From assembly GCA_947631085.1 (NCBI GenBank), contig CANRJY010000008.1, forward strand, positions 1-64,000: a DNA stretch of 64,000 nt, in the 5' to 3' direction. Below, one piece after another: positions 1-64,000 of this stretch. This DNA is from an uncultured Clostridia bacterium (GTDB taxonomy: Bacteria; Bacillota; Clostridia; UBA1381). Every line of letters begins with the position of its first letter. Position 1 is the first letter of the stretch. A model generated the notes under the pieces. That model made no database searches. It worked only from the letters and a program-made list of their open reading frames with translations, and was not told where the DNA came from. The position numbers and the translations under genes are program-made.

Positions 1-65
1 TACAGGTCGAGCGAAACCTCTGCCTCAAAGTCCGATTCTTTTAAAATTTCCAAATTATTACTCAT
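1..65 (-). CDS. hypothetical protein, N-terminal end only (runs off window)
   Basis: Only the first 21 residues are inside the window (MSNNLEILKESDFEAEVSLDL). The ATG at 65 sits behind a strong ribosome binding site (AAGGAAGGGG) and directly after the stop codon of the 28-codon ORF upstream, which argues for translational coupling. Too little is visible to assign a family. It belongs to the AT-rich minus-strand gene chain of the putative mobile element. Confidence 0.5.
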   Translation of the reverse strand, partial: MSNNLEILKESDFEAEVSLDL

Positions 66-152
66 TTATGCCCCTTCCTTCCATATCTTTTGGCTAAATA
101 ACAACGCCCCATTTTTCTTGTCTTGCTTTTCCTGTATCTCTTTAACTATCAT
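66..152 (-). CDS. candidate 28-residue small protein
   Basis: This ORF is too short for the ORF track and reads MIVKEIQEKQDKKNGALLFSQKIWKEGA. Its ATG overlaps the preceding stop in a TAATG arrangement, and its own stop is followed immediately by the ATG of the next gene. That stop/start chaining is the main evidence that it is translated. The peptide is charged and lysine-rich with no recognisable domain. It could also be only a coupling device for the downstream gene. Confidence 0.35.
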   Translation of the reverse strand: MIVKEIQEKQDKKNGALLFSQKIWKEGA

Positions 153-274
153 TAAAATACCACACTCTGCACTTTTTCAACTGCTAACCCATCAACGTAT
201 TCTCTAAACTTCTCTATGTCCTCAACGCTTATGCCTACTTTTTTGCATAACTCATAACTCCACGAATTAAAAAG
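152..274 (-). other. coding-like 40-codon extension in frame behind the UGA of the 346-aa ORF
   Basis: The frame stays open for 40 more codons after the TGA that ends the upstream gene (context TTT TGA CTT), giving LFNSWSYELCKKVGISVEDIE and onward to QSVVF, then TAA. The translation looks like ordinary protein, and its TAA overlaps the ATG of the next small ORF (TAATG). No ATG, GTG or TTG with a ribosome binding site begins this frame. It must therefore be reached by UGA readthrough, or the UGA is a mutation splitting an originally longer gene. Confidence 0.4.
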
Positions 275-1294
275 TCAAAACTCCCAATAGTCGTCCATAT
301 CTTGCGCCTCTTCTTTTGCTTCATTCACTCCTTCGTTCAACAAGTCCTCTATTGTTCCAACTAACCCTTGACGTTCAAACGTATATACCCACTCTATACT
401 GCAGAACTCCCTGAACTTTTGAAAATGAGGCATAGGTGCTATTTCATAATCCATATCCTCAAACTCAAAAGTAGGGTTGTTTAATACAAACTCGTCGTAT
501 GCCTTTATGTCTGCCTGAATTTTTGCCTTAAATACACCATTTGACACCTCGATGCTGTCTGCGTGATGTATATATAAATCCCACATCACATGGTTTAAAA
601 TCCCCGCTGTGTTAGGGTTATATATAAGTTCAACCATCTTTTTTCTTTTGAAGCCGTCCACTCTATCCTCGTAGTTATAGTATGTCAATGTATAAAAGTC
701 CGGCACCCTTATATACGCACTCTGCTCAACAAGCGTATCCATTATATACTGAAAGTTTGCATCCTCGAATATCTCCGTATTTACAACCAAACCCTCCTCA
801 ATAAATGGAACATCTGCACCACTTAACCTCTTATACTTCTTAAACCCCTCTTTTTCTCTATATAACTCCACAAAATAGTCCTTTTTCTCATATATACCGT
901 TACTTTTACTATAAATAAAAAGAGAAGGCATAATAGGTGGGAGTTGTGTTGAGTTTGTATGATAGGCACAATCTATCGTCTCATATATTCTATTTATGCA
1001 ATCTGTCAAATTATCATAAAAAAATACGTCTGTCAATATATACTTTTGTCTGCTACTCACAAAAGGTGCTGCTGGCATATAATACCCATTTACCACCATT
1101 AAAGTACCCAACACACAACTTCCACCCTCTACATCATCCAACTTATTATATACGTTATTTAACCAACGAGGACGTATATTATCTTTTGTCATATTCTCTT
1201 TTATCCACTCTGCACGCGAATCTATATCAAACCCAGCGTTTACACTTATATCCTCTATAACTTTATTTAATGGATACACAACTTTTCCAAACAT
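275..1294 (-). CDS. hypothetical protein (mobile-element gene)
   Basis: An AT-rich ORF of about 340 residues that I do not recognise. It is soluble in appearance, rich in aromatic and acidic residues, with no signal peptide or membrane segment, and ends in an acidic stretch (EAKEEAQDMDDYWEF). I chose the ATG at 1294 (MFGKVVYPL) because AAAAGGGG lies about 8 bases upstream; the track start at 1315 and the ATG at 1300 are alternatives. It follows the HNH gene after about 20 bases, so the two are probably cotranscribed. The in-frame extension past its UGA stop is listed separately. Confidence 0.7.
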   Translation of the reverse strand: MFGKVVYPLNKVIEDISVNAGFDIDSRAEWIKENMTKDNIRPRWLNNVYNKLDDVEGGSCVLGTLMVVNGYYMPAAPFVSSRQKYILTDVFFYDNLTDCINRIYETIDCAYHTNSTQLPPIMPSLFIYSKSNGIYEKKDYFVELYREKEGFKKYKRLSGADVPFIEEGLVVNTEIFEDANFQYIMDTLVEQSAYIRVPDFYTLTYYNYEDRVDGFKRKKMVELIYNPNTAGILNHVMWDLYIHHADSIEVSNGVFKAKIQADIKAYDEFVLNNPTFEFEDMDYEIAPMPHFQKFREFCSIEWVYTFERQGLVGTIEDLLNEGVNEAKEEAQDMDDYWEF

Positions 1295-1315
1295 TATCAT
1301 CGCCCCTTTTCTCAA

Positions 1316-2401
1316 TTACGCCGCGTTCCTTCTAAAATTTAAGTCATCCTGCAACTTCCTGGCTTTTGGCACCCTATTCATAAAGAGGTCAAAGTAATCG
1401 TAATACTCATACTCTTTCCCGTTTTTCTTATCCTCGTTGCACTTACGTGTCAAAAGCTGCAAGTTATCTACCTTGTTGTCATTATAAACCCCGTTTTTAT
1501 GGTCTATCGTCAGTATTGAATTCGACTCCATTATTGTGTATTTAACAGCTTCCAAACCATACACCAACAAGGCAACAAGATTATGTACCCGTATTGTGCG
1601 ATTGTGACCATCTACTGTATGGTCTAAATCAACAGTCCTCCAGTCAGTGTTGTCCCCTTTATTAGACCTTCTCTTGTTGTGTTCGTTCAATTTATAAGGC
1701 ACCAATAATTCATGTTCTTCACCAAACGCCTTCCTTATTATGTCAACCCACTTGCCACTATGTCCACCTTTAATGCTTGACTTTTCATCTTCAACTTTAA
1801 CACTCCAGAAGGTATATCCACCTTCTGCTCTTATATCAAAACCAGTTATTCTATAAAAACTACCCAGTGTGCCTTTTATATCTAAACTCCAAACCCTTCC
1901 CATTATAGGGTTAACTAACAGCATACGCCTTCCATAATAAGTTAGAAAATAGGGAAGGTCAGTATTGAGTTTTTCACTTTTTCCCGCGTTTCCAATAGGT
2001 AGGCGGTTCTTCCATAATTCCCACGCAACCCCAAACCTTCCGCGTATTGTATCATTCCCAAGCACTGTCGCATAAAATGAACTTTCGAGGGCATTATAAA
2101 AGAAACTATCATCAATATAACCCAAATACTGCTTTCTGTACACCTCACTGGGACTCTTTATAGTTAGGTATTCAGTGATAGGTGTCAATAATCTACTATC
2201 AACCCAACGATTGCGAAGATAACCCATAACAATATTCTCAACACTTTGAACATAACCCCTGTCTATTGACTCTATTCCGTTTATTGAAATATCGCTATTT
2301 AGACCGCGATTTAATACAAATACAATCTCTCCACTTTCAAACGACTTTTTTACACTCTGCAAATATTCCTCTAATGTTTGACCTTCTGTAAGGTTGAACA
2401 T
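1316..2401 (-). CDS. HNH endonuclease domain protein
   Basis: The C-terminal part carries a phage and intron-type HNH signature: RTIRVHNLVALLVYG followed by TIDHKNGVYNDNKVDNLQLLT (about residues 296-322), matching the usual V-H-x-L-V-A ... N/D-H-x-x-G-x-x-x-D-N-x-x-x-N-L-x-x-x-T pattern of HNH_3 nucleases. These are metal-dependent DNA nucleases, often mobile. The N-terminal 250 residues have no recognisable family. The start at 2401 (MFNLTEGQ) is preferred over the track start because AAAGGTGGGTG lies just upstream. It sits between an RHH protein and an orphan gene, consistent with a phage or integrative-element setting. Confidence 0.75.
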   Translation of the reverse strand: MFNLTEGQTLEEYLQSVKKSFESGEIVFVLNRGLNSDISINGIESIDRGYVQSVENIVMGYLRNRWVDSRLLTPITEYLTIKSPSEVYRKQYLGYIDDSFFYNALESSFYATVLGNDTIRGRFGVAWELWKNRLPIGNAGKSEKLNTDLPYFLTYYGRRMLLVNPIMGRVWSLDIKGTLGSFYRITGFDIRAEGGYTFWSVKVEDEKSSIKGGHSGKWVDIIRKAFGEEHELLVPYKLNEHNKRRSNKGDNTDWRTVDLDHTVDGHNRTIRVHNLVALLVYGLEAVKYTIMESNSILTIDHKNGVYNDNKVDNLQLLTRKCNEDKKNGKEYEYYDYFDLFMNRVPKARKLQDDLNFRRNAA

Positions 2402-2480
2402 GATAATCACCCACCTTTTGTAGTTTAGTCTTATCATCCTTAACTATTGAAACGCTTATTTAACCCCTCGTCTTTACTTT

Positions 2481-2636
2481 TCACTGCTCGTCTCCTTTCA
2501 ATTTTTTGAAGTAGTCATTAATTATGAGATTTACCAAGGCTGAAACATTGATGCCTAACCTGTTCGCTTGCTCTTTTAGCTCTCTCTTTTTTCTATCGCT
2601 CAATAACACATGCAAGGCGCTCCTTCTTTTTTCCAT
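2481..2636 (-). CDS. ribbon-helix-helix (Arc/CopG-like) small DNA-binding protein
   Basis: This 51-residue ORF is missing from the track. It reads MEKRRSALHVLLSDRKKREL and continues KEQANRLGINVSALVNLIINDYFKK. A short basic strand, then two helices with the G-x-N/S-x-S-x-L-V turn, is the ribbon-helix-helix fold of Arc, CopG and antitoxin repressors. The ATG has a strong ribosome binding site (GGAAGGGGG). It sits upstream of the HNH gene in the same direction and may regulate this element's genes or act in its replication or transfer control. Confidence 0.7.
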   Translation of the reverse strand: MEKRRSALHVLLSDRKKRELKEQANRLGINVSALVNLIINDYFKKLKGDEQ

Positions 2637-2767
2637 TTTCTATCGCCCCCTTCCAAATTTCTACCTTGTCTCCTGCTTTCATCATATTATAATTTCTACT
2701 GTCCACCTTTTGATTTTTTATGTTGAAGTTAGTTTATATGTGCATCATTTCTACGCATTTATGTCCA

Positions 2768-2794
2768 CAAAAAAAGGGCATTATGCCCTTTTTC
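2768..2794 (-). terminator. intrinsic terminator after the 2813-3514 gene
   Basis: The minus strand reads AAAAAGGGCATAATGCCC followed by a run of T, a short perfect hairpin with a U-tract. It is almost symmetric, so it could also act on the plus strand. Confidence 0.75.
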
Positions 2795-2812
2795 CCTTGT
2801 ATTATCAATATT

Positions 2813-3514
2813 TTATATTCTAACGCTGACCTCTACCCATTCTTCGCCTTTTGCCTCTCGCCCGATTATATTAACCTCTGCCTTTTCTTTTCCATACATA
2901 ACCCACAAACACGATGTATCATATTCCCAACAACCCCGCTCATCACTCCATTTCTTTTCATTAAAGACCTCTTTTAATTCTACCAGTTTGCGCTTTATGG
3001 TGTCTATATTATCAGTATATATGAATACCTCGTCTCTATCTTCAAAACCAAGCGCCCATATATCTGCCCAAACCTTTAACTTGTCTATGTTCTCTATATC
3101 ATTATATTCCCCAATGATTGCCATTGATAAGTCCTTGTTTTCTACCCAAAACCTTACCTCTTGATTTAAGAAGTATAGGCGTAATTCTTTGATACTGTCG
3201 AAATGCTCTGCGTATGCCTTATGGACACGCTTTATAAACCCCTCGTCTGACAAAGTAGAAAACGTGTAAACCTCTTTTTCTGTTATTTCTCTATCATAGT
3301 CCGTATTTGAGTATTCGCTGTATAAAACAAACGATTTACACTCAAAATCTGCATCTATAACCCCAAAAGGTATCCTACAATTTGATGTAAGTGTTGTATT
3401 CCTGCCATAACTAACAGTTGCACTATTTAACACAGAATCCACCCACTTTTCCACATTCCTTTTATGCTTTGAAATACCCACTACTCGTAGTATTTGCCTT
3501 AAAGTACGCTGCAT
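2813..3514 (-). CDS. hypothetical protein (mobile-element gene)
   Basis: About 233 residues, no recognised domain. It is soluble with alternating charged and aromatic stretches (DYDREITEKEVYTFSTLSDE, RFWVENKDLSMAIIGEYND). The sigma-A-like promoter at 3539-3567 starts transcription only a few bases before GAAGGAAGG. The ATG at 3514 (MQRTLRQ) then has the better spacing, whereas the track start is a GTG at 3523 almost touching the binding site. A terminator follows, so it appears to be a single-gene unit inside the element. Confidence 0.65.
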   Translation of the reverse strand: MQRTLRQILRVVGISKHKRNVEKWVDSVLNSATVSYGRNTTLTSNCRIPFGVIDADFECKSFVLYSEYSNTDYDREITEKEVYTFSTLSDEGFIKRVHKAYAEHFDSIKELRLYFLNQEVRFWVENKDLSMAIIGEYNDIENIDKLKVWADIWALGFEDRDEVFIYTDNIDTIKRKLVELKEVFNEKKWSDERGCWEYDTSCLWVMYGKEKAEVNIIGREAKGEEWVEVSVRI

Positions 3515-3538
3515 TTCCCACACATCCTTCCTTCTTCT

Positions 3539-3567
3539 ATATTAACGCAAGAATGATTGGGTGCCAA
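3539..3567 (-). promoter_or_regulatory. sigma-A-type promoter for the 2813-3514 gene
   Basis: The minus strand reads TTGGCA, 17 bases, TAATAT. It lies just upstream of a GGAAGG ribosome binding site. Confidence 0.6.
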
Positions 3568-3932
3568 GGCCTTTTCGTAAAAAGGAATGTTACGAAATCT
3601 TTACGCTCTATAATTCTCTAAATCTCTTATTTACGAAGCCACTGTTCCTTATTCATAACAAGAGAGTATATTTCTTACTGTAGTTGATTTTCTTTGTTTC
3701 TTTGCCAACGTCCTGGAAACGTCAATGTTACTTGATGTATTTTTCTGATTTAGAGAATTTTGAAAGTCCCTCATATTAATACCTCACAACTGTAGTAATT
3801 TATGTCCACTCACGAAAATTTATCTTCAAAAGTTCTCCTCAACTGTAGTGAATTATTGAAATGGCGGGGCAAAAAAATTTTTAGAAGTGAGCAGTATGAT
3901 TTAGTACAGCCGTTCTATATTGAGCAGGCCTT
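3568..3932. other. non-coding stretch with inverted and repeated short motifs
   Basis: No convincing gene is seen; the plus-strand 111-aa ORF overlapping its end is a shadow. The stretch holds a 13-bp inverted repeat (AATTCTCTAAATC at 3612-3624 and GATTTAGAGAATT at 3747-3759). It also has three ACTGTAGT motifs around 3677, 3789 and 3840, two of them as CAACTGTAGT followed by AT-rich sequence, and two AATGTTAC motifs. Such clustering is typical of replication or recombination control regions of mobile elements, but none is proven. Confidence 0.5.
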
Positions 3933-4202
3933 TTATATTTTAGTATCAATAAGACTGCTCCAAACAGCACATAAGGCATTGTATGTCTGGCAGAAGGTAA
4001 AATTTTCCTGTATTTCTGAAATCCTAACGAACGCATTAAAAACTACGTCCCGCACTTCATTATACGCCTTTTTCTTTATCTTGCCATCCTCTGCCAGCTT
4101 TTTTAATTCTACCTCTGTTTCTTCTAGCAACTCTTGATAAACCCCCAATGCCGCAATATCTGTCGCCGTAGCCATAGAGTAGCATAGATTTCTTATATCC
4201 AT
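3933..4202 (-). CDS. small hypothetical protein at the element end
   Basis: 89 residues, mostly helical and charged in the middle (ELLEETEVELKKLAEDGKIKKKAYNEVRD), family unknown. The ATG at 4202 is preceded by GTGAGGG. Upstream lies a sigma-A promoter whose -35 is embedded in a 16-bp palindrome, suggesting repressor control. As the first gene inward from the tRNA-Thr end it occupies the position often held by excisionase or regulator genes, but there is no sequence support for that role. Confidence 0.55.
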   Translation of the reverse strand: MDIRNLCYSMATATDIAALGVYQELLEETEVELKKLAEDGKIKKKAYNEVRDVVFNAFVRISEIQENFTFCQTYNALCAVWSSLIDTKI

Positions 4203-4240
4203 TATTAACCCTCACTTTCTTTTTAATATCTTCTTAATAT

Positions 4241-4270
4241 ATATTACCGCACACGTTGACTATAGTCAAC
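4241..4270 (-). promoter_or_regulatory. promoter overlapped by palindromic operator
   Basis: The minus strand has TTGACT, 17 bases, TAATAT. The -35 lies inside the perfect 16-bp palindrome GTTGACTATAGTCAAC (4255-4270). A dimeric repressor bound there would block the 89-aa gene. Confidence 0.65.
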
Positions 4271-4327
4271 TATTGTTCGTGATGCACAAAAAGAAGGGGT
4301 TGTTTTTGATAGGTTGAGAGTTTGCCC

Positions 4328-4349
4328 TTTTGTTGAAATTTCAACAAAA
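4328..4349. repeat. 22-bp perfect palindrome
   Basis: TTTTGTTGAAATTTCAACAAAA is perfectly self-complementary with no loop, so it is more likely a protein-binding site than an RNA terminator. It lies between the element promoter and the tRNA gene. Confidence 0.7.
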
Positions 4350-4398
4350 ACACGAAATTATACCATAAATAAAACAAACTTTTTCCAATCTGAGAAGG

Positions 4399-4427
4399 GC
4401 GCTGATGCAAAAAGTTTGCATCAGTGC
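4399..4427. repeat. stem-loop near the tRNA end of the element
   Basis: GCGCTGATGCAAA, three bases, TTTGCATCAGTGC forms a 13-bp stem with one G-T pair. No U-tract follows on either strand, so it is unlikely to be an ordinary terminator. Confidence 0.55.
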
Positions 4428-4445
4428 TGAATAAGGACAAAAAAG

Positions 4446-4480
4446 AAAAGTCGCATAAACGTAGTGTTTATGCGACTTTT
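4446..4480 (-). terminator. tRNA-Thr terminator
   Basis: A 15-bp perfect stem (AAAAGTCGCATAAAC / GTTTATGCGACTTTT) with a five-base loop lies directly downstream of the tRNA 3' end. Confidence 0.85.
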
Positions 4481-4482
4481 TG

Positions 4483-4559
4483 TGGAGCTGACGACGGGAG
4501 TCGAACCCGTGAGCCTCTTCATTACCAATGAAGTGCTCTGCCTACTGAGCTACGTCAGC
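4483..4559 (-). tRNA. tRNA-Thr (anticodon GGU)
   Basis: A complete cloverleaf reads on the minus strand: acceptor GCTGACG/CGTCAGC, anticodon stem CTTCA/TGAAG with loop TTGGTAA (anticodon GGT), T-arm ACGGG-TTCGACT-CCCGT, discriminator T and encoded CCA. A consensus promoter lies 20 bases upstream and a terminator just downstream. The AT-rich foreign-looking block begins immediately beyond its 3' end, the usual side for tRNA-targeted integration. Confidence 0.97.
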
Positions 4560-4578
4560 ATTCTTTCGCGACTATAAT

Positions 4579-4607
4579 ATTATAGTATATTTTCATTCGT
4601 TTGTCAA
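4579..4607 (-). promoter_or_regulatory. consensus sigma-A promoter of tRNA-Thr
   Basis: TTGACA, 17 bases, TATAAT on the minus strand: a perfect match in both hexamers and spacing. Confidence 0.9.
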
Positions 4608-4638
4608 TACTAAATCTCCCGTTTTTTTATTTGCTCCC

Positions 4639-5451
4639 CTATGCCGTGTCTCCGCTGTCCGTTACGCTGAAACTGTATGCCGCGTTTAACTCACCTATCC
4701 AACTGTCCGGATTTTTATAGCCTATGATTATTGTCTTTTCCCCAGGTACGGACATATCAAACCCGCCTGTTATTATCGAATATTCGCCGGGCGTTAACTG
4801 TCTTTTGCCGCTGGTGCCGATCAGGGTCACCGATAAATCGGCAAACAGGAGCTTTAAATTGTCGCCGTTGGCAAATACCATTTTTTCCGGCTGAGATGCG
4901 TCCAGTATATGATTTATTTCGTATTCGCCTGTTCCGCTTACGGATATGCCCTTTATTTTTCCGAGCGTCCTTTCCGGTAAAACCGTGTCAATGTATGCCG
5001 GAGTTTTTACGGGCTGTTCTATTTTATCATGCTTTGTACAGTATATTCTCAGTCCGTCGCCGCCGCGCTCCGTCCTGTAATCGGAAATGTCAAGCTTTGC
5101 GTCGCCTATTTTCTGCTTTATTGAGGTCATGATCGCGCTCGATGTGCCTGTGTTTATTAAATCGTACCAAAACCCCGTGCCGTCGTTTTCAAGTCTTACC
5201 TCGATCTCCGAAGCTATCCTGCTTATATTCCGCTCGCATTTTTCTCTTGAGCCGTTATCCAGTACCTTGCCAAACGACGCCGCCAAAATAAAACCGACAA
5301 AAGCGGCTATGAACACCGGAACGAATATTTCCGCCCACGGGATCTTTATTCTTTTCTTTGCGTTTTGCTTTGCCGCATAAGGATTTTTGCGGAGCCTTTT
5401 TGTTTGCTCCTTTATTTTTCGGAGAAGCTCCGTCCAAAATTCTTTTTTCAA
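4639..5451 (-). CDS. hypothetical membrane-anchored protein
   Basis: 270 residues. A basic cytoplasmic N-terminus (KKEFWTELLRKIKEQTKRLRK) is followed by one membrane segment (about residues 40-62, FVPVFIAAFVGFILAASF) and a long outer part. The last 100 residues resemble a bacterial Ig-like strand pattern (LTPGEYSIITGGFDMSVPGEKTIIIGY). The family is otherwise unknown. It starts 24 bases after the MATE gene and is probably the last gene of that operon, ahead of tRNA-Thr. Confidence 0.7.
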   Translation of the reverse strand: MKKEFWTELLRKIKEQTKRLRKNPYAAKQNAKKRIKIPWAEIFVPVFIAAFVGFILAASFGKVLDNGSREKCERNISRIASEIEVRLENDGTGFWYDLINTGTSSAIMTSIKQKIGDAKLDISDYRTERGGDGLRIYCTKHDKIEQPVKTPAYIDTVLPERTLGKIKGISVSGTGEYEINHILDASQPEKMVFANGDNLKLLFADLSVTLIGTSGKRQLTPGEYSIITGGFDMSVPGEKTIIIGYKNPDSWIGELNAAYSFSVTDSGDTA

Positions 5452-5475
5452 AACATCACCGCCAATTTTCTGAGT

Positions 5476-6816
5476 TTATAATCGTCTGTATACAGTTAAT
5501 ATCATAGTTATGAAGCACGCCGCGCCGCCTATAAAGTTTGACACCGGCTCCGCCGTGAACACGCCGTTAACGCCGAGCCAATGCGGCAAAAGCAGCGTCA
5601 GCGGTATTACTATTATTACCTTTCTGAACACGGAAAAGAACATGGCCTGCTTTGAGCGTCCCAGCGCCGTGAATGTGCTTTGTCCCGCGAATTGCAGCGC
5701 CATCATAAAAAATCCGAAGAAATATATATGCATCGACGGGACTCCCACTCTCATCAAAGCGGGGTCGGTGCTGAATATTCCTATAAAGAATTTCGGCAGC
5801 AGCGATATCACCGCCCACGCCGCGGCTGTATATACTATCAGTATTACAGACAGATATCTTATCGCCTGTTTTACCCTGCCGTATTCGCCCGCTCCGTAGT
5901 TGAAGCCTATGATAGGCTGTGCGCTGTTTGAAAATCCCGTGACCGGCATCGAAAAAATTTCTCTGACGGAATTTATTATTGTCATCGCGCCTATGTACAA
6001 ATCTCCGCCGTGACGCTGGAGAGCGGCGTTGCAGGTCATCGATACAAGACTGTTGGTGACTGCCATAGTAAAGCCCGAAAGTCCGAGCGCAAGCATTTTT
6101 TTAACACGTCTGCTTACAAGCCTCAGCTTTTTGAAATTTATTCGTATATCCGCTTTCGCGCTTCTCAGGAAACGAAATGTCCACAATGCCGACACAAACT
6201 GCGATATAACGGTAGCGGCAGCCGCTCCCGACACGCCCATATCGAGCAGGAATATAAAAATCGGATCGAGTATAATATTAAGCGCCGCGCCGATGACGAC
6301 CGTCATCATACCCGTTTTTCCGAATCCCTCGGCGTTGATGAAGCTGTTAAGCCCCAGCGTCATCATCACGAATATATTTCCCATTAAATATATTGCCGTA
6401 TATGATCTCGCATACGGCAGCGTATCCTCGCTCGCTCCGAGCAGCCGAAGCAGAGGCGTTTTAAATATCTGCCCGAAAACGGTCAGTATTACGCTTAAAA
6501 TTATCAGAAGCGTGACGCTGTTTCCCAGGATGCCCTCAGCCTCGTCTCTGTGTCCTGCGCCGCGCTCTATCGAAAACAGCGGCGCTCCGCCCATTCCCAC
6601 GAGATTGGCGAATGCCGTAACCATAGTGATGAGCGGCAGACATACTCCGAGAGCCGTCAGCGCCAGCGTCGCTCCGTCGCCTATTCTGCCTATGTATATC
6701 CTGTCGATTATGTTGTACAAAACATTCACAAGCTGCGCCAGCGTCATAGGCACAGCGAGCGATATCATATTTGACAGTATACTTCCCTTAGAGAAGTCGT
6801 TCTTTGTACCCTCCAT
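5476..6816 (-). CDS. MATE family efflux transporter
   Basis: A 446-residue polytopic membrane protein, the normal length for MATE exporters with 12 membrane helices in two halves. The family hallmark is seen in the N-terminal half (SLAVPMTLAQLVNVLYNIIDRIYIGRIGDGATLALTALGVCLPL) and echoed in the second half (PIIGFNYGAGEYGRVKQAI). Members export drugs or metabolites using Na+ or H+ gradients; the substrate cannot be read from sequence. Its ATG shares one base with the stop of the HAD gene (TAATG), so the two are translationally coupled. Confidence 0.9.
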   Translation of the reverse strand: MEGTKNDFSKGSILSNMISLAVPMTLAQLVNVLYNIIDRIYIGRIGDGATLALTALGVCLPLITMVTAFANLVGMGGAPLFSIERGAGHRDEAEGILGNSVTLLIILSVILTVFGQIFKTPLLRLLGASEDTLPYARSYTAIYLMGNIFVMMTLGLNSFINAEGFGKTGMMTVVIGAALNIILDPIFIFLLDMGVSGAAAATVISQFVSALWTFRFLRSAKADIRINFKKLRLVSRRVKKMLALGLSGFTMAVTNSLVSMTCNAALQRHGGDLYIGAMTIINSVREIFSMPVTGFSNSAQPIIGFNYGAGEYGRVKQAIRYLSVILIVYTAAAWAVISLLPKFFIGIFSTDPALMRVGVPSMHIYFFGFFMMALQFAGQSTFTALGRSKQAMFFSVFRKVIIVIPLTLLLPHWLGVNGVFTAEPVSNFIGGAACFITMILTVYRRL

Positions 6817-7478
6817 TATCTTCCCTTCAAATCAATACCTTCAAAAAACTCCTTCGCCTCGTCAAGATCCTTGAGCTTCGCGCAGAGTATCTTATCAAAT
6901 TCCGCGTCGGACTGCCATAGATCCGGAATCATTATAGGCTTTAATCCCGCGCTGTGCGCCGATAACAGACCGTTTCTCGAATCCTCGAGCGCGTACGTCT
7001 CGGACGGCTCAGCGCCTATCGCCGCGCAAGCCGTGAGATATATATCGGGCTCCGGCTTTGATTTTTTCACTTTGTCGCCGCCTATAACGGCTGAAAAATA
7101 CTTATCCACGCCGGTGCTTTCGAGGCGTTTCATCACGTCGGCTGTTTTTGTTGACGACGCGACCGCCATTTTATAGCCCTGTCCGCTTAAATACTCAAGC
7201 AGATTATACAGTCCCTTCTTCACCGGAACGCCGTTTTTCGCGTAATAGTCCTCAAGATACTCGTCCGTATAACGGTCGAGCGCGTCATGGTCGTAATCGT
7301 CGCCGAACTCGTCGTGCCATACCTTTCTCACCATGTCGTTATTAAGCCCGAGCGAGCGCATTATCATAAATCCCGCCTTGCCGATCCCTATCTTTTCGCC
7401 GGCATAATTCCACGCGTCAACAAACACGCGCTCGGTATTGAACATCAATCCGTCCATATCAAAAATTACAGCCTTCAT
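6816..7478 (-). CDS. HAD family hydrolase, beta-phosphoglucomutase-like phosphatase
   Basis: 220 residues. HAD motif I is FDMDGLMFNTE (Asp nucleophile and acid/base Asp), motif II VASSTK, motif III the lysine region KVKKSKPEPDIYL, and motif IV ALEDSRNG. The helical cap between motifs I and II places it in the beta-phosphoglucomutase/phosphatase subfamily, which acts on small sugar or nucleotide phosphates in the cytoplasm. It is coupled to the MATE gene, so the hydrolase might act on something related to the exported compound. That link is inference only. Confidence 0.88.
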   Translation of the reverse strand: MKAVIFDMDGLMFNTERVFVDAWNYAGEKIGIGKAGFMIMRSLGLNNDMVRKVWHDEFGDDYDHDALDRYTDEYLEDYYAKNGVPVKKGLYNLLEYLSGQGYKMAVASSTKTADVMKRLESTGVDKYFSAVIGGDKVKKSKPEPDIYLTACAAIGAEPSETYALEDSRNGLLSAHSAGLKPIMIPDLWQSDAEFDKILCAKLKDLDEAKEFFEGIDLKGR

Positions 7479-7552
7479 ATTTTCCCTCCGCGTCGATTTT
7501 ATACATTATACCACAGCCGCGGTCAATTTTCAAGCCTTTTTGCCCGCAATAA

Positions 7553-7583
7553 ATTCAAAAGCCGCCGTTTGGGGACGGCGGCT
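7553..7583 (-). terminator. terminator after the GGDEF gene
   Basis: AGCCGCCGT / ACGGCGGCT hairpin with a short T-tract on the minus strand, between the GGDEF and HAD genes. It would partly separate the two transcription units. Confidence 0.75.
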
Positions 7584-7591
7584 CTCTTTGC

Positions 7592-9310
7592 CTAATTTTT
7601 TCCTCTTGAAAAGATCCATATCGTTTCAAACTTATCGTCAGACGTATTTTCAAGCTCCAAAATACGGAGATACATCCATTCGTTGTCAATCTTTTGATAT
7701 TTAAATTCGACTACCTCTCCTTCACGCAGCCTTGCCTCCAAATTGACGTAATCGAGGATTTCCTCAAAATTCACATGATATTTTTTCTTTACAAATTTAT
7801 TCGCGTACGATTCGAGCGCCTTGCCATAATAAAACTCGTTTTCCTTCAGAAGCACCTTGAAATAGCGCGGCATATAAATATCTCTCGGCGTATCATGTCT
7901 CAAATCGACAAGATAAACTCCGGAATATTTCGAGGAAATAGCCTCTATAAAGGAATCGGCGTCCTGCTTTTCCGTGATCATCCTCTCGAGCTCTTCGTTC
8001 ATCTCGCGTTTTCTGCGCTTGCTCTTATCGTGCTTATAGTACCAGTCCTTGTCGGCGCGCATTTCAAGCTCAGCCGCGCCCACAACGCGGTCAACGTCAA
8101 CGTCGTTCTCCGCGGCGTTAATACCCGCAGATATTTCGTAATGGTCGCTGTCAAGCTCCCTGCGGACGCTTGCCAAAATACGCTTCATATTCTCACCCGA
8201 CAAGCTTTCACTCAAGACCACAAACTCATCGCCGCCTATACGGTACTTGTTCTCGTCGGGAAAATATTCCTTAAGCACGTCCGCGATCGCGCACAGCATA
8301 TCGTCTCCCTTTTGATGACCGAGATGGTTGTTCATCTCATGAAGTCCGTTCGCGTCGATATAAAGACAAGAAAAGCTTTCCGGCTTTTTGTTCCTGAGCA
8401 TTTCCAAATCATCATTAAACTTGTGACGGTTATAGAGCTTTGTGAGCGCGTCGCGGTTAAGGTTGTCAACAAGCTGTCTATGCCTTGTCTGCTCCGCGAG
8501 GTACTCATCATGCACGTCTTTCACATACAGAATAAGAATAGGGTTCCTATCGCTGTATTCGATACTCGGGACAAGCTCCATCTGCGCCCAAAGAAATTCA
8601 TCGCCCTGTCTGCGTCTGTAACGGCATTTCATTCTCGCGTCCGATTCGCGGAAATGCTTTCTCACGCGCTTTATATCGGTAAAGGTTTTATACGCCGCCA
8701 GGTCAGCCTTATATACGTTGCCGTCATCGGCAAAGCTTTTCCACCAATGCGAAATTTTATTGAGCTTGCTCGCCCTCGCGTGCTCGCTCGGCTCTGCCTT
8801 TATCACCTCGAACGTGTCCTTTTCCGCGTTTATTCTCAATATTTTGTAATAGGTGCCCGACAGCGTGACAAGCGCGTCGATCATTGTTATAGTATCGGTA
8901 TCCGCCTCGCGCCAGCTGAATACAACCCACGGGTTTTCCTCCGTGCAGTCATCGGGTACAACTATCGCGAAAGTCACCCACATGTAATCCTTGCCCGCCT
9001 TGCGCTTATAGCTCTGTATAATGCGCTTCTCTCCCGAGAATACGCGCTTTTGAACATACTGCGGGTCGGAATATCTCAGATAATCCGCGGCATACTCGGA
9101 AAGCACCAATTTATCATCGACCTGCTTTTTTATATACGCATAAATATTTGTAATATCTTCATAGCCTTCGTCGCGAAGCTCCATGCTTTGTTTTGCGAAC
9201 TCAAATTCGCCCGTCACGATATTTACTCTGGCAAGCTTAAGAAAATTTTCCGTCATTGTTTCGTCAACAAAGACGTATATATCCTTTGAGCCGTTATTTT
9301 GTTTACTCAA
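7592..9310 (-). CDS. GGDEF domain diguanylate cyclase-like protein
   Basis: 572 residues without membrane segments. The GGDEF domain lies at about residues 285-435: LTKLYNRHKFNDDL, YIDANGLHEMNNHLGHQKGDDML and the intact active-site motif RIGGDEFVVL, so synthesis of cyclic di-GMP is plausible. The usual RxxD inhibitory site before GGDEF is missing (YFPD). The N-terminal half looks like sensory PAS-type modules, and about 110 residues of unassigned sequence follow the catalytic domain. The start is a TTG behind AAGGAGG. It follows rlmD by about 30 bases. Confidence 0.85.
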   Translation of the reverse strand: MSKQNNGSKDIYVFVDETMTENFLKLARVNIVTGEFEFAKQSMELRDEGYEDITNIYAYIKKQVDDKLVLSEYAADYLRYSDPQYVQKRVFSGEKRIIQSYKRKAGKDYMWVTFAIVVPDDCTEENPWVVFSWREADTDTITMIDALVTLSGTYYKILRINAEKDTFEVIKAEPSEHARASKLNKISHWWKSFADDGNVYKADLAAYKTFTDIKRVRKHFRESDARMKCRYRRRQGDEFLWAQMELVPSIEYSDRNPILILYVKDVHDEYLAEQTRHRQLVDNLNRDALTKLYNRHKFNDDLEMLRNKKPESFSCLYIDANGLHEMNNHLGHQKGDDMLCAIADVLKEYFPDENKYRIGGDEFVVLSESLSGENMKRILASVRRELDSDHYEISAGINAAENDVDVDRVVGAAELEMRADKDWYYKHDKSKRRKREMNEELERMITEKQDADSFIEAISSKYSGVYLVDLRHDTPRDIYMPRYFKVLLKENEFYYGKALESYANKFVKKKYHVNFEEILDYVNLEARLREGEVVEFKYQKIDNEWMYLRILELENTSDDKFETIWIFSRGKN

Positions 9311-9343
9311 GCTCCCAAACCTCCTTATGATATTATTAAATTG

Positions 9344-10693
9344 TCATTCTCTCATCATCTGTATAACAGTCTCCACATGAGCCGTGTGCGGGAACATATC
9401 GAAGCCGTGCGCTTCCTTTATCGCGTATCCCCGTCCCGCGAGATATTTCGCGTCCCGCGCGAGCGTCGCGGGATTGCACGATACATATACTATCCTCTCG
9501 GGAGCGGCGTCCGCTATCGCTGCGAGCGTAAGAGCGTCGCTTCCCTTTCTCGGCGGGTCGAGTATGACCGTGTCGGCGCGTTCGCCGTCCTTCAGCATAC
9601 GCGGAACAAGCTTTTCGGCATCGCCGGCGTAGAAAAACGCGTTTTTTATGCCGTTGATCTCGGCGTTTCGCCGCGCGTCCTTTACGGCGCGCTCAACTAT
9701 TTCAATGCCAATCACCTTTTCCGCCGTTTCGGCGGCACAAAGCGAGATCGTTCCTATACCGCAGTATATGTCCATCACGTTTTTGCCGTTCGGCGCGGCA
9801 AGCTCAACGGCCTTTCTGTAAAGCTTCTCCGTTTGAACGGGATTTATCTGATAAAAGCTCTGCGGTGAAATCTCAAATTTCACCCCGCAAAGACTATCCG
9901 TTATTGTGTTTTTCCCGAAAAGCGCAATATTTTTATTCCCCAATGCTACCGCGCCGCTTTTTGTGTTGACGTTTAAAATAACGCTTGTTATTTTGCCGGA
10001 AACAGCGCGCAGATTTTTGACAAGCTCATCCGTACGCGGAAGCGAGCGCGCGTTTACGGGGATAACGACCATTATCTCACCCGTACATACCGATTTGCGC
10101 GTGAAAATCCCGCGTATCAAACCGTTTTTTCCGTCGTATGACGGAACGCCCGTTTTTCTCATGTAATCCAATACCGCGCGGATAATGTCCCCGTTTATTT
10201 CATCGCCGAGCAGACAATCGTCAATCGCTGTGACGCTGCGGCTGCCTTTTTTGTAAAAGCCGCATAACGGCTCGTCTGCGCCGCCGGTTTGAAAAATCAT
10301 TTTATTTCTGTAACGGAACGGATTATCCATACCCGTCATGCCGGCAAGCTTAAAATTATCAAATCCGCCTATACGGCGCATCGCGTTTTCGATTACCGCG
10401 CGTTTCTCGCGCAGCTGCGCCTCATAGCTCATATGCATCAGCTGACATCCGCCGCATTCCGTATACGCTCCGCACGCGGGTGTTACCCTGTCCGCCGACG
10501 GCGAAACAATTTCTTCAAGCCTCGCCGAAGCAAAGCGCGGCTTTGTTTCGGTCACGGTAAACCGAGCCGTGTCTCCGGCGACGGTGTACGGCACAAAAAC
10601 GGTATACCCGTCAATGCGCGCGACGCCCCTGCCGTCCGACATGACAGCGGTAATTTCAGCCGTATATTGTTTCGACTTTTCAACGGGTATCAT
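9344..10693 (-). CDS. rlmD: 23S rRNA (uracil-C5)-methyltransferase, RlmD/RumA family
   Basis: 449 residues. An N-terminal TRAM-like RNA-binding strand region is followed by a four-cysteine iron-sulfur type cluster (CGAYTECGGCQL). The SAM-binding Rossmann domain (VMDIYCGIGTISL, DPPRKG) ends in the catalytic cysteine motif VYVSCNPATLARD. The family methylates uridine C5 in 23S rRNA (U1939 and/or U747) or tRNA. Gram-positive genomes carry several paralogs, so the exact target base is uncertain. A GGAGG ribosome binding site supports the annotated ATG. Confidence 0.9.
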   Translation of the reverse strand: MIPVEKSKQYTAEITAVMSDGRGVARIDGYTVFVPYTVAGDTARFTVTETKPRFASARLEEIVSPSADRVTPACGAYTECGGCQLMHMSYEAQLREKRAVIENAMRRIGGFDNFKLAGMTGMDNPFRYRNKMIFQTGGADEPLCGFYKKGSRSVTAIDDCLLGDEINGDIIRAVLDYMRKTGVPSYDGKNGLIRGIFTRKSVCTGEIMVVIPVNARSLPRTDELVKNLRAVSGKITSVILNVNTKSGAVALGNKNIALFGKNTITDSLCGVKFEISPQSFYQINPVQTEKLYRKAVELAAPNGKNVMDIYCGIGTISLCAAETAEKVIGIEIVERAVKDARRNAEINGIKNAFFYAGDAEKLVPRMLKDGERADTVILDPPRKGSDALTLAAIADAAPERIVYVSCNPATLARDAKYLAGRGYAIKEAHGFDMFPHTAHVETVIQMMRE

Positions 10694-10790
10694 AGCAGCC
10701 TCCGTTTTTTTAACGTTATCGTATCTATTTTACCACTACATATTGTATTTTTCAAGTATCTGAGTAAATTATTTACATTTTTTTCAAGCA

Positions 10791-10818
10791 AAAAATGAGC
10801 GTTCCGAAGAACGCTCAT
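10791..10818 (-). terminator. ppdK terminator
   Basis: ATGAGCGTTC, TTCG-type loop, GAACGCTCAT then TTTTTT on the minus strand, just after the ppdK stop. Confidence 0.9.
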
Positions 10819-10832
10819 CTTAAAATTATAAA

Positions 10833-13460
10833 TTATTTCTCGTTGATCTTAGCCTGCGCCGCAGCGAGTCTCGCGATAGGAACTCTGAACGGTGAGCAGG
10901 ATACATAATTAAGACCGATCTTGTGGCAGAACTCAACGGACGAAGGATCGCCGCCGTGCTCGCCGCAGATACCTACATGGAGGTTCGGATTGACCGGCTT
11001 GCCGAGCTTGATAGCCATTTCCATCAGCTTGCCCACGCCCGTCTGATCGAGCTTTGCGAACGGATCGTTCTCGAATATCTTCGCGTCATAGTAAGCGTCG
11101 AGGAACTTGCCAGCGTCGTCGCGCGAGAAGCCGAATGTCATCTGAGTGAGGTCGTTTGTGCCGAAGCAGAAGAAGTCAGCCTCGGTCGCGATTTCGTCAG
11201 CCGTAAGAGCGGCTCTCGGAATTTCGATCATCGTACCTACTTCATACTTGAGATCTGCGCCAGCAGCCGCGATCTCTGCGTCGGCTGTCTCAACTACGAT
11301 CTTCTTAACATACTTCAATTCCTTGACCTCGCATACGAGCGGGATCATGATCTCGGGAACTATCGTCCACTCGGGATGAGCCTTCTGCACGTTTATAGCC
11401 GCGCGGATAACAGCCTTTGTCTGCATCTTCGCGATTTCGGGATATGTTACGTCAAGACGGCATCCTCTGTGACCCATCATCGGGTTAGCCTCGTGCAGAC
11501 CCGCGATAAGGTCCTTGATAGCCTGAACGCTCTTGCCCTGCGACTTAGCGAGGATCTCAATGTCAGCCTCTTCGGTCGGAACGAACTCGTGGAGCGGCGG
11601 ATCGAGGAAACGGATAGTTACGGGATTGCCCTCGAGAGCTTCGTAGAGCTTTTCGAAGTCGCCCTGCTGCATCGGTAAAATCTTATCGAGCGCAGCTTCT
11701 CTCTCCTCAACCGTGTCCGCGCAGATCATCTCTCTGAACGCGTCTATTCTGTTGCCCTCGAAGAACATATGCTCCGTACGGCAAAGACCGATACCCTCCG
11801 CGCCGAGCTCTCTCGCCTTCTTAGCGTCAGCCGGCGTGTCGGCGTTCGTGCGAACCTTCAATGTTCTGAACTTGTCAGCCCAGCCCATGATCCTGCCGAA
11901 CTCGCCCGCGATCGAAGCGTCAACCGTCGGGATAATTCCGTCGTAAATATTACCTGTCGAACCGTCGAGCGACAGAGTATCGCCCTCGTGATATTCCTTG
12001 CCGTTAAGCGTGAACTTCTTGTTAGCCTCGTCCATAGCGATGTCGCCGCAGCCCGATACGCAGCAAGTACCCATACCGCGCGCAACAACGGCAGCGTGAG
12101 ACGTCATACCGCCGCGGACGGTCAGTATACCCTGAGCGGCTTTCATGCCTTCGATGTCCTCGGGCGATGTTTCAAGACGGACAAGTACGACCTTTTCGCC
12201 TCTCGCAGCCCACTCCTTAGCGTCGTCAGCCGTGAATACTATCTTACCGGCAGCAGCGCCCGGCGACGCGCCCAGAGCCTTGCCCATAGGCGTCGCGGCC
12301 TTTAAAGCAGCAGCGTCAAACTGCGGGTGAAGCAGCGTGTCGAGATTACGCGGATCTATCATAGCAACCGCTTCTTCCTCTGTTCTCATGCCCTCGTCAA
12401 CGAGGTCGCACGCGATTTTGAGCGCAGCCTGAGCCGTTCTCTTACCGTTTCTTGTCTGAAGCATATAGAGCTTGCCGTGCTCAACGGTGAACTCCATGTC
12501 CTGCATATCTCTGTAGTGATCCTCAAGCGTCTTGCAGACCGTCTTAAACTGCGCGAACGCCTCGGGGAACTTCTGCTCCATCTCGGCGATAGGCATCGGC
12601 GTACGAACGCCCGCAACAACGTCCTCGCCCTGAGCGTTTGTCAAAAACTCGCCCATGAGGTGCTTTTCGCCCGTAGCCGGATCGCGCGTGAACGCAACGC
12701 CCGTACCGCAGTCGTCACCCATGTTGCCGAACGCCATCATCTGTACGTTTACGGCAGTACCCCATGAATAGGGAATATCGTTATCGCGTCTGTAAACGTT
12801 AGCTCTGGGGTTGTCCCATGAACGGAATACAGCCTTTATAGCGCCCATTAACTGCTCCTTCGGATCTGTCGGGAAGTCCTCGCCGAGAACCTGCTTATAC
12901 TCAGCCTTGAACTGCATAGCAAGCTCCTTCAAATCGTCAGCCGTAAGCTCAACGTCCTGCTTAACGCCCTTCTCAGCCTTCATCTTGTCGATAAGCTCCT
13001 CGAAATACTTCTTGCCGACTTCCATAACAACGTCGGAATACATCTGGATAAATCTTCTGTAGCAGTCCCAAGCCCAGCGGGGGTTCTGCGAAGCCTTAGC
13101 CATGTAATCAACAACAGTCTCGTTGATACCGAGGTTGAGGATCGTATCCATCATACCCGGCATTGACGCTCTCGCGCCGGAGCGAACGGAAACGAGCAGC
13201 GGATTTTCGGGATCGCCGAACTTTTTGCCCGTGATTTCCTCCATCTTAACGATATACTCGTTGATCTGCGCCTGAATTTCATCATTGATCTGTCTGCCGT
13301 CCTCGTAATACTGTGTGCAGGCTTCGGTTGAAATTGTGAAGCCCTGCGGAACAGGCAGTCCGAGATTGGTCATCTCGGCAAGGTTAGCGCCCTTACCGCC
13401 GAGAAGCTCTCTCATGTTTGCGTTACCTTCGGTAAAAAGGTACACATATTTTTTAGCCAT
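10833..13460 (-). CDS. ppdK: pyruvate, phosphate dikinase
   Basis: 875 residues, the standard length. The N-terminal ATP-grasp domain begins with LGGKGANLAEM and contains VRSGARASMPGMMDT. The central swivelling domain carries the phosphohistidine motif GGMTSHAAVVARGMGTCCVSG, and the C-terminal PEP/pyruvate TIM barrel ends with GICGEHGGDPSSVEF. The enzyme interconverts ATP, pyruvate and phosphate with AMP, PEP and PPi. In anaerobic Clostridia it commonly works in PPi-linked glycolysis alongside or instead of pyruvate kinase. It is monocistronic with its own promoter and terminator. Confidence 0.98.
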   Translation of the reverse strand: MAKKYVYLFTEGNANMRELLGGKGANLAEMTNLGLPVPQGFTISTEACTQYYEDGRQINDEIQAQINEYIVKMEEITGKKFGDPENPLLVSVRSGARASMPGMMDTILNLGINETVVDYMAKASQNPRWAWDCYRRFIQMYSDVVMEVGKKYFEELIDKMKAEKGVKQDVELTADDLKELAMQFKAEYKQVLGEDFPTDPKEQLMGAIKAVFRSWDNPRANVYRRDNDIPYSWGTAVNVQMMAFGNMGDDCGTGVAFTRDPATGEKHLMGEFLTNAQGEDVVAGVRTPMPIAEMEQKFPEAFAQFKTVCKTLEDHYRDMQDMEFTVEHGKLYMLQTRNGKRTAQAALKIACDLVDEGMRTEEEAVAMIDPRNLDTLLHPQFDAAALKAATPMGKALGASPGAAAGKIVFTADDAKEWAARGEKVVLVRLETSPEDIEGMKAAQGILTVRGGMTSHAAVVARGMGTCCVSGCGDIAMDEANKKFTLNGKEYHEGDTLSLDGSTGNIYDGIIPTVDASIAGEFGRIMGWADKFRTLKVRTNADTPADAKKARELGAEGIGLCRTEHMFFEGNRIDAFREMICADTVEEREAALDKILPMQQGDFEKLYEALEGNPVTIRFLDPPLHEFVPTEEADIEILAKSQGKSVQAIKDLIAGLHEANPMMGHRGCRLDVTYPEIAKMQTKAVIRAAINVQKAHPEWTIVPEIMIPLVCEVKELKYVKKIVVETADAEIAAAGADLKYEVGTMIEIPRAALTADEIATEADFFCFGTNDLTQMTFGFSRDDAGKFLDAYYDAKIFENDPFAKLDQTGVGKLMEMAIKLGKPVNPNLHVGICGEHGGDPSSVEFCHKIGLNYVSCSPFRVPIARLAAAQAKINEK

Positions 13461-13533
13461 TGGAATCTCCTCCTAATAATAATTATTAATAATACTCGGC
13501 GCATTGTATACGCGCCTCATTTTACTTGTTAAT

Positions 13534-13562
13534 ATTATAACAGTTAATTTGTAAATTGTCTA
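13534..13562 (-). promoter_or_regulatory. ppdK promoter
   Basis: TAGACA, 17 bases, TATAAT on the minus strand; an AGGAGG ribosome binding site precedes the ATG. Confidence 0.8.
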
Positions 13563-13604
13563 TATCAAAATTGTAATTTTTCTGTAATTTTTTTAAATTT
13601 TTCC

Positions 13605-13680
13605 TATTAATCGCATTGACGGAACGTTATTGCTGTCCCAAAGCATGAATTTGCAGTTATTCGTTTTGGTGAGCTCGTTC
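13605..13680 (-). pseudogene. remnant of a surface-protein C-terminal module
   Basis: The minus strand reads NELTKTNNCKFMLWDSNNVPSM with no start or full ORF. It matches the last residues of the BspA-like protein 900 bases away (ETDNYKFMLWDGNNVPLM), also visible at the DNA level. It is most likely the decayed 3' end of a paralogous surface-protein gene, left when ppdK and higBA became neighbours. Confidence 0.7.
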
Positions 13681-13691
13681 GCGTTTTGGGT

Positions 13692-13722
13692 AAAAGAAAA
13701 GAGCAACTTATGCGTTGCTCCC
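13692..13722 (-). terminator. higBA terminator
   Basis: GGGAGCAAC, six bases, GTTGCTC followed by TTTTCTTTT on the minus strand, after the antitoxin gene. Confidence 0.8.
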
Positions 13723-13740
13723 AAATACCGTCTTGATATT

Positions 13741-14028
13741 TTACTTTTTTGCATTGATCGGAACGATTGAGATAGTATAGCCCAACGGATTTAATACTTT
13801 GAATAAGGTATCGATTTGCGGAGTCGTTTTCATGCTTTCAAGCCTTGCGATCGCGGGCTGTTTTACTCCGCTGATTTCGGCAAGCTCCCGCTGTGATAAT
13901 CCTTTTTGTTCACGGGCTTCCACCATTTTTCCAATCAGTTCGATTTCAAAGTTTATTTTTTCTCTCTCGGCGGGCGATACCCTTTCTCCATCATTCATAT
14001 ACTCGGAAAATGTTTTTACCTGTTTCAT
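13741..14028 (-). CDS. XRE-family antitoxin (HigA-like)
   Basis: 95 residues with a classical Cro/CI helix-turn-helix (KGLSQRELAEISGVKQPAIARLESMKTTPQIDTLFKVLNPLGY). The ORF overlaps the toxin stop by ATGA, so it is translated from the same mRNA. In HigBA systems the gene order is toxin first, and the antitoxin neutralises the toxin and represses the shared promoter. The promoter here carries a palindrome between -35 and -10 that would suit this protein. Confidence 0.88.
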   Translation of the reverse strand: MKQVKTFSEYMNDGERVSPAEREKINFEIELIGKMVEAREQKGLSQRELAEISGVKQPAIARLESMKTTPQIDTLFKVLNPLGYTISIVPINAKK

Positions 14029-14393
14029 ATAGTATCATTCCTTTCCAAAAAATCTTTGAGATTATTTTTTGCCTTTTCAATTTCTTTCGGCGGCGTTTTT
14101 TGCGACTTCTTTATAAAATGGTGCAAAAGAACAAATTTATTATCCTTCCAATAAAAGAAAAATATTCTGTTTCCCAGCGGGCGCAATTCCCATAATTCAT
14201 CTTCTATGTGCTTCACATAGGGTTTTCCGATTCTCGTTCCGTAGCGTGCGAGCGCTCCGATGTAAGCAAGGATTTTTTCTCTGTTTATCCTGTCCGTTTT
14301 ACTTGTTTTTGATTTTGCTTTCAGCTCATCAAGAAAATCAACGATTTCTGATTTTCCGTTCTTGTCATAGTAAAACTCTACCTCATACAACAC
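14025..14393 (-). CDS. RelE/HigB-type toxin (phage Gp49-like family)
   Basis: About 122 residues. LYEVEFYYDKNGKSEIVDFLDEL at the N-terminus and LWELRPLGNRIFFFYWKDNKFVLLHHFIKKSQKTPPKEIEKAKNNLKDFL at the C-terminus are characteristic of Gp49-like HigB toxins, ribosome-dependent mRNA endonucleases. The track start (ATG at 14423) lies inside the promoter, between -35 and -10, so it cannot be on the mRNA. The GTG at 14393, five bases after AGAAGG, is the likely start, with TTG at 14390 as alternative. Confidence 0.85.
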   Translation of the reverse strand: MLYEVEFYYDKNGKSEIVDFLDELKAKSKTSKTDRINREKILAYIGALARYGTRIGKPYVKHIEDELWELRPLGNRIFFFYWKDNKFVLLHHFIKKSQKTPPKEIEKAKNNLKDFLERNDTI

Positions 14394-14408
14394 GCACACC
14401 TTCTTTCT

Positions 14409-14442
14409 ATTATATGATAACATATTTGTTATCGTTAGTCAA
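14409..14442 (-). promoter_or_regulatory. higBA promoter with internal operator palindrome
   Basis: The minus strand reads TTGACT, 17 bases, TATCAT, with a second possible -10 TATAAT slightly downstream. The spacer contains GATAACA-TATT-TGTTATC (14416-14433), a perfect 7-4-7 palindrome suited to autorepression by the XRE antitoxin. Confidence 0.8.
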
Positions 14443-14531
14443 TATATTTAATAAATTTTTCAAAGCGTGTCCGCGAAAGATAAAAGACACAGCCGCGGAG
14501 GGCTGTGCCTTTATATATGAATGTAAATTGT

Positions 14532-16010
14532 TTACTCAATATTTGTAACCGCGTCCATGAGAGGTACGTTGTTGCCGTCCCAGAGCATGAATTTGTAGTT
14601 ATCCGTTTCGGGGATATCGGCGGTAATGGTAACGGTATCGCCCTCGACAGCGGATTTTGTGCAGGGCTTCAAGCCGGTAAAGCGTCCTGCCTCATCATAC
14701 TCCGCAACATACAGCTCCACCTGTTCCAGTTCGGGAGCGCGGGACTCGTCAACGACGGTAACAGGGAAAGCGACGGTATTGGTTTCGGCGTTGACCACCG
14801 GCGTTATGGTGGCTACTTCAAGCGGGATAATTTCATCGGTAGGACCTGTGCTGTTATAATGTATTACGGTATCATCGTCTATTGTGTCGCTTGATCCTTT
14901 TATGTTATTCCACATCTCTTCAGTCCCATAATAGTATATGTCCAGCTTTGTACCGGGGCCGTATATAAGCCCATTAAGACCTTTGGATCTTGAAAGAGCA
15001 TAGTTGCCAAATTTGCCAATATCACCCTTAAATATTAGGGTGGAAAGATTACCGCATTCTCTGAAAGCTCCAACCCCAACCCCGTAAGCTGTACTATTGT
15101 TAGGGAATGACTCTATATCTCCGTTAAAGGTAATACTTTCAAGGGCATTACAATAACTAAACGCACCATCGCCAATAGATACATTATTCGTTTCAAACTC
15201 AAGACTCTTAATATTGCTGCATCTTGTAAACGCATAGTCGCCGATAGATTCAATTTTTCCCTTAATGACAATTTCGTTTAAATTTTCACATCTGGAAAAT
15301 GCGGACTTTCCGATAGATTCAACGTTTCCGTTAATAACAATTTCGTTTAAATTGGTACATTCAGAAAATGCGGAATCGCCAATTTGCTTAACGTTACCCA
15401 TAAATTTTATACTGGGTATTTTATCGGAGCCGGAAAACATATAAGGGCTTATCTCTGTAACACCTTCGGGAAAAACCAAACCGCTCGATAAATTTTTGCA
15501 ATTTGCAAATGAATAGTTTCCTACGCGTTTTAGATTTTTGGGAATGTTAACCTCAGTGAGATTACTGCACCCATCAAAAGCTCTTGCTCCTAATTCGGTC
15601 ACGCTGTCCGGAAGATCGATTTTTTTAAGCGATCTGCATGAATAAAAGCTTACTTCGGTCACGCTGTCCGGAAGATCGACTTTTTCAAGTGAATAGCATG
15701 AACTAAAGGCTACCGCGGTAACCCCATCCGGAATTACAATTTCCGAAAGCGCTCCGCAGCCGCAAAGTCCATACATAGTACCGGTCACACCATCCGGAAT
15801 ATCAATATTAGTAATACCACATCCCTCAAATGCACAATCGCCAATTGTTTTCAGGGTGTCGGGAAGCTCGATGTTTTCCACATAACTGCATCCTCTATAT
15901 TCGCCCCCTGAATATACTACAGTGTTTCCAATTTCTCCCTTACTGACAAACGCATAATCTCCAATTGCGGTTATACCATCATTGATTATTATCTTCTTTA
16001 TTAATGCCAT
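14532..16010 (-). CDS. BspA-type leucine-rich-repeat surface protein, main body (5' end separated by a stop codon)
   Basis: 492 residues made of about 14 LRR_5 (BspA/treponemal) repeats of the form AF.gCsnL.ei.ip..v..Ig, e.g. SVTELGARAFDGCSNLTEVNIPKNLKRVGNYSFANC. A C-terminal beta-rich tail ends YKFMLWDGNNVPLMDAVTNIE. Such proteins are secreted and bind host or environmental ligands. This ORF lacks a signal peptide; that lies in the same frame upstream (16074-16256), cut off by one TGA. The ATG at 16010 lies inside the coding frame and has no clear ribosome binding site, so the gene is probably broken or read through. Confidence 0.85.
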   Translation of the reverse strand: MALIKKIIINDGITAIGDYAFVSKGEIGNTVVYSGGEYRGCSYVENIELPDTLKTIGDCAFEGCGITNIDIPDGVTGTMYGLCGCGALSEIVIPDGVTAVAFSSCYSLEKVDLPDSVTEVSFYSCRSLKKIDLPDSVTELGARAFDGCSNLTEVNIPKNLKRVGNYSFANCKNLSSGLVFPEGVTEISPYMFSGSDKIPSIKFMGNVKQIGDSAFSECTNLNEIVINGNVESIGKSAFSRCENLNEIVIKGKIESIGDYAFTRCSNIKSLEFETNNVSIGDGAFSYCNALESITFNGDIESFPNNSTAYGVGVGAFRECGNLSTLIFKGDIGKFGNYALSRSKGLNGLIYGPGTKLDIYYYGTEEMWNNIKGSSDTIDDDTVIHYNSTGPTDEIIPLEVATITPVVNAETNTVAFPVTVVDESRAPELEQVELYVAEYDEAGRFTGLKPCTKSAVEGDTVTITADIPETDNYKFMLWDGNNVPLMDAVTNIE

Positions 16011-16073
16011 TTCCTGAAGTGTCCAGTTTTCATCAGTCTGATCACTGTATGTCAGTCCTGAAGAATTTTGGTA

Positions 16074-16256
16074 TCAGCGTGCGCATGGCAGCTTCACCTC
16101 TCCGGTGCCGGTTACTGTCAGTACGCCGTCACTGTCAAGAGTGCATGACGCGCTTTCACCGCAAGGTGTGCTTTTTACAATATTTGCCGCCTGTGCGGTT
16201 ACGGCAAACATCAATCCGGCAATCACAATCAACACTCCAATAATTCTCTTCTTCAT
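16074..16256 (-). pseudogene. signal-peptide end of the BspA-like gene, ended by an in-frame UGA
   Basis: 60 residues: a signal peptide (MKKRIIGVLIVIAGLMFAVTAQA) and the typical start of a BspA ectodomain (CTLDSDGVLTVTGTGEVKLPCAR), then TGA. After the TGA the same frame continues YQNSSGLTYSDQTDENWTLQEM straight into the 492-aa ORF, with no frameshift. A TGG to TGA change at one codon would explain it. The start has AGGAGG upstream. Confidence 0.85.
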
Positions 16257-16308
16257 TTTGTGTTCCTCCTGTAAATTAAAATATCATGAATGTAACTTTT
16301 CCACCCAT

Positions 16309-16342
16309 CAAAAAATGCGTGGCACAAACCCGCACCACGCAT
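16309..16342 (-). terminator. terminator-like hairpin upstream of the BspA-like gene
   Basis: ATGCGTGG, loop, CCACGCAT followed by TTTTTT on the minus strand, about 50 bases before the start codon. It may shield the gene from upstream transcription or act as an attenuator in its leader. Confidence 0.6.
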
Positions 16343-16659
16343 AAAAACGCGGCTTGGATTAATGTTACCACACATTTTCTTTAATAAATGACATACTTTC
16401 AAGCAAGAAGTATTTTATTTACAAAGCCTGCATTTTTACAAACGCAACCTTCTTCGCTTAAAATACATCAAAAACAGTATACCCCAAAAAGATACACTAA
16501 ATACGCTATTAAAGAAAATATGTGGTATGTATATTATACCACATTCATCGGATTTTGCAATATGTTTTTTAAAAAATATATTTCGCCTTATACCGCATTT
16601 TTCCCTTTACTTTTATCCGCCGTTATGATATAGTATAAGTGCTACGAATCTTTGTTTTT
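16343..16659. other. AT-rich intergenic stretch
   Basis: I see no gene here. The 81-aa plus-strand ORF of the track has no ribosome binding site and no family resemblance. There are scattered AT-rich promoter-like motifs but no clear consensus. Confidence 0.5.
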
Positions 16660-16851
16660 AATATTTCTGTATATGTGTTTATCTTTTGGTATACTCTAAT
16701 ACAGCAGTCTGCGCTTGTTAAAAGCGTATGCTTTGATTATTTTCCTGCTGATTTAGGGACATCAGAAACGGATAAACACAAAGATGCGTAGCAACATTTT
16801 TAAGTCAAAGCTGCGTTTTTGTGCGCGGTTTTGAAAAAGCCGCGCATTTTT
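16660..16851 (+). ncRNA. candidate structured RNA or leader ending in a terminator
   Basis: The plus strand contains short complementary segments (CTGCTGATTTAGGGACATCAG, AAAGCGTATGCTTT, GCGTAGCAAC with AGCTGCG). It ends in a GC-rich hairpin TGCGCGG / CCGCGCA with a T-tract (16822-16851). No ORF is present, and the boundaries and any family assignment are guesses. Confidence 0.3.
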
Positions 16852-16866
16852 ATATGAAACGACAAT

Positions 16867-16904
16867 AGCGTGCGCGGTCTGTTCTGACCCGACACGCTTT
16901 TTTA
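16867..16904 (+). terminator. second terminator or attenuator just before the 44-codon ORF
   Basis: AGCGTG...GGTC-loop-GACC...CACGCT then TTTTTT. It lies only about 20 bases before the ribosome binding site of the small ORF, so any transcript reaching that ORF must pass it or start after it. Confidence 0.7.
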
Positions 16905-16942
16905 TTTTATGTGAGAGTGCATGCAAGAAGGAGGTGGAAGCA

Positions 16943-17077
16943 ATGGAAAATTACAAGGAAATGTATATAAAACTTTTTGACGCAATATCTGAAGCAATCG
17001 AAACGCTCCAATCCGCTCAGAAAGAGGTTGAAGAAATGCTCGTTGACGCCGATGCCGATGAATGCGGGCAGGAATAA
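16943..17077 (+). CDS. 44-residue acidic helical small protein
   Basis: Not in the ORF track. ATG sits seven bases after AAGGAGGTG, one of the best ribosome binding sites in the window. The product MENYKEMYIKLFDAISEAIE continues TLQSAQKEVEEMLVDADADECGQE, an amphipathic acidic helix with heptad-like spacing. I recall similar MENYKEMY-type small proteins in Clostridia but know of no function. It is framed by two upstream terminators and the bidirectional ileS terminator, so it is an isolated plus-strand unit. Confidence 0.65.
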   Translation: MENYKEMYIKLFDAISEAIETLQSAQKEVEEMLVDADADECGQE

Positions 17078-17113
17078 TTATATTTGTCCCCTCTCGGAAT
17101 CATATTCCGATCA

Positions 17114-17152
17114 ATAAAAAAAGGACGCAGCCTAAAAATTGGCTGTGTCCTT
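17114..17152. terminator. bidirectional terminator between the small ORF and ileS
   Basis: GGACGCAGCC / GGCTGTGTCC stem with A-rich and T-rich flanks on both sides. It terminates ileS on the minus strand and can serve the 44-codon ORF on the plus strand. Confidence 0.85.
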
Positions 17153-17161
17153 CATTTTTAT

Positions 17162-20100
17162 TTACATCTTCTCCACGCCGAGCGTTACCGTCTCGCCGTT
17201 GATGTTCCATTCCTTCGCGTGTCCGCCCTCTGTGTCGAGCGCGATTTCGTTTGCCAAAACCTCGTCCTTTATCGTGTCGGCGTTTGCCTCGATTATCGAC
17301 TTGATCTTGCCGTTGCCGCTTTCATAAACCTTGATGTGATCCATTACGTCAAAGTCCGCGTCCTTGCGCATCGTCTGTATCTTCGAGATGATCTCACGCA
17401 CGAAGCCTTCCTCGATCAATTCATCGGTCAGGCGCGTGTCGAGGACTACGGTTACGCCGTGGTCGGAGTTGGACTCGAAGCCTTCGGTTTTGGACGATTC
17501 AATCAGCAGATCCTCCTCCGCGAGGCTTTCCTTATTGCCGTTTACCTCAATCGTCAGCGCGCCCGTTTCCTTTATCTCAGCCATAGCCGCGCTGCCGTCT
17601 ATGTTCGCCAAGATCTCGCGGACGGTGTTTATATCCTTGCCGAAGCGTCTGCCGAGAGTTCTGAGCTGCGGCTTGAAGCTGTACGAGGTGAAGCCCGCGA
17701 CGTCGTCGGTAAATTCAACGCTCTTGACATTCAGCTCCTCCTCGATTATTTCCTTGTAAAATTCGGGCAGCTCGCTATCCGCCTTTACATACATAGTTCC
17801 GATAGGCTGACGGTTCTTGATGTTCGCCGTGTTTCTGCACGCGCGTCCGAGCACCACTATCTCGAGCACCTCTTCCATCTTGCTCTCCAAATCGGGATCT
17901 ATCATCGACTCGTCGCATACGGGATAGTCGCACAGGTGAATACTCTCGGGCGCGTCCGCGTCTATGCTCTTTACGAGGTTCTGATAAATGTCCTCGGTCA
18001 TGAACGGTATCATCGGCGCGGCGAGCTTGCAGACCGTCACGAGCGCGGTGTAGAGCGTCATGTACGCGTTGATTTTATCCTGCGGCATATCCTTTACCCA
18101 AAAACGCGTACGGCTGCGGCGGACGTACCAGTTCGAAAGCTCGTCGACAAAGTCGTCGAGCGCCCTCGCCGTTTCGGTTATTTTATAATTTTCGAGGTTG
18201 TTGTCAACCGTTTTAATAAGCGTGTTGAGCTTCGACAAAAGCCACTTGTCCATTACGGGCAGCTTGTCGTATTCAAGCGTGTATTTCGTCGCGTCAAAAT
18301 TGTCGATGTTAGCATAGAGCACGAAGAACGCGTATGTGTTCCAGAGTGTACCCATGAACTTGCGCTGACCCTCCGTGACCGCTCCGTCATGGAACTTGTT
18401 CGGCAGCCACGGCGCGCTGTTCTCGTAGAAGTACCAGCGGATAGCGTCCGCTCCGTGCTTCGCGAGCGCGTCAAACGGATCGACCGCGTTGCCCTTTGAC
18501 TTCGACATTTTCTGTCCGTTTTCGTCCTGCACAAGACCGAGCACGATCACGTTTTTATACGGCGCTTTGTTGAATATAAGCGTCGATATCGCGAGCAGCG
18601 AATAGAACCAGCCGCGCGTTTGATCGACCGCCTCGCTGATGAAGTCGGCGGGGAAGTTTTCCTCGAATTTATCGTGATTTTCGAACGGATAGTGCCACTG
18701 AGCGAACGGCATCGCGCCCGAGTCGAACCAGCAGTCGATAACCTCCGAAACGCGGTGCATCTCTTTTCCGCACTTCGGGCATTTTATCGTCACCGCGTCA
18801 ACGTACGGACGGTGCAGCTCTATATCGTCGGGGCAGTTGTCGGACATGGATTTCAATTCCTCGATAGAGCCGATAGAATGCTTGTGTCCGCACTCGCATT
18901 CCCAAATGTTGAGCGGCGTTCCCCAGTAGCGGTTGCGGCTGATGCCCCAGTCCTGGACGTTGTTGAGCCAGTCGCCGAAGCGTCCCTTGCCTATGCTTTC
19001 GGGGATCCAGTTTATTGTGTTGTTGTTTCTGATCAAGTCGTCCTTTACGGCGGTCATCTTGATGAACCAAGTATCGCGCGCATAGTAGATGAGCGGCGTA
19101 TCGCAGCGCCAGCAGAACGGGTAGCTGTGCTCGAATTTCGGCGCGCTGAACAGAAGTCCGCGTTCGTCGAGATTTACGAGGATTTCCTTGTCCGCGTCCT
19201 TGCAGAACGTACCCGCCCACGGGGTTTCGGCTGTCATTTCACCCTTTTCGTCAACGAGCTGAACGAACGGCAGGTCGTAATTTCTGCCAACGTTCGCGTC
19301 ATCCTCGCCGAACGCGGGAGCGATATGAACGATACCCGTACCGTCGGTGAGAGTTACATAGCCGTCGCATACGATATAGTGCGACTTTTTATTCTGCTTT
19401 TCGCATATCGGCTTTACGAAGTCGTAAAGCGGCTCGTATTCCTTATGCTCAAGCTCTTTTCCTATATACTTTTCGATTATTTCATACGCGGGAGCATCGT
19501 CCTTCGCGAGAGAGCCGAGCACCGTGTCGAGAAGCGCCTCGGCCATATAGTACACGCGTCCGTCGGCAGCTTTTACCTTTGCGTATTCCTCGTCAGGATT
19601 TACGCAGAGCGCGACGTTCGAGGGAAGCGTCCACGGAGTTGTCGTCCACGCGAGGATATACGCGTCCTCATCCTTTACCTTAAAGCGCACGATCGCCGAG
19701 CGCTCCTTTACGTCCTTATAGCCCTGCGCCACCTCGTGCGACGAGAGCGGCGTGCCGCAGCGCGGGCAGTATGGAACGATTTTATGACCCTTATAAAGCA
19801 GTCCCTTTTCCCAAATTTGCTTTAAAGCCCACCATTCCGACTCGATAAAGTCGTTATGGTACGTTACATACGGGTCGTCCATATCAGCCCAAAAGCCGAC
19901 CGTGCCTGAGAAGTCCTCCCACATTCCCTTGTACTTCCATACGCTTTCCTTACATTCCTTTATGAACGGCTCGATGCCGTATTCCTCGATTTGCTCCTTG
20001 CCGTCGAGCCCGAGCTTTTTCTCGACCTCCAGCTCGACCGGCAGCCCGTGAGTGTCCCAGCCCGCCTTACGCGGCACGCGGTATCCCTTCATCGTGCGGT

Positions 20101-20311
20101 AACGCGGGATCATATCCTTGATAACGCGCGTCAGAACGTGACCGATATGCGGCTTGCCGTTAGCCGTGGGCGGTCCGTCATAGAACGAATAAACGTCGCT
20201 TCCCTTGCGGAAGTCCATGCTTTTTTCGAAAATCTTATGGTCGTCCCAAAATTTTTCGATTGCCTTTTCCCGCTCCGTAAAATTCAGATTGGGCGATACT
20301 TTTTTGTACAT
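17162..20311 (-). CDS. ileS: isoleucyl-tRNA synthetase, type 2
   Basis: 1049 residues. The class I signatures are GPPTANGKPHIGHVL (HIGH) and GQKMSKSKGN (KMSKS), with a large CP1 editing domain (TTTPWTLPSN) and a C-terminal anticodon-binding and extended domain. The PPTANG / HVLTRVIKDMIPRY wording and length over 1,000 residues place it with eukaryotic-like type 2 enzymes rather than type 1 (GPPYANG). Type 2 IleRS is the class associated with tolerance to mupirocin. Expression is controlled by the T-box leader upstream. Confidence 0.96.
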   Translation of the reverse strand: MYKKVSPNLNFTEREKAIEKFWDDHKIFEKSMDFRKGSDVYSFYDGPPTANGKPHIGHVLTRVIKDMIPRYRTMKGYRVPRKAGWDTHGLPVELEVEKKLGLDGKEQIEEYGIEPFIKECKESVWKYKGMWEDFSGTVGFWADMDDPYVTYHNDFIESEWWALKQIWEKGLLYKGHKIVPYCPRCGTPLSSHEVAQGYKDVKERSAIVRFKVKDEDAYILAWTTTPWTLPSNVALCVNPDEEYAKVKAADGRVYYMAEALLDTVLGSLAKDDAPAYEIIEKYIGKELEHKEYEPLYDFVKPICEKQNKKSHYIVCDGYVTLTDGTGIVHIAPAFGEDDANVGRNYDLPFVQLVDEKGEMTAETPWAGTFCKDADKEILVNLDERGLLFSAPKFEHSYPFCWRCDTPLIYYARDTWFIKMTAVKDDLIRNNNTINWIPESIGKGRFGDWLNNVQDWGISRNRYWGTPLNIWECECGHKHSIGSIEELKSMSDNCPDDIELHRPYVDAVTIKCPKCGKEMHRVSEVIDCWFDSGAMPFAQWHYPFENHDKFEENFPADFISEAVDQTRGWFYSLLAISTLIFNKAPYKNVIVLGLVQDENGQKMSKSKGNAVDPFDALAKHGADAIRWYFYENSAPWLPNKFHDGAVTEGQRKFMGTLWNTYAFFVLYANIDNFDATKYTLEYDKLPVMDKWLLSKLNTLIKTVDNNLENYKITETARALDDFVDELSNWYVRRSRTRFWVKDMPQDKINAYMTLYTALVTVCKLAAPMIPFMTEDIYQNLVKSIDADAPESIHLCDYPVCDESMIDPDLESKMEEVLEIVVLGRACRNTANIKNRQPIGTMYVKADSELPEFYKEIIEEELNVKSVEFTDDVAGFTSYSFKPQLRTLGRRFGKDINTVREILANIDGSAAMAEIKETGALTIEVNGNKESLAEEDLLIESSKTEGFESNSDHGVTVVLDTRLTDELIEEGFVREIISKIQTMRKDADFDVMDHIKVYESGNGKIKSIIEANADTIKDEVLANEIALDTEGGHAKEWNINGETVTLGVEKM

Positions 20312-20332
20312 TTATATTCCTCCTAAATAAAA

Positions 20333-20599
20333 AGCTTCCGTCTTGCATAACAAGACGAAAGCCAAACTTTCGCTATACCACTCGTCATACCGTTATATGC
20401 GTTCCCTTTAACGCGGGAAATCCGGCGTATTCTACTGAGCAGCTCCGTCGCGGCAAACACTCTTCCGCGAACAGCCCCCGCCGTTCGATACGCAGCTCGG
20501 AAGTGATATTCAGCCGAACCTACTCGCCGCCGCGCTCGCACCGTCCGCAGCTCGCTCCCCGCTTTCAAAATCGACCTACTGTCTCCGTCATCGCTGTTA
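20333..20599 (-). promoter_or_regulatory. T-box leader (Ile) of ileS
   Basis: A 270-base untranslated leader on the minus strand. It has a stem I region beginning GATGACGGAGACAGTAGG, a GAATATCAC loop offering the isoleucine codon ATC as specifier, and the conserved T-box segment GAGTGGTATAGCG. It ends with a terminator hairpin (GCTTTCGTCTTG / CAAGACGGAAGC, T-tract; 20334-20362) next to the ribosome binding site. Uncharged tRNA-Ile would favour the antiterminator. The track ORF inside it is a shadow. Confidence 0.9.
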
Positions 20600-20605
20600 T
20601 GAGGT

Positions 20606-20634
20606 ATTATATATCAATTATTTTGCATTGTCAA
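20606..20634 (-). promoter_or_regulatory. consensus promoter of the ileS T-box transcript
   Basis: TTGACA, 17 bases, TATAAT on the minus strand, about seven bases before the presumed leader start. Confidence 0.9.
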
Positions 20635-20657
20635 TATATAATTTTGAATTATTTTCA

Positions 20658-21095
20658 TCAGAACGCGTCCACCATTTTGGTAATGCTCTCGCACAGCGCG
20701 TGTATGCGCGCTTTGTACGCGTTTATTTCCGCTTGCACAGCCATCAAATTCTGCTGCTTTTTTTCATGCTCGCTGTCTATCTGTCTTGAAAGTCTTGACG
20801 CGTTCTGCTTCGCCTGATTGAGTACCGCTCTTGCTTCTATTTCCGCGCTGTTTTTTAAATCCGCCGCGGTTTGTTTCGCCGCATCAAGCGATTTCTGCAT
20901 GGTGGTTTCCATGCTTTTGTATCGCTCCACCGTATCGGTCAAAACCGCTATCTTATCCTTTAAGCCCGCGTTTTCCTTGTAAAGCTGTTCAAAATCCTGT
21001 ATTACAACGTCAAGGAAATCGTCGACGGCGTCGCAGTCATAGCCTTTTATTTTCTTATCAAACTCTTTATTTTGAATGTCGATCGGTCTCAGCAT
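20658..21095 (-). CDS. DivIVA domain-containing protein
   Basis: 145 residues. The N-terminal lipid-binding motif is LRPIDIQNKEFDKKIKGYDCDAVDDFLDVVIQDFEQLYKEN, followed by coiled coil to the end. DivIVA/GpsB proteins sit at negatively curved membrane and septa and organise division or wall growth. It is the last gene of the yggS-sepF-ylmH-divIVA series, the order usual in Firmicutes, placed just upstream of ileS as in many relatives. It is shorter than B. subtilis DivIVA, so a GpsB-like role is possible. Confidence 0.9.
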   Translation of the reverse strand: MLRPIDIQNKEFDKKIKGYDCDAVDDFLDVVIQDFEQLYKENAGLKDKIAVLTDTVERYKSMETTMQKSLDAAKQTAADLKNSAEIEARAVLNQAKQNASRLSRQIDSEHEKKQQNLMAVQAEINAYKARIHALCESITKMVDAF

Positions 21096-21110
21096 ATACG
21101 TCAGTCCTTT

Positions 21111-21869
21111 CTATATAAATTTTTTTAATATTATATGAAGCCGTCCGCTTCTTGTTTCTCCGCCCGTCTCGTGCAGAATAAATCTGCCGAAGCCTCGCAC
21201 GGAGATCATATCGTTTATCTTTACCCCGCACGACGGCTGCAGGATCTCGCGGTGATTTATTTTCACCTTTCCGTTTTCTATCAAACGCGCGCTCTGCTGC
21301 CGCGATATATTCGCCGCCGCCGCAACTACCGCGTCCGCTCTCAACGACGCGCATACAGCGCCGAAGGTCTGATATTTTCTTTCGGGGATCTCCACCGCGC
21401 CGGTATCGAAAATTTCCGTTTCAACGCCTTGTCTGCCTATTTTGCTTATTCCCGATTTAACATATTCAGCTATATCGGAGCTTATGAACATATACGCCTC
21501 TTCGCCGTTTACGAGTATGTCTCCGGTTTTGCTCCTGTCTATACCCAGCGACAGAACGCTGCCCAAATAGTCGCGGTGCGAAAGCTCCTTAACCGCGTGC
21601 TTGGCAGTGAATCTCACAACCGAAATCGGGAACGCTTCCCCGCCCGGCTCCTCCCAATCGGGAAAAACGCCCAGCATCATGCGCTCGGCTCCGTCAACTC
21701 CGCCGAAATACATCGTATTGTATCCGAACGGAAAACGCATTCCGTCTTGTATCGAGGCTATTTCCCCGCCGTCGAGAAACGATGAAAATCTTGCGCACGC
21801 GTATTTATCACAGAGCGAAAACAAATCCTCTATTTTGGCGAAAAGCAGCTTTTCCGAATTTAATTCCAT
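21111..21869 (-). CDS. YlmH-family RNA-binding protein with S4 domain
   Basis: 252 residues: an N-terminal YlmH-type region (YLGSVLSLGIDRSKTGDILV) and a C-terminal S4 RNA-binding domain (ISRQQSARLIENGKVKINHREILQPSCGVKINDMISVRGFGRF). Family members bind ribosomal particles and have been linked to rescue of stalled 50S-peptidyl-tRNA complexes. Conserved in the sepF-divIVA neighbourhood. A ylmG/yggT gene, often found between sepF and ylmH, is not present here. Confidence 0.88.
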   Translation of the reverse strand: MELNSEKLLFAKIEDLFSLCDKYACARFSSFLDGGEIASIQDGMRFPFGYNTMYFGGVDGAERMMLGVFPDWEEPGGEAFPISVVRFTAKHAVKELSHRDYLGSVLSLGIDRSKTGDILVNGEEAYMFISSDIAEYVKSGISKIGRQGVETEIFDTGAVEIPERKYQTFGAVCASLRADAVVAAAANISRQQSARLIENGKVKINHREILQPSCGVKINDMISVRGFGRFILHETGGETRSGRLHIILKKFI

Positions 21870-21944
21870 ATCTTCCCTCTAAAGAAAAGAGCCGCAGCTC
21901 AAGCGCGCGGAAAAATCCGCTGCTTAAACGCGGCAGCTTTTGAT

Positions 21945-22397
21945 TTACACATTCCAGTCAAATCTGTTCCTCGCCTGTTCCTTTATATTGTCACCGGTGA
22001 TATCCATGTTGCTCGGAGCCGCGACAAATACGCCTCCTCCGACTCTGCGGCAGCTTCCGTTAACGCCGTATACGGCGCCCGCTACAAAGTCAACTATACG
22101 TCTCGCTTCCTCGGTGTCCGTGTTGGTAACGTCGAAAATAACAAGTCTTCCGCCCTTGACCTCATCAGCCACCTTGGTCGAAGCGTCGAAATTCTCCGGT
22201 TTTATAATTCTTACTCTCGAAAGATTTACCGGTGTTATAGGAATTACCTTGGATGAACTTTTTCTTGTGAATGCCGAAACTTTACGAGGGGACTCTTCCT
22301 CCTCATAATCCTCGTCGTCATCATAATAGTCATCATCATAGTAATCGTCATCGGTTTCCATGCCGATGAAATTTTTGATTTTATCCCAGACTCCCAT
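21945..22397 (-). CDS. sepF: cell division protein SepF
   Basis: About 150 residues. MGVWDKIKNFIG is the N-terminal membrane-targeting amphipathic helix. It is followed by a long Asp/Tyr-rich linker and the SepF core (RVRIIKPENFDASTKVADEVKGGRLVIFDVTNTDTEEARRIVDFVAGAVYG). SepF bundles FtsZ and anchors the Z ring to the membrane. I start it at the second ATG (22397), nine bases after AAAGG; the track ATG at 22406 overlaps the yggS stop. Confidence 0.93.
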   Translation of the reverse strand: MGVWDKIKNFIGMETDDDYYDDDYYDDDEDYEEEESPRKVSAFTRKSSSKVIPITPVNLSRVRIIKPENFDASTKVADEVKGGRLVIFDVTNTDTEEARRIVDFVAGAVYGVNGSCRRVGGGVFVAAPSNMDITGDNIKEQARNRFDWNV

Positions 22398-22398
22398 C

Positions 22399-23115
22399 TC
22401 ATGCATCCTTTCCTGTTTTTTTGTCGGAGTAATCCCGCTCGCCGAAAATGGCGCTTCCTATGCGTACCATATTCGCGCCGCATTCGATCGCGGTCTCAAA
22501 ATCTCCGCTCATTCCCATTGACAGATATAACATATTAATATTATCGTATTTTTTTGCCCCAATGTCAATAAAAAGTTGCCTCATGTTGTCAAAATGTAAG
22601 GTATTTGTAACACTGTTGTCAGTTTTTGGGGCGATCGTCATAAGTCCCATGACTTTTACATGCTTAAGAGAGCCTGCATGAATGAGAATTTCGTCAAGCT
22701 CGTCGGGCCGCACACCCGATTTTGTCTCCTCGCCGGAGATGTTTACCTGTATCAAAACCTCCATGACCTTATCATGCTTTTGAGCCTGCCGCTCGATCTC
22801 GTCGAGCAGCTTTATCGAGTCTACGGAGTGAATAAGCGAAACCCTGTCAATTACATATTTCACCTTATTTGTCTGTAAATGACCGATAAGATGCCATCTT
22901 ACCGGCAAAACTCTGTCAAATTTATCGCGTATTTCCTGAGGCTTGTTTTCTCCTATATCGTTTACTCCCCAATTTATAGCCTCATTCATCTCGTCGGTGG
23001 TGCGGGTTTTTGTTACCGCCACGAGAGTTATATCCTCGCGCTTTCTGCCGCTGCGTTCTGCGGCGGCTGTTATTCTTTCTTCAATTTTCGCTAAATTATC
23101 GGATAACACTGTCAT
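22399..23115 (-). CDS. YggS/PLPBP family pyridoxal-phosphate homeostasis protein
   Basis: 238 residues, a single-domain alanine-racemase-like barrel. The PLP lysine motif is TLVAVTKTRT and the phosphate-binding end is MGMSGDFETAIECGANMVRIGSAIFG. These proteins buffer PLP and influence amino-acid and vitamin B6 balance; they are not racemases. The gene lies between the HlyD-like gene (three-base gap) and sepF (overlap), inside the division operon. Confidence 0.93.
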   Translation of the reverse strand: MTVLSDNLAKIEERITAAAERSGRKREDITLVAVTKTRTTDEMNEAINWGVNDIGENKPQEIRDKFDRVLPVRWHLIGHLQTNKVKYVIDRVSLIHSVDSIKLLDEIERQAQKHDKVMEVLIQVNISGEETKSGVRPDELDEILIHAGSLKHVKVMGLMTIAPKTDNSVTNTLHFDNMRQLFIDIGAKKYDNINMLYLSMGMSGDFETAIECGANMVRIGSAIFGERDYSDKKTGKDA

Positions 23116-23118
23116 CGT

Positions 23119-24306
23119 TTACTCTCCTACCACTATTCTTTCCATCTGCGAAAGCTTATTTTCCGCATCTTTTGATGACTCCACAATCGCGAAGCCTTTA
23201 TCCGTGTCGGAATACAGAACGTCACATTCGCAGGTATATCTTTTCTTTCCTATCTCGCCTATAACGCTGTGCTTGCCGTCAGCGGTGCGCACGGCGTGCG
23301 TGGGTACCTTATAGCCGGTGTAGCTTTCAAATATCACGTCCAGATCCGCGACTCTGTATGAAAACGCACCCTCGAAATAAACGGAGCTTTTTATTGTCAT
23401 TAGCACCTTACCGTCGGGGTTCGGCTCGGATATTTCCTTTATTGTTCCGGTGGTTTCCGCGTTTGCCATGTTTTTGAAACGCAGCTTTACCTCGTCCCCT
23501 TCCTCGCATGAGGCGACAGACTCCTGATTTGCCGTCACAACGGCATACCATACATGATTATTGACCACTTTGCATACAGCGCTGCCGGCAGGCACCAGCT
23601 TGCCCATTGTGGAATCGCTTTTTTCCGGCGCCTGCATACCCTCTATCATTTCAACAGTATACTGACCCGTCAGAGATGGATTTAAAATACTCTCGAGCCC
23701 GTCGGTATATGTGGTGAAAACGCCGGTCATATCGGTGAATATATCGGATTTTGTCATTCCCATTTGCTCTTCGGCCGCCTGTCTTTCCAGGGTAAGCTGC
23801 CCGACGGCCTCCTCATATGTTTCATCGCCCGTGCGTATACCGTTAAGACGTGCCTTGTATGCGGATATTTTCGATATATCATTCTCCGCCGCCGCTGTTA
23901 TTATCTGCGATTCCAGCGACGCTATCTCACCCTCAACGGAGCTGTCATCATAAGTATAATACGATTTTTTCCTTTCGTCGCTGACTGCCTGAATAATTTT
24001 TTTGTCGAGATTGCCAAGCTCCTTGAGCTTGTCCGAACTCACCTCGCCATTATATACGGTCGCCACATACGCGTCCTTTGAAACGCGGTCGCCTTCCGAC
24101 AGACTGCTGTAAACCGTGCCGGCTGTCTGAGCCGTAAAGACGTGCTCTTCACGCATGATAAATCCGTTTGCCGCCGCGGCTCTTTCCTCCGTGGTAAGCT
24201 CCGGATTTATGGTATTAGTCATGCTTATAACGCTGACATATCTTATCGCAATAATAGCGATCGCCGCTATAACGACGCAAAATACAGTCATAAAAATTTT
24301 TTTCAT
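23119..24306 (-). CDS. HlyD-like membrane fusion/adaptor protein of the division cluster
   Basis: 395 residues with an N-terminal membrane anchor (IFMTVFCVVIAAIAIIAIRYVSV), a biotinyl/lipoyl-like hairpin region (FTAQTAGTVYSSLSEGDRVSKDAYVATVY), a helical coiled-coil insertion, and a C-terminal beta barrel. This is the architecture of HlyD-type adaptors. No partner transporter is adjacent. Clostridia often carry such a gene at the head of yggS-sepF, so it probably belongs to envelope or septum biology rather than export. That is inference. Confidence 0.75.
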   Translation of the reverse strand: MKKIFMTVFCVVIAAIAIIAIRYVSVISMTNTINPELTTEERAAAANGFIMREEHVFTAQTAGTVYSSLSEGDRVSKDAYVATVYNGEVSSDKLKELGNLDKKIIQAVSDERKKSYYTYDDSSVEGEIASLESQIITAAAENDISKISAYKARLNGIRTGDETYEEAVGQLTLERQAAEEQMGMTKSDIFTDMTGVFTTYTDGLESILNPSLTGQYTVEMIEGMQAPEKSDSTMGKLVPAGSAVCKVVNNHVWYAVVTANQESVASCEEGDEVKLRFKNMANAETTGTIKEISEPNPDGKVLMTIKSSVYFEGAFSYRVADLDVIFESYTGYKVPTHAVRTADGKHSVIGEIGKKRYTCECDVLYSDTDKGFAIVESSKDAENKLSQMERIVVGE

Positions 24307-24380
24307 AGTCTTTCATATTCTTTCCCGAAAAAATCAAATATATTTTTATTATATAGCTTTTTTCGGGAAATTACAACAAT

Positions 24381-25514
24381 TTATCCGAATTTTCTTTTAA
24401 AATACGATATACAGCAAGCCGCGCCGAAGCTTGAGCCGATCAGGTCGAGCTTCGATTTCAAAAAGTCCGGAAGTCCGCCCTCAAGCTCGTTTACAAGAAG
24501 CGCGGTCAGGAATTTTTTGTCGGTAAGACGAGGAATATCATCGATCCCGAACGACGCGGTTTCTTCTCCATGCTCCGCCTCATACGTTTTGTACGCATCA
24601 AGAACAAGCCCTATCAGCTCGTCTACGGAATACGTCTTAAACCGCTCTATCTCAAACGCTTCCGCCGCTTTTTCAAGCCCGTCAAGTATTTCCGCGCCGT
24701 ACATTCCGCGCGCTTTTTGGTAGCTCGCGGTATCGAACGAGTAATCGTTTCCGGCGAGATAACCGAAGGTTTTTTTCGTGTCGAACGCGCCCTCGGCGAT
24801 GCTCGCGGCAATTCCCGCTTGGTCGAAATCGAGCGTCCCCGTTTCGGGTTGGCGGCAGCGGATATTTATAATGTTTCGTCCGGCTGTGTTGAACGTCTTG
24901 TAAAAGCCTATTCCCTGCACGTCAACGGTTATAATGTCGTCAAGTCCCTTTTCGAGCAGCAAATCTACAGGCATATTGTCAGCCATGCCGCCGTCGATAA
25001 ACTTTTTGCTGTCGATAACGCGCGGCTTGAACACCGGAAAACACGCGCTTGCCATGATATAGGGGATAAGCTCCGCTTTGGGAATGTCGCGCTTGAAGCG
25101 GTGAACTATGCTGCGCTCCGTTACGGAATACGTTACCAAGCCGAAATCGATCGGCGAATTTAAAAGCGTGTCCTCGTCGATTATACCGCGCAGGATTTTT
25201 TCGAGCGGCGCTGTGTCAAGCCCGCCGCTGCCGAGCATTTCGTGCATCAGCGGCACGAGGTTTTTGACGCTCAGGAGATTTTTTTTGTCGCCCATATCCT
25301 CCGGCAGTCTGACTATGTCGCCGGGTTTTATGTTGAGCCACATATCGCGCGCCTTATCAGCCGCTCCCGCCGCGAAAATCGCGCCGTTTACCGCGCCGAT
25401 AGACGCTCCCGTCACGGCGGAAACGTTGATTCCCATCTCCGTGAGAGCCTCCCACACGCCGACGTGATACGCTCCGCGCACTCCTCCGCCGGCTAAAACA
25501 AGACCGAAATCCAT
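24381..25514 (-). CDS. patatin-like phospholipase
   Basis: 377 residues. The patatin catalytic dyad is complete: oxyanion motif GGGVRGAYHVGVWEAL, nucleophile GASIG (Ser) and the Asp in FIDGGMADNMP. The enzymes hydrolyse acyl esters of membrane lipids. There is no signal peptide, so it acts in the cytosol or on the inner membrane face. The C-terminal 150 residues are unassigned. It stands alone, 35 bases after metY ends. Confidence 0.9.
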   Translation of the reverse strand: MDFGLVLAGGGVRGAYHVGVWEALTEMGINVSAVTGASIGAVNGAIFAAGAADKARDMWLNIKPGDIVRLPEDMGDKKNLLSVKNLVPLMHEMLGSGGLDTAPLEKILRGIIDEDTLLNSPIDFGLVTYSVTERSIVHRFKRDIPKAELIPYIMASACFPVFKPRVIDSKKFIDGGMADNMPVDLLLEKGLDDIITVDVQGIGFYKTFNTAGRNIINIRCRQPETGTLDFDQAGIAASIAEGAFDTKKTFGYLAGNDYSFDTASYQKARGMYGAEILDGLEKAAEAFEIERFKTYSVDELIGLVLDAYKTYEAEHGEETASFGIDDIPRLTDKKFLTALLVNELEGGLPDFLKSKLDLIGSSFGAACCISYFKRKFG

Positions 25515-25548
25515 GTATTTTTAAATCCTTTCGTTATATTCAGCGTCT

Positions 25549-26811
25549 TTAAGCGTTTAATGCCTGCTCCAAGTCAGCTATTATATCGTCTACGTTTTCA
25601 ATTCCCACGCTGAAGCGTACGAGATCGGGGCTTACCCCGCACTCTAAAAGCTGCTCGTCCGTCATTTGGCGGTGCGTCGCACTTGCCGGATGCAGAGCAC
25701 AGGTGCGCGCATCGGCTACATGTGTTACGATAGCGGCAACCTTTAAGCTGTCGAGAAATTTTACCGCCTGCTGCCGTCCGCCCTTAACGCCGAACGAAAC
25801 GACTCCGCTCGCGCCGAGCGGCATATATTTGTCAACGAGCGGCTTATACTTGCTGCTCGCAAGTCCCGGGTAGTTTACCCACGCGACTTTGTCGTTGTTT
25901 TCCAAAAATTCCGCGACCTTCAAAGCGTTCTCACTGTGTCTTATTATACGCAGATGGAGCGTTTCAAGTCCCAAATTGAGCAAAAACGCGTTCTGCGGCG
26001 ACGGAGCGGAGCCCAAATCACGCATGAGCTGCGCCCGAGCTTTTGTGATATATGCGAGCTTTCCGAATTTTTCGGTATAAACAACTCCGTGATACGAGTC
26101 GTCGGGCTCGGTGAACTCGGGGAATTTGCCGTTTGTCCAGTCGAAATTGCCGCTGTCAACGATAACGCCGCCCAGCGATACCGCGTGACCATCCATGTAC
26201 TTCGACGTCGAATGGATAACTATATCCGCGCCGAACTCGAACGGACGGCAGAGCACGGGCGTTGCGAACGTGTTGTCAACGATAAGCGGAATATTATTGT
26301 CGTGCGCCAGCTTCGAGAATTTCTCGATATCGAGAACCGTCAGAGCGGGATTTGCTATCGTCTCGCCCAAAACTGCCTTTGTGTTGGGCTTGATTGCCTT
26401 TGAAAGCGTCTCGTAATCGTCGTCGGGATTTACGAAAGTAACGTCGATACCGAACTTTTTAAGCGTAACGCCGAGCAAATTGAACGTGCCGCCGTAAACC
26501 GCGGCGGAGCAAACTATATGGTCGCCCGCCTGAGCTATCGTCATAACCGCGATAAGAGTAGCCGCCTGACCGGACGAGGTCATCATAGCGCCGACTCCGC
26601 CCTCGAGAGCCGCGATTTTCTCCTCGACAAATCCGACCGTCGGGTTTGCCAGGCGCGTGTAGAAATAGCCGTCAACCTCCAAATCGAACAGCTTTCCCAT
26701 ATAATCGGACGAGTCGTATTTGAATGTGGTACTCTGATAAATAGGCAGCACCCGCGCCTCTCCGTTTTTGGGCTTATAGCCCTCCTGTACGCATTTTGTT
26801 TCTATTTTCAT
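25549..26811 (-). CDS. metY: O-acetylhomoserine aminocarboxypropyltransferase (sulfhydrylase)
   Basis: About 420 residues from MKIETKCVQEGYKPKNGEAR. A Cys/Met-metabolism PLP enzyme with the PLP lysine motif HSTSKYMDGHAVSLGG and the MetY-type long insert between FDWTNGKFPEFTEPD and YHGVVYTEKFG. It makes homocysteine from O-acetylhomoserine and sulfide. The track extends 36 codons further upstream, but that part is encoded by the mobile repeat at 26850-27014, and the ATG at 26811 has AGAAAGGAAA before it, so I use the shorter start. Confidence 0.92.
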   Translation of the reverse strand: MKIETKCVQEGYKPKNGEARVLPIYQSTTFKYDSSDYMGKLFDLEVDGYFYTRLANPTVGFVEEKIAALEGGVGAMMTSSGQAATLIAVMTIAQAGDHIVCSAAVYGGTFNLLGVTLKKFGIDVTFVNPDDDYETLSKAIKPNTKAVLGETIANPALTVLDIEKFSKLAHDNNIPLIVDNTFATPVLCRPFEFGADIVIHSTSKYMDGHAVSLGGVIVDSGNFDWTNGKFPEFTEPDDSYHGVVYTEKFGKLAYITKARAQLMRDLGSAPSPQNAFLLNLGLETLHLRIIRHSENALKVAEFLENNDKVAWVNYPGLASSKYKPLVDKYMPLGASGVVSFGVKGGRQQAVKFLDSLKVAAIVTHVADARTCALHPASATHRQMTDEQLLECGVSPDLVRFSVGIENVDDIIADLEQALNA

Positions 26812-26849
26812 AGCTGTGTTTTCCTTTCTGTAATATTTTATGGTATGTG

Positions 26850-27014
26850 ATAAATTATGATTTAGCGCAATAAACCCCTCAGTCAGCTTCGCTGACAGCT
26901 CCCCTAGTAGGGGAGCCAAATGTGTAAGCCTCCCCTACTAGAGGAGGTGGCGCCGTAGGCGTCGGAGGGGTTTGTGCGCCGCATTTTGCGATACACAGAT
27001 AAATCATAATTTAT
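26850..27014. mobile_element. MITE-like element with 15-bp terminal inverted repeats
   Basis: A 165-bp element bounded by ATAAATTATGATTTA and TAAATCATAATTTAT (perfect 15-bp inverted repeats). Inside is a second nested inverted repeat, AAACCCCTC / GAGGGGTTT, enclosing hairpins AGTCAGCTTCGCTGACA and CTCCCCTAGTAGGGGAG. It encodes no protein and fills exactly the space between ilvA (stop at 27016) and metY. Elements of this GGAGG...CCTCC layout are common as scattered repeats in Clostridia. Confidence 0.85.
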
Positions 27015-27015
27015 A

Positions 27016-28224
27016 TTATTCCTTTACAACCGTATACCCATGCTTCTCGAGAGCCTTTATCGTCCTCTCGCCGTGCTCGTGTCCGCTTACTTCGCACGCG
27101 ATGTGAATTATCGCTTCGTTCGGGTCGAGATCAGCGCTCCAGCGGTCGTATTGTACCATTATGATATTCGCGTTCGAATCCGATAATACCCTCGATAAAT
27201 GCTCCAAACTGCCGGGAATATCAAGAAGCGTTGTTCTGAATTTGAGCTTTCTCTCTCTCGACGCGAGACCGAGCTCGATAATGCGCTGAATGAAGCTCAC
27301 GTCAATGTTGCCGCCCGACAGGACGCACGCTATTTTTTTGCCCTTTACGTCGATTTTGTTGTTTAAAACAGCCGCCAAAGTCGTAGCGCCCGACGGCTCG
27401 ACTACCTGCTTTGTGCGCTCCAAAAGAAGCAGTATCGCCGATGAAATTTCAGCTTCGGAAACGGTAACAACGTCGTCGGCGTATTTGTTTATCATCTCCA
27501 TAGTGAACGAGCCGGGCGTTTTTACCGCGATACCGTCCGCGATAGTCGTTACGCTGTCGGTCGAAACGAGCTTTTTCTCGTGGAACGATTTGTATATCGC
27601 GGGCGCGCCCTCCGCCTGTACGCCTATGATTTTTACACGCGGATTTATCTGCTTTATGCACGCCGAAACTCCCGCCAAAAGTCCGCCGCCGCCCGCGGGT
27701 ACGAGCACTACGTCGACTGTCGGTAAGTCCTCCAAAATTTCTATGCCTATCGTGCCTTGTCCCGCCGCGACCTCGGGGTCGTCAAACGGGTGCAGGAACG
27801 TCGCGCCTTCCTTTTCCTGTATCTCGCGCGCCTTGTTGTACGCGTCGTCGTAGCAGTCGCCGAAAAGAACTACGTTCGCGCCATAGCCCTCTGTCGCGGA
27901 AACCTTCGCTATGGGAGTTGATTTCGGCATTACGATAGTCGCGGGGATATTGTTGACCTTCGCCGCGTACGCCACGCCCTGAGCGTGGTTTCCCGCGGAC
28001 GACGCGACAACCGATGTGACCTCGCCGCGCTCCACCAAAGCCGCTATTTTATTCGACGCGCCCCTTATCTTGAACGAGCCCGTTTTCTGCTGATTTTCGT
28101 ATTTCAGATAGATTTCGCCGCCCGTCATGTCCGAGAACGTGGTCGAACGCTCTATCTGAGTTTTGTGAATTATCGGCGCGAGCCTTTTCGCCGCCGCTTC
28201 GATCTGCTTTAAATCCAAATCCAT
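27016..28224 (-). CDS. ilvA: threonine ammonia-lyase (threonine dehydratase)
   Basis: 402 residues: PLP fold type II with the lysine motif GSFKIRGASNK and the phosphate-binding glycine loop VLVPAGGGGLLAGV, followed by a C-terminal ACT-like regulatory domain (KLKFRTTLLDIPGSLEHLSRVLSDSNANI). It converts threonine to 2-oxobutyrate and ammonia. The single short ACT domain and length fit the TIGR01127-type enzyme used in Gram-positive anaerobes, which may serve isoleucine synthesis or threonine catabolism. Its own promoter is upstream (28271-28299). Confidence 0.93.
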   Translation of the reverse strand: MDLDLKQIEAAAKRLAPIIHKTQIERSTTFSDMTGGEIYLKYENQQKTGSFKIRGASNKIAALVERGEVTSVVASSAGNHAQGVAYAAKVNNIPATIVMPKSTPIAKVSATEGYGANVVLFGDCYDDAYNKAREIQEKEGATFLHPFDDPEVAAGQGTIGIEILEDLPTVDVVLVPAGGGGLLAGVSACIKQINPRVKIIGVQAEGAPAIYKSFHEKKLVSTDSVTTIADGIAVKTPGSFTMEMINKYADDVVTVSEAEISSAILLLLERTKQVVEPSGATTLAAVLNNKIDVKGKKIACVLSGGNIDVSFIQRIIELGLASRERKLKFRTTLLDIPGSLEHLSRVLSDSNANIIMVQYDRWSADLDPNEAIIHIACEVSGHEHGERTIKALEKHGYTVVKE

Positions 28225-28270
28225 TTAAGCACAAGTCCTTTCGTATTGTAAAATATAATATATCTATTTT

Positions 28271-28299
28271 ATTATACAGCAATTTGCGCGGATTTTCAA
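28271..28299 (-). promoter_or_regulatory. ilvA promoter
   Basis: TTGAAA, 17 bases, TATAAT on the minus strand. Confidence 0.75.
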
Positions 28300-28328
28300 T
28301 AGTTATTCAAGAAAAATACGGAAGTTAC

Positions 28329-28357
28329 TTGTCAAATTACGGATTTTATGATAAAAT
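28329..28357 (+). promoter_or_regulatory. trmB promoter
   Basis: TTGTCA, 17 bases, TAAAAT on the plus strand, ahead of GGGGG and the GTG start. Confidence 0.65.
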
Positions 28358-28384
28358 ATCAAATAAGAAAAGGGGGAATTGACA

Positions 28385-29182
28385 GTGAGAATGAGAAAAA
28401 AGAAGAACCTCGCGCCGCGCATGGAAAAATGCGAGAGCGTTTGGGTTAAAAATCCGAAGGAATACAAGGGCGGCTGGAAGCACCTTTTCGGGAACGACAA
28501 TTCTATCCATCTCGAAATAGGCTGCGGCAAGGGCGCGTTTATTACGGGCATGGCGAAAAAGTACCCGAATATCAACTTCCTCGCGGTCGAGAAGGTCGAG
28601 GACGTTATCGTTATGGCTATGGAAAAAGCGGTCAAAAACGAGCTTAAAAACGTGTATTTTATCGACATAAATGCTGAGGATTTGACCGATATTTTCGCCG
28701 AGGGCGAAATCGAGCGGATATATCTCAACTTCTCCGACCCGTGGAAAAAGAAAAAGCAGGCGAAGCGCAGGCTTACGCATAAAAATTTCCTCGACTGCTA
28801 CAAGAAAATTTTAAAGCCCGAGGGATATATATGGTTCAAGACCGACAACAAGGATATGTTCGAGTTTTCCATAAACTCCTTCGCGGAGGAAAATTTCAAG
28901 CTCGAAAATATCACCTTCGATTTGCATAATTCCGATTTCAAGGACAATGTAATGACAGAGTACGAGCGCCGTTTCTCCGAAATAGGTATGCCGATCTACC
29001 GTCTTGAAGCGGTATATCTCGGCTGGGAGGACAAGCGCGTAAAACCGAACATTTTAGATAAACTACCGCTCGATAAAATTCAGTCGGTCAAGCTTCCGCA
29101 CGGTAAAATTCCGTTTGACAAAATCCCCGTTATCGGTAAAAAAACGGAGAAAACAGCCGATGTTCCGGCACTTAAAGAGTAA
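28385..29182 (+). CDS. trmB: tRNA (guanine-N7-)-methyltransferase
   Basis: About 265 residues. SAM-binding region HLEIGCGKGAFITGMAKKYPNINFLAVE and the TrmB signature IYLNFSDPWKKKKQAKRRLTH with its PWxKxxHxKRR-like catalytic stretch. It methylates G46 in the tRNA variable loop. Homologs begin MRMR, which matches the GTG at 28385 (MRMRKKKNLAPRM) eight bases after GGGGG, rather than the TTG of the track. The C-terminal 40 residues repeat DKLPLDKIQ / GKIPFDKIP and are family-atypical. Confidence 0.93.
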   Translation: MRMRKKKNLAPRMEKCESVWVKNPKEYKGGWKHLFGNDNSIHLEIGCGKGAFITGMAKKYPNINFLAVEKVEDVIVMAMEKAVKNELKNVYFIDINAEDLTDIFAEGEIERIYLNFSDPWKKKKQAKRRLTHKNFLDCYKKILKPEGYIWFKTDNKDMFEFSINSFAEENFKLENITFDLHNSDFKDNVMTEYERRFSEIGMPIYRLEAVYLGWEDKRVKPNILDKLPLDKIQSVKLPHGKIPFDKIPVIGKKTEKTADVPALKE

Positions 29183-29186
29183 TAAA

Positions 29187-29208
29187 AAGGGACTGCGCGC
29201 AGTCCCTT
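29187..29208. terminator. bidirectional terminator between trmB and murC
   Basis: AAGGGACTGC-GC-GCAGTCCCTT, flanked by AT-rich tracts on both sides; serves the convergent trmB and murC. Confidence 0.85.
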
Positions 29209-29212
29209 GATT

Positions 29213-30598
29213 TTATTTTGTTATCATATCCCCTATGTTTACGACGTCTCCCGCGCCCATAGTGAAGATTATTTCGCCCTCAGACGCGGTTTTTTTGATA
29301 TATTCCGCTATATCCTCGAATTTGTCGATATATTTCGCGTCAACTCCGCGCTTTTTTATTTCCTCCGCCAGATTTTCGGGCTTGGTCACTCCGTCAAACT
29401 GCTCGCGCGCCGCGTAGATGTGCGTTAAAATCAACTCGTCCGCGTCGTCGAACGCCTTTACAAATTCGTCCCACAGCGTCCGCGTTCTCGAATATGTGTG
29501 CGGCTGGAATATACAGCGGATCTTTTTGTGCGGGAATTTTTTTGCCGCTTTGAGAGTGGCGGCGATTTCGGTCGGGTGATGCGCGTAATCGTCTATCACC
29601 ACCGCGCTGTTTACAAATCCCTTTTTCTCAAAACGCCTGTGCGTTCCCTTGAACTGCTCAACGCCCTCCGCCGCCGTTTTAGCGTCTATTCCGAGAAGCT
29701 CGCATACCGCGATCGCGGCGAGTGTGTTCAGTACATTGTGCTCGCCCGGTACGTTCAGCTTTACATGGCACAGCTTTTCTCCGTTTTTGCAAACGTCGAA
29801 CGACGGAAAGCCCGCGTCGTATTTTACGTTTTCGGGATAATAATCAAATTCCTTATCCATTCCGTATGTGATTATGTCAAGCCCCGTTCCCGCGAGCGCT
29901 TTTTTGATATTCTCGTCGCTTCCCAGCGCGACCACCGAACCGACGCCTTCCGTAAGCATCGCGAATTTTCTGAAGCTGTCGATTATCATATCTATGCCGG
30001 TGAAAAAGTCGAGATGATCCTCCTCGATATTCGTTATTAGCGCGATAGTCGGATAAAATTTCAAAAAGCTGTTCGTATATTCGCACGCCTCGGTCACGAA
30101 ATAATCCGAGCCGCCCGTCCTTATGTTTCCGTCTATTATGTCAAGCTCTCCGCCGACGCTTATCGTAGGATCAACTCCCGCGTGAATAAGCGCGTGCGCC
30201 AGCATGGAGGTCGTGGTGGTCTTTCCGTGCGTGCCGCTAACGCCTACCGCGTGAGTGTAATTTTTCATGATCGCGCCCAAAAACTCGGCTCGGTTTACCG
30301 TACGCAAATTATGCTCCTTCGCCGTAATCATTTCGGGATTGTCGTCATGCGCGGCGGCTGTGTATACAACGAGCGCCGCGGACGTAATTTCGGGGTGACA
30401 CGTGCCGTGACCGTATACTATATCCGCGCCCAGCCCTTCGAGCTTTTCCGTTATTTTGCTTTTGTTCCAGTCAGAACCCGTAACCTTGTATCCGTCCTTT
30501 AAAGCGATCTGCGCCAGACCACTCATGCTTATTCCGCCTATGCCGATAAAGTGAATATGCGCTCCGTTTTCCAAATCGGACATTTTAAACCGTTCCAT
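29213..30598 (-). CDS. murC: UDP-N-acetylmuramate--L-alanine ligase
   Basis: About 461 residues. N-terminal Rossmann motif HIHFIGIGGISMSGLA, ATP-binding GVSGTHGKTTTTSMLAHAL, and central DYAHHPTEIAATL typical of MurC. It adds the first amino acid of the peptidoglycan stem. I start at ATG 30598 (MERFKMSDLEN), following AGGAAAGGAAG, not the track start 45 bases upstream. A promoter candidate is at 30675-30703. Confidence 0.96.
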   Translation of the reverse strand: MERFKMSDLENGAHIHFIGIGGISMSGLAQIALKDGYKVTGSDWNKSKITEKLEGLGADIVYGHGTCHPEITSAALVVYTAAAHDDNPEMITAKEHNLRTVNRAEFLGAIMKNYTHAVGVSGTHGKTTTTSMLAHALIHAGVDPTISVGGELDIIDGNIRTGGSDYFVTEACEYTNSFLKFYPTIALITNIEEDHLDFFTGIDMIIDSFRKFAMLTEGVGSVVALGSDENIKKALAGTGLDIITYGMDKEFDYYPENVKYDAGFPSFDVCKNGEKLCHVKLNVPGEHNVLNTLAAIAVCELLGIDAKTAAEGVEQFKGTHRRFEKKGFVNSAVVIDDYAHHPTEIAATLKAAKKFPHKKIRCIFQPHTYSRTRTLWDEFVKAFDDADELILTHIYAAREQFDGVTKPENLAEEIKKRGVDAKYIDKFEDIAEYIKKTASEGEIIFTMGAGDVVNIGDMITK

Positions 30599-30674
30599 AT
30601 TCAAAAGGCTTCCTTTCCTATAAATTCCTCGCTTTGAAAGCATATCCTGAAATTCAAAAAAATCTAATGTATTA

Positions 30675-30703
30675 ATTATATAACGAATAATCGGGTTTTA
30701 AAA
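30675..30703 (-). promoter_or_regulatory. probable murC promoter
   Basis: TTTTAA, 17 bases, TATAAT on the minus strand; good -10, weak -35. Confidence 0.5.
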
Positions 30704-30782
30704 CACATTTTTAAAAATTCGGCAAAACGCACAAATGATGTCAAAAAAAATTAGTCATAACAGACAAAACTTACCCATACTA

Positions 30783-30811
30783 TTGACAAATTTTGATATT
30801 TTTTGTATTAT
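30783..30811 (+). promoter_or_regulatory. spoVG promoter
   Basis: TTGACA, 17 bases, TATTAT on the plus strand in a very AT-rich context. Confidence 0.7.
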
Positions 30812-30863
30812 TATAATAACAAAAAAATAATTGTTGATTACACACGAAGGGGTGGTGAAACAG

Positions 30864-31151
30864 TTGGAGATTACCGATATACGAGTAAAGATGGTAACAA
30901 CCGATAGCCGAATGAAGGCGGTTGCATCTGTGACATTTGACAATTCTTTTGTTGTGCATGACATCAAAGTTATCGCGGGACAGGATAAATTATTTACAGC
31001 TATGCCGAGCAGACGTACTCCTGAGGGCGAGTATAAAGATATCGCACATCCAATCAACAGCAGTATGCGTACAATGCTTGAATCACAAATTCTTGCAAAA
31101 TACGAGGAGGAGCTTAGCAAAATTGACAGCGAAATTGGGGCAGAAGAATAA
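30864..31151 (+). CDS. spoVG: septation regulator SpoVG
   Basis: 95 residues from a TTG start: [37 protein letters not shown] ... [24 protein letters not shown], an almost family-perfect SpoVG. The protein is a small nucleic-acid-binding regulator of septation and sporulation genes. The track start at 30831 would add 11 residues absent from the family. TTG 30864 lies about eight bases after GGGGTGG and gives the canonical MEITD beginning. Confidence 0.95.
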
Positions 31152-31216
31152 TTAAGGATTTAGCTGAATTAATTAAGACACCGTCAAAAACTTTAAGCAT
31201 TTATTAGGTAACATTC

Positions 31217-31248
31217 AAAATCTCTTGGGGATATCCCCAAGAGATTTT
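31217..31248. terminator. bidirectional terminator between spoVG and araD
   Basis: AAAATCTCTTGGGG-ATAT-CCCCAAGAGATTTT, a 14-bp perfect stem with A and T tracts on both sides. Confidence 0.9.
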
Positions 31249-31258
31249 TATATATTGT

Positions 31259-31948
31259 TTATTTTTGTCCGTAATACGCGTTCGCGCCGTGCTTTCTGAG
31301 ATAATGCTTATCGAGAATAGCCTGCGAGATAGGCGGAAGTCCGGGAGTGAGCTGCATCGCTCTGAGCGCCATTTTCGCGACCTCCTCCAAAACGACCGCG
31401 TTATGTACCGCGTTATGCGCGTCAGTTCCCCAGGCGAACGGACCGTGGTTCGAGACGAGAACTCCGGGGATCGCCATAGGGTCGATATCCTTAAAGGTTT
31501 CGATTATGACCTTGCCCGTATTTTTTTCGTACTCGCCTTCGATCTCCTCCTTCGTCATAAGGCGCGTAGCGGGGATCTCGCCGTAAAAGTAATCCGCGTG
31601 AGTAGTACCGAACGCGGGAATGGGTTTACAAGCCTGAGCGAACGAAGTAGCCCATGACGAATGAGTATGAACGATACCGCCGCATTCGGGAAAAGCCTTA
31701 TACAATTCAAGATGCGTCGGAGTGTCCGACGACGGATTTAAGCCGCCCTCGACCTTGTTCCCGTCCATATCCACGACAACCATATGCTCCGGCTGCAGCT
31801 TATCGTATTCCACGCCGGACGGCTTTATGACAAACAGCCCCTTTTCGCGGTCGATGCCGGACACGTTGCCCCATGTGAACGTAACAAGTCCGTAACGCGG
31901 CAAATCGAGATTAGCCTTCCATACTTGTTCTTTTAACTGCTCTAACAT
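31259..31948 (-). CDS. araD: L-ribulose-5-phosphate 4-epimerase
   Basis: 229 residues, the size of E. coli AraD, and sharing its C-terminal [14 protein letters not shown]. Class II aldolase fold with Zn-binding histidines in [14 protein letters not shown] and the substrate region [20 protein letters not shown]. It converts L-ribulose-5-phosphate to D-xylulose-5-phosphate, feeding the pentose phosphate pathway. It lies 13 bases downstream of the FGGY kinase, giving a kinase-epimerase pentose operon. Confidence 0.96.
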
Positions 31949-31961
31949 TTTTTGTTCTCCT

Positions 31962-33551
31962 TTACTTCAAAAATTCTACCGCCGCTTTTTCAATCGGCAC
32001 GCCTTTCGCGTATCTCGCTGAAAAAGCGTTAAATCCTTCAACGTCCGCCGCGTCGGGCTCGAGGGTGTATGTTTTGCTGTTTGCGAATACCTTGTTGTTC
32101 AGGAAATCCGTCAGACTTTCGCCGTTCGTTTTGTTGAGCATATACGACGCCAAAATCGCCATGCCCCACGGACCGCCCTCGCCCGCCGTTTCCATAAGCG
32201 ATACGGGCGTGTTTATCGCCGCCGCAAGATAGCTTTGCGCTACGTCTTTGGTCTTAAAAATGCCGCCGTGACCGAACATTTTGTCAAGCTTGACGTTTTC
32301 CTTTTCCATGAGTATATCCATGCCGAGCTTGAGCGTGCCGAACGCGGAATACAAATGCGCTCTCATCATGTTCGCAAGCGTGAATTTGCTTTCGGGAGTG
32401 CGTACGAATAACGGTCTGCCCTCCGAAACTCCCGTGATATTCTCGCCCGAGAAATAGCCGTATGACAGCAAGCCTCCGCAGTCCTTGTCGCCCTCGAGCG
32501 ATTTTTTGTAAAGCGTTTCGTAAAGCTCGGACGCGCCGATATTAACGCCTATCTCATTCGCGAACTCGCGGAAAATTTCGACCCATGCGTTCAAATCAGA
32601 CGTGCAGTTGTTGACGTGAACCATCGCGACGGAGTCGCCGACCGGAGTCGTGACAACGTCGATTTCGGGATATGCCTTCGAGAGCGGCTTTTCGAGCACC
32701 ACCATCGCGAATACCGACGTTCCCGCCGACACGTTGCCCGTACGCTTCGTTATGCTGTTCGTCGCCGCCATACCCGTTCCCGCGTCGCCTTCGGGCGGGC
32801 AGAACGGTATGCCGGGCTGCAGCTTACCGCTCACGTCGAGCAGCTTCGCGCCCTCGGCGGTGAGTTTGCCGCCCTCGTCTCCCGCGACGAGTACCTTCGG
32901 AAGGAGCTCCGATAATTTCCACGGCTGATTTTCCGTTAATTTCTCAAATTTTTTCACCATTTCCGCGTCGTAATCGCGCGTTTCGCTGTCGATAGGGAAC
33001 ATACCCGAAGCCTCGCCCACGCCGAGCACCTTTTCGCCGGTCAGCTTCCAGTGAACATAGCCCGCGAGAGTGGTGAAGAATTTGATCTCGGGAACATGCG
33101 GCTCGTTGTTCAGCACTGCCTGATACAGATGCGCTATGCTCCAGCGCTCGGGAATGTTGAAATTAAATAATTCCGACAGCTCCGCCGCCGCCTGACCCGT
33201 TATGCTGTTTCGCCATGTCCGAAACGGCACGAGCAGCTCGCCCGCTTCGTTAAACGCCATATAGCCGTGCATCATGGCGCTGAAGCCTATCGCGCCTATT
33301 ACGGTAAGCTCCTCGCCGTATTTTTCCTTTACGTCTTTCGCCAAATCGGCGTAGCAGTCCTGTATGCCCGTCCATACGTCGTCGAGCGAGTATGTCCAGA
33401 TTCCGTTTTCGAGACGGTTTTCCCAGTCGTGGCTGCCCGACGCTATTGGAACGCTGCTCTCATCGACGAGTACCGCCTTTATGCGTGTTGAACCCAGCTC
33501 TATTCCGAGCGCCGTTTTGCCCGACGCTATCGCGTTTTTGATTTTTTCCAT
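31962..33551 (-). CDS. FGGY-family carbohydrate kinase, probable ribulokinase
   Basis: About 529 residues. N-terminal [18 protein letters not shown] is the phosphate-1 loop of the sugar kinase/actin fold, with [17 protein letters not shown] and [25 protein letters not shown] further on. The gene directly precedes araD, so L-ribulose is the expected substrate, although sequence alone cannot exclude xylulose. The ATG at 33551 has GGAGG eight bases upstream; the track start would extend into the promoter. Confidence 0.88.
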
Positions 33552-33582
33552 TTTTTGAACCTCCGTACATTTTATTACATTA

Positions 33583-33611
33583 ATTATAATGGTATTTTTT
33601 TGAATTGGCAA
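33583..33611 (-). promoter_or_regulatory. promoter of the FGGY kinase-araD operon
   Basis: TTGCCA, 17 bases, TATAAT on the minus strand, about 30 bases before the ATG. No obvious operator palindrome is visible. Confidence 0.75.
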
Positions 33612-33724
33612 TATATAATCGAAAAAAAATTTCCGTTTTGAAAGAAATGTTGTAATTTCTTCATGAGTATTTCAGTCATGTTACACAAATTTTGAAAAAA
33701 TTCTCCCGTATCTTAACAATTTTG

Positions 33725-33753
33725 TTGCAATCTTGTAATGATTGTGGTATAAT
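33725..33753 (+). promoter_or_regulatory. promoter of the DUF815-type AAA gene
   Basis: TTGCAA, 17 bases, TATAAT on the plus strand, followed by AGGGGG and the ATG at 33787. Confidence 0.8.
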
Positions 33754-33786
33754 TATAGTGAATAAGCAGCTACAGGGGGCAGATTA

Positions 33787-34956
33787 ATGGAGTTACTGAT
33801 ATTCGGCAGTATTGACAAAGACTCGGGGATAAGGGGTATCCTCGATAAAGACAACACGGCTGTGCTCAGGAGCATTGTTAATTTTGCAGAAACGGAGGGC
33901 GTTACAACTCATTGTATCCGCGAGTATGTGGCGTCGCTCATGGCGAACGATGAAAATATATTATCATCGCTTTCTCAGGCGGGAAAAGCTATCGGAGACG
34001 ACCTTTACCGTCTCGCCCTGTTTGATACTGAGCAAATCTATAAGAAGCTGTTCACAACGCAGATAAAGTACACGCCGTCCGGAAACGGCGCGAACTGCTG
34101 CGAGGCGTATAAGAAGTCGATTAAATCCATAGTGGACGCTGATTCGGCAAAAGAGCTTTTAAACAGGCTCATATCCCATTACAGAACTCTCGGCACGGGC
34201 ATACTCGCGAAATACGCGGCGTTCCGCTACGACGAGGACGGGCTTTTCGGAATAGGCAGCACCGAGGATATCACCTTCGATTCTCTTATCGGACTTGAAC
34301 ATCAGAAGCAGGTACTTATTGACAACACAAAATCGTTTATCAAAGGAATGCCGGCGAACAACGTGCTTTTGTTCGGCGACAGAGGTACCGGAAAATCGTC
34401 CTCTGTGAAGGCGCTTCTGAATATGTTCATGGATGAAGGGCTCAGAATTATAGAAATGCCCAAGCACTGCATAAAGGATATTCCCAAGCTTTCAAGACAG
34501 CTTGCGGAAAAGCCGCACAAATATATACTGTTCCTCGACGATTTGACTCTCGACCCTGAGGAGCCTGCGTTTAAGGCTCTCAAAATCGCGATGGAAGGAC
34601 AGCTTCAGGCAAAACCCGATAACGTCCTCATTTATGCGACTTCTAACCGCAGACATCTTATAAAGGAAAATTGGTCTGACCGCAAGGGCGACGAGATGCA
34701 TGTAAACGACCAGCTCCAGGAAACGCTTTCGCTTTCGGAGCGGTTCGGAATCAGCCTCGTTTTCAGCGCGCCGACCAATCAGAAGGAATATTTCCATATC
34801 GTTGCGGAGCTGCTTAAACAGCATGGTGTCGAAATGAACAAGGAAATCGAAAGAGAAGCCAACGTATGGCAGATGAACTACGGCGGCAGAAGCGCGAGAT
34901 GCGCCAAACAGTTCGTTGCGGCATATTTATCGAAGGAACAATCCAAAAGGGGGTAG
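33787..34956 (+). CDS. AAA ATPase, DUF815 type
   Basis: 389 residues. Walker A GDRGTGKSSSVKALLN, Walker B YILFLDDLTLDPEEPAFKALKIAMEG, and sensor region IYATSNRRHLIKENW, matching the DUF815 family of single-domain AAA proteins. The N-terminal 140 residues are helical and unassigned. The biochemical role is unknown; the ATPase is expected to remodel a protein or nucleic-acid partner. A secreted protein gene follows after five bases, so the two are probably cotranscribed. Confidence 0.85.
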   Translation: MELLIFGSIDKDSGIRGILDKDNTAVLRSIVNFAETEGVTTHCIREYVASLMANDENILSSLSQAGKAIGDDLYRLALFDTEQIYKKLFTTQIKYTPSGNGANCCEAYKKSIKSIVDADSAKELLNRLISHYRTLGTGILAKYAAFRYDEDGLFGIGSTEDITFDSLIGLEHQKQVLIDNTKSFIKGMPANNVLLFGDRGTGKSSSVKALLNMFMDEGLRIIEMPKHCIKDIPKLSRQLAEKPHKYILFLDDLTLDPEEPAFKALKIAMEGQLQAKPDNVLIYATSNRRHLIKENWSDRKGDEMHVNDQLQETLSLSERFGISLVFSAPTNQKEYFHIVAELLKQHGVEMNKEIEREANVWQMNYGGRSARCAKQFVAAYLSKEQSKRG

Positions 34957-34961
34957 TTTCC

Positions 34962-36077
34962 ATGATAAGAAGGCTTATCACCGTCTCCGCGGCAATACTC
35001 GCGCTGATATGCGCGAACGCTTCGGCGGCGGAATATATATCCGCATACAGTCAGGATAATTCATATACGGTAGCAAAAGAGGACTGGATGGGCGAAAAAG
35101 TCATAATTTCCGATTATGACAAAAACGGAAGTCTTATCGGCTGCGGAATGTACACCGCCGAAAACGGCGTGTTCACAATTCCCGCGAATAAGCTGAGTGA
35201 TTTATCAAGAGCATGGTTCCCCGTCACAGACGAGGTTTTGGATGTAAAGCTTGCGAAACCGTCAGCAACGGAAGCTCCCGAGCCGACTTCTCAGCCCACG
35301 GAAGCTCCCGAAACGACCCTTCAGCCCACGGCGGCGCCCGATTTGTCCTATCCGGCTGTTTACGGAAAGGAACTTAACGCGGTGAACGCATTCGCGGTAG
35401 TAAACGACGTGGTTTCCGCAACCGTTGACGGAGAAGAATGCTTCGAGGTCTCCCTGTTTTTCCAGGGACGCGAAACAACGGTCGTGCTGCCGGCGGATCT
35501 ACCGATATCATCGCCGTCCGATGAGTTTTCATACATGGACGGGAAAAATGCCGGAGCCTTAATGACAGGCGACGTAATTTTTACCCGCAAAGATCTTTTT
35601 GGCGAGTACGCGGTTTTAAGCCTTATATACCGCCCTCTTGACGCGGAGACCGTCTTGAGCGACTCTCACGGCGCGAGCTTCGAAAAGCTCATATCAGCCG
35701 AGGGCAAGGTTGCGGGATTTGACTGGAGCGTTATGCGGTACGGAAGTCCCGCAAAGGGCGACGGTACGAGCTACGCGTTCGGCGTTGTGTATGAGCGGCT
35801 TTCGGGCGAGCTTGCCCTGATCGGTCCCGACGGAAATACCAACGACGCGCTGTATATACCGACCCAAAACGACACAATCGTCTACAGGTATGACGCGTCC
35901 GTGAGAAACAATCCGTTGTCCGTCGAAAGAGTTTCGTCGATACGCGGCATCTCAGGCGCCAAACCCGACGATAACGGCTTTATAACCTACGGCGACGCTT
36001 CAAAGTACACCTACGCGCTCGTCAGAACGATCGACGGAACGGCAACCGATATAGTTGTTTTTACAAATTACAGATGA
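34962..36077 (+). CDS. secreted protein of unknown function with Pro/Thr linker
   Basis: About 371 residues. A signal peptide (MIRRLITVSAAILALICANASA) is followed by a small domain, a repeated EAPEPTSQPTEAPETTLQPTAAP linker (about residues 92-117) and a 250-residue beta-rich domain. The start at 34962 has AAAGGGGG eight bases before it; the track start would overlap the AAA gene and hide the signal peptide. No family recognised. Its place behind a cytoplasmic AAA ATPase is unexplained. Confidence 0.75.
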   Translation: MIRRLITVSAAILALICANASAAEYISAYSQDNSYTVAKEDWMGEKVIISDYDKNGSLIGCGMYTAENGVFTIPANKLSDLSRAWFPVTDEVLDVKLAKPSATEAPEPTSQPTEAPETTLQPTAAPDLSYPAVYGKELNAVNAFAVVNDVVSATVDGEECFEVSLFFQGRETTVVLPADLPISSPSDEFSYMDGKNAGALMTGDVIFTRKDLFGEYAVLSLIYRPLDAETVLSDSHGASFEKLISAEGKVAGFDWSVMRYGSPAKGDGTSYAFGVVYERLSGELALIGPDGNTNDALYIPTQNDTIVYRYDASVRNNPLSVERVSSIRGISGAKPDDNGFITYGDASKYTYALVRTIDGTATDIVVFTNYR

Positions 36078-36173
36078 TGTCAATGTGATACTGACTCAAT
36101 AAGGTCTGTTTTCGCATCTGGCGGAGCAATCCGGCAAGATAGATAACATGAAGAATAGGAGGATGCAATCATA

Positions 36174-37196
36174 ATGAAGAAATTTACAAAAATCGCTGCT
36201 GCGGTTATATCTGCAGTTTTAATGTCAAGCACAGTAAGCGCGCTTGCGTTTGAAAGCGCAATAAATGTAACCTTAAACGGAATAGTTGACAACGATATAC
36301 ACTATGTTTCATTTGGCGAAACACGTCCGATACAGATAAATGACAGCACTTTCGTGCCGATCAGACGGCTCGCGGAATCAGCAGGTATGACCGTAACATG
36401 GGACGAGCCAAACAAAACGGCGTTAATAAGCCTCAAAGCCAACGCGGCTTCGGCGTTGCCGGCAGAAAGGTACGCCGCGGCTATTATATCGAAAATAGGC
36501 GGATACGGGCTTGAGCTCGTTCCGAGCGACATAACCGCCGAAATGAAGCTTAACGACAATAACGCGGTAATACGCTATAATTTTATTGATACCGACGGCG
36601 ACACGGTTGCTATCGGCAAGACGATAACTATGGACTCCGCGGCGACAATGCTTAACGAAACGCTTATGATCCCGCTGCGCAATTCAATGGAAATATTCGG
36701 TCTGTATGTTGACTGGAACCAGGACACGTTAACGGCGGATATATCGATTCCTTCGTATGTGTCCGCGCCTAAGGGGCTCTCGATCATCGCAAACTACTCC
36801 CCGGGCGTTGTTTCCTCGAGCAGTTCAGCTCCGATCGTGACAGAAACCGTGACAGAAACCGTAAGCGTTGAGGAAAATGATCCGGTTGACACCAATCCGG
36901 CGCTCGGTCAGTATCTCGGACGTTTCAAGATAACGCACTACTGCACATGCAGCGAATGTAACGGAGGCTGGGGCAACACCACCGCATGGGCGGGAGAGAT
37001 AATCCCGGGACAAACCATCGCGGTCGATCCCACAATAATCGGCAAATTGAGATGGGTTTACATAGACGGCTACGGAATACGCCGCGCCGAGGACTGCGGC
37101 GGAGCCGTAAAGGGTTATCACATAGACGTAGCGGTATCCGATCACCACGACTACGAAGGAGTTACATATAAAGACGTTTATTACCTCGCCGAATAA
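36174..37196 (+). CDS. secreted protein with copper-amine-oxidase-N domain and 3D (DPBB) domain
   Basis: 340 residues: signal peptide, then a copper amine oxidase N-terminal-like domain (IQINDSTFVPIRRLAESAGMTVTWDEPNKTALISL) with a second half-copy (MIPLRNSMEIFGLYVDWNQDTL). The C-terminus is a 3D domain (GRFKITHYCTCSECNGG, TIAVDPTIIGKLRWVYIDGYGIRRAEDCGGAVKGYHIDVAV) whose Asp residues form the lytic-transglycosylase-like site. Such proteins remodel peptidoglycan at the cell surface. A strong terminator follows. Confidence 0.88.
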   Translation: MKKFTKIAAAVISAVLMSSTVSALAFESAINVTLNGIVDNDIHYVSFGETRPIQINDSTFVPIRRLAESAGMTVTWDEPNKTALISLKANAASALPAERYAAAIISKIGGYGLELVPSDITAEMKLNDNNAVIRYNFIDTDGDTVAIGKTITMDSAATMLNETLMIPLRNSMEIFGLYVDWNQDTLTADISIPSYVSAPKGLSIIANYSPGVVSSSSSAPIVTETVTETVSVEENDPVDTNPALGQYLGRFKITHYCTCSECNGGWGNTTAWAGEIIPGQTIAVDPTIIGKLRWVYIDGYGIRRAEDCGGAVKGYHIDVAVSDHHDYEGVTYKDVYYLAE

Positions 37197-37211
37197 AAAT
37201 TGATTTTTAAT

Positions 37212-37256
37212 AATACACCTTCAAAAGTCAAACACTTTTGAAGGTGTATTTTTTAT
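37212..37256. terminator. terminator after the 3D-domain gene
   Basis: AATACACCTTCAAAAGT / ACTTTTGAAGGTGTATT, 17-bp stem with five-base loop and TTTTTT on the plus strand. It can also end the convergent gene. Confidence 0.9.
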
Positions 37257-37272
37257 ATTAAGAAGAAAGTAA

Positions 37273-38373
37273 TCAGTGAGATGAGATTTTATATGTATAT
37301 TTTTTCTCCGGCCATTCACGTCCGCCATTGGTAGACTTATTTCCGCACGAGGAAATATCTCCGGATGCGTCATAGCTGTATTTATAGTTATAGAAATATC
37401 TTGATGACTTATACCCTGTCAGCTGTCCGTCGGTATTATATGTAAAATAGACCGCATCATCTCCATGCACTTCCGATATAAGACCGAGATTATTGAATGT
37501 GTATTGTGTTATGAACTTAAAATCCGGATAATTAGGCGACCTTCCCGATGTGCTCGTTTCTCCTGTACTCTCATTACGCACATATTCAAAATCATCGCCG
37601 TAAAGCGTATTTACGCCATAGTCGCAAACTCCGCCATCAGAGTTTTGCTTGATTTCATAAGTCATCAAGCCATTTTCATCCTCATGCGTTATCCTCTCAA
37701 CCGCTCCTTCGTTATATGTAAAGCGCGTCGTACCCTTTTTACAAAATTCAAAAAATGTGTTTCCGTTTATATTCGCGAAAAACGGCATAAAAGCTCCGGT
37801 GTCGTCATCAATTATTATTTCATAAATAAGATTTTCGTCATTGTAATACACCGTTCCTATATTAACTCCGTCCTCGTTAGTCACACTTACGCTGTATGCT
37901 TGCCGCTGCTTCGGAATTATATTAACAGTATTAAGAGAACCCGTCCAAACCACCTTACAGTCAAGAGCTTCGGATACCGCCCTTAGAGGAACCATAGTTC
38001 TGTCACCAATAATTTGCGCCGGCACATCTAACTCCTTTACTTCGCCGTTCACCGTCATATTTGCGGTGTTAACAGTAATATTTATAGTTTTGTCTTCCTT
38101 TGATGCCGCAGCGGTTTGAGTTTCTTCGATCCATTCAACTTTTGCGCCCAATGCTTCAAAAATCGCGCGCATCGGAACGAGTGTCCTGTTATTAACCAAT
38201 ACCGGAGGCTGGTCGTATTTAATCAGCCTGTTATTCATGAAAATATGGATATCGTTTTTATCCTCGATATACATGTCCGCACCCTCTGCAAAATGAAGCG
38301 TCGCATTCACCGCAATAACCGGCAATAACGCTACAGCCAGCGAAGCAATCAATACAGCAAATTTCTTTTTCAT
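37273..38373 (-). CDS. secreted copper-amine-oxidase-N domain protein with YD-like C-terminus
   Basis: About 366 residues: signal peptide (MKKKFAVLIASLAVALLPVIAVNA), then two halves of a copper amine oxidase N-like domain (PPVLVNNRTLVPMRAIFEALGAKVEW and AQIIGDRTMVPLRAVSEALDCKVVW), a module common in Clostridial surface proteins and not itself catalytic. The C-terminal 180 residues are YD/RHS-like (TYNEGAVERITHEDENGLMTYE, FTYNTDGQLTGYKSSRYFYNYKYSYD). The start at 38373 follows AAAGGA. It is transcribed divergently from a small XRE regulator. Confidence 0.82.
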   Translation of the reverse strand: MKKKFAVLIASLAVALLPVIAVNATLHFAEGADMYIEDKNDIHIFMNNRLIKYDQPPVLVNNRTLVPMRAIFEALGAKVEWIEETQTAAASKEDKTINITVNTANMTVNGEVKELDVPAQIIGDRTMVPLRAVSEALDCKVVWTGSLNTVNIIPKQRQAYSVSVTNEDGVNIGTVYYNDENLIYEIIIDDDTGAFMPFFANINGNTFFEFCKKGTTRFTYNEGAVERITHEDENGLMTYEIKQNSDGGVCDYGVNTLYGDDFEYVRNESTGETSTSGRSPNYPDFKFITQYTFNNLGLISEVHGDDAVYFTYNTDGQLTGYKSSRYFYNYKYSYDASGDISSCGNKSTNGGREWPEKKYTYKISSH

Positions 38374-38406
38374 AAAAATCATCCTTTCATTATACATATT
38401 TTTATT

Positions 38407-38447
38407 ATCATAACACATCATAATCAAAAAGTCAACTGTATACAGTT
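38407..38447 (-). promoter_or_regulatory. promoter with palindromic operator, shared divergent region
   Basis: TTGACT, 17 bases, TATGAT on the minus strand for the surface-protein gene. The 14-bp palindrome AACTGTATACAGTT (38434-38447) overlaps the -35 and lies between this gene and the XRE gene, a natural binding site for that regulator. Confidence 0.65.
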
Positions 38448-38507
38448 AAACTTTTTGCAGTTAATATTATAAAATAATTTATATTATTTGATAAAGGAAT
38501 GATTTTA

Positions 38508-38750
38508 ATGACGCTCGTTGAAGCGGTTGCCGCGCGTATTATAGCGCTTTGCCATCAGCGCGGTATAACTCCCAATAGGCTCAGCACCATATCCGGAATG
38601 ACACAATCAACTATAAACAATATTTTAAACACAGGAAGCAAAAATCCGACAATTTCAACCGTGAAAAAGATTTGCGACGGATTGGAAATCACTTTAGCGG
38701 AATTTTTTGACGATGATGTATTTATAAATTTAGAACAAGAAATAAAATAA
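38508..38750 (+). CDS. small XRE-family transcriptional regulator
   Basis: 80 residues, nearly all helix-turn-helix: ALCHQRGITPNRLSTISGMTQSTINNILNTGSKNPTISTVKKICDGLEITLAEFF. It starts at ATG 38508, nine bases after AAAGGA; the track ATG at 38499 sits on that binding site. Lacking any sensor domain, it may be a simple repressor of the divergent surface-protein gene and of itself. Confidence 0.85.
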   Translation: MTLVEAVAARIIALCHQRGITPNRLSTISGMTQSTINNILNTGSKNPTISTVKKICDGLEITLAEFFDDDVFINLEQEIK

Positions 38751-38773
38751 AGCGGAGCTCACTGCTCCGCTTT
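38749..38773. terminator. bidirectional terminator between the XRE gene and rplT
   Basis: AAAGCGGAGC, five bases, GCTCCGCTTT between the two convergent genes. Confidence 0.8.
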
Positions 38774-38791
38774 CAATTTTTCTATTTTTAA

Positions 38792-39145
38792 TTACAGCGC
38801 GCTTTTCGCCGTCTCAACAAGCTTCGTGAACGCCGCGGGATCCGCTATCGCTACCTCGGAGAGCATCTTTCTGTTCATCTCAATGCCCGCCTTCTTTAAG
38901 CCGTTCATGAATGTCGAATAGTTCATGCCGTTCATCTTGCAAGCCGCCGAAATTCTTGTTATCCACATACGGCGGAAATCTCTCTTCTTTCTCTTTCTGC
39001 CGACATACGCGTTCTGCATCGAACGCATAACAGCCTGGTTCGCTACTCTGTACTGCTTGCTCTCCGCGCCTCTGAAGCCTTTAGCAAGCTTTAATATCTT
39101 CTTGTGCTTTTTTCTTGTATTTAATGCGCCTTTTACTCTTGCCAT
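38792..39145 (-). CDS. rplT: 50S ribosomal protein L20
   Basis: 117 residues with the basic N-terminal extension ([16 protein letters not shown]) and the globular [40 protein letters not shown]. It binds 23S rRNA during early 50S assembly. Third gene of infC-rpmI-rplT. In Firmicutes L20 feeds back on this operon's leader. Confidence 0.98.
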
Positions 39146-39166
39146 TAGTTTCTACCTCTCTTTCGA

Positions 39167-39370
39167 TTATTTATAAGGAATCAGCTTCTTGATTACAGCC
39201 GCGTTAGCCTTTGAGCAGTACGCCTGCTTTCTCAGGTGTCTTTTTCTCTTTGTTGTTTTCTTGTTAAGAATGTGACGTCTGAACGCTTTGTTCATCTTAA
39301 CCTTGCCGTTCTTTGTGAGATTGAATCTCTTAGCGGCAGCTCTGTGAGTCTTTATTTTAGTCTTAGCCAT
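39167..39370 (-). CDS. rpmI: 50S ribosomal protein L35
   Basis: 67 residues, MAKTKIKTHRAAAKRFNLTKNGKVKMNKAFRRHIL followed by KKTTKRKRHLRKQAYCSK, a full-length L35. Middle gene of the infC operon, 21 bases ahead of rplT. Confidence 0.98.
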   Translation of the reverse strand: MAKTKIKTHRAAAKRFNLTKNGKVKMNKAFRRHILNKKTTKRKRHLRKQAYCSKANAAVIKKLIPYK

Positions 39371-39404
39371 TTTGTCCTCTCCTTCCGGTATTTTAAAAAT
39401 ATTC

Positions 39405-39914
39405 TTATGAAAGAGGCGCGAGGAACATAGTCATATTCCTGCCCTCCAGTTTAGCCGGTCTTTCAACCGTACCCGCTTCCTTAGCCTGCTCCGCAAATTT
39501 CTCGAGAAGCGTCAATCCAAGCTCCGAATGAGTTACCTCACGTCCGCGGAATCGCACCATCACCTTTACCTTGTCGCCGTGCTTCAGGAACTTTACCGCG
39601 TTGCGGCATTTTGTGTTGAAGTCGTTCTTGTCGATTGAAGGCGATAATTGAATCTCCTTGATATTTATTACCTTCTGATTCTTCCGGTTCTCTCTTTCCC
39701 GCTTGTTTAGTTCAAATCTGTACTTGCCGTAGTCCATGATTTTGCACACCGGCGGCTTTGCCTGCGGCGCGACCTTAACAAGGTCAAGACCCTTCTCGTT
39801 GGCAATCGCCTGCGCGGACTTGGCGTCCATGATACCTAATTGCTCGTCTCCGAAAACAACTCTTATCTCTTTATCACGGATTTGTTCATTGATTTGTACG
39901 TCATTCTTAGCTAT
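39405..39914 (-). CDS. infC: translation initiation factor IF-3 (AUA start codon)
   Basis: 169 residues when started at 39914: IAKNDVQINEQIRDKEIRVVFGDEQLGIM joins the track ORF (MDAKSAQAIANEKGLDLVKVAPQAKPPVCKIMDYGKYRFE). The missing N-terminal 28 residues are essential to the family and are in frame. The codon at their head is ATA, nine bases after GAGGAG, with no ATG, GTG or TTG available. Non-AUG starts on infC (AUU in E. coli and B. subtilis) let IF-3 repress its own synthesis. The track start would remove a third of the N-domain. Confidence 0.93.
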   Translation of the reverse strand: MAKNDVQINEQIRDKEIRVVFGDEQLGIMDAKSAQAIANEKGLDLVKVAPQAKPPVCKIMDYGKYRFELNKRERENRKNQKVINIKEIQLSPSIDKNDFNTKCRNAVKFLKHGDKVKVMVRFRGREVTHSELGLTLLEKFAEQAKEAGTVERPAKLEGRNMTMFLAPLS

Positions 39915-40059
39915 GGTTATTCACTCCTCACTGTTAATAAAATTTATAAGACTAAAAAACGGATGTCAGAACATCCGAATAATACACACTGCGAGCGTGA
40001 TATTTACCGCATAAATCATAGTCCATACGGTGAGAACGGATAGTCCTGCTTGTTTTTCT
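39915..40059 (-). promoter_or_regulatory. infC-rpmI-rplT leader with attenuator (L20-leader-like)
   Basis: An untranslated minus-strand leader of about 145 bases. It contains a structured segment (GGACTATCCGTTCTCACCGTATGGACTATG) and an intrinsic terminator (CGGATGT-loop-ACATCCG, TTTTTT; 39953-39977) before the AGGAG site. Position and terminator match the L20-responsive leader of Firmicutes. I have not verified the consensus fold. Confidence 0.65.
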
Positions 40060-40065
40060 TGTGAT

Positions 40066-40094
40066 AATATACCACACTTAACGCGATTTGTCAA
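40066..40094 (-). promoter_or_regulatory. infC operon promoter
   Basis: TTGACA, 17 bases, TATATT on the minus strand. Confidence 0.85.
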
Positions 40095-40105
40095 GTGTTT
40101 CGAGA

Positions 40106-40137
40106 AAAAAATCTCCCGATTTTTTCGGGAGATTTTT
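40106..40137 (-). terminator. terminator of the ctsR-clpC operon
   Basis: AATCTCCCGA, loop, TCGGGAGATT and a T-tract on the minus strand just after the clpC stop. Confidence 0.88.
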
Positions 40138-40147
40138 CTCTTTTTTG

Positions 40148-42613
<2,466 letters not shown>

Positions 42614-42665
42614 AATAATCACTCCTTCTCTGTTTTATGTCTTTTCTTCCCTTTTATCCTCGCTT

Positions 42666-43652
42666 TTAAATGTTATCCCTGATAAAGTCCGCGCGCTTCT
42701 TGTCGCGCTCCGCCGCGCTCATGCTTTCTCCCGCCGAGATAAACGACGGCGCTATACGCACTATGCACTCGAGCGGCGTGATTTTCCCTTCCTTCGGAAG
42801 TATACCCATATTCTGACCGAGCATTACGTCCGAAAGCAACGATTTTGCTTCCTTTGACGAAATGCTTCGCGCGTATTTGAGCGTTCCGTACGAGCGGAAC
42901 AGTCTGTCCGAAAGCTCGTCCGCGTTGTTCTTCGCAAGAGCCTCGCGCGCCTTTTTCTCCATGTCGATTATCTGATTTACTATTGTTTTGAGCTTTTCGA
43001 GAATTTCCTTTTCCGTAAGCCCCATAGTGACCTGATTTGAGATCTGATACATATTTCCGTCCGCTTCCGTACCCTCGCCGTACATTCCGCGCACCGCTAT
43101 ACCTAAATTTCCCGCCGACGCGGCGACTCTCGCGATATTTCTCGTCATAGTCAGCGCCGGAAGGTGCATCATGACCGACGCGCGCATACCCGTTCCGGTA
43201 TTCGTCGGGCAAGCCGTCAGATAGCCGAACTCCTCGTCGAACGCGTAATTCACGCCCGTTTCGATCAAATCGTCGATCTTATCCGCAAGCGCGTAAGCCT
43301 CGTCTATCGCGAGTCCCGGCTCTATGACCTGCAATCGTATATGATCCTCCTCCATAAGCATCACGCTCGCCGTTCTGTCCTTATTGAGCAATATCGCCTT
43401 GCCCGTTCCTTCGAGCATCTGCGGACTTATCAAATGCTCCTCTGCGAGAGCCGTTCTGATTTCGGGCTTGATGTCGTCGAGCGCTATAAACTCGAAATTC
43501 TTACTTCCCTTTAAAACAGCGTCCTTTATCTTGTTTTCCGTTTCGGTCTTGTCCTTGAGCGCGTTCGGGAACGGAACGCCCTCTATGTTCCTCGCGAGCC
43601 TTATTCTCGTGGAAACGGCTATATCGTTGTTTTTCTCCTTATACCAAATCAT
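42666..43652 (-). CDS. mcsB: protein-arginine kinase McsB
   Basis: 328 residues, a guanidino-kinase fold: VSTRIRLARNIEGVPFPN at the N-terminus, the NDH/catalytic region RTASVMLMEEDHIRLQ, and CPTNTGTGMRASVMMHLPAL. It phosphorylates arginines on client proteins and on CtsR, marking them for ClpCP. The stop of mcsA overlaps its ATG by ATGA, so activator and kinase are made together. Its length is slightly below the usual 350. Confidence 0.95.
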   Translation of the reverse strand: MIWYKEKNNDIAVSTRIRLARNIEGVPFPNALKDKTETENKIKDAVLKGSKNFEFIALDDIKPEIRTALAEEHLISPQMLEGTGKAILLNKDRTASVMLMEEDHIRLQVIEPGLAIDEAYALADKIDDLIETGVNYAFDEEFGYLTACPTNTGTGMRASVMMHLPALTMTRNIARVAASAGNLGIAVRGMYGEGTEADGNMYQISNQVTMGLTEKEILEKLKTIVNQIIDMEKKAREALAKNNADELSDRLFRSYGTLKYARSISSKEAKSLLSDVMLGQNMGILPKEGKITPLECIVRIAPSFISAGESMSAAERDKKRADFIRDNI

Positions 43653-44023
43653 GACTTCTTCACCTCGTTTTCCATTTCCCTGACCTGCTTGTGCAGCTTC
43701 GCCGCCGTCTCGTAGTCCTCGTTCTTGACCGCGTCGGCAAGCTGCTTTTTAAGGCTCTCATAAAGACGCTTACGCTTTATACTCTCGCCCGACTTCGACG
43801 GTATTTTGCCCGTGTGCGCCGAGGTCTGATGAACCTGTCTCAATGTTTTCGTAACCGCGCTCCTGAACGTGTTGTAGCATTCTCCGCAGCCGAGCTTGCC
43901 GGTGCGCCTGAAATCGGCGTATGTGCGCCCGCATACGGGACAGCGCTTTTCCTCCTTTATCGACGCCGGCTGATTAAATATGCCGAACGCGTTGTCAAAA
44001 AACTCCGAAAATAAATCATACAT
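43649..44023 (-). CDS. mcsA: McsA, activator of McsB (short form)
   Basis: 124 residues. One zinc-type pair is visible (CPVCGRTYADFRRTGKLGCGECYNTF) and a C-terminal UVR motif (KKQLADAVKNEDYETAAKLHKQVREMENEV). Well-studied McsA proteins are about 180 residues with more CxxC pairs, so the N-terminal zinc region is reduced here. It activates McsB and tunes CtsR. Second gene of the class III heat-shock operon. Confidence 0.9.
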   Translation of the reverse strand: MYDLFSEFFDNAFGIFNQPASIKEEKRCPVCGRTYADFRRTGKLGCGECYNTFRSAVTKTLRQVHQTSAHTGKIPSKSGESIKRKRLYESLKKQLADAVKNEDYETAAKLHKQVREMENEVKKS

Positions 44024-44053
44024 ATTAATTACCTCCTTTATTATACCCTTACA

Positions 44054-44512
44054 TTACTTTACATTAAGAGCCGCGAGCATATTTTTAAATATATTCGCCC
44101 TGACTCTGTCGCGATCCGGCTGTCCTATCGGCAGCGCGCTGTCCGCAAGTGCGCCTCTCATTAAAGCAGCCGTTCTGTCATCTATCAACTCGGCTCTGAG
44201 AAGTCTCGCCGCATGTGCCGACGCATCGTCAATGCTAAGACTCTCTCCGGCGGAGCGGAGCATGAACGGTATCAGGTCTTCCTTTTCCAAGTTAATCCGC
44301 TTAATCCGTACATATCCTCCCCCGCCTCTTCTGGACTCTACTATATATCCGCGCTCCTTGTTAAACCTCGTAGACATTACATAATTTATCTGCGAGGGAG
44401 CGCATTTAAATATCTCAGCTAACTCGTTGCGTTTCAGATTCAGCCATTCATTCGGCGCTTCCGCCTTTAACAGCTCCATTATAAACGCTTCTATTCTATC
44501 GCTCATACCCAT
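44054..44512 (-). CDS. ctsR: class III stress repressor CtsR
   Basis: 152 residues. Winged helix-turn-helix with the conserved IFKCAPSQINYVMSTRFNKERGYIVESRRGGGGYVRI, in which the glycine-rich wing senses temperature, and a C-terminal domain for McsB contact. It represses the operon from a heptad-repeat site immediately upstream. Arginine phosphorylation by McsB or heat relieves repression. Confidence 0.96.
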   Translation of the reverse strand: MGMSDRIEAFIMELLKAEAPNEWLNLKRNELAEIFKCAPSQINYVMSTRFNKERGYIVESRRGGGGYVRIKRINLEKEDLIPFMLRSAGESLSIDDASAHAARLLRAELIDDRTAALMRGALADSALPIGQPDRDRVRANIFKNMLAALNVK

Positions 44513-44545
44513 TTCATAATCACCGCCTTCTGTTTTTACATTGTT

Positions 44546-44605
44546 TTTGACTTTGACTTTCTTTGACTTACAAGTTTATTATACAACATTTTATGAAAAT
44601 GTCAA
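44546..44605 (-). promoter_or_regulatory. ctsR operon promoter and CtsR box
   Basis: The minus strand reads TTGACA, 16 bases, TATAAT, followed by AGTCAAA-GAA-AGTCAAA-GTCAAA (44546-44568). This is the CtsR consensus of two AGTCAAA heptads three bases apart plus a third partial copy, lying over the transcription start. Confidence 0.93.
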
Positions 44606-44700
44606 TTAACAAAATGTATTTAATTTATGAACTATTTGTTAACGTTATCTTATTTTTCCGGTTTTATGTTACATTCACATAAAAAATCATAAAAAATATA

Positions 44701-44729
44701 TTGATTTTTTTCCTATAAAGTGGTATATT
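44701..44729 (+). promoter_or_regulatory. promoter of the paired repeat-protein genes
   Basis: TTGATT, 17 bases, TATATT on the plus strand, about 60 bases before the first ATG. Confidence 0.65.
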
Positions 44730-44788
44730 GTTATGTATGATGTGCAAATGCATTTATATGCTTTATAAACAGAAAGGAGAATTTTTTG

Positions 44789-45493
44789 ATGAACAATCAA
44801 AGAAGAGCGCGCTCGTCGTCGGATAAAATGACAAGCGCGGTAATGGTAATTATTATAGCGCTTATTTTGGCGCTGGCGGTTTTTGCCACATACGGAAAAA
44901 TCGCGGATAAAATCGAGGAGAACGCAATAGCGAACGGCGAACGCGAAATGACTGTCGGTTACGCGGCAAATCAGGCGGGACAGACGGTAAGCGAATACCT
45001 CGAGCAGTACGGTCTCGCGGATTCAAAGGACGTTAACGAAAAGACGACTGTCAGCGAAATGTATGGATTTATGACTTTAGAGAAATACTTGGAGATGCTC
45101 GGAACGGAAAAAACCGTTGACGAGTTTATTGCCGAAACCAAGCTCGACGGTCAGGTTACAAAGGACTCAATGTGGAAGGATGTTGAGGATCTTGTTCCCG
45201 CGGGAGTATATTTCGAGTTATTCTACGGAAGCGCGGATGTGCTTGACCAAATGAAGTCCATGTACGGAATCGGCGACGAGGTAACGGCGGATACGCCCTG
45301 GGGCGAAGCAAATAAAATATTTGAGGAAAAGGCTGAGGAATTGGCAAACGCCACTCCCGCTCCGACGGACGCGGCAGCCGAAGCAGACGCAGCAACTGAC
45401 GCAAATGCGGACGCGGTGACCGATGCAAACGCAGACGCAGCAGCTGACGCAAACGCGGACGCGGAGGCTGATACCGAAGCAGACGCGGAATAA
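44789..45493 (+). CDS. membrane-anchored protein with repeated helical ectodomain and Ala/Asp-rich tail (A)
   Basis: 234 residues: short basic cytoplasmic start, one membrane segment (AVMVIIIALILALAVFATYG), and a 115-residue acidic outer domain. That domain has three related units (YLEQYGLADSKDVNEKTTVSEMYGF, FIAETKLDGQVTKDSMWKDVEDL, MKSMYGIGDEVTADTPWGEANKIF). The low-complexity tail repeats DANADAAADANADAEADTEADAE. No known family. The next gene encodes a clear paralog of the outer domain. ATG 44789 follows AAAGGAGA. Confidence 0.8.
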   Translation: MNNQRRARSSSDKMTSAVMVIIIALILALAVFATYGKIADKIEENAIANGEREMTVGYAANQAGQTVSEYLEQYGLADSKDVNEKTTVSEMYGFMTLEKYLEMLGTEKTVDEFIAETKLDGQVTKDSMWKDVEDLVPAGVYFELFYGSADVLDQMKSMYGIGDEVTADTPWGEANKIFEEKAEELANATPAPTDAAAEADAATDANADAVTDANADAAADANADAEADTEADAE

Positions 45494-45517
45494 TTTTAAA
45501 TAAGGAGAGTATTTTAA

Positions 45518-46615
45518 ATGAGCGACGAAAAAAAGCTGAACGAAGAAATAACGGAAGCTGTTGAAGATACGGCAGCCGAAACGGCGGCAAAAGCCGAAGA
45601 AACAGCCGAGGCGGCAGCCGAAAAAGCGGCTGATACCGCAGCTCAGGTTGAGGAAAAAACGGAATCATTAGTAGAGGAAGCCAAAGAAAAGCTCGAGGAT
45701 GTCGAGGAAAAAGCAGGAGAAATTCTCGAAACCGCAGAGGATAAGGCGGAGGAGCTTGCCGACAAAGCAGGCGACGCGGTCGAAGCTGCGGAAGAAAAAA
45801 TCGAAGAAATCATCGACGCCGCAGAAGATAAGGCGGAGGATATCATGGAAGCGGCTGAAGATCAGGCGGAAAAAGTCGTTGAAAACGCGAAGAAAAATCC
45901 GGCGGTTCCCATTATAATAGGCATCGCGGCGGTAGTTGTAATAGCTCTGATCGTTCTTGGCATAATATTCGGTCCGAGCATGTTTAACAAATACAACAAA
46001 CGCTACATCGACGTATCGGGACGCACTATCGAAGAGGTTTCGGATCAAATGGGAATGAGCTTAGATCAATTCCTTGAAAGATTTGATCTGCCCAAGAATA
46101 TGCCCGCAAACACATCGGAGTCGGCAGCTTACTATTCAATGCCGGTATCAATGATAGCCGAAATGCGCGGCGTTGACTTTGAAACCCTCAGGGACGAGAT
46201 ACTTCACTTCCCCGACACGATAACAGAGGATATGACATGGTACGAAGCCGAAGGCGAAACAGCTCTTAAATACGTTGTCGGCGAGGATTATGTTGACGAG
46301 TATATCGAGGAATACGGCTTAGGTTCGGATGTTAACGGAGACACGCTTTTCAAAGAGGTGCGCGAAATAATAGACGAAGCCGACAGACAGAGCCGTATCG
46401 AAAGCGAGCAGGCAGCTAAAGCGGCAAGCGACGAAGCGGCAACGGCAGATGATACAACAGCCGATGATACAGCAGCGGACGACAACACAGCGGCGGATGA
46501 CGGCGCAGCGACGGATGACGGCGCGGCGGCAAATGACAGCGCGGCGGCAAATGACAGCGCAGACGGAGCAGCCGAAGCGGACAACGCAGCCGACGCTGAT
46601 ACCGCGGCCGAATAA
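45518..46615 (+). CDS. coiled-coil membrane protein with the same repeated ectodomain (B)
   Basis: 365 residues. An Ala/Glu/Lys amphipathic coiled coil (about residues 1-128, e.g. EEKAGEILETAEDKAEELADKAGDAVEAAEEKIEE) precedes one membrane segment (VPIIIGIAAVVVIALIVLGIIFG). A 115-residue ectodomain aligns end to end with protein A (FLERFDLPKNMPANTSES, LHFPDTITEDMTWYEAEGETAL, YIEEYGLGSDVNGDTLFKEVREII). An Asp/Ala/Thr tail (TADDTAADDNTAADDGAATDDGAA) follows. The coiled coil would be cytoplasmic. Spacing of 24 bases and a shared terminator make an operon. Confidence 0.8.
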   Translation: MSDEKKLNEEITEAVEDTAAETAAKAEETAEAAAEKAADTAAQVEEKTESLVEEAKEKLEDVEEKAGEILETAEDKAEELADKAGDAVEAAEEKIEEIIDAAEDKAEDIMEAAEDQAEKVVENAKKNPAVPIIIGIAAVVVIALIVLGIIFGPSMFNKYNKRYIDVSGRTIEEVSDQMGMSLDQFLERFDLPKNMPANTSESAAYYSMPVSMIAEMRGVDFETLRDEILHFPDTITEDMTWYEAEGETALKYVVGEDYVDEYIEEYGLGSDVNGDTLFKEVREIIDEADRQSRIESEQAAKAASDEAATADDTTADDTAADDNTAADDGAATDDGAAANDSAAANDSADGAAEADNAADADTAAE

Positions 46616-46628
46616 TTTTAAACATACG

Positions 46629-46662
46629 AAAACACACGGAAGAAATTCTTCCGTGTGTTTTT
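46629..46662. terminator. bidirectional terminator
   Basis: AAAACACACGGAAGAA / TTCTTCCGTGTGTTTT with flanking A and T tracts between gene B and the convergent permease. Confidence 0.9.
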
Positions 46663-47791
46663 ATTTTATCAGCAAATATATCATAAGCAATATTATAAGA
46701 AATATTATGTTAGAAACCGTGAAATAAATCAAATACGCGCCGCGAAGCGCTTTATTTTCACGCCCCAGCAGCTTGAATGATATCAGGCTCGCCATTGAGG
46801 CTATGAGTGTGCCGAGTCCGCCCAAATTAACGCCTACAATAAGCGGTTTAAAATTATCCGTAAATCCCGAAAGCAGGAGCGCGGCGGGTACGTTGCTGAT
46901 AATTTGGCTTGACAGCACGCCCGTTATACATTCCCGATTTTCTATGACATTCTCCAAAAATCCCCCGAAGGCGCTCACGCGTCCCATATTGCCTATAAAT
47001 ATGAAAAACGCTATAAAAGTTAAGAGCAGCGTATAGTCCACAGACGCAAAAATTGTATAATCCGCCGCCGCTGTAAGCGCGATTACGATTATCAGCGCGA
47101 TTTTGTAATCAACTATCCGCGCCACGGTGAGCAGACATACTATAAACGCCGCCGCATAAACCGCGATTTTCTTTTTCTCCCCAAGCCGCGCGCTGCCGTT
47201 GAAGCTTATTTCGGCTTTCGATTTTCCGCCGAAAAAGAAAATCCACACCGCCAGCAGCAGGAACGAAACCGCCGCGTACGGCAGCATAAGCGTTATAAAT
47301 TCCCCGATATTCATTCCCGAAAGCCCGTGAAGGTATAAATTCTGCGGATTGCCTATAGGCGTCAGCATACTGCCGAGGTTAGCCGCTATTGTCTGCATTA
47401 CAACCACGGGAATTATGAGGCGTTTTTTTTCGCTGCCGCCTATCATGTCAAGCACAGTAAATGTGAACGGCACAAATGTGATAAGCGCGACGTCGTTCGT
47501 TATAAGCATACTGAAAAAGAAGCACAGCATGACCAATATGAATATCAGACTTTTTATTCCGTGTACGCGTCTGAGCATTTTTTCCGCGAGCGTTGAAAAC
47601 ACTCCGGTTTTCTGCAAGCCCGCCATTACCGCCATAAGGCAAAATAAAAGAGAAAGCGTTCTGAAATCTATGTACCCGATATACTCCGCGTCGGGTTTTA
47701 TAAAAAACGCCGATATTATCGCCAGTACCATAGCGGCGCTGAGCACCGTTTCGCTTTTTATAAAGGCGGTTATTTTTTTGATTATTTTCAT
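46661..47791 (-). CDS. SLC13/ArsB-NhaD-like permease
   Basis: 376 residues, about ten membrane helices. The fold and motifs (DFRTLSLLFCLMAVMAGLQKTGVF, ITNDVALITFVPFTFTVL, GSMLTPIGNPQNLYL) match the ion transporter superfamily of anion/Na+ symporters and ArsB/NhaD proteins. The substrate cannot be deduced. The gene stands alone between a terminator and a palindromic repeat. Confidence 0.82.
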   Translation of the reverse strand: MKIIKKITAFIKSETVLSAAMVLAIISAFFIKPDAEYIGYIDFRTLSLLFCLMAVMAGLQKTGVFSTLAEKMLRRVHGIKSLIFILVMLCFFFSMLITNDVALITFVPFTFTVLDMIGGSEKKRLIIPVVVMQTIAANLGSMLTPIGNPQNLYLHGLSGMNIGEFITLMLPYAAVSFLLLAVWIFFFGGKSKAEISFNGSARLGEKKKIAVYAAAFIVCLLTVARIVDYKIALIIVIALTAAADYTIFASVDYTLLLTFIAFFIFIGNMGRVSAFGGFLENVIENRECITGVLSSQIISNVPAALLLSGFTDNFKPLIVGVNLGGLGTLIASMASLISFKLLGRENKALRGAYLIYFTVSNIIFLIILLMIYLLIK

Positions 47792-47809
47792 AATATCCCC
47801 CGATTACAA

Positions 47810-47895
47810 TTCAGGGGCGAACTGCGTTCGCCCCTATACACCTCATCCACCGGCTTCGCCGGTCCCCCTTTCCCTGCGAGGGGAAGGCTTAAGGG
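47810..47895. repeat. REP-like palindromic repeat
   Basis: Successive hairpins AGGGGCGAACTGCGTTCGCCCCT, CACCGGCTTCGCCGGT and CCTTTCCCTGCGAGGGGAAGG fill the gap between the permease and valS. The internal layout (CCTCA...CTTCGC...CCCCCTTTCCC) resembles the core of the MITE at 26.9 kb, but without its terminal repeats. Confidence 0.7.
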
Positions 47896-47901
47896 TATTA
47901 A

Positions 47902-50544
47902 TTATAATTGTTCCATTGAGGCGATGTTCGCGAGGACTTTATCGAGCATTTCGCGGTATTTTACGCCCTTTGCTTTTTCCTCGTCGATTACCTTCTGCGG
48001 CGCTTTTGAAACGAAGCCCCGGTTATTAAGCTTGCCCTCAACGCGCTTGATTTCGCCCTCAAGCTTTTTCTTTTCCGCTTGTAATCTCTGTAATTCCTTC
48101 TCCTTGTCAACAAGCTCGTCGAGCGGCAGGAAGATTTCGGCTGACGGTACGACCACGTTTACCGCGTTCGCGTCGATGCCGCTCTTGTCCGATTGCACAA
48201 CCGCCTCGCTTGCCGAAGCTAATTTTTCAAAGAATATTTTGCCCTTTTCGAATACGTCCGCCTTGTCGGTCACGATTATCGTCTTAGCCTTCTTTGACGG
48301 CGGGACGTTCATTTCCGCGCGGCGGTTCCTTATCGCCGTGATAGCGCCCATGATAAGCTCCATAGCGCTTTCCTCCGCCTTAAAGCTGAGGTTTTCGTCG
48401 TATTCGGGATAGCGGCTTATCATAATGCTCTCGCCCTCGTGCGGGAGGTGCTGCCAAATTTCCTCGGTTATGAACGGCATGAACGGGTGCAGGAGCTTCA
48501 TTGTGTTGGACAGCACATACGTCAGCACATACTGCGCCGTTTTGCCCGTCGCGTTTTCCTTATCGAACAGGCGCGGCTTTACAAGCTCTATATACCAGTC
48601 GCAGAACGTGTCCCATATAAAGTCGTACAAATTCGACAGCGCAACGCCGAGCTCGAATTTATCTATATTTTCAGTTACCGCCTTGACCGTGTCATTGTAG
48701 CGCGATAATATCCACTTGTCCTCTAATTGCAACTCGCTTGCGTCGGGCAGCTTATTTTCGGTTATATCGAGGTTCATCAGCGTAAATCTCGACGCGTTCC
48801 AAATTTTGTTCGCGAAGTTTCTGCTCGCCTCTACGCGCTCGATATAGAAGCGCATATCGTTTCCGGGCGCGTTGCCGGTCGCCAATGTGAAGCGCAGCGC
48901 GTCCGCGCCGTACTTGTCAACTATTTCAAGCGGATCTATGCCGTTGCCGAGAGACTTTGACATTTTGCGTCCCTGCGAGTCGCGGACAAGTCCGTGAATG
49001 AACACATGCTTGAACGGCGCTTTGCCGGTGTGCTCCATCGCCGAGAATACCATTCTCGAAACCCAGAAGAATATTATATCGTAGCCCGTAACGAGCACGC
49101 TCGTCGGGTAGAAGTAGTCGAGTTCCTTTGTCTTGTCGGGCCAGCCGAGCGTCGAGAAGGGCCACAGTGCCGACGAGAACCATGTGTCGAGCACATCCTC
49201 GTCCTGATGAACCTTGCCGCCGCATTTCGGGCAAACTGTGATGTCCTCTTTTGAAACGGTCGTTTCGCCGCACTCGTCGCAGTAGAACGCGGGTATTCTG
49301 TGTCCCCACCAAAGCTGACGCGAGATGCACCAATCTAGCACGTTCTCCATCCAGTTCATGTAGATTTTTGAGAAACGCTCGGGGATAAACGACGTGTCGC
49401 CGCTCTTTACCGCCTCGATCGCGGGACCTGCCAGCGGCTTCATTTTAACAAACCACTGCTTGGAAATAATCGGCTCTACAGTCGTTCCGCAGCGATAGCA
49501 TGTTCCTACGTTGTGGCTGTGATCCTCTACCTTGACGAGCAAGCCCTGCTCCTCCAAATCCTTTACGATAGCCTTTCTCGCGTCGTAGCGATCCATGCCC
49601 TCGTATTTGCCGCCGTAGTGGTTTATCGTGGCGTCGTCATTCATTACCTTGATTTGTTCGAGGTTGTGGCGCTTGCCGACCTCGAAGTCGTTGGGATCAT
49701 GCGCGGGCGTGATTTTAACGCAGCCCGTACCGAACTCCTTATCAACGTATTCGTCCGCGATAACGGGGATTTCGCGTCCGACGAGCGGCAGGATAAGCGT
49801 TTTGCCTACAATATCCTTGTATCTCTCGTCCTCGGGATTTACCGCGACCGCCGTATCGCCTAAAAGCGTTTCGGGACGCGTCGTTGCGATTATTACATAG
49901 CCGCTGCCGTCCTTTATCGGGTACTTGATATGCCAGAAATGACCCGCCTGCTCCTGATGCTCGACCTCAGCGTCGGATAGAGCCGTGATGCAGTGCGGAC
50001 ACCAGTTTATGATGCGCGAGCCCTGATAGATAAGCCCCTTGTTATAGAGGTTTACGAATACCTCGCGCACCGCCTTCGAGCAGCCCTCGTCCATAGTGAA
50101 GCGCTCTCTGTCCCAATCGCACGACGAGCCTATTTTTTTAAGCTGATTTATGATCCTGTCGCCGTACATCTTCTTCCAGTCCCATACGCGCTCGAGGAAT
50201 TTTTCGCGCCCCAGGTCGTAGCGCGTAAGACCTTCCTTCTCGCGAAGCTCCGCCTCGACCTTGATCTGCGTCGCGATACCCGCGTGATCCGTTCCCGGGA
50301 TCCAAAGCGCGTTATAGCCCTGCATACGCTTGTAGCGGATCAAAATATCCTGAAGCGTTTCGTCGAGAGCGTGTCCCATATGAAGCTGTCCCGTTACGTT
50401 GGGGGGCGGGATCACTATGGTAAACGGTTCTTTCGAGTCGTCGGGTTCGGCGTGAAAATAGCCTTTTTCAACCCAGTTATTGTATATCCTGTCCTCAAAT
50501 TCGGACGGATCATATGTTTTTGAAATATTGTTTTTGTCTTCCAT
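47902..50544 (-). CDS. valS: valyl-tRNA synthetase
   Basis: About 880 residues. Class I motifs [15 protein letters not shown] (HIGH) and [10 protein letters not shown] (KMSKS), CP1 editing domain with [19 protein letters not shown], anticodon-binding domain and C-terminal coiled-coil arm ([27 protein letters not shown]). ATG 50544 follows AAAGGAG. Unlike ileS there is no T-box leader; the gene is preceded 22 bases upstream by a 62-codon membrane-protein gene in what looks like one transcript. Confidence 0.97.
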
Positions 50545-50566
50545 TATATATTCTCCTTTGTTTTTA

Positions 50567-50755
50567 TCACACATCTATTAAAAAAACCGCCAAAAACGCG
50601 ATTACCGCTAACGCCAGTGCGGCGTATTTGACTCGCAGAACCATTCCTTCGGGCGGCTCCGTCTGCTTTGTAAACTTTTCTATAAAATATTTGCTTCTGA
50701 AATTCAAAAGAAGCGCGAAAAGTCCGAGCGCGAGAGCCAATATTTTTATAATCAT
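50567..50755 (-). CDS. small two-helix membrane protein upstream of valS
   Basis: 62 residues with two hydrophobic segments ([16 protein letters not shown] and [17 protein letters not shown]) separated by a short charged loop ([19 protein letters not shown]). ATG has a strong site (TTGGAGGG) and a promoter with -35 TTGACA lies upstream. Function unknown. Sharing a transcript with valS suggests the pair responds to the same promoter. Confidence 0.7.
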
Positions 50756-50790
50756 TTCTGCTTCCCTCCAATCTCAGTCATCATTTTATT

Positions 50791-50819
50791 ATTATCGCAT
50801 TTTTATTCGAATTTGTCAA
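50791..50819 (-). promoter_or_regulatory. promoter of the small membrane protein-valS transcript
   Basis: TTGACA, 17 bases, GATAAT on the minus strand. Confidence 0.8.
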
Positions 50820-50952
50820 GGAATTTGGCGGATAAATCTCGAATTATTACATAGACTACTTCTAATTAAAATATTTTCGAATATTTTCGCGCAAACCGGA
50901 ATATGTATAACTGATGACAATCAAATTAAATTACAACAGAGGAGGTCACACA

Positions 50953-51609
50953 ATGACTACAGAATTACAAAACAACCAAGCAGCGGTCACAGGAGAAATC
51001 GAGAGCGAATTTGCGCTCAATCATGAGATTTACGCGGAAAAATTCTATACCTGCACGCTGAAGATCCCGCGTCTTAGCGGAGCGTACGACAGCGTTCGGG
51101 TAATGATTTCCGAGCGCCTCATCATGGACGGAGAGTACAATGTGGGCGATATTGTGGAAGTAACGGGGCAGTTCCGCTCGTACAACAGCTATGAAAACGG
51201 CGACAACCGCCTGCTTCTGACGGTATTTGCGAAGGATATCCGCCACGCGGACGCGGACGAAACAAAAAATCCAAATTCACTATATCTTAACGGCTATATC
51301 TGCAAGCCGCCGATTTACCGCACCACACCGTTCGGGCGCGAGATAACCGACCTTCTGATAGCCGTCAACCGAAATTACAATAAATCCGACTACATACCCA
51401 TAATAGCATGGGGACGCAACGCGAGATTCGCGAAAAATCTGAATGTCGGGGACAATGTTAAAATATGGGGACGAATACAGTCAAGAACCTATCAAAAACG
51501 CCTGTCGGAGGACGAGGTGGTGACCAAGACGGCGTACGAGGTTTCAATAAACCGAATGGAACTGGTGGAAGATACTCCAAATAAAGCCGATGAAAATAAC
51601 GGGGAATAA
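50953..51609 (+). CDS. single-stranded DNA-binding-like protein with two OB folds
   Basis: 218 residues from ATG 50953, which follows GAGGAGGT. The second half is clearly SSB-like (NSLYLNGYICKPPIYRTTPFGREITDLLIAVNRNY, DYIPIIAWGRNARFAKNLNVGDNVKIWGRIQSRTY). The first half has the same strand order (TGEIESEFALNHEIYAEKFYTCTLKIPR, GDIVEVTGQFRSYNSY). Tandem OB folds in one chain differ from the usual single-OB tetrameric Ssb, and no acidic Ssb tail (DDDLPF) is present. It may be an accessory ssDNA-binding protein. Confidence 0.85.
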   Translation: MTTELQNNQAAVTGEIESEFALNHEIYAEKFYTCTLKIPRLSGAYDSVRVMISERLIMDGEYNVGDIVEVTGQFRSYNSYENGDNRLLLTVFAKDIRHADADETKNPNSLYLNGYICKPPIYRTTPFGREITDLLIAVNRNYNKSDYIPIIAWGRNARFAKNLNVGDNVKIWGRIQSRTYQKRLSEDEVVTKTAYEVSINRMELVEDTPNKADENNGE

Positions 51610-51614
51610 ATTCA

Positions 51615-51652
51615 AGAGGGGCACTAAAATTTTAGTGTCCCTCTTAGTTTTT
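51615..51652. terminator. bidirectional terminator
   Basis: AGAGGGGCACTAAAA / TTTTAGTGTCCCTCT with a T-tract, between the SSB-like gene and the convergent CAP-domain gene. Confidence 0.88.
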
Positions 51653-53496
51653 TAATAAATTTGAGTTATCGCTTCCTCGATAGGCTCGCTGTTTTTATCC
51701 CATATCATATATTTATAATTCTCCGATTCCGGCAATTCGCATACCGAGCTTATTATGCCGTCAGCTACATCGGAATTATCACCTATTTTTACTTTGACAA
51801 GACGCATCTCGCTGTCATATTCCGCAAGGATAAGCTTTAATCCATTAAGCCTTTCATCGGCATCGGCTATCATAAATGTTATTTTTCCGTCACTGATCGT
51901 CCACATAAGCGCATGAGTCGGCGACGACGTCGGCGTTAAAGTAGGTGTCAATGTCGGCATTGGTGTCACTGTCGGCGTTAATGTAGGCATTGGGGTAGGT
52001 GTCGGTGTCGGTCTTGGTGTTGGCGTCGGTCTTGGTGTTGACGTCGGCGTTGGTCTTGGCGTTGGCGTTGGCGTCGGTCTTGGTGTTGGCGTCGGCGTTG
52101 GCGTCGGCGTCGGTCTTGGTGTTGGCGTCGGCGTCGGTCTTGGCGTTGGCGTCGGCGTCGGCGTTGGTGTTGGCGTTGGTCTTGGCGTCGGATTTACCTT
52201 CCAGCGCGCATAAAGTGTTAAATCGCTTGTTACCGGCGCATCGAAATTATAGCTTCTTGTCAGGTTTTCATCAATGTACCAACCGACAAAGCTGCAGCCC
52301 TCCATTGTCGGATCGGTCGGTTTTGCGACCTTCGAGTTGCCCTTTACTGTCTGATCCTCTATTTTGCTTCCGCCGTTTGTTTCAAATTTTACGGTGTATG
52401 TTTTGGTCGCCTCCAAATCAAAGAAGTTCACATCATATGTCAGCTCGGTCGGAGAACCGTCCGCACTGCTGTATATTCCCGAAATATTGACGGTAAATGT
52501 CTCTCCGTCGGCAATCGTTCCGAGCGAGTTTATGTCCGGTCTGAAAACGATCGCCTTTGACATGCCGTAATTATCATTGTCCACGGCGAGATGCAGGCTG
52601 CTGTCCGATAAGCCCGTTTCGCCCAAATTCGGCGTGTTCTTGTCAAATACCCACTTTTTTCCGTCGCTCGCACGCGTAAGCGTTATAACAAGACTGTTCT
52701 TATCGGGCGCTTTGTACGGATATCCCAAATTGATGCTCCAAGCGCTTTCGATCGGGCTAGATATATCGGTATCGGCGGCAAAATATTGAATCGGAAACGC
52801 GCCCGCCGAGGGCCACGCCACATATGAATCAAATCTGTTGCCGTAAACCTTTGTCGTACCGAATACATGCATATTTATTCTGTAACCGCTGTAGCTCGCG
52901 CCGGGATTTTGCGCGAAGCCTATACCGAAATTCTGATTTTCAGCTTTGATGATCCATCTTCTGTGTCCGACGCTCTCAATGTTGCTCACGCCGTTATCAA
53001 ACATAAATCCCAGCACCGCCGAGGATATGTTTGACCTGCCCGCGGAAATATTCGCCTCGTTGCAGCCTTTATACGCAATTTCAAAAAAGCTGTCAGGCAT
53101 ATCGGCGGGCTGCGTCGGATAGTGATCAAACTGATTTGACGCCGCAAGCAAAACCGCGCCGTGCTGCGCTATTTCGTTAAGCTCGGGCAGAAAATCCGTT
53201 TCCTCATACGGAACTCCTGCAAGATATCGCACTACTTTCATCGCGTTTTTCGCGTCGTCTATATCCTCCTGATCGAGCGAGCCGGCGCTGTAAGGCGTGC
53301 TGAACACGGGAGCCGTGCTGTAGCGCGTCACCTTTCGGCTGTTAAACCCGCTGTGCGGATACTGTTCGATTATTGAGTTTATTTCTTCTATTGTGTTATC
53401 ATGTTTTATTTCGATGCCCGCTCCGAAAACCTGCGGCTGCGCGCATATGCCGAAAACCGCCGCCGAAAGCAGCATCGAAGCAATTCTTTTTTTCAT
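51652..53496 (-). CDS. secreted CAP-domain protein with InlB B-repeat and Pro/Thr stalk
   Basis: 614 residues: signal peptide ([25 protein letters not shown]), CAP/SCP-like domain (about 75-370; [29 protein letters not shown]) and one InlB B-repeat ([44 protein letters not shown]). A long [12 protein letters not shown] stalk follows, then a C-terminal module ending [22 protein letters not shown], similar to the BspA-like protein's end. It is a surface protein, substrate unknown. The stalk is encoded by tandem GGCGTTGGTGTC-type DNA repeats liable to length change. Confidence 0.88.
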
Positions 53497-53508
53497 AATT
53501 ATTTCTCC

Positions 53509-54465
53509 TTAATCTAAATTGTCCGGTACCGGTTCGCCGAATACCGGCAAACCGTTTTCGTCGTAATCAAATATCTTCGCGCGCGCATGGCGGTTCGGGT
53601 CGTGAAGCGGATCTCCCGAAATCTCCTTATAGTTGCGGCTGTGATATATCAGCACATCCCTGCCGTCCTCGGTGGTCGTAAAGCTGTTGTGACCGGGACC
53701 GTACTGGCTGTTTTCCTCGCTCGTTTTAAACACGGGCTTGTCCAGCTTGTGCCATGAGCTTTTATCGAGCAAATCCGAGTTCTCGTCAGCCCACATCATA
53801 CCCATGCAGTAACGATGTCCCGTATCGGACGCGGAAAACGTCATTATGACCTTACCGTTTCGCTGCAGAACAGCGGGACCTTCATTTACTTTAAAGCCCT
53901 GCATTTCCCAGTCGTATTCGGGCTTTGTCAGCTTCACCGGCTCCGAGTCTAGCGTCCACGGATTTTTCATTGACGCGATATATATGCACGAGCCCTCGTC
54001 CTCGTCGCGCTTCTGCGCCCAGCAGGTATATTGCTTGCCGTTGTTTATAAAGCTCGTCATATCGAGAGAAAAGCTTTCACAGCCGACGTCTACCTTGCCC
54101 TTCTCGACCCATTCTCCCAAAATCGGATTTTCATCGGTACACATCAGCACATACGGGCGGAGCTTCCATATGTCCTCGCGGTCGCTCGCCGTAAAATATA
54201 TATACCATACTCCGTCTATATAGTGCAGCTCCGGCGCCCACACATAGCCGCTCATAGGGCCCGCAAAATGATGTCGCCATACTACCCTTGAATTTGCGGT
54301 CAGCAATTTGTTCAGGCTTTTTGCGCACCGCAGTTCTATACCGCTGTACTGCGGAATGGAGCCGGTAAAATAATAATATCCGTCCGTGTGCCTGTAACAC
54401 CACGGATCCGCCCTTTGATACACAAGCGGACTGTTATACTCATGTTCCTTGTCCATAAAAACCAT
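53509..54465 (-). CDS. glycoside hydrolase family 43 protein
   Basis: About 318 residues, five-bladed beta-propeller type. QRADPWCYRHTDGYYYFTGSI has the catalytic-base Asp region, APELHYIDGVWYIYFTAS follows, and EGPAVLQRNGKVIMTFSASDTGHRYCMG contains the acid Glu. No signal peptide is visible, so it may act on imported oligosaccharides. GH43 enzymes release arabinose or xylose, which fits the FGGY kinase-araD operon elsewhere in the window. The start is uncertain: ATG at 54465 or 54456; the track start has no binding site. Confidence 0.88.
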   Translation of the reverse strand: MVFMDKEHEYNSPLVYQRADPWCYRHTDGYYYFTGSIPQYSGIELRCAKSLNKLLTANSRVVWRHHFAGPMSGYVWAPELHYIDGVWYIYFTASDREDIWKLRPYVLMCTDENPILGEWVEKGKVDVGCESFSLDMTSFINNGKQYTCWAQKRDEDEGSCIYIASMKNPWTLDSEPVKLTKPEYDWEMQGFKVNEGPAVLQRNGKVIMTFSASDTGHRYCMGMMWADENSDLLDKSSWHKLDKPVFKTSEENSQYGPGHNSFTTTEDGRDVLIYHSRNYKEISGDPLHDPNRHARAKIFDYDENGLPVFGEPVPDNLD

Positions 54466-54583
54466 ACGCCTTTCCGATGGGGATATTTTTTCAAAATCAG
54501 AAACTATAATAACACTATACTCGCTTTTTTTCAAGTGTTTTTCCGATTTTTTGTATTAAAAAAATATTACAAAATCCGCATGC

Positions 54584-54619
54584 AAAAAAGCCCGCAAAAC
54601 GTTCATTTTAACGGGCTTT
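54584..54619 (-). terminator. terminator after the polysaccharide deacetylase gene
   Basis: AAGCCCGTTAAAA, TGAA, CGTTTTGCGGGCTT and T-tract on the minus strand. Confidence 0.85.
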
Positions 54620-54628
54620 CAATCACGC

Positions 54629-55381
54629 CTACCGCCTTATCTGCCGTCCGGCGTGATCAATTATGAAATTATCCTTATATATCAGCTCGGATACCGTTAC
54701 CGGTTCATATTTTTCGCACAGAGTTTCCAAAATTTTCGGCAACACCGCGGCTGTGCTGTCCGTGCCGTTATGGAGAAGAATAATATCGCCGGCGGCCGTT
54801 TTCGAAGTGGAGCGCTCATATATGGACTCGGCGTCCGCGCCTCCGTAGTCGATGCCGTCAACCGACCATTGTATATACGTCCTTCCGCTTTCCTCGCATG
54901 CTTTTATCACGGCGTCGTTATAGCCGCCTGACGGGGCGCGGAACAAATACGGCTTTTCCCCCGCCGCGCTCTCCACCGCCAAATCGCATTTGTCCATATC
55001 GGACAGCATATCTTCCCTTGAGAGCTTAGTATAGTCCGCGTGGTTATATGAGTGATTTCCTATCTCGTGTCCCCTTTCACGGATTTTTTCGAGACTGCTT
55101 CCGTATTTTTCCGCCCAGTCGCCCGTGACGAAAAATGTCGCACGGCAGTTATACGCGTCAAGCGTATCGAGAATACTGTCGATATCGTCATTGTTCCAGG
55201 CGCAGTCAAAAGTCAGAGCGATTTTGTTATCATCGCGCTCTACACTGTAAATCGGAATTTCCCGACCGTTTACCGTGAATACCGACGCTGTTTTATTCAT
55301 GGCAAAAAATAAAATCGGAACCGCTATAACCGCCGCGGCGGCTATAGCCAAATGCTTTGCGCGCACCACAAAAAAAGTCAA
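54629..55381 (-). CDS. polysaccharide deacetylase (NodB-fold, PdaB-like)
   Basis: 250 residues: an N-terminal membrane anchor (LAIAAAAVIAVPILFFAM) and a NodB homology domain. Motif 1 is KIALTFDCAWNNDD (Asp pair), motif 2 HEIGNHSYNHADYTKLS (HxxxH zinc ligands), motif 3 LFRAPSGGYND, and the last motif IILLHNGTDSTAAVLPKIL. It removes acetyl groups from peptidoglycan or related polymers outside the membrane. Size and anchor resemble sporulation-associated PdaB, but the role is not proven. Confidence 0.92.
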   Translation of the reverse strand: MTFFVVRAKHLAIAAAAVIAVPILFFAMNKTASVFTVNGREIPIYSVERDDNKIALTFDCAWNNDDIDSILDTLDAYNCRATFFVTGDWAEKYGSSLEKIRERGHEIGNHSYNHADYTKLSREDMLSDMDKCDLAVESAAGEKPYLFRAPSGGYNDAVIKACEESGRTYIQWSVDGIDYGGADAESIYERSTSKTAAGDIILLHNGTDSTAAVLPKILETLCEKYEPVTVSELIYKDNFIIDHAGRQIRR

Positions 55382-55446
55382 AGCCGTCTACCTCCTAAAA
55401 TATAATCTTATATATTTTATTCGGCCGGCAAAAACTTTAGAACATG

Positions 55447-55920
55447 CTACAGAAGCCACGACGGCAGCGCGGAGGATTTGTTTTTCTTCTCCTCCCGTTC
55501 TTTTTGTGTCCCCGAAGTTTTTTGTGTCCCCGATTTTCTCGCGGTATGATTAGCTCGTTTTACTGTCCCCGATTTTATAAGCTCGAGCTGCTCGCGCTTC
55601 TCGTCCTCGGTTTCTATCGGCACGCTTAAAAATCTGCCGCGAAACAGTTTGCCATCCGCGCCGTGAGTTTTATTAAAATATCGGGCATAGCTTGTCGTGA
55701 GCGGCTTCATCGTCATTGAAATGCCGTCTTTTCCTTCCTTCACAACAAGATCAATTTCGGTTTTTTCAAGATTTATCCCGTAGATCTCGCCCGTTTCGAA
55801 GTATTTTTCCGCCATTTTTCGAAATGTTTCTTTGTCCGCGTCATCCTTAAACAATTCCTCTCCGCGCAGCGTCACGCGGTACATGCCCGATTTACTCAGC
55901 TCTCTCGCCTGTCTTGCCAT
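55447..55920 (-). CDS. RAYT-like (REP-associated transposase family) protein lacking the HUH motif
   Basis: 157 residues. The frame of a Y1/IS200-like REP-associated transposase is plain: MARQARELSKSGMYRVTLRGEELFKDDADKETFRKMAEKYF at the start, LTTSYARYFNKTHGADGKLFRGRFLSVPIETEDE later. Where the family has GNHVHLL, this protein has KTEIDLVV, so both metal-binding histidines are gone. The C-terminal tail (SGTVKRAN, KSGTQKTSGTQKE) comes from GGGGACA repeats running through the gene's 3' end. It may be a domesticated DNA-binding protein or a decaying copy. GGAGG site at the start. Confidence 0.75.
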   Translation of the reverse strand: MARQARELSKSGMYRVTLRGEELFKDDADKETFRKMAEKYFETGEIYGINLEKTEIDLVVKEGKDGISMTMKPLTTSYARYFNKTHGADGKLFRGRFLSVPIETEDEKREQLELIKSGTVKRANHTARKSGTQKTSGTQKEREEKKNKSSALPSWLL

Positions 55921-55994
55921 TTTTCTTACCTCCGTTTTCCGTAATATATCGACTTCATCGTCACTTTATACTTATATTTTAACACAAAATCCAC

Positions 55995-56021
55995 GGGGAC
56001 ACAAAAACATTTTTATGTCCC
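55995..56021. repeat. REP-like inverted repeat upstream of the RAYT gene
   Basis: GGGGACA, 14 bases, TGTCCC. The same GGGGACA word occurs three times in the 3' end of the neighbouring gene (55507-55515, 55525-55533, 55564-55572). Confidence 0.6.
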
Positions 56022-56126
56022 TTTCATTACAATTTAAAGACAAGTAATATATGTCCGCATTTTTGAATAATTATCAGTGATACAAATTTAATCATTAACA
56101 TCAACCGCAGAAAGGGACGAAGGACT

Positions 56127-58685
56127 ATGCAAACATACCACGACCTTACAATAAAAGAAACGGAAGAAAGGCTCGGAACCGATACAAAAAACGGGCTGAG
56201 CGCCGCAGAAGCCGAAAAACGTCTGAAAAGCTTCGGGCGCAACGAGCTTAAGGAGAAGAAGAAAAAGGGCATTTTTCGGCTGTTCATAGAGCAGTTCAAC
56301 GACTTTATGATTATCATTCTGCTGACGGCAGCCACTGTGTCATTTCTCACGTCGCTGATGCAGGGAGAAGCTGATATTACGGAGCCTGCAATCATTCTCG
56401 CAATCGTTGTGCTCAATTCTCTTTTGGGCTGCATTCAGCAGCGGCGCGCGGAAAAATCGCTCGAAAGCTTAAAAAAGCTGTCATCGCCGCATGCGCATGT
56501 GATCCGAGGCGGACGCGAGATAGTTATAAACGCCGCCGAGGTCGTACCGGGCGATATCGTAAAGCTCACAGCGGGCGACCTTGCGGCAGCCGACTGCCGG
56601 CTCATAAGCTCCAATAATCTCACCGTTGACGAAAGCTCTTTGACCGGAGAATCCATGAGCGCCGAAAAAAGCGCATCTGAAACTCTCAGCCGCCTTACCC
56701 CGCTTGCGGAGAGGCGCAATATGGTTATGTCCTCCACGTCAATTACCGGCGGAAACGGCATGGGTATCATTGTCCGGACAGGTATGGACACGGAAGTGGG
56801 ACAAATCGCGTCCATGCTGCTTGACAGCGAAACGCCGCAGACGCCGCTTCAAAAGCGGCTTGCCGATACGGGCAAAATTCTCGGAGTAGCGGCGCTGCTC
56901 ATATGCTGTGTGATATTTCTTATCGGAATTTTAAAGCATCTGCCGCCGTTTGATATGTTTATAACCTCGGTTTCTCTTGCCATAGCCGCAATTCCCGAAG
57001 GACTGCCCGCGATCGTCACCATAATGCTCGCGATAGGCGTAATGCGCATGTCGAAGCACAACGCCATTGTCCGCAATCTCCCGTCTGTCGAAACGCTCGG
57101 CAGCGCGTCCGTAATTTGTTCCGACAAAACAGGCACGCTTACGCAAAATAAAATGACGGTTACGGATATATATTCAAAGGATGAACTGCTGACCCTGCGT
57201 CTCGGAGCGATGTGTTCCGACCTGGAAGGCAATCCGACGGAAAAAGCGATTATAAATGCCGCCGCCGAACGGGGCGTCTCCAAATCTGAGCTTGACCGAA
57301 AAAAGCCCCGCATCTCCGAGATACCGTTCGACTCGACCCGCAAGCGTATGGCGACTCTCCACCGCGACGTTCACGGCACGACCACTATCGTCAAGGGAGC
57401 CGTAGAATTTGTTCTTCCGCTATGCAGCAGATTTTTTAACGGTCAAAAATCCGTTCCGATATCGGGAGCGGCAAAGCGGAAAATACTGGCTGAAAACGAT
57501 AAAATGACATCCTCGGCGCTGCGCGTTATCGCTGTAGCGTACAAAACCGGCGCAGACAGTAAAAATCCGACGGAAAACAACCTGATTTTTGTAGGTTTAC
57601 TCGGCATGCAGGATCCTCCGCGCCCCGAAATCGCCGAAGCCGTAAGGGTGTGCCGCCGCGCGCGGATACGTCCCGTTATGATAACCGGCGACCACGCCGA
57701 AACGGCGTTTGCGATAGCGCGTCAAACAGGAATCGCTCAGCTGAAAAGCGAGGTCATAACAGGCGCGGAGCTTGACTCAATGTCCGATGACGCCCTTAGA
57801 AAATGCATCGGCGGCTACAGCGTTTTCGCAAGGGTCACGCCGTCGCACAAGGTTCGAATCGTCAAGGCTCTTCAGTCTAACGGCGAGATCACCGCGATGA
57901 CCGGAGACGGCGTAAACGACGCGCCCGCGCTGTCGGCCGCCGATATAGGCTGCGGTATGGGCGGCGGCACGGACGCGGCAAAATCGGCTTCGGATATGAT
58001 TTTAACGGATGACAATTTTGCCACCATAGTATATGCCGTCAAAGAGGGGCGCGGAATTTTCGTGAACATAAAAAAGGCGGTCCAATTTCTGCTTTCAAGC
58101 AATATCGGCGAAATCCTTACGGTTTTTTCCGGCATTGTTTTCGGCTGGAGCTCACCGCTTACGGCAATTCAGCTGTTATGGGTAAATCTTGTAACTGACT
58201 CGCTTCCGGCGATAGCGCTCGGGCTCGACCCTTGCGGCGACGATATTATGCAAAAACCGCCCCGACCGCCCAAAAAAAGTATGTTTGCAGACGGTCTGTG
58301 GGCTGCCATAATTATTGAAGGTCTTATGGTCGGCGCGTTGGCTCTGCTTGCCTTCTCCATCGGAGCAAACGTGTTCGGCGATATAACCGTCGGCAGGACG
58401 ATGTCGTTTGCGGTACTCAGTCTTTGTCAGCTCGTCCATGCGTTTAATATGCGCAGCGAAGGTTCCGTATTGGGCGCGGAGCTTTTCAAGAATCCGTACC
58501 TTCTGCTTTCGCTCGCAATCGGAGCGGTAATGGAAACAGCGGTTATAATGCTGCCGCCGCTTGCTAAAGTATTCAACGTCGTTTCGCTCGGATGTATACA
58601 ATGGGCAATAGTCGCCGCGCTGTCCGTAATGCCGCTTATCATTGTGGAAATTCAGAAATTCGTAACGTATTTGTTTAAAAAGTAG
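56127..58685 (+). CDS. P-type calcium-transporting ATPase (SERCA/PMCA-like)
   Basis: 852 residues, full length. Actuator TGES motif (DESSLTGESMS), helix-4 Ca2+ motif AAIPEGLPAIVTIMLAIG, phosphorylation site CSDKTGTLTQNKMT, nucleotide-binding KGAVEFVL and hinge TGDGVNDAPALSAADIG, then C-terminal helices with LLWVNLVTDSLPAIALGLDP. It exports Ca2+ (possibly Mn2+) at ATP cost. The PEGLPA motif favours Ca2+ over heavy metals. A DtxR-type regulator gene lies downstream in the same direction but has its own promoter. Confidence 0.95.
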   Translation: MQTYHDLTIKETEERLGTDTKNGLSAAEAEKRLKSFGRNELKEKKKKGIFRLFIEQFNDFMIIILLTAATVSFLTSLMQGEADITEPAIILAIVVLNSLLGCIQQRRAEKSLESLKKLSSPHAHVIRGGREIVINAAEVVPGDIVKLTAGDLAAADCRLISSNNLTVDESSLTGESMSAEKSASETLSRLTPLAERRNMVMSSTSITGGNGMGIIVRTGMDTEVGQIASMLLDSETPQTPLQKRLADTGKILGVAALLICCVIFLIGILKHLPPFDMFITSVSLAIAAIPEGLPAIVTIMLAIGVMRMSKHNAIVRNLPSVETLGSASVICSDKTGTLTQNKMTVTDIYSKDELLTLRLGAMCSDLEGNPTEKAIINAAAERGVSKSELDRKKPRISEIPFDSTRKRMATLHRDVHGTTTIVKGAVEFVLPLCSRFFNGQKSVPISGAAKRKILAENDKMTSSALRVIAVAYKTGADSKNPTENNLIFVGLLGMQDPPRPEIAEAVRVCRRARIRPVMITGDHAETAFAIARQTGIAQLKSEVITGAELDSMSDDALRKCIGGYSVFARVTPSHKVRIVKALQSNGEITAMTGDGVNDAPALSAADIGCGMGGGTDAAKSASDMILTDDNFATIVYAVKEGRGIFVNIKKAVQFLLSSNIGEILTVFSGIVFGWSSPLTAIQLLWVNLVTDSLPAIALGLDPCGDDIMQKPPRPPKKSMFADGLWAAIIIEGLMVGALALLAFSIGANVFGDITVGRTMSFAVLSLCQLVHAFNMRSEGSVLGAELFKNPYLLLSLAIGAVMETAVIMLPPLAKVFNVVSLGCIQWAIVAALSVMPLIIVEIQKFVTYLFKK

Positions 58686-58776
58686 GGGATCATCGCAGCC
58701 GAGAAAGCGGCGTCACGGATATTGCGTCAGCCGTATTATGGTATTTTTCCGATTTGAAAAATTTTTGCAAAAAATA

Positions 58777-58805
58777 TTGCATTTTTTAAACTTTTATTGT
58801 ATAAT
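58777..58805 (+). promoter_or_regulatory. promoter of the DtxR-type regulator
   Basis: TTGCAT, 17 bases, TATAAT on the plus strand. Confidence 0.75.
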
Positions 58806-58827
58806 AAGAAAGACGTAAAAGTAACCA

Positions 58828-58870
58828 AAGAGGGTTTAGGACGTTTGTCCTATACCCTCTTTTATTTTTC
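58828..58870 (+). terminator. attenuator-like terminator in the leader of the DtxR-type gene
   Basis: AAGAGGGTTTAGGAC-GTTT-GTCCTATACCCTCTT then TTTATTTTT lies between the promoter above and the ribosome binding site. It may instead serve the ATPase transcript, but it also stands in the path of the regulator's own mRNA. Confidence 0.75.
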
Positions 58871-58886
58871 GTAAAAAGGAGATGCT

Positions 58887-59270
58887 ATGATGATTACGGA
58901 AAATGAATGTATTTCTAAAGCGTTGGAGGATTATCTCGAAGCGATATATGAGCTCTCGGCAAAGCAGGCGACAGTGCGCATTACCGATATCGCGCTGCAT
59001 TTAAACATTTCGAAACCAAGCGTAAACCGAGCGGTAAACGCTTTAAAGTTGCGCGGCTACGTTTCTCACGAGCCCTACGGAGATATTCACCTCACCGAAA
59101 AGGGAATTGAAGCGGGAGGCTTGCTTTCGGACAGGCATAAAATGATAAAACAATTTCTCGTCACGGTACTGAAGATGAGCGCCGATGACGCGGAGGACGA
59201 AGCTTGCCGCATGGCGCACTGCGTGAGTCAAAAAACTGTTGACCGAATGACTTGTTTTATGAAAAAATAA
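58887..59270 (+). CDS. DtxR/MntR-family metal-dependent regulator
   Basis: 127 residues: winged helix domain (ALEDYLEAIYELSAKQATVRITDIALHLNISKPSVNRAVNALKLRGYVSHEPYGDIHLTEKG) and dimerisation domain with metal-site residues (RHKMIKQFLVTVLKMSADDAEDEACRMAHCVS). It has the short MntR-like form without an SH3 domain. It would repress metal-transport genes when Mn2+ or Fe2+ is bound. No target site is obvious here. Start at the first of two ATGs behind AAGGAG. Confidence 0.9.
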   Translation: MMITENECISKALEDYLEAIYELSAKQATVRITDIALHLNISKPSVNRAVNALKLRGYVSHEPYGDIHLTEKGIEAGGLLSDRHKMIKQFLVTVLKMSADDAEDEACRMAHCVSQKTVDRMTCFMKK

Positions 59271-59289
59271 ATCAATAAAATTCATTCTT

Positions 59290-59330
59290 AAAAGCAGAAA
59301 CAGCCGGTATACCGGCTGTTTCTGCTTTTT
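59290..59330. terminator. bidirectional terminator
   Basis: AAAAGCAGAAACAGCCGG-TATA-CCGGCTGTTTCTGCTTTT, a near-perfect long palindrome between the regulator gene and the convergent glycosyltransferase gene. Confidence 0.92.
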
Positions 59331-59349
59331 ACCGAAATTCATCATTTAA

Positions 59350-60606
59350 TTAAATCGTTTTTTCATGGATAAATATTGTTCTTTGTTTTATTACCTCCGA
59401 TAAACCGAATATTATAAGAATAAGACTCATAACATAAACAGGAATATATGATATATACAACGATATTTTCTCGTCTGCCGCGCATAATGAAAAAATCATC
59501 GCAAACATAGCCGCATATATATAATTCATTACCCGTTTATCCGCCTTCGATAAAAATATTATAAGAGGCAAAGACATATATATTCCAGTGTAAATTCCGC
59601 TCCAGAGCGGACATAAAATTGATATACTTATAATAAGATAAACTTTGCCCCATAAGTTTCTCTGCCCAAAAACAGATATTGTCGCAAGAACAAAAAACAA
59701 AACATCGCAAACGATCGAAATTATTTCGTTCCCTTCATGTCCTGTTAATGAAGCTATATACATGTATAATGATTTTATACTCGAAACAGTAACATACGAA
59801 CTGGATTGTATCGCTAACTGATTCAAGAAAAATAACTTGATGCCTTCAAAACCGCCAAAGAAAGCAAACGGCACAAAGAAAAACAGAATACCGTATATAA
59901 TAAGGCGCACGGTCTGTTTCCATCGTTTTTCCGCTATATACAGCAGTCCGAACACAGCAGGATACACCTTAACAGCAGCTGCTGCCGCTATCATAACAAG
60001 TGCAAGCTCCTGATGAGATTTTTTTTCACTGCTGCGCAGAATCATCGCCCACATAAGCAGAATGCATGCCAAAATTACAGAGTTTCCTCTTTCCAAAACT
60101 CTGAATATGAAAATATTGGAAGCAACTATTGTAAGTATAGTGAATAACGGTCTGCACTGTCTCCTCATATCCAGCTGTTGTATCATTTTTATTATTGTTA
60201 TAGCAAAAATTATCCCCACAATAACACAATACCACACATATAACAACAGCGCAGACGGCGCAGTGGCACCGGCGTCATACATAATTATTGAATCGGCGGG
60301 AATAATCAGCCCGAAAAATCCGTACATAAAATAAATTAACGGTGGAAAACACGCATGCTGACTGGCTGAATAAACATTTTCCCAACCATTTGAGCTTACA
60401 TATTTGATATGATTAAAAAAATCCATATATTTATCTTCTCCTGTATAATAAGAGAAAACTCCGCCGCGTGTACTTACCATAATAAATACCGAAACAGCCG
60501 CAATCACTGTCCATACAACATAAAATACGCTCTGCGGATTAGGTAGCCTGCTATATTTAGAAACTTTATAATTCCAATGTTGATTTGTTTTTGTATTTAT
60601 CAGCAT
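59350..60606 (-). CDS. GT87-like (GT-C fold) membrane glycosyltransferase
   Basis: About 418 residues with roughly ten membrane helices. YMDFFNHIKYVSSNGWENVYSASQHACFPPLIYFMYGFFG is an outer loop with the acidic residues of GT-C enzymes; RVLERGNSVILACILLMWAMIL and AAAAAVKVYPAVFGLLYIAEKRWK are typical of the GT87/DUF2029 family, which transfers sugars from polyprenyl-phosphate donors. The start at 60606 (MLINTKTN) follows AAAGGGGTG. It is the last gene of an envelope glycan locus. Confidence 0.75.
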   Translation of the reverse strand: MLINTKTNQHWNYKVSKYSRLPNPQSVFYVVWTVIAAVSVFIMVSTRGGVFSYYTGEDKYMDFFNHIKYVSSNGWENVYSASQHACFPPLIYFMYGFFGLIIPADSIIMYDAGATAPSALLLYVWYCVIVGIIFAITIIKMIQQLDMRRQCRPLFTILTIVASNIFIFRVLERGNSVILACILLMWAMILRSSEKKSHQELALVMIAAAAAVKVYPAVFGLLYIAEKRWKQTVRLIIYGILFFFVPFAFFGGFEGIKLFFLNQLAIQSSSYVTVSSIKSLYMYIASLTGHEGNEIISIVCDVLFFVLATISVFGQRNLWGKVYLIISISILCPLWSGIYTGIYMSLPLIIFLSKADKRVMNYIYAAMFAMIFSLCAADEKISLYISYIPVYVMSLILIIFGLSEVIKQRTIFIHEKTI

Positions 60607-60641
60607 TTTGTAACGCACCCCTTTTTTTCGTCTCCGCTCTG

Positions 60642-60740
60642 TTCAGCTTAATTTCAAAATTCTGCTTGTCCTTCCGCACAATCGTGGATAAAATCAGTCC
60701 CGAAAAATATGCAAGCAGCGCGGCAATCACGCAGAATCCG
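60642..60740 (-). pseudogene. duplicated C-terminal fragment of the GT2 gene
   Basis: These 99 bases are nearly identical to 62913-63011, inside the glycosyltransferase gene downstream in the window. They encode GFCVIAALLAYFSGLILSTIVRKDKQNFEIKLN. There is no N-terminal part; upstream the match stops abruptly after AATCCG. It is a scar of partial duplication or recombination. Confidence 0.9.
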
Positions 60741-61001
60741 CCGCTGGTGCGGTCAAATCGTCCTTTAGCTCGTCGAGCAACCACCTGTCGATTTGATTGT
60801 CCTTTTCCTTGACGAGTTTGTGATATATAGGAGGCTTTATGTCCATCAGTATGCTTCAGTGGAAAAACTCGAATATTACGCCTCAACAAGCTTCAGTCTG
60901 TCAACGCTTTCGCCCTCACAGTGCGCGAGAACATATGCGTAAAACATTTATGCGCCTGCTTGTCAAACTCGGCAACCCCCATAGGGGCGGATATGGTCAT
61001 T
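60741..61001. other. non-coding gap with possible gene remnants
   Basis: No intact gene. The minus strand has a 39-codon coding-like frame (MDIKPPIYHKLVKEKDNQIDRWLLDELKDDLTAPA) without a ribosome binding site, touching the GT2 fragment. The stretch looks like debris from a rearrangement. Confidence 0.5.
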
Positions 61002-62774
61002 CTATTGCCGGATTGACGCGGTATATCCAACTCCCTTATCATTTCCCTGTTTACTTGAGAATAAGGAAAATATTAATATAAACGGCACACACTCAATAAG
61101 GAACAGTATAAAGCGCGGATCTTGTGACGGTACGCTTATAAACAGCAGCAATATGGCTATCGCCGGCACAGCGACTGCAAACAGATATTTGTATAATTTT
61201 TTAATTATCAAAATCACTATTGACAATATAAGCATGAACAGCCACAGTCCTCCTCTCCAATAAAAAGGATTCAACAAAGCATTTCCGGATGAAGTGTCAG
61301 AGAAATTCCGCATTAATACTGTACTTACAGTTTTATTAAATGCTTCATCCGTTATCGGCGGCCACTCATATCCGTCGGCAGGTCTGCTGATTTCCCACAA
61401 AATGGACGTAATATCAAAAGCCGAGCTGATGTACTTCTGAGGATACTTAAACAACCATTTTAAATTAAGCATAATAATATCTCGTCCTATTTTGGGATCG
61501 TTCAATTTTTCTATGTTATTACCTACCCCCCCCCAAGTTCTTGACAGCGTATCCGCCCAATATCGGTTTGACGCGGAATATTCCCGCCATTGTTGAAGCG
61601 GTATTACTTGCTCCATAACCTCAACGTCTTTCTTGGGAATATCTTCCACCTTATTGGCAACAGCTCCTATCATATACATAGGAACAGAGTATTTTACATA
61701 TGCCGGATTTTCAGTTGCATGAAGAATATTTCTTGAAACAACATTATTAACAAAGATTGATGCACATACGACAACCAGCGCTATAGCAAGAACTCTGGTA
61801 AACTTCTGCTTCTTTATGAATTTGTACACACACCATGCAATCAATACCGCAAAAATCGAAACCCAGCCCGCATGTCTGAATATAGATACTCCAAATCCCG
61901 ACAATGCTATCTGCACCGCGAGCTTTAAAGTAAGCTCCTTGCGGTCCAAAGCGTCAATAAATGATAATACAAACAATAATAAACACATACAATATATAAC
62001 GTCTTTTATTAAAAATCCGTTATATATTGCGGGCGAAAAGATTATCGCAGTAATCAGGCTGTATATCATGCATATTTTTTTTGAATGAAATCTCCTGTAT
62101 AAAATATCTATTGCATAGTTGCATATATATATCCAAAATATACATTGAAATACAAATATTATGTTTATATTAGTCGAGTTCATTGAAAAAATCCTTGTGA
62201 AAAGAAGATATCCTATAGTGTGCCATTCATCCCAATTCGATTCTGCTGACGCCGACCAAACGCCCGCCGGATCTGCATTGAGTTTTTCGACAATAGTATA
62301 TGATCCCAACAGATATGCAACAGAAACACAGACAATCGGAATAGTAATATAATACAGACCGATATATTTTATTTTTTTAAGCTTCTGCTCCTGTATATTT
62401 TTCTCGCCCGTTGCGTATGATAAAACCGTATATAACAAAATATACAGCGCAATAGCAAGAAATGCCGTAAACACGATGCAAAAGATAACTTTAATAAATG
62501 CATTATCCGATGTGAATTTTGCATATATTTCAAACACGGTTAATTGCAGCAGGAATAAAATTGTTAATACAACCGATATCAGCGACAAATTTTTATCAAA
62601 TTTACATTTCTCATACGCTCCGTTAAATATCATCGCTGACGCAGCGGCAAAAGGAATCATCGCAAACATATAGGCTCTTGCGGCATATTGCTCAGGCGTT
62701 GATAAAATTATTATAATCCATGCAATAAATATATATTTTAAAATTTTGCATATTACATGTTTTTCAACATTCAT
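61002..62774 (-). CDS. large polytopic membrane protein, DUF6020/GT-C-like
   Basis: 590 residues with a dozen or so membrane helices. One long outer loop contains AESNWDEWHTIGYLLFTRIFSMNSTNINI, reminiscent of the acidic first loop of GT-C transferases and of DUF6020 proteins. The C-terminal third holds a large outer domain (VMEQVIPLQQWREYSASNRYWADTLSRTWGGVGNNIEKL). The codons for WGG lie in a run of nine G on the coding strand. The start has GGGAGGAG. Together with the GT2 and GT87-like genes it suggests assembly of a cell-wall glycan. Confidence 0.7.
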   Translation of the reverse strand: MNVEKHVICKILKYIFIAWIIIILSTPEQYAARAYMFAMIPFAAASAMIFNGAYEKCKFDKNLSLISVVLTILFLLQLTVFEIYAKFTSDNAFIKVIFCIVFTAFLAIALYILLYTVLSYATGEKNIQEQKLKKIKYIGLYYITIPIVCVSVAYLLGSYTIVEKLNADPAGVWSASAESNWDEWHTIGYLLFTRIFSMNSTNINIIFVFQCIFWIYICNYAIDILYRRFHSKKICMIYSLITAIIFSPAIYNGFLIKDVIYCMCLLLFVLSFIDALDRKELTLKLAVQIALSGFGVSIFRHAGWVSIFAVLIAWCVYKFIKKQKFTRVLAIALVVVCASIFVNNVVSRNILHATENPAYVKYSVPMYMIGAVANKVEDIPKKDVEVMEQVIPLQQWREYSASNRYWADTLSRTWGGVGNNIEKLNDPKIGRDIIMLNLKWLFKYPQKYISSAFDITSILWEISRPADGYEWPPITDEAFNKTVSTVLMRNFSDTSSGNALLNPFYWRGGLWLFMLILSIVILIIKKLYKYLFAVAVPAIAILLLFISVPSQDPRFILFLIECVPFILIFSLFSSKQGNDKGVGYTASIRQ

Positions 62775-62872
62775 AATAAACTCCTCCCGGTTTTATTTAA
62801 TAACTTTATATAGACTCTTTTCGTTCTACGGCATTCATTGTAACCGCATTCCATTCTTGTATTCTCTCAACC

Positions 62873-63820
62873 TTATTTTGTCTTAATATTCTTTAATATA
62901 TTTTCCGTTTGATTCAGCTTAATTTCAAATCCCTGCTTGTCCTTCCGCACAATCGTGGATAAAATCAGTCCCGAAAAATATGCAAGCAGCGCGGCAATCA
63001 CGCAAAATCCGCATATTATAAGCGTAGGTATCTTTGGCACCAATCCCGTTTTCAGGTATTCCACAAATACCGGAATAAAGAATATAAGCGATATCAGCAT
63101 CAGCACCGCCGCGATGATCGAGAAAAAGTGAAGCGGTTTATAATTTTTATAAAGCTTTACTATTGTCGCTAAAACCTTTAATCCGTCCGAATATGTGTTA
63201 AGCTTGGACTCACTGCCCTCCGGACGGTCTCTGTAATCTATCACAACGTTTTCAACATACATTTTTTTATCAACGGCATGAATGGTCATATCCGTTTCAA
63301 TTTCAAAACCGCTCGATAAAACCGGATATGTCTTAACAAAGTTATAGCTGAACGCGCGATAACCCGTCATAATATCCTTAATATTTGATTTAAACATCCT
63401 GTTTATGGCAAGTCTTACGATTGAATTTCCAAAATTGTGAAACGGTCTTTTATTTTCGGTAAAATATGTGGACGAGAGGCGGTCGCCGACAACCATATCC
63501 GCCTTGTCTTCAAGTACCTTTTTTACCATTTCTGGCGCGGCTTCCGCGGGATATGTGTCATCGCCGTCTACCATTATATAGCACTCGGCATCTATTTCTC
63601 TGAACATACGTCTTATCACGTTACCTTTTCCCTGCACCGGCTCTTTTCTTACTATAACATATTCGCCAAATTTTTTGGCTGTCTCCGCGGTCTTATCTGT
63701 AGAGCGGTTATCGTATACATAAATAACCGCTTCCGGCAATACTCTGTGGAAATCGGTGATAACTTTGCCTATTGTCTTTTCCTCATTGTAGCATGGAATT
63801 AAAACTGCTATCTTGTCCAT
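62873..63820 (-). CDS. GT2 family glycosyltransferase, polyprenyl-phosphate sugar synthase-like
   Basis: About 315 residues. GT-A domain IAVLIPCYNEEKTIGKVITDFHRVLPEAVIYVYDNRSTDKT, metal-binding DGDDTYPAEAAPEMV and MTGYRAFSYNFVKTYPVLSSGFEIETD, typical of DPM1/GtrB-type enzymes, followed by two C-terminal membrane helices. It probably makes a polyprenyl-phosphate sugar donor for the GT-C proteins downstream. ATG 63820 follows AGAAGGAG; the track start is 18 codons too long. Confidence 0.9.
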   Translation of the reverse strand: MDKIAVLIPCYNEEKTIGKVITDFHRVLPEAVIYVYDNRSTDKTAETAKKFGEYVIVRKEPVQGKGNVIRRMFREIDAECYIMVDGDDTYPAEAAPEMVKKVLEDKADMVVGDRLSSTYFTENKRPFHNFGNSIVRLAINRMFKSNIKDIMTGYRAFSYNFVKTYPVLSSGFEIETDMTIHAVDKKMYVENVVIDYRDRPEGSESKLNTYSDGLKVLATIVKLYKNYKPLHFFSIIAAVLMLISLIFFIPVFVEYLKTGLVPKIPTLIICGFCVIAALLAYFSGLILSTIVRKDKQGFEIKLNQTENILKNIKTK

Positions 63821-63888
63821 GATTTGTCTCCTTCTCGATTTAGCACTCTCAGCACTCTTAGCAATTATTTTCAAAGAATACCATATAT

Positions 63889-63917
63889 AATATATATCAG
63901 CTCGCAGAGTTTGTCAA
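63889..63917 (-). promoter_or_regulatory. promoter of the glycosyltransferase locus
   Basis: TTGACA, 17 bases, TATATT on the minus strand, about 70 bases before the ATG. Confidence 0.75.
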
Positions 63918-64000
63918 GAAATAACGCCCGTATTGTGAAAAAAATTGTATATTTCCTTAAAATTTCAAAAAAACTATTGACAAACAGAAATAGGTTTGCT
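63918..64000. other. right-edge intergenic sequence
   Basis: AT-rich, no gene seen. A plus-strand TTGACA near 63977 could start a divergent promoter whose -10 lies at or beyond the window edge. Confidence 0.4.

Follow-up and report, generated by a model that had tools for sequence, protein, structure and literature searches.

We describe a protein family, here called WLL, that derives from RAYT transposases, is kept by purifying selection and lacks both histidines and the tyrosine of the RAYT active site. As it combines RAYT descent, a dead site, purifying selection and a link to a word containing GGGGACA, its best reading is a nucleic-acid-binding regulator, and we lean towards the view that it is a domesticated RAYT kept for sequence-specific binding of this kind. 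One such gene lies in the window, the 64,000-nucleotide stretch of DNA from an uncultured Clostridia bacterium analyzed here. The RAYT gene family persists vertically without evident benefit, and dead RAYTs under selection would show what non-cutting RAYTs are kept for.

Descent and conservation of the WLL protein

Sequence-family searches came up empty: the 157-aa protein had no RAYT match and no meaningful match in Pfam and NCBIfam, the source genome had no match to PF01797, and a profile of WLL relatives had no match among PDB sequences. The RAYT assignment then rested on profile-profile and fold comparison. With hhalign, the short forms of the family matched a canonical RAYT alignment (three canonical forms and one long form) over residues 1-117, with a probability of 99.9 and an E value of 8.6e-33. 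The AlphaFold model has a core with pLDDT mostly about 90 (blocks 11-100) and values below 50 at residues 119-150. Searching with it in Foldseek returned TnpA_REP (PDB 4er8, TMq 0.61) plus IS200/IS605 transposases at an E value of about 2e-5, and IS200/IS605 / TnpA_REP was the only family below 1e-3. Thus, by both Foldseek and hhalign, the WLL protein has a Y1 transposase fold.

A preliminary description of this DNA had proposed a RAYT-type protein that has lost its HUH motif, and both points are borne out: KTEIDLVV stands in place of GNHVHLL in the product, with E55-I56-D57 aligned to the metal-binding site of RAYT / TnpA_REP. Alignment with canonical RAYTs extends the loss to all three residues, both histidines and the catalytic Tyr, the Y...NP motif being replaced by L114...G118-T119. 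Because the two defining features, HUH and Tyr, are lacking, we place the protein not among the RAYTs proper but in a family derived from them, and this family may act in sequence-specific regulation. Given the loss of the active site, it is predicted not to cleave REP single-stranded DNA.

Table 1. Features of the WLL gene and its surroundings in the window.
Feature	Position	Strand	Basis or remark
WLL family CDS (dead RAYT-derived protein, 157 aa)	55447..55920	-	ORF; orthologs; core dN/dS
RAYT/Y1-fold core, residues 1-105 (MARxAR...SGxY...GKLFxGRFxSxPxE)	55606..55920	-	AlphaFold, Foldseek, hhalign
Former HUH metal site, now E55-I56-D57	55750..55758	-	Alignment with canonical NHVHLL/NHAHIL
Position of the lost catalytic Tyr (LRYIHQNP), here L114 (ELIKSGT)	55579..55581	-	Alignment with canonical RAYTs
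Variable linker, predicted disordered, residues 119-150	55471..55566	-	pLDDT <50; unalignable and length-variable in relatives
Invariant C-terminal peptide PSWLL, residues 153-157	55450..55464	-	P[ST][WY]LL in 22/22 short forms
Word GGGGACACAAAA, sense to WLL gene	55502..55513	-	
Word GGGGACACAAAA, sense to WLL gene	55520..55531	-	
Word GGGGACAGTAAA, sense to WLL gene	55559..55570	-	Same position in congeneric ortholog
Putative -10 box (TAAAAT) of WLL gene	55976..55981	-	By eye from aligned upstream regions; downstream of TGTCCC half-site
Inverted pair GGGGACACAAAAACATTTTTATGTCCC, between WLL gene and divergent ATPase	55995..56021	.	+ word sense to ATPase
P-type ATPase, divergent conserved neighbor	56127..58685	+	Sequence motifs; next to the gene in several genera of relatives
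Polysaccharide deacetylase (PF01522), conserved downstream neighbor	54629..55381	-	Domain match; adjacent in relatives

Homologs were found by tblastn (E<=0.01) in 58 of 101 related genomes, mostly one per genome, with long and canonical forms counted. Named relatives are uncultured Clostridia and Oscillospiraceae MAGs, many of them from rabbit gut, and orthologs are spread over one family of gut Clostridia, where their locus is conserved. With one copy per genome as the rule and conserved neighbors, the gene is single-copy and vertically inherited. The order P-type ATPase (divergent), WLL gene, deacetylase is kept in genera g1, g5, g10, g14 and part of g15; next to the long-form gene of g3 the ATPase is found as well. 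Elsewhere in the window, positions 51652-53496 (-) encode a protein of 614 aa that contains a lengthy run of TPTPTPRP repeats.

The family has two forms, short (about 150-205 aa) and long (about 250-300 aa). The P[ST][WY]LL end of the short forms stands behind a variable charged linker, and all long forms aligned end in LSVWLL. Other ORFs ending in a PSWLL-type peptide were absent from the five genomes scanned for them; one candidate, L203, was rejected as its peptide is out of frame. Long forms also lack the first His and the Tyr, which places the loss of catalysis ahead of that of the C-terminal region. RAYTs of the canonical type, with NHVHLL/NHAHIL, LRYIHQNP and an HTH-like region at the C-terminus, are present in the same order and class, one of them in the same family.

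The loss of the HUH motif, the Tyr and the C-terminal helix-turn-helix region might be taken to mark a decaying RAYT remnant. That reading is refuted by the pairwise dN/dS of the core, 0.02-0.14 wherever dS was not saturated, by the lack of stop codons inside the tblastn matches, and by a C-terminus that is invariant across about ten genera. The N-terminal MARxAR...SGxY residues are likewise invariant in the alignments despite the lost catalysis. The WLL gene is thus kept by purifying selection and is not decaying.

Distribution, orientation and origin of the word

Three copies of TGTCCCCGA, at 55507, 55525 and 55564, run through the 3' end of the WLL gene and an inverted pair lies upstream, all as the preliminary description had placed them. 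Within the window, TGTCCCC occurs 10 times against 3.5 expected, a count reached by 1 of 100 shuffles, and only the gene-linked words reach the 12-nt form GGGGACASWAAA. As a hairpin, the pair at 55995-56021 has an energy of -14.1 kcal/mol (z -5.2). The protein tail is SGTQKTSGTQKE (translation of 55447-55920(-)), and its SGTQK part, earlier ascribed to the words, does carry them; however, this is merely the word written into the variable disordered linker before the invariant P[ST][WY]LL, which had gone unnoticed.

The word extends far beyond this locus. Aligned copies give the consensus GGGGACACTAAA(A), with flanks that hold no information, and lie no closer together than 14-15 nt. The source genome has 44 copies of GGGGACASWAAA and none of the reversed control. 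The GGGGACA words belong to this 12-nt word and are not REPs of the ordinary kind. In genera g1, g5, g9, g10 and g14 the word is abundant, at 14-165 per genome where the gene was found (control 0-3); it is scarce in g15 and in long-form genera, and genomes outside the family have almost none. Median counts are 44 in short-form genera except g15, 4 in genomes with long or other forms and 2 where no homolog was found, with a control of about 1. With genomes assigned by hand to protein forms, abundance was associated with the short form, with p 3.5e-10 across genomes and 0.0018 across genera, g15 being the exception; this co-occurrence spans related genera and could therefore reflect shared ancestry. 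Genus g15 has a short protein without HUH, yet only 1-15 words per genome (L022, L025, L027, L028), which points to an earlier stage of the system or to a network that was later lost. We did not find the 12-nt word in the literature searched.

Words were also found in the WLL genes themselves. At <=1 mismatch, 17 of 22 short-form genes, from word-rich genera or their relatives, carry words in their own sequence (26 sense, 0 antisense), against a background of 0.027 per gene. They lie over the start codon in g14 and in linker codons in g1, g5 and g10. GGGGAC repeats stand beside all four canonical HUH RAYT genes examined (L055-L058), inverted on both sides in three (GGGGACGG...CCGTCCCC and similar) and on one side only in L057. 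As the canonical RAYTs are flanked by GGGGAC REPs, the GGGGAC specificity looks inherited, and its recognition is plausibly ancestral. Two of these canonical genes (L056, L055) lie among many GGGGAC repeats, of the GGGGACGGTTCTGTGTCTT and GGGGACGTACACAAATTGTCAAC families.

Orientation was scored from the stretches around the sites. A codon model blind to the word itself scored 131 words as sense and 16 as antisense (p 1e-23), in related genomes that are not independent. It was applied because an ORF-based count (145:24 sense:antisense overall, 28:6 between co-oriented genes) rested on rough ORF calls that placed some words in the wrong context. Since sites were searched on both strands, the bias does not stem from how the regions were chosen. 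Inverted pairs account for several of the antisense words. A cluster that is truly antisense lies at L129 (G022:C1, 2822-2939), where four consecutive words oppose a cobB/cobQ-like gene, of a group, the cobalamin genes, that carries sense words in other genera. This exception aside, the words lie mostly on the sense strand of the candidate targets and of the family's own transcript, as sites of a regulator acting on transcripts would. A replication-strand bias was considered and rejected, the word orientation at L159 following that of two genes which lie 9 kb from each other on the same contig and face opposite ways.

The origin of the words could be traced in the cobalamin operon, where substitution and insertion could be told apart. 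In the source genome this operon carries 17 words (stricter form) in 15.5 kb, of which 16 are kept exactly in the congener G001 (87% identity), compared with 37% of all 11-mers. Where just one of the two genomes has a site, the alignment is free of gaps (GGAAACGCTTAAG / GGGGACACTAAAA; GGCGATGATAAA / GGGGACACTAAA), and these words therefore arose by substitution rather than insertion. The operon also carries words in g5 and g14, mostly at positions other than those of g1, and the U32/DUF3656 peptidase has 2-7 words in g1, g9 and g14, mostly at different places. Thus, the cobalamin operon and the U32 peptidase are conserved targets with turnover of sites. Of the words classified, the majority stand singly or in tandem inside genes. 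Words often cover the Shine-Dalgarno sequence and start codon (GGGGACACTAAAATG); leaders hold them in tandem, and where genes converge they form inverted pairs in which each half is sense to its own gene. A role at the protein level (GDTK or GTLK peptide) was rejected, as words occur in all three codon phases, and no signal of selected RNA accessibility was detected around the words.

These results bear on the possibility that an active RAYT, or the WLL protein, has spread the words as REPs or REPINs. Some words do form hairpin-forming inverted pairs in intergenic regions, and GGGGAC REPs accompany the clade's canonical RAYTs. Nonetheless, we hold this to be very unlikely: REPs are intergenic palindromes carried by insertion, whereas the words are largely intragenic and sense-biased, their gap-free gains in the cobalamin operon largely refute insertion, and the WLL protein lacks the catalytic residues. 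Moreover, no PF01797 protein was detected in the word-rich genomes G000, G001, G005, G019, G022 and G032, which are incomplete MAGs, so no active RAYT appears to be needed to maintain the words. The gene had been pictured as still embedded in its repeats, with the nearby palindromes as potential targets. This picture gives way to another: words lying largely in other genes, gained without gaps, on the sense strand and better conserved than their surroundings indicate that the targets are mostly transcripts or transcribed regions, among them the cobalamin operon, the U32 peptidase and the WLL gene.

Ways in which the word may be read

Judging from sequence comparisons, the WLL protein probably binds the word, and if it does, recognition in RNA is the likelier case over double-stranded DNA. 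The core of the earlier suggestion, a dead RAYT kept as a regulator, is well supported, with RNA a likelier ligand than the DNA it had named. In the mechanism we propose, the ancestral GGGGAC specificity would be retained through the conserved N-terminal MARxAR...SGxY part, and the GGGGACACUAAA word would be bound in transcripts (more likely) or on the non-template strand during transcription. Several bound copies may repress translation or alter the fate of the transcript. In one genus, g14, the word over the gene's own start codon could provide feedback, with repression there, and the PSWLL end on its flexible tether may recruit a partner. We put forward only tentatively the fuller proposal of a class of post-transcriptional regulators in which a catalytically dead Y1 transposase (RAYT) reads a 12-nt sense-strand word in tens of transcripts, with words evolving by point mutation of coding sequences. 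Against the proposed mechanism stand the few words in g15 and the long-form genera, the lack of a signal for selected RNA accessibility, and the antisense cobB-like cluster of G022, which a strict mRNA model leaves unexplained. Were the word read in RNA, a Y1 transposase would have become an RNA-binding regulator, a case of which we found no description in the literature searched. The word, its targets and their turnover, traceable across dozens of genomes, would amount to a fully readable regulatory code.

Binding to double-stranded DNA, with the word as an operator or polar roadblock and the sense bias as polarity towards RNA polymerase, seems to us unlikely though worth weighing. It would fit the inverted pairs between convergent genes, as two-way blocks, and the antisense cluster in cobB of G022. 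It would also fit the upstream region of the WLL gene, where the TGTCCC half of the inverted pair is kept in most relatives with the divergent ATPase and, in many, lies between the presumed -35 and -10. However, this TGTCCC is missing wherever the ATPase is missing in the relatives checked (L016, L018, L019, L030) and may therefore be a word of the ATPase leader. It would suit an operator, and equally a sense word of that leader; we dropped the claim of a conserved autoregulatory operator, confounded as it is with the divergent ATPase. The 131:16 bias and the words over start codons are explained more simply by RNA, and the binding of single-stranded REPs by RAYTs (PMC8266576) also counts against double-stranded DNA.

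The words may instead be sites for another factor, such as some other RNA-binding protein or a small RNA whose seed would be UUUAGUGUCCCC, the WLL gene being merely one target. We regard this as improbable. A long, near-exact 12-nt word without conserved flanks would suit base-pairing, and g15 has the protein without many words; on the other hand, the core of the word is the REP core of canonical RAYTs, word abundance tracks the short protein form, and an Rfam search of six loci found no known RNA family.

DNA uptake sequences are short intragenic words created by substitution, with inverted pairs between convergent genes. Substitution-born words within genes and inverted pairs as terminators recall them, so that the words could be uptake or Chi-type genome signals to which the protein is unrelated. 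This we consider very unlikely. Uptake signals are dense and independent of particular genes and of the direction of transcription; the words number just 14-165 per genome, far fewer than uptake sequences, are clustered in particular target genes and are oriented with transcription.

Resemblance to known systems

With RAYT / TnpA_REP proteins such as E. coli TnpA_REP (PDB 4er8), the family shares the fold, the N-terminal MxRxAR...SGxY, single copy number, vertical inheritance and an association with GGGGAC repeats. The short form differs in lacking the His pair, the Tyr and the C-terminal HTH region and in adding a disordered linker and PSWLL, and its words differ from RAYT REPs in being sense-oriented, substitution-born and largely intragenic. 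The canonical HUH RAYTs of the clade (L055-L058) have the same core and adjoining GGGGAC repeats; unlike the WLL gene, with its one upstream pair and three internal sense words, they have intact active-site motifs and flanking REPs that form inverted repeats around the gene.

CsrA/RsmA-type translational regulators bind GGA-containing sites over the Shine-Dalgarno sequence and start codon, several per mRNA, and regulate their own synthesis. The words resemble such sites in placement and in number per mRNA, as would the autoregulation proposed here, but the WLL protein has an unrelated fold and its site is a near-exact 12-nt word. TldR proteins, derived from TnpB, have been described as RNA-guided transcription factors (PMC13418256). 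Like them, the WLL protein has lost catalysis, and it would likewise have retained nucleic-acid recognition and been reused for regulation; TldR, in contrast, belongs to a different superfamily and is RNA-guided, whereas WLL has no known guide RNA.

Some further loci carry words of note. In G056, HypD, an adjoining AIRS protein (HypE-like) and HydF have 3-4 words each (L154, L159). Along with the cobalamin genes and a nitrogenase-like gene (L178, antisense), these hint at a metal-cofactor theme. Between two genes of the related species G022 and G029 (L130 and L143), paired words occur, the second over or just before the start codon of a TsaE-like ORF. Finally, comparison of L104:11990 with L106 revealed matched G-to-A and C-to-T changes on both halves of an inverted word pair in two species.
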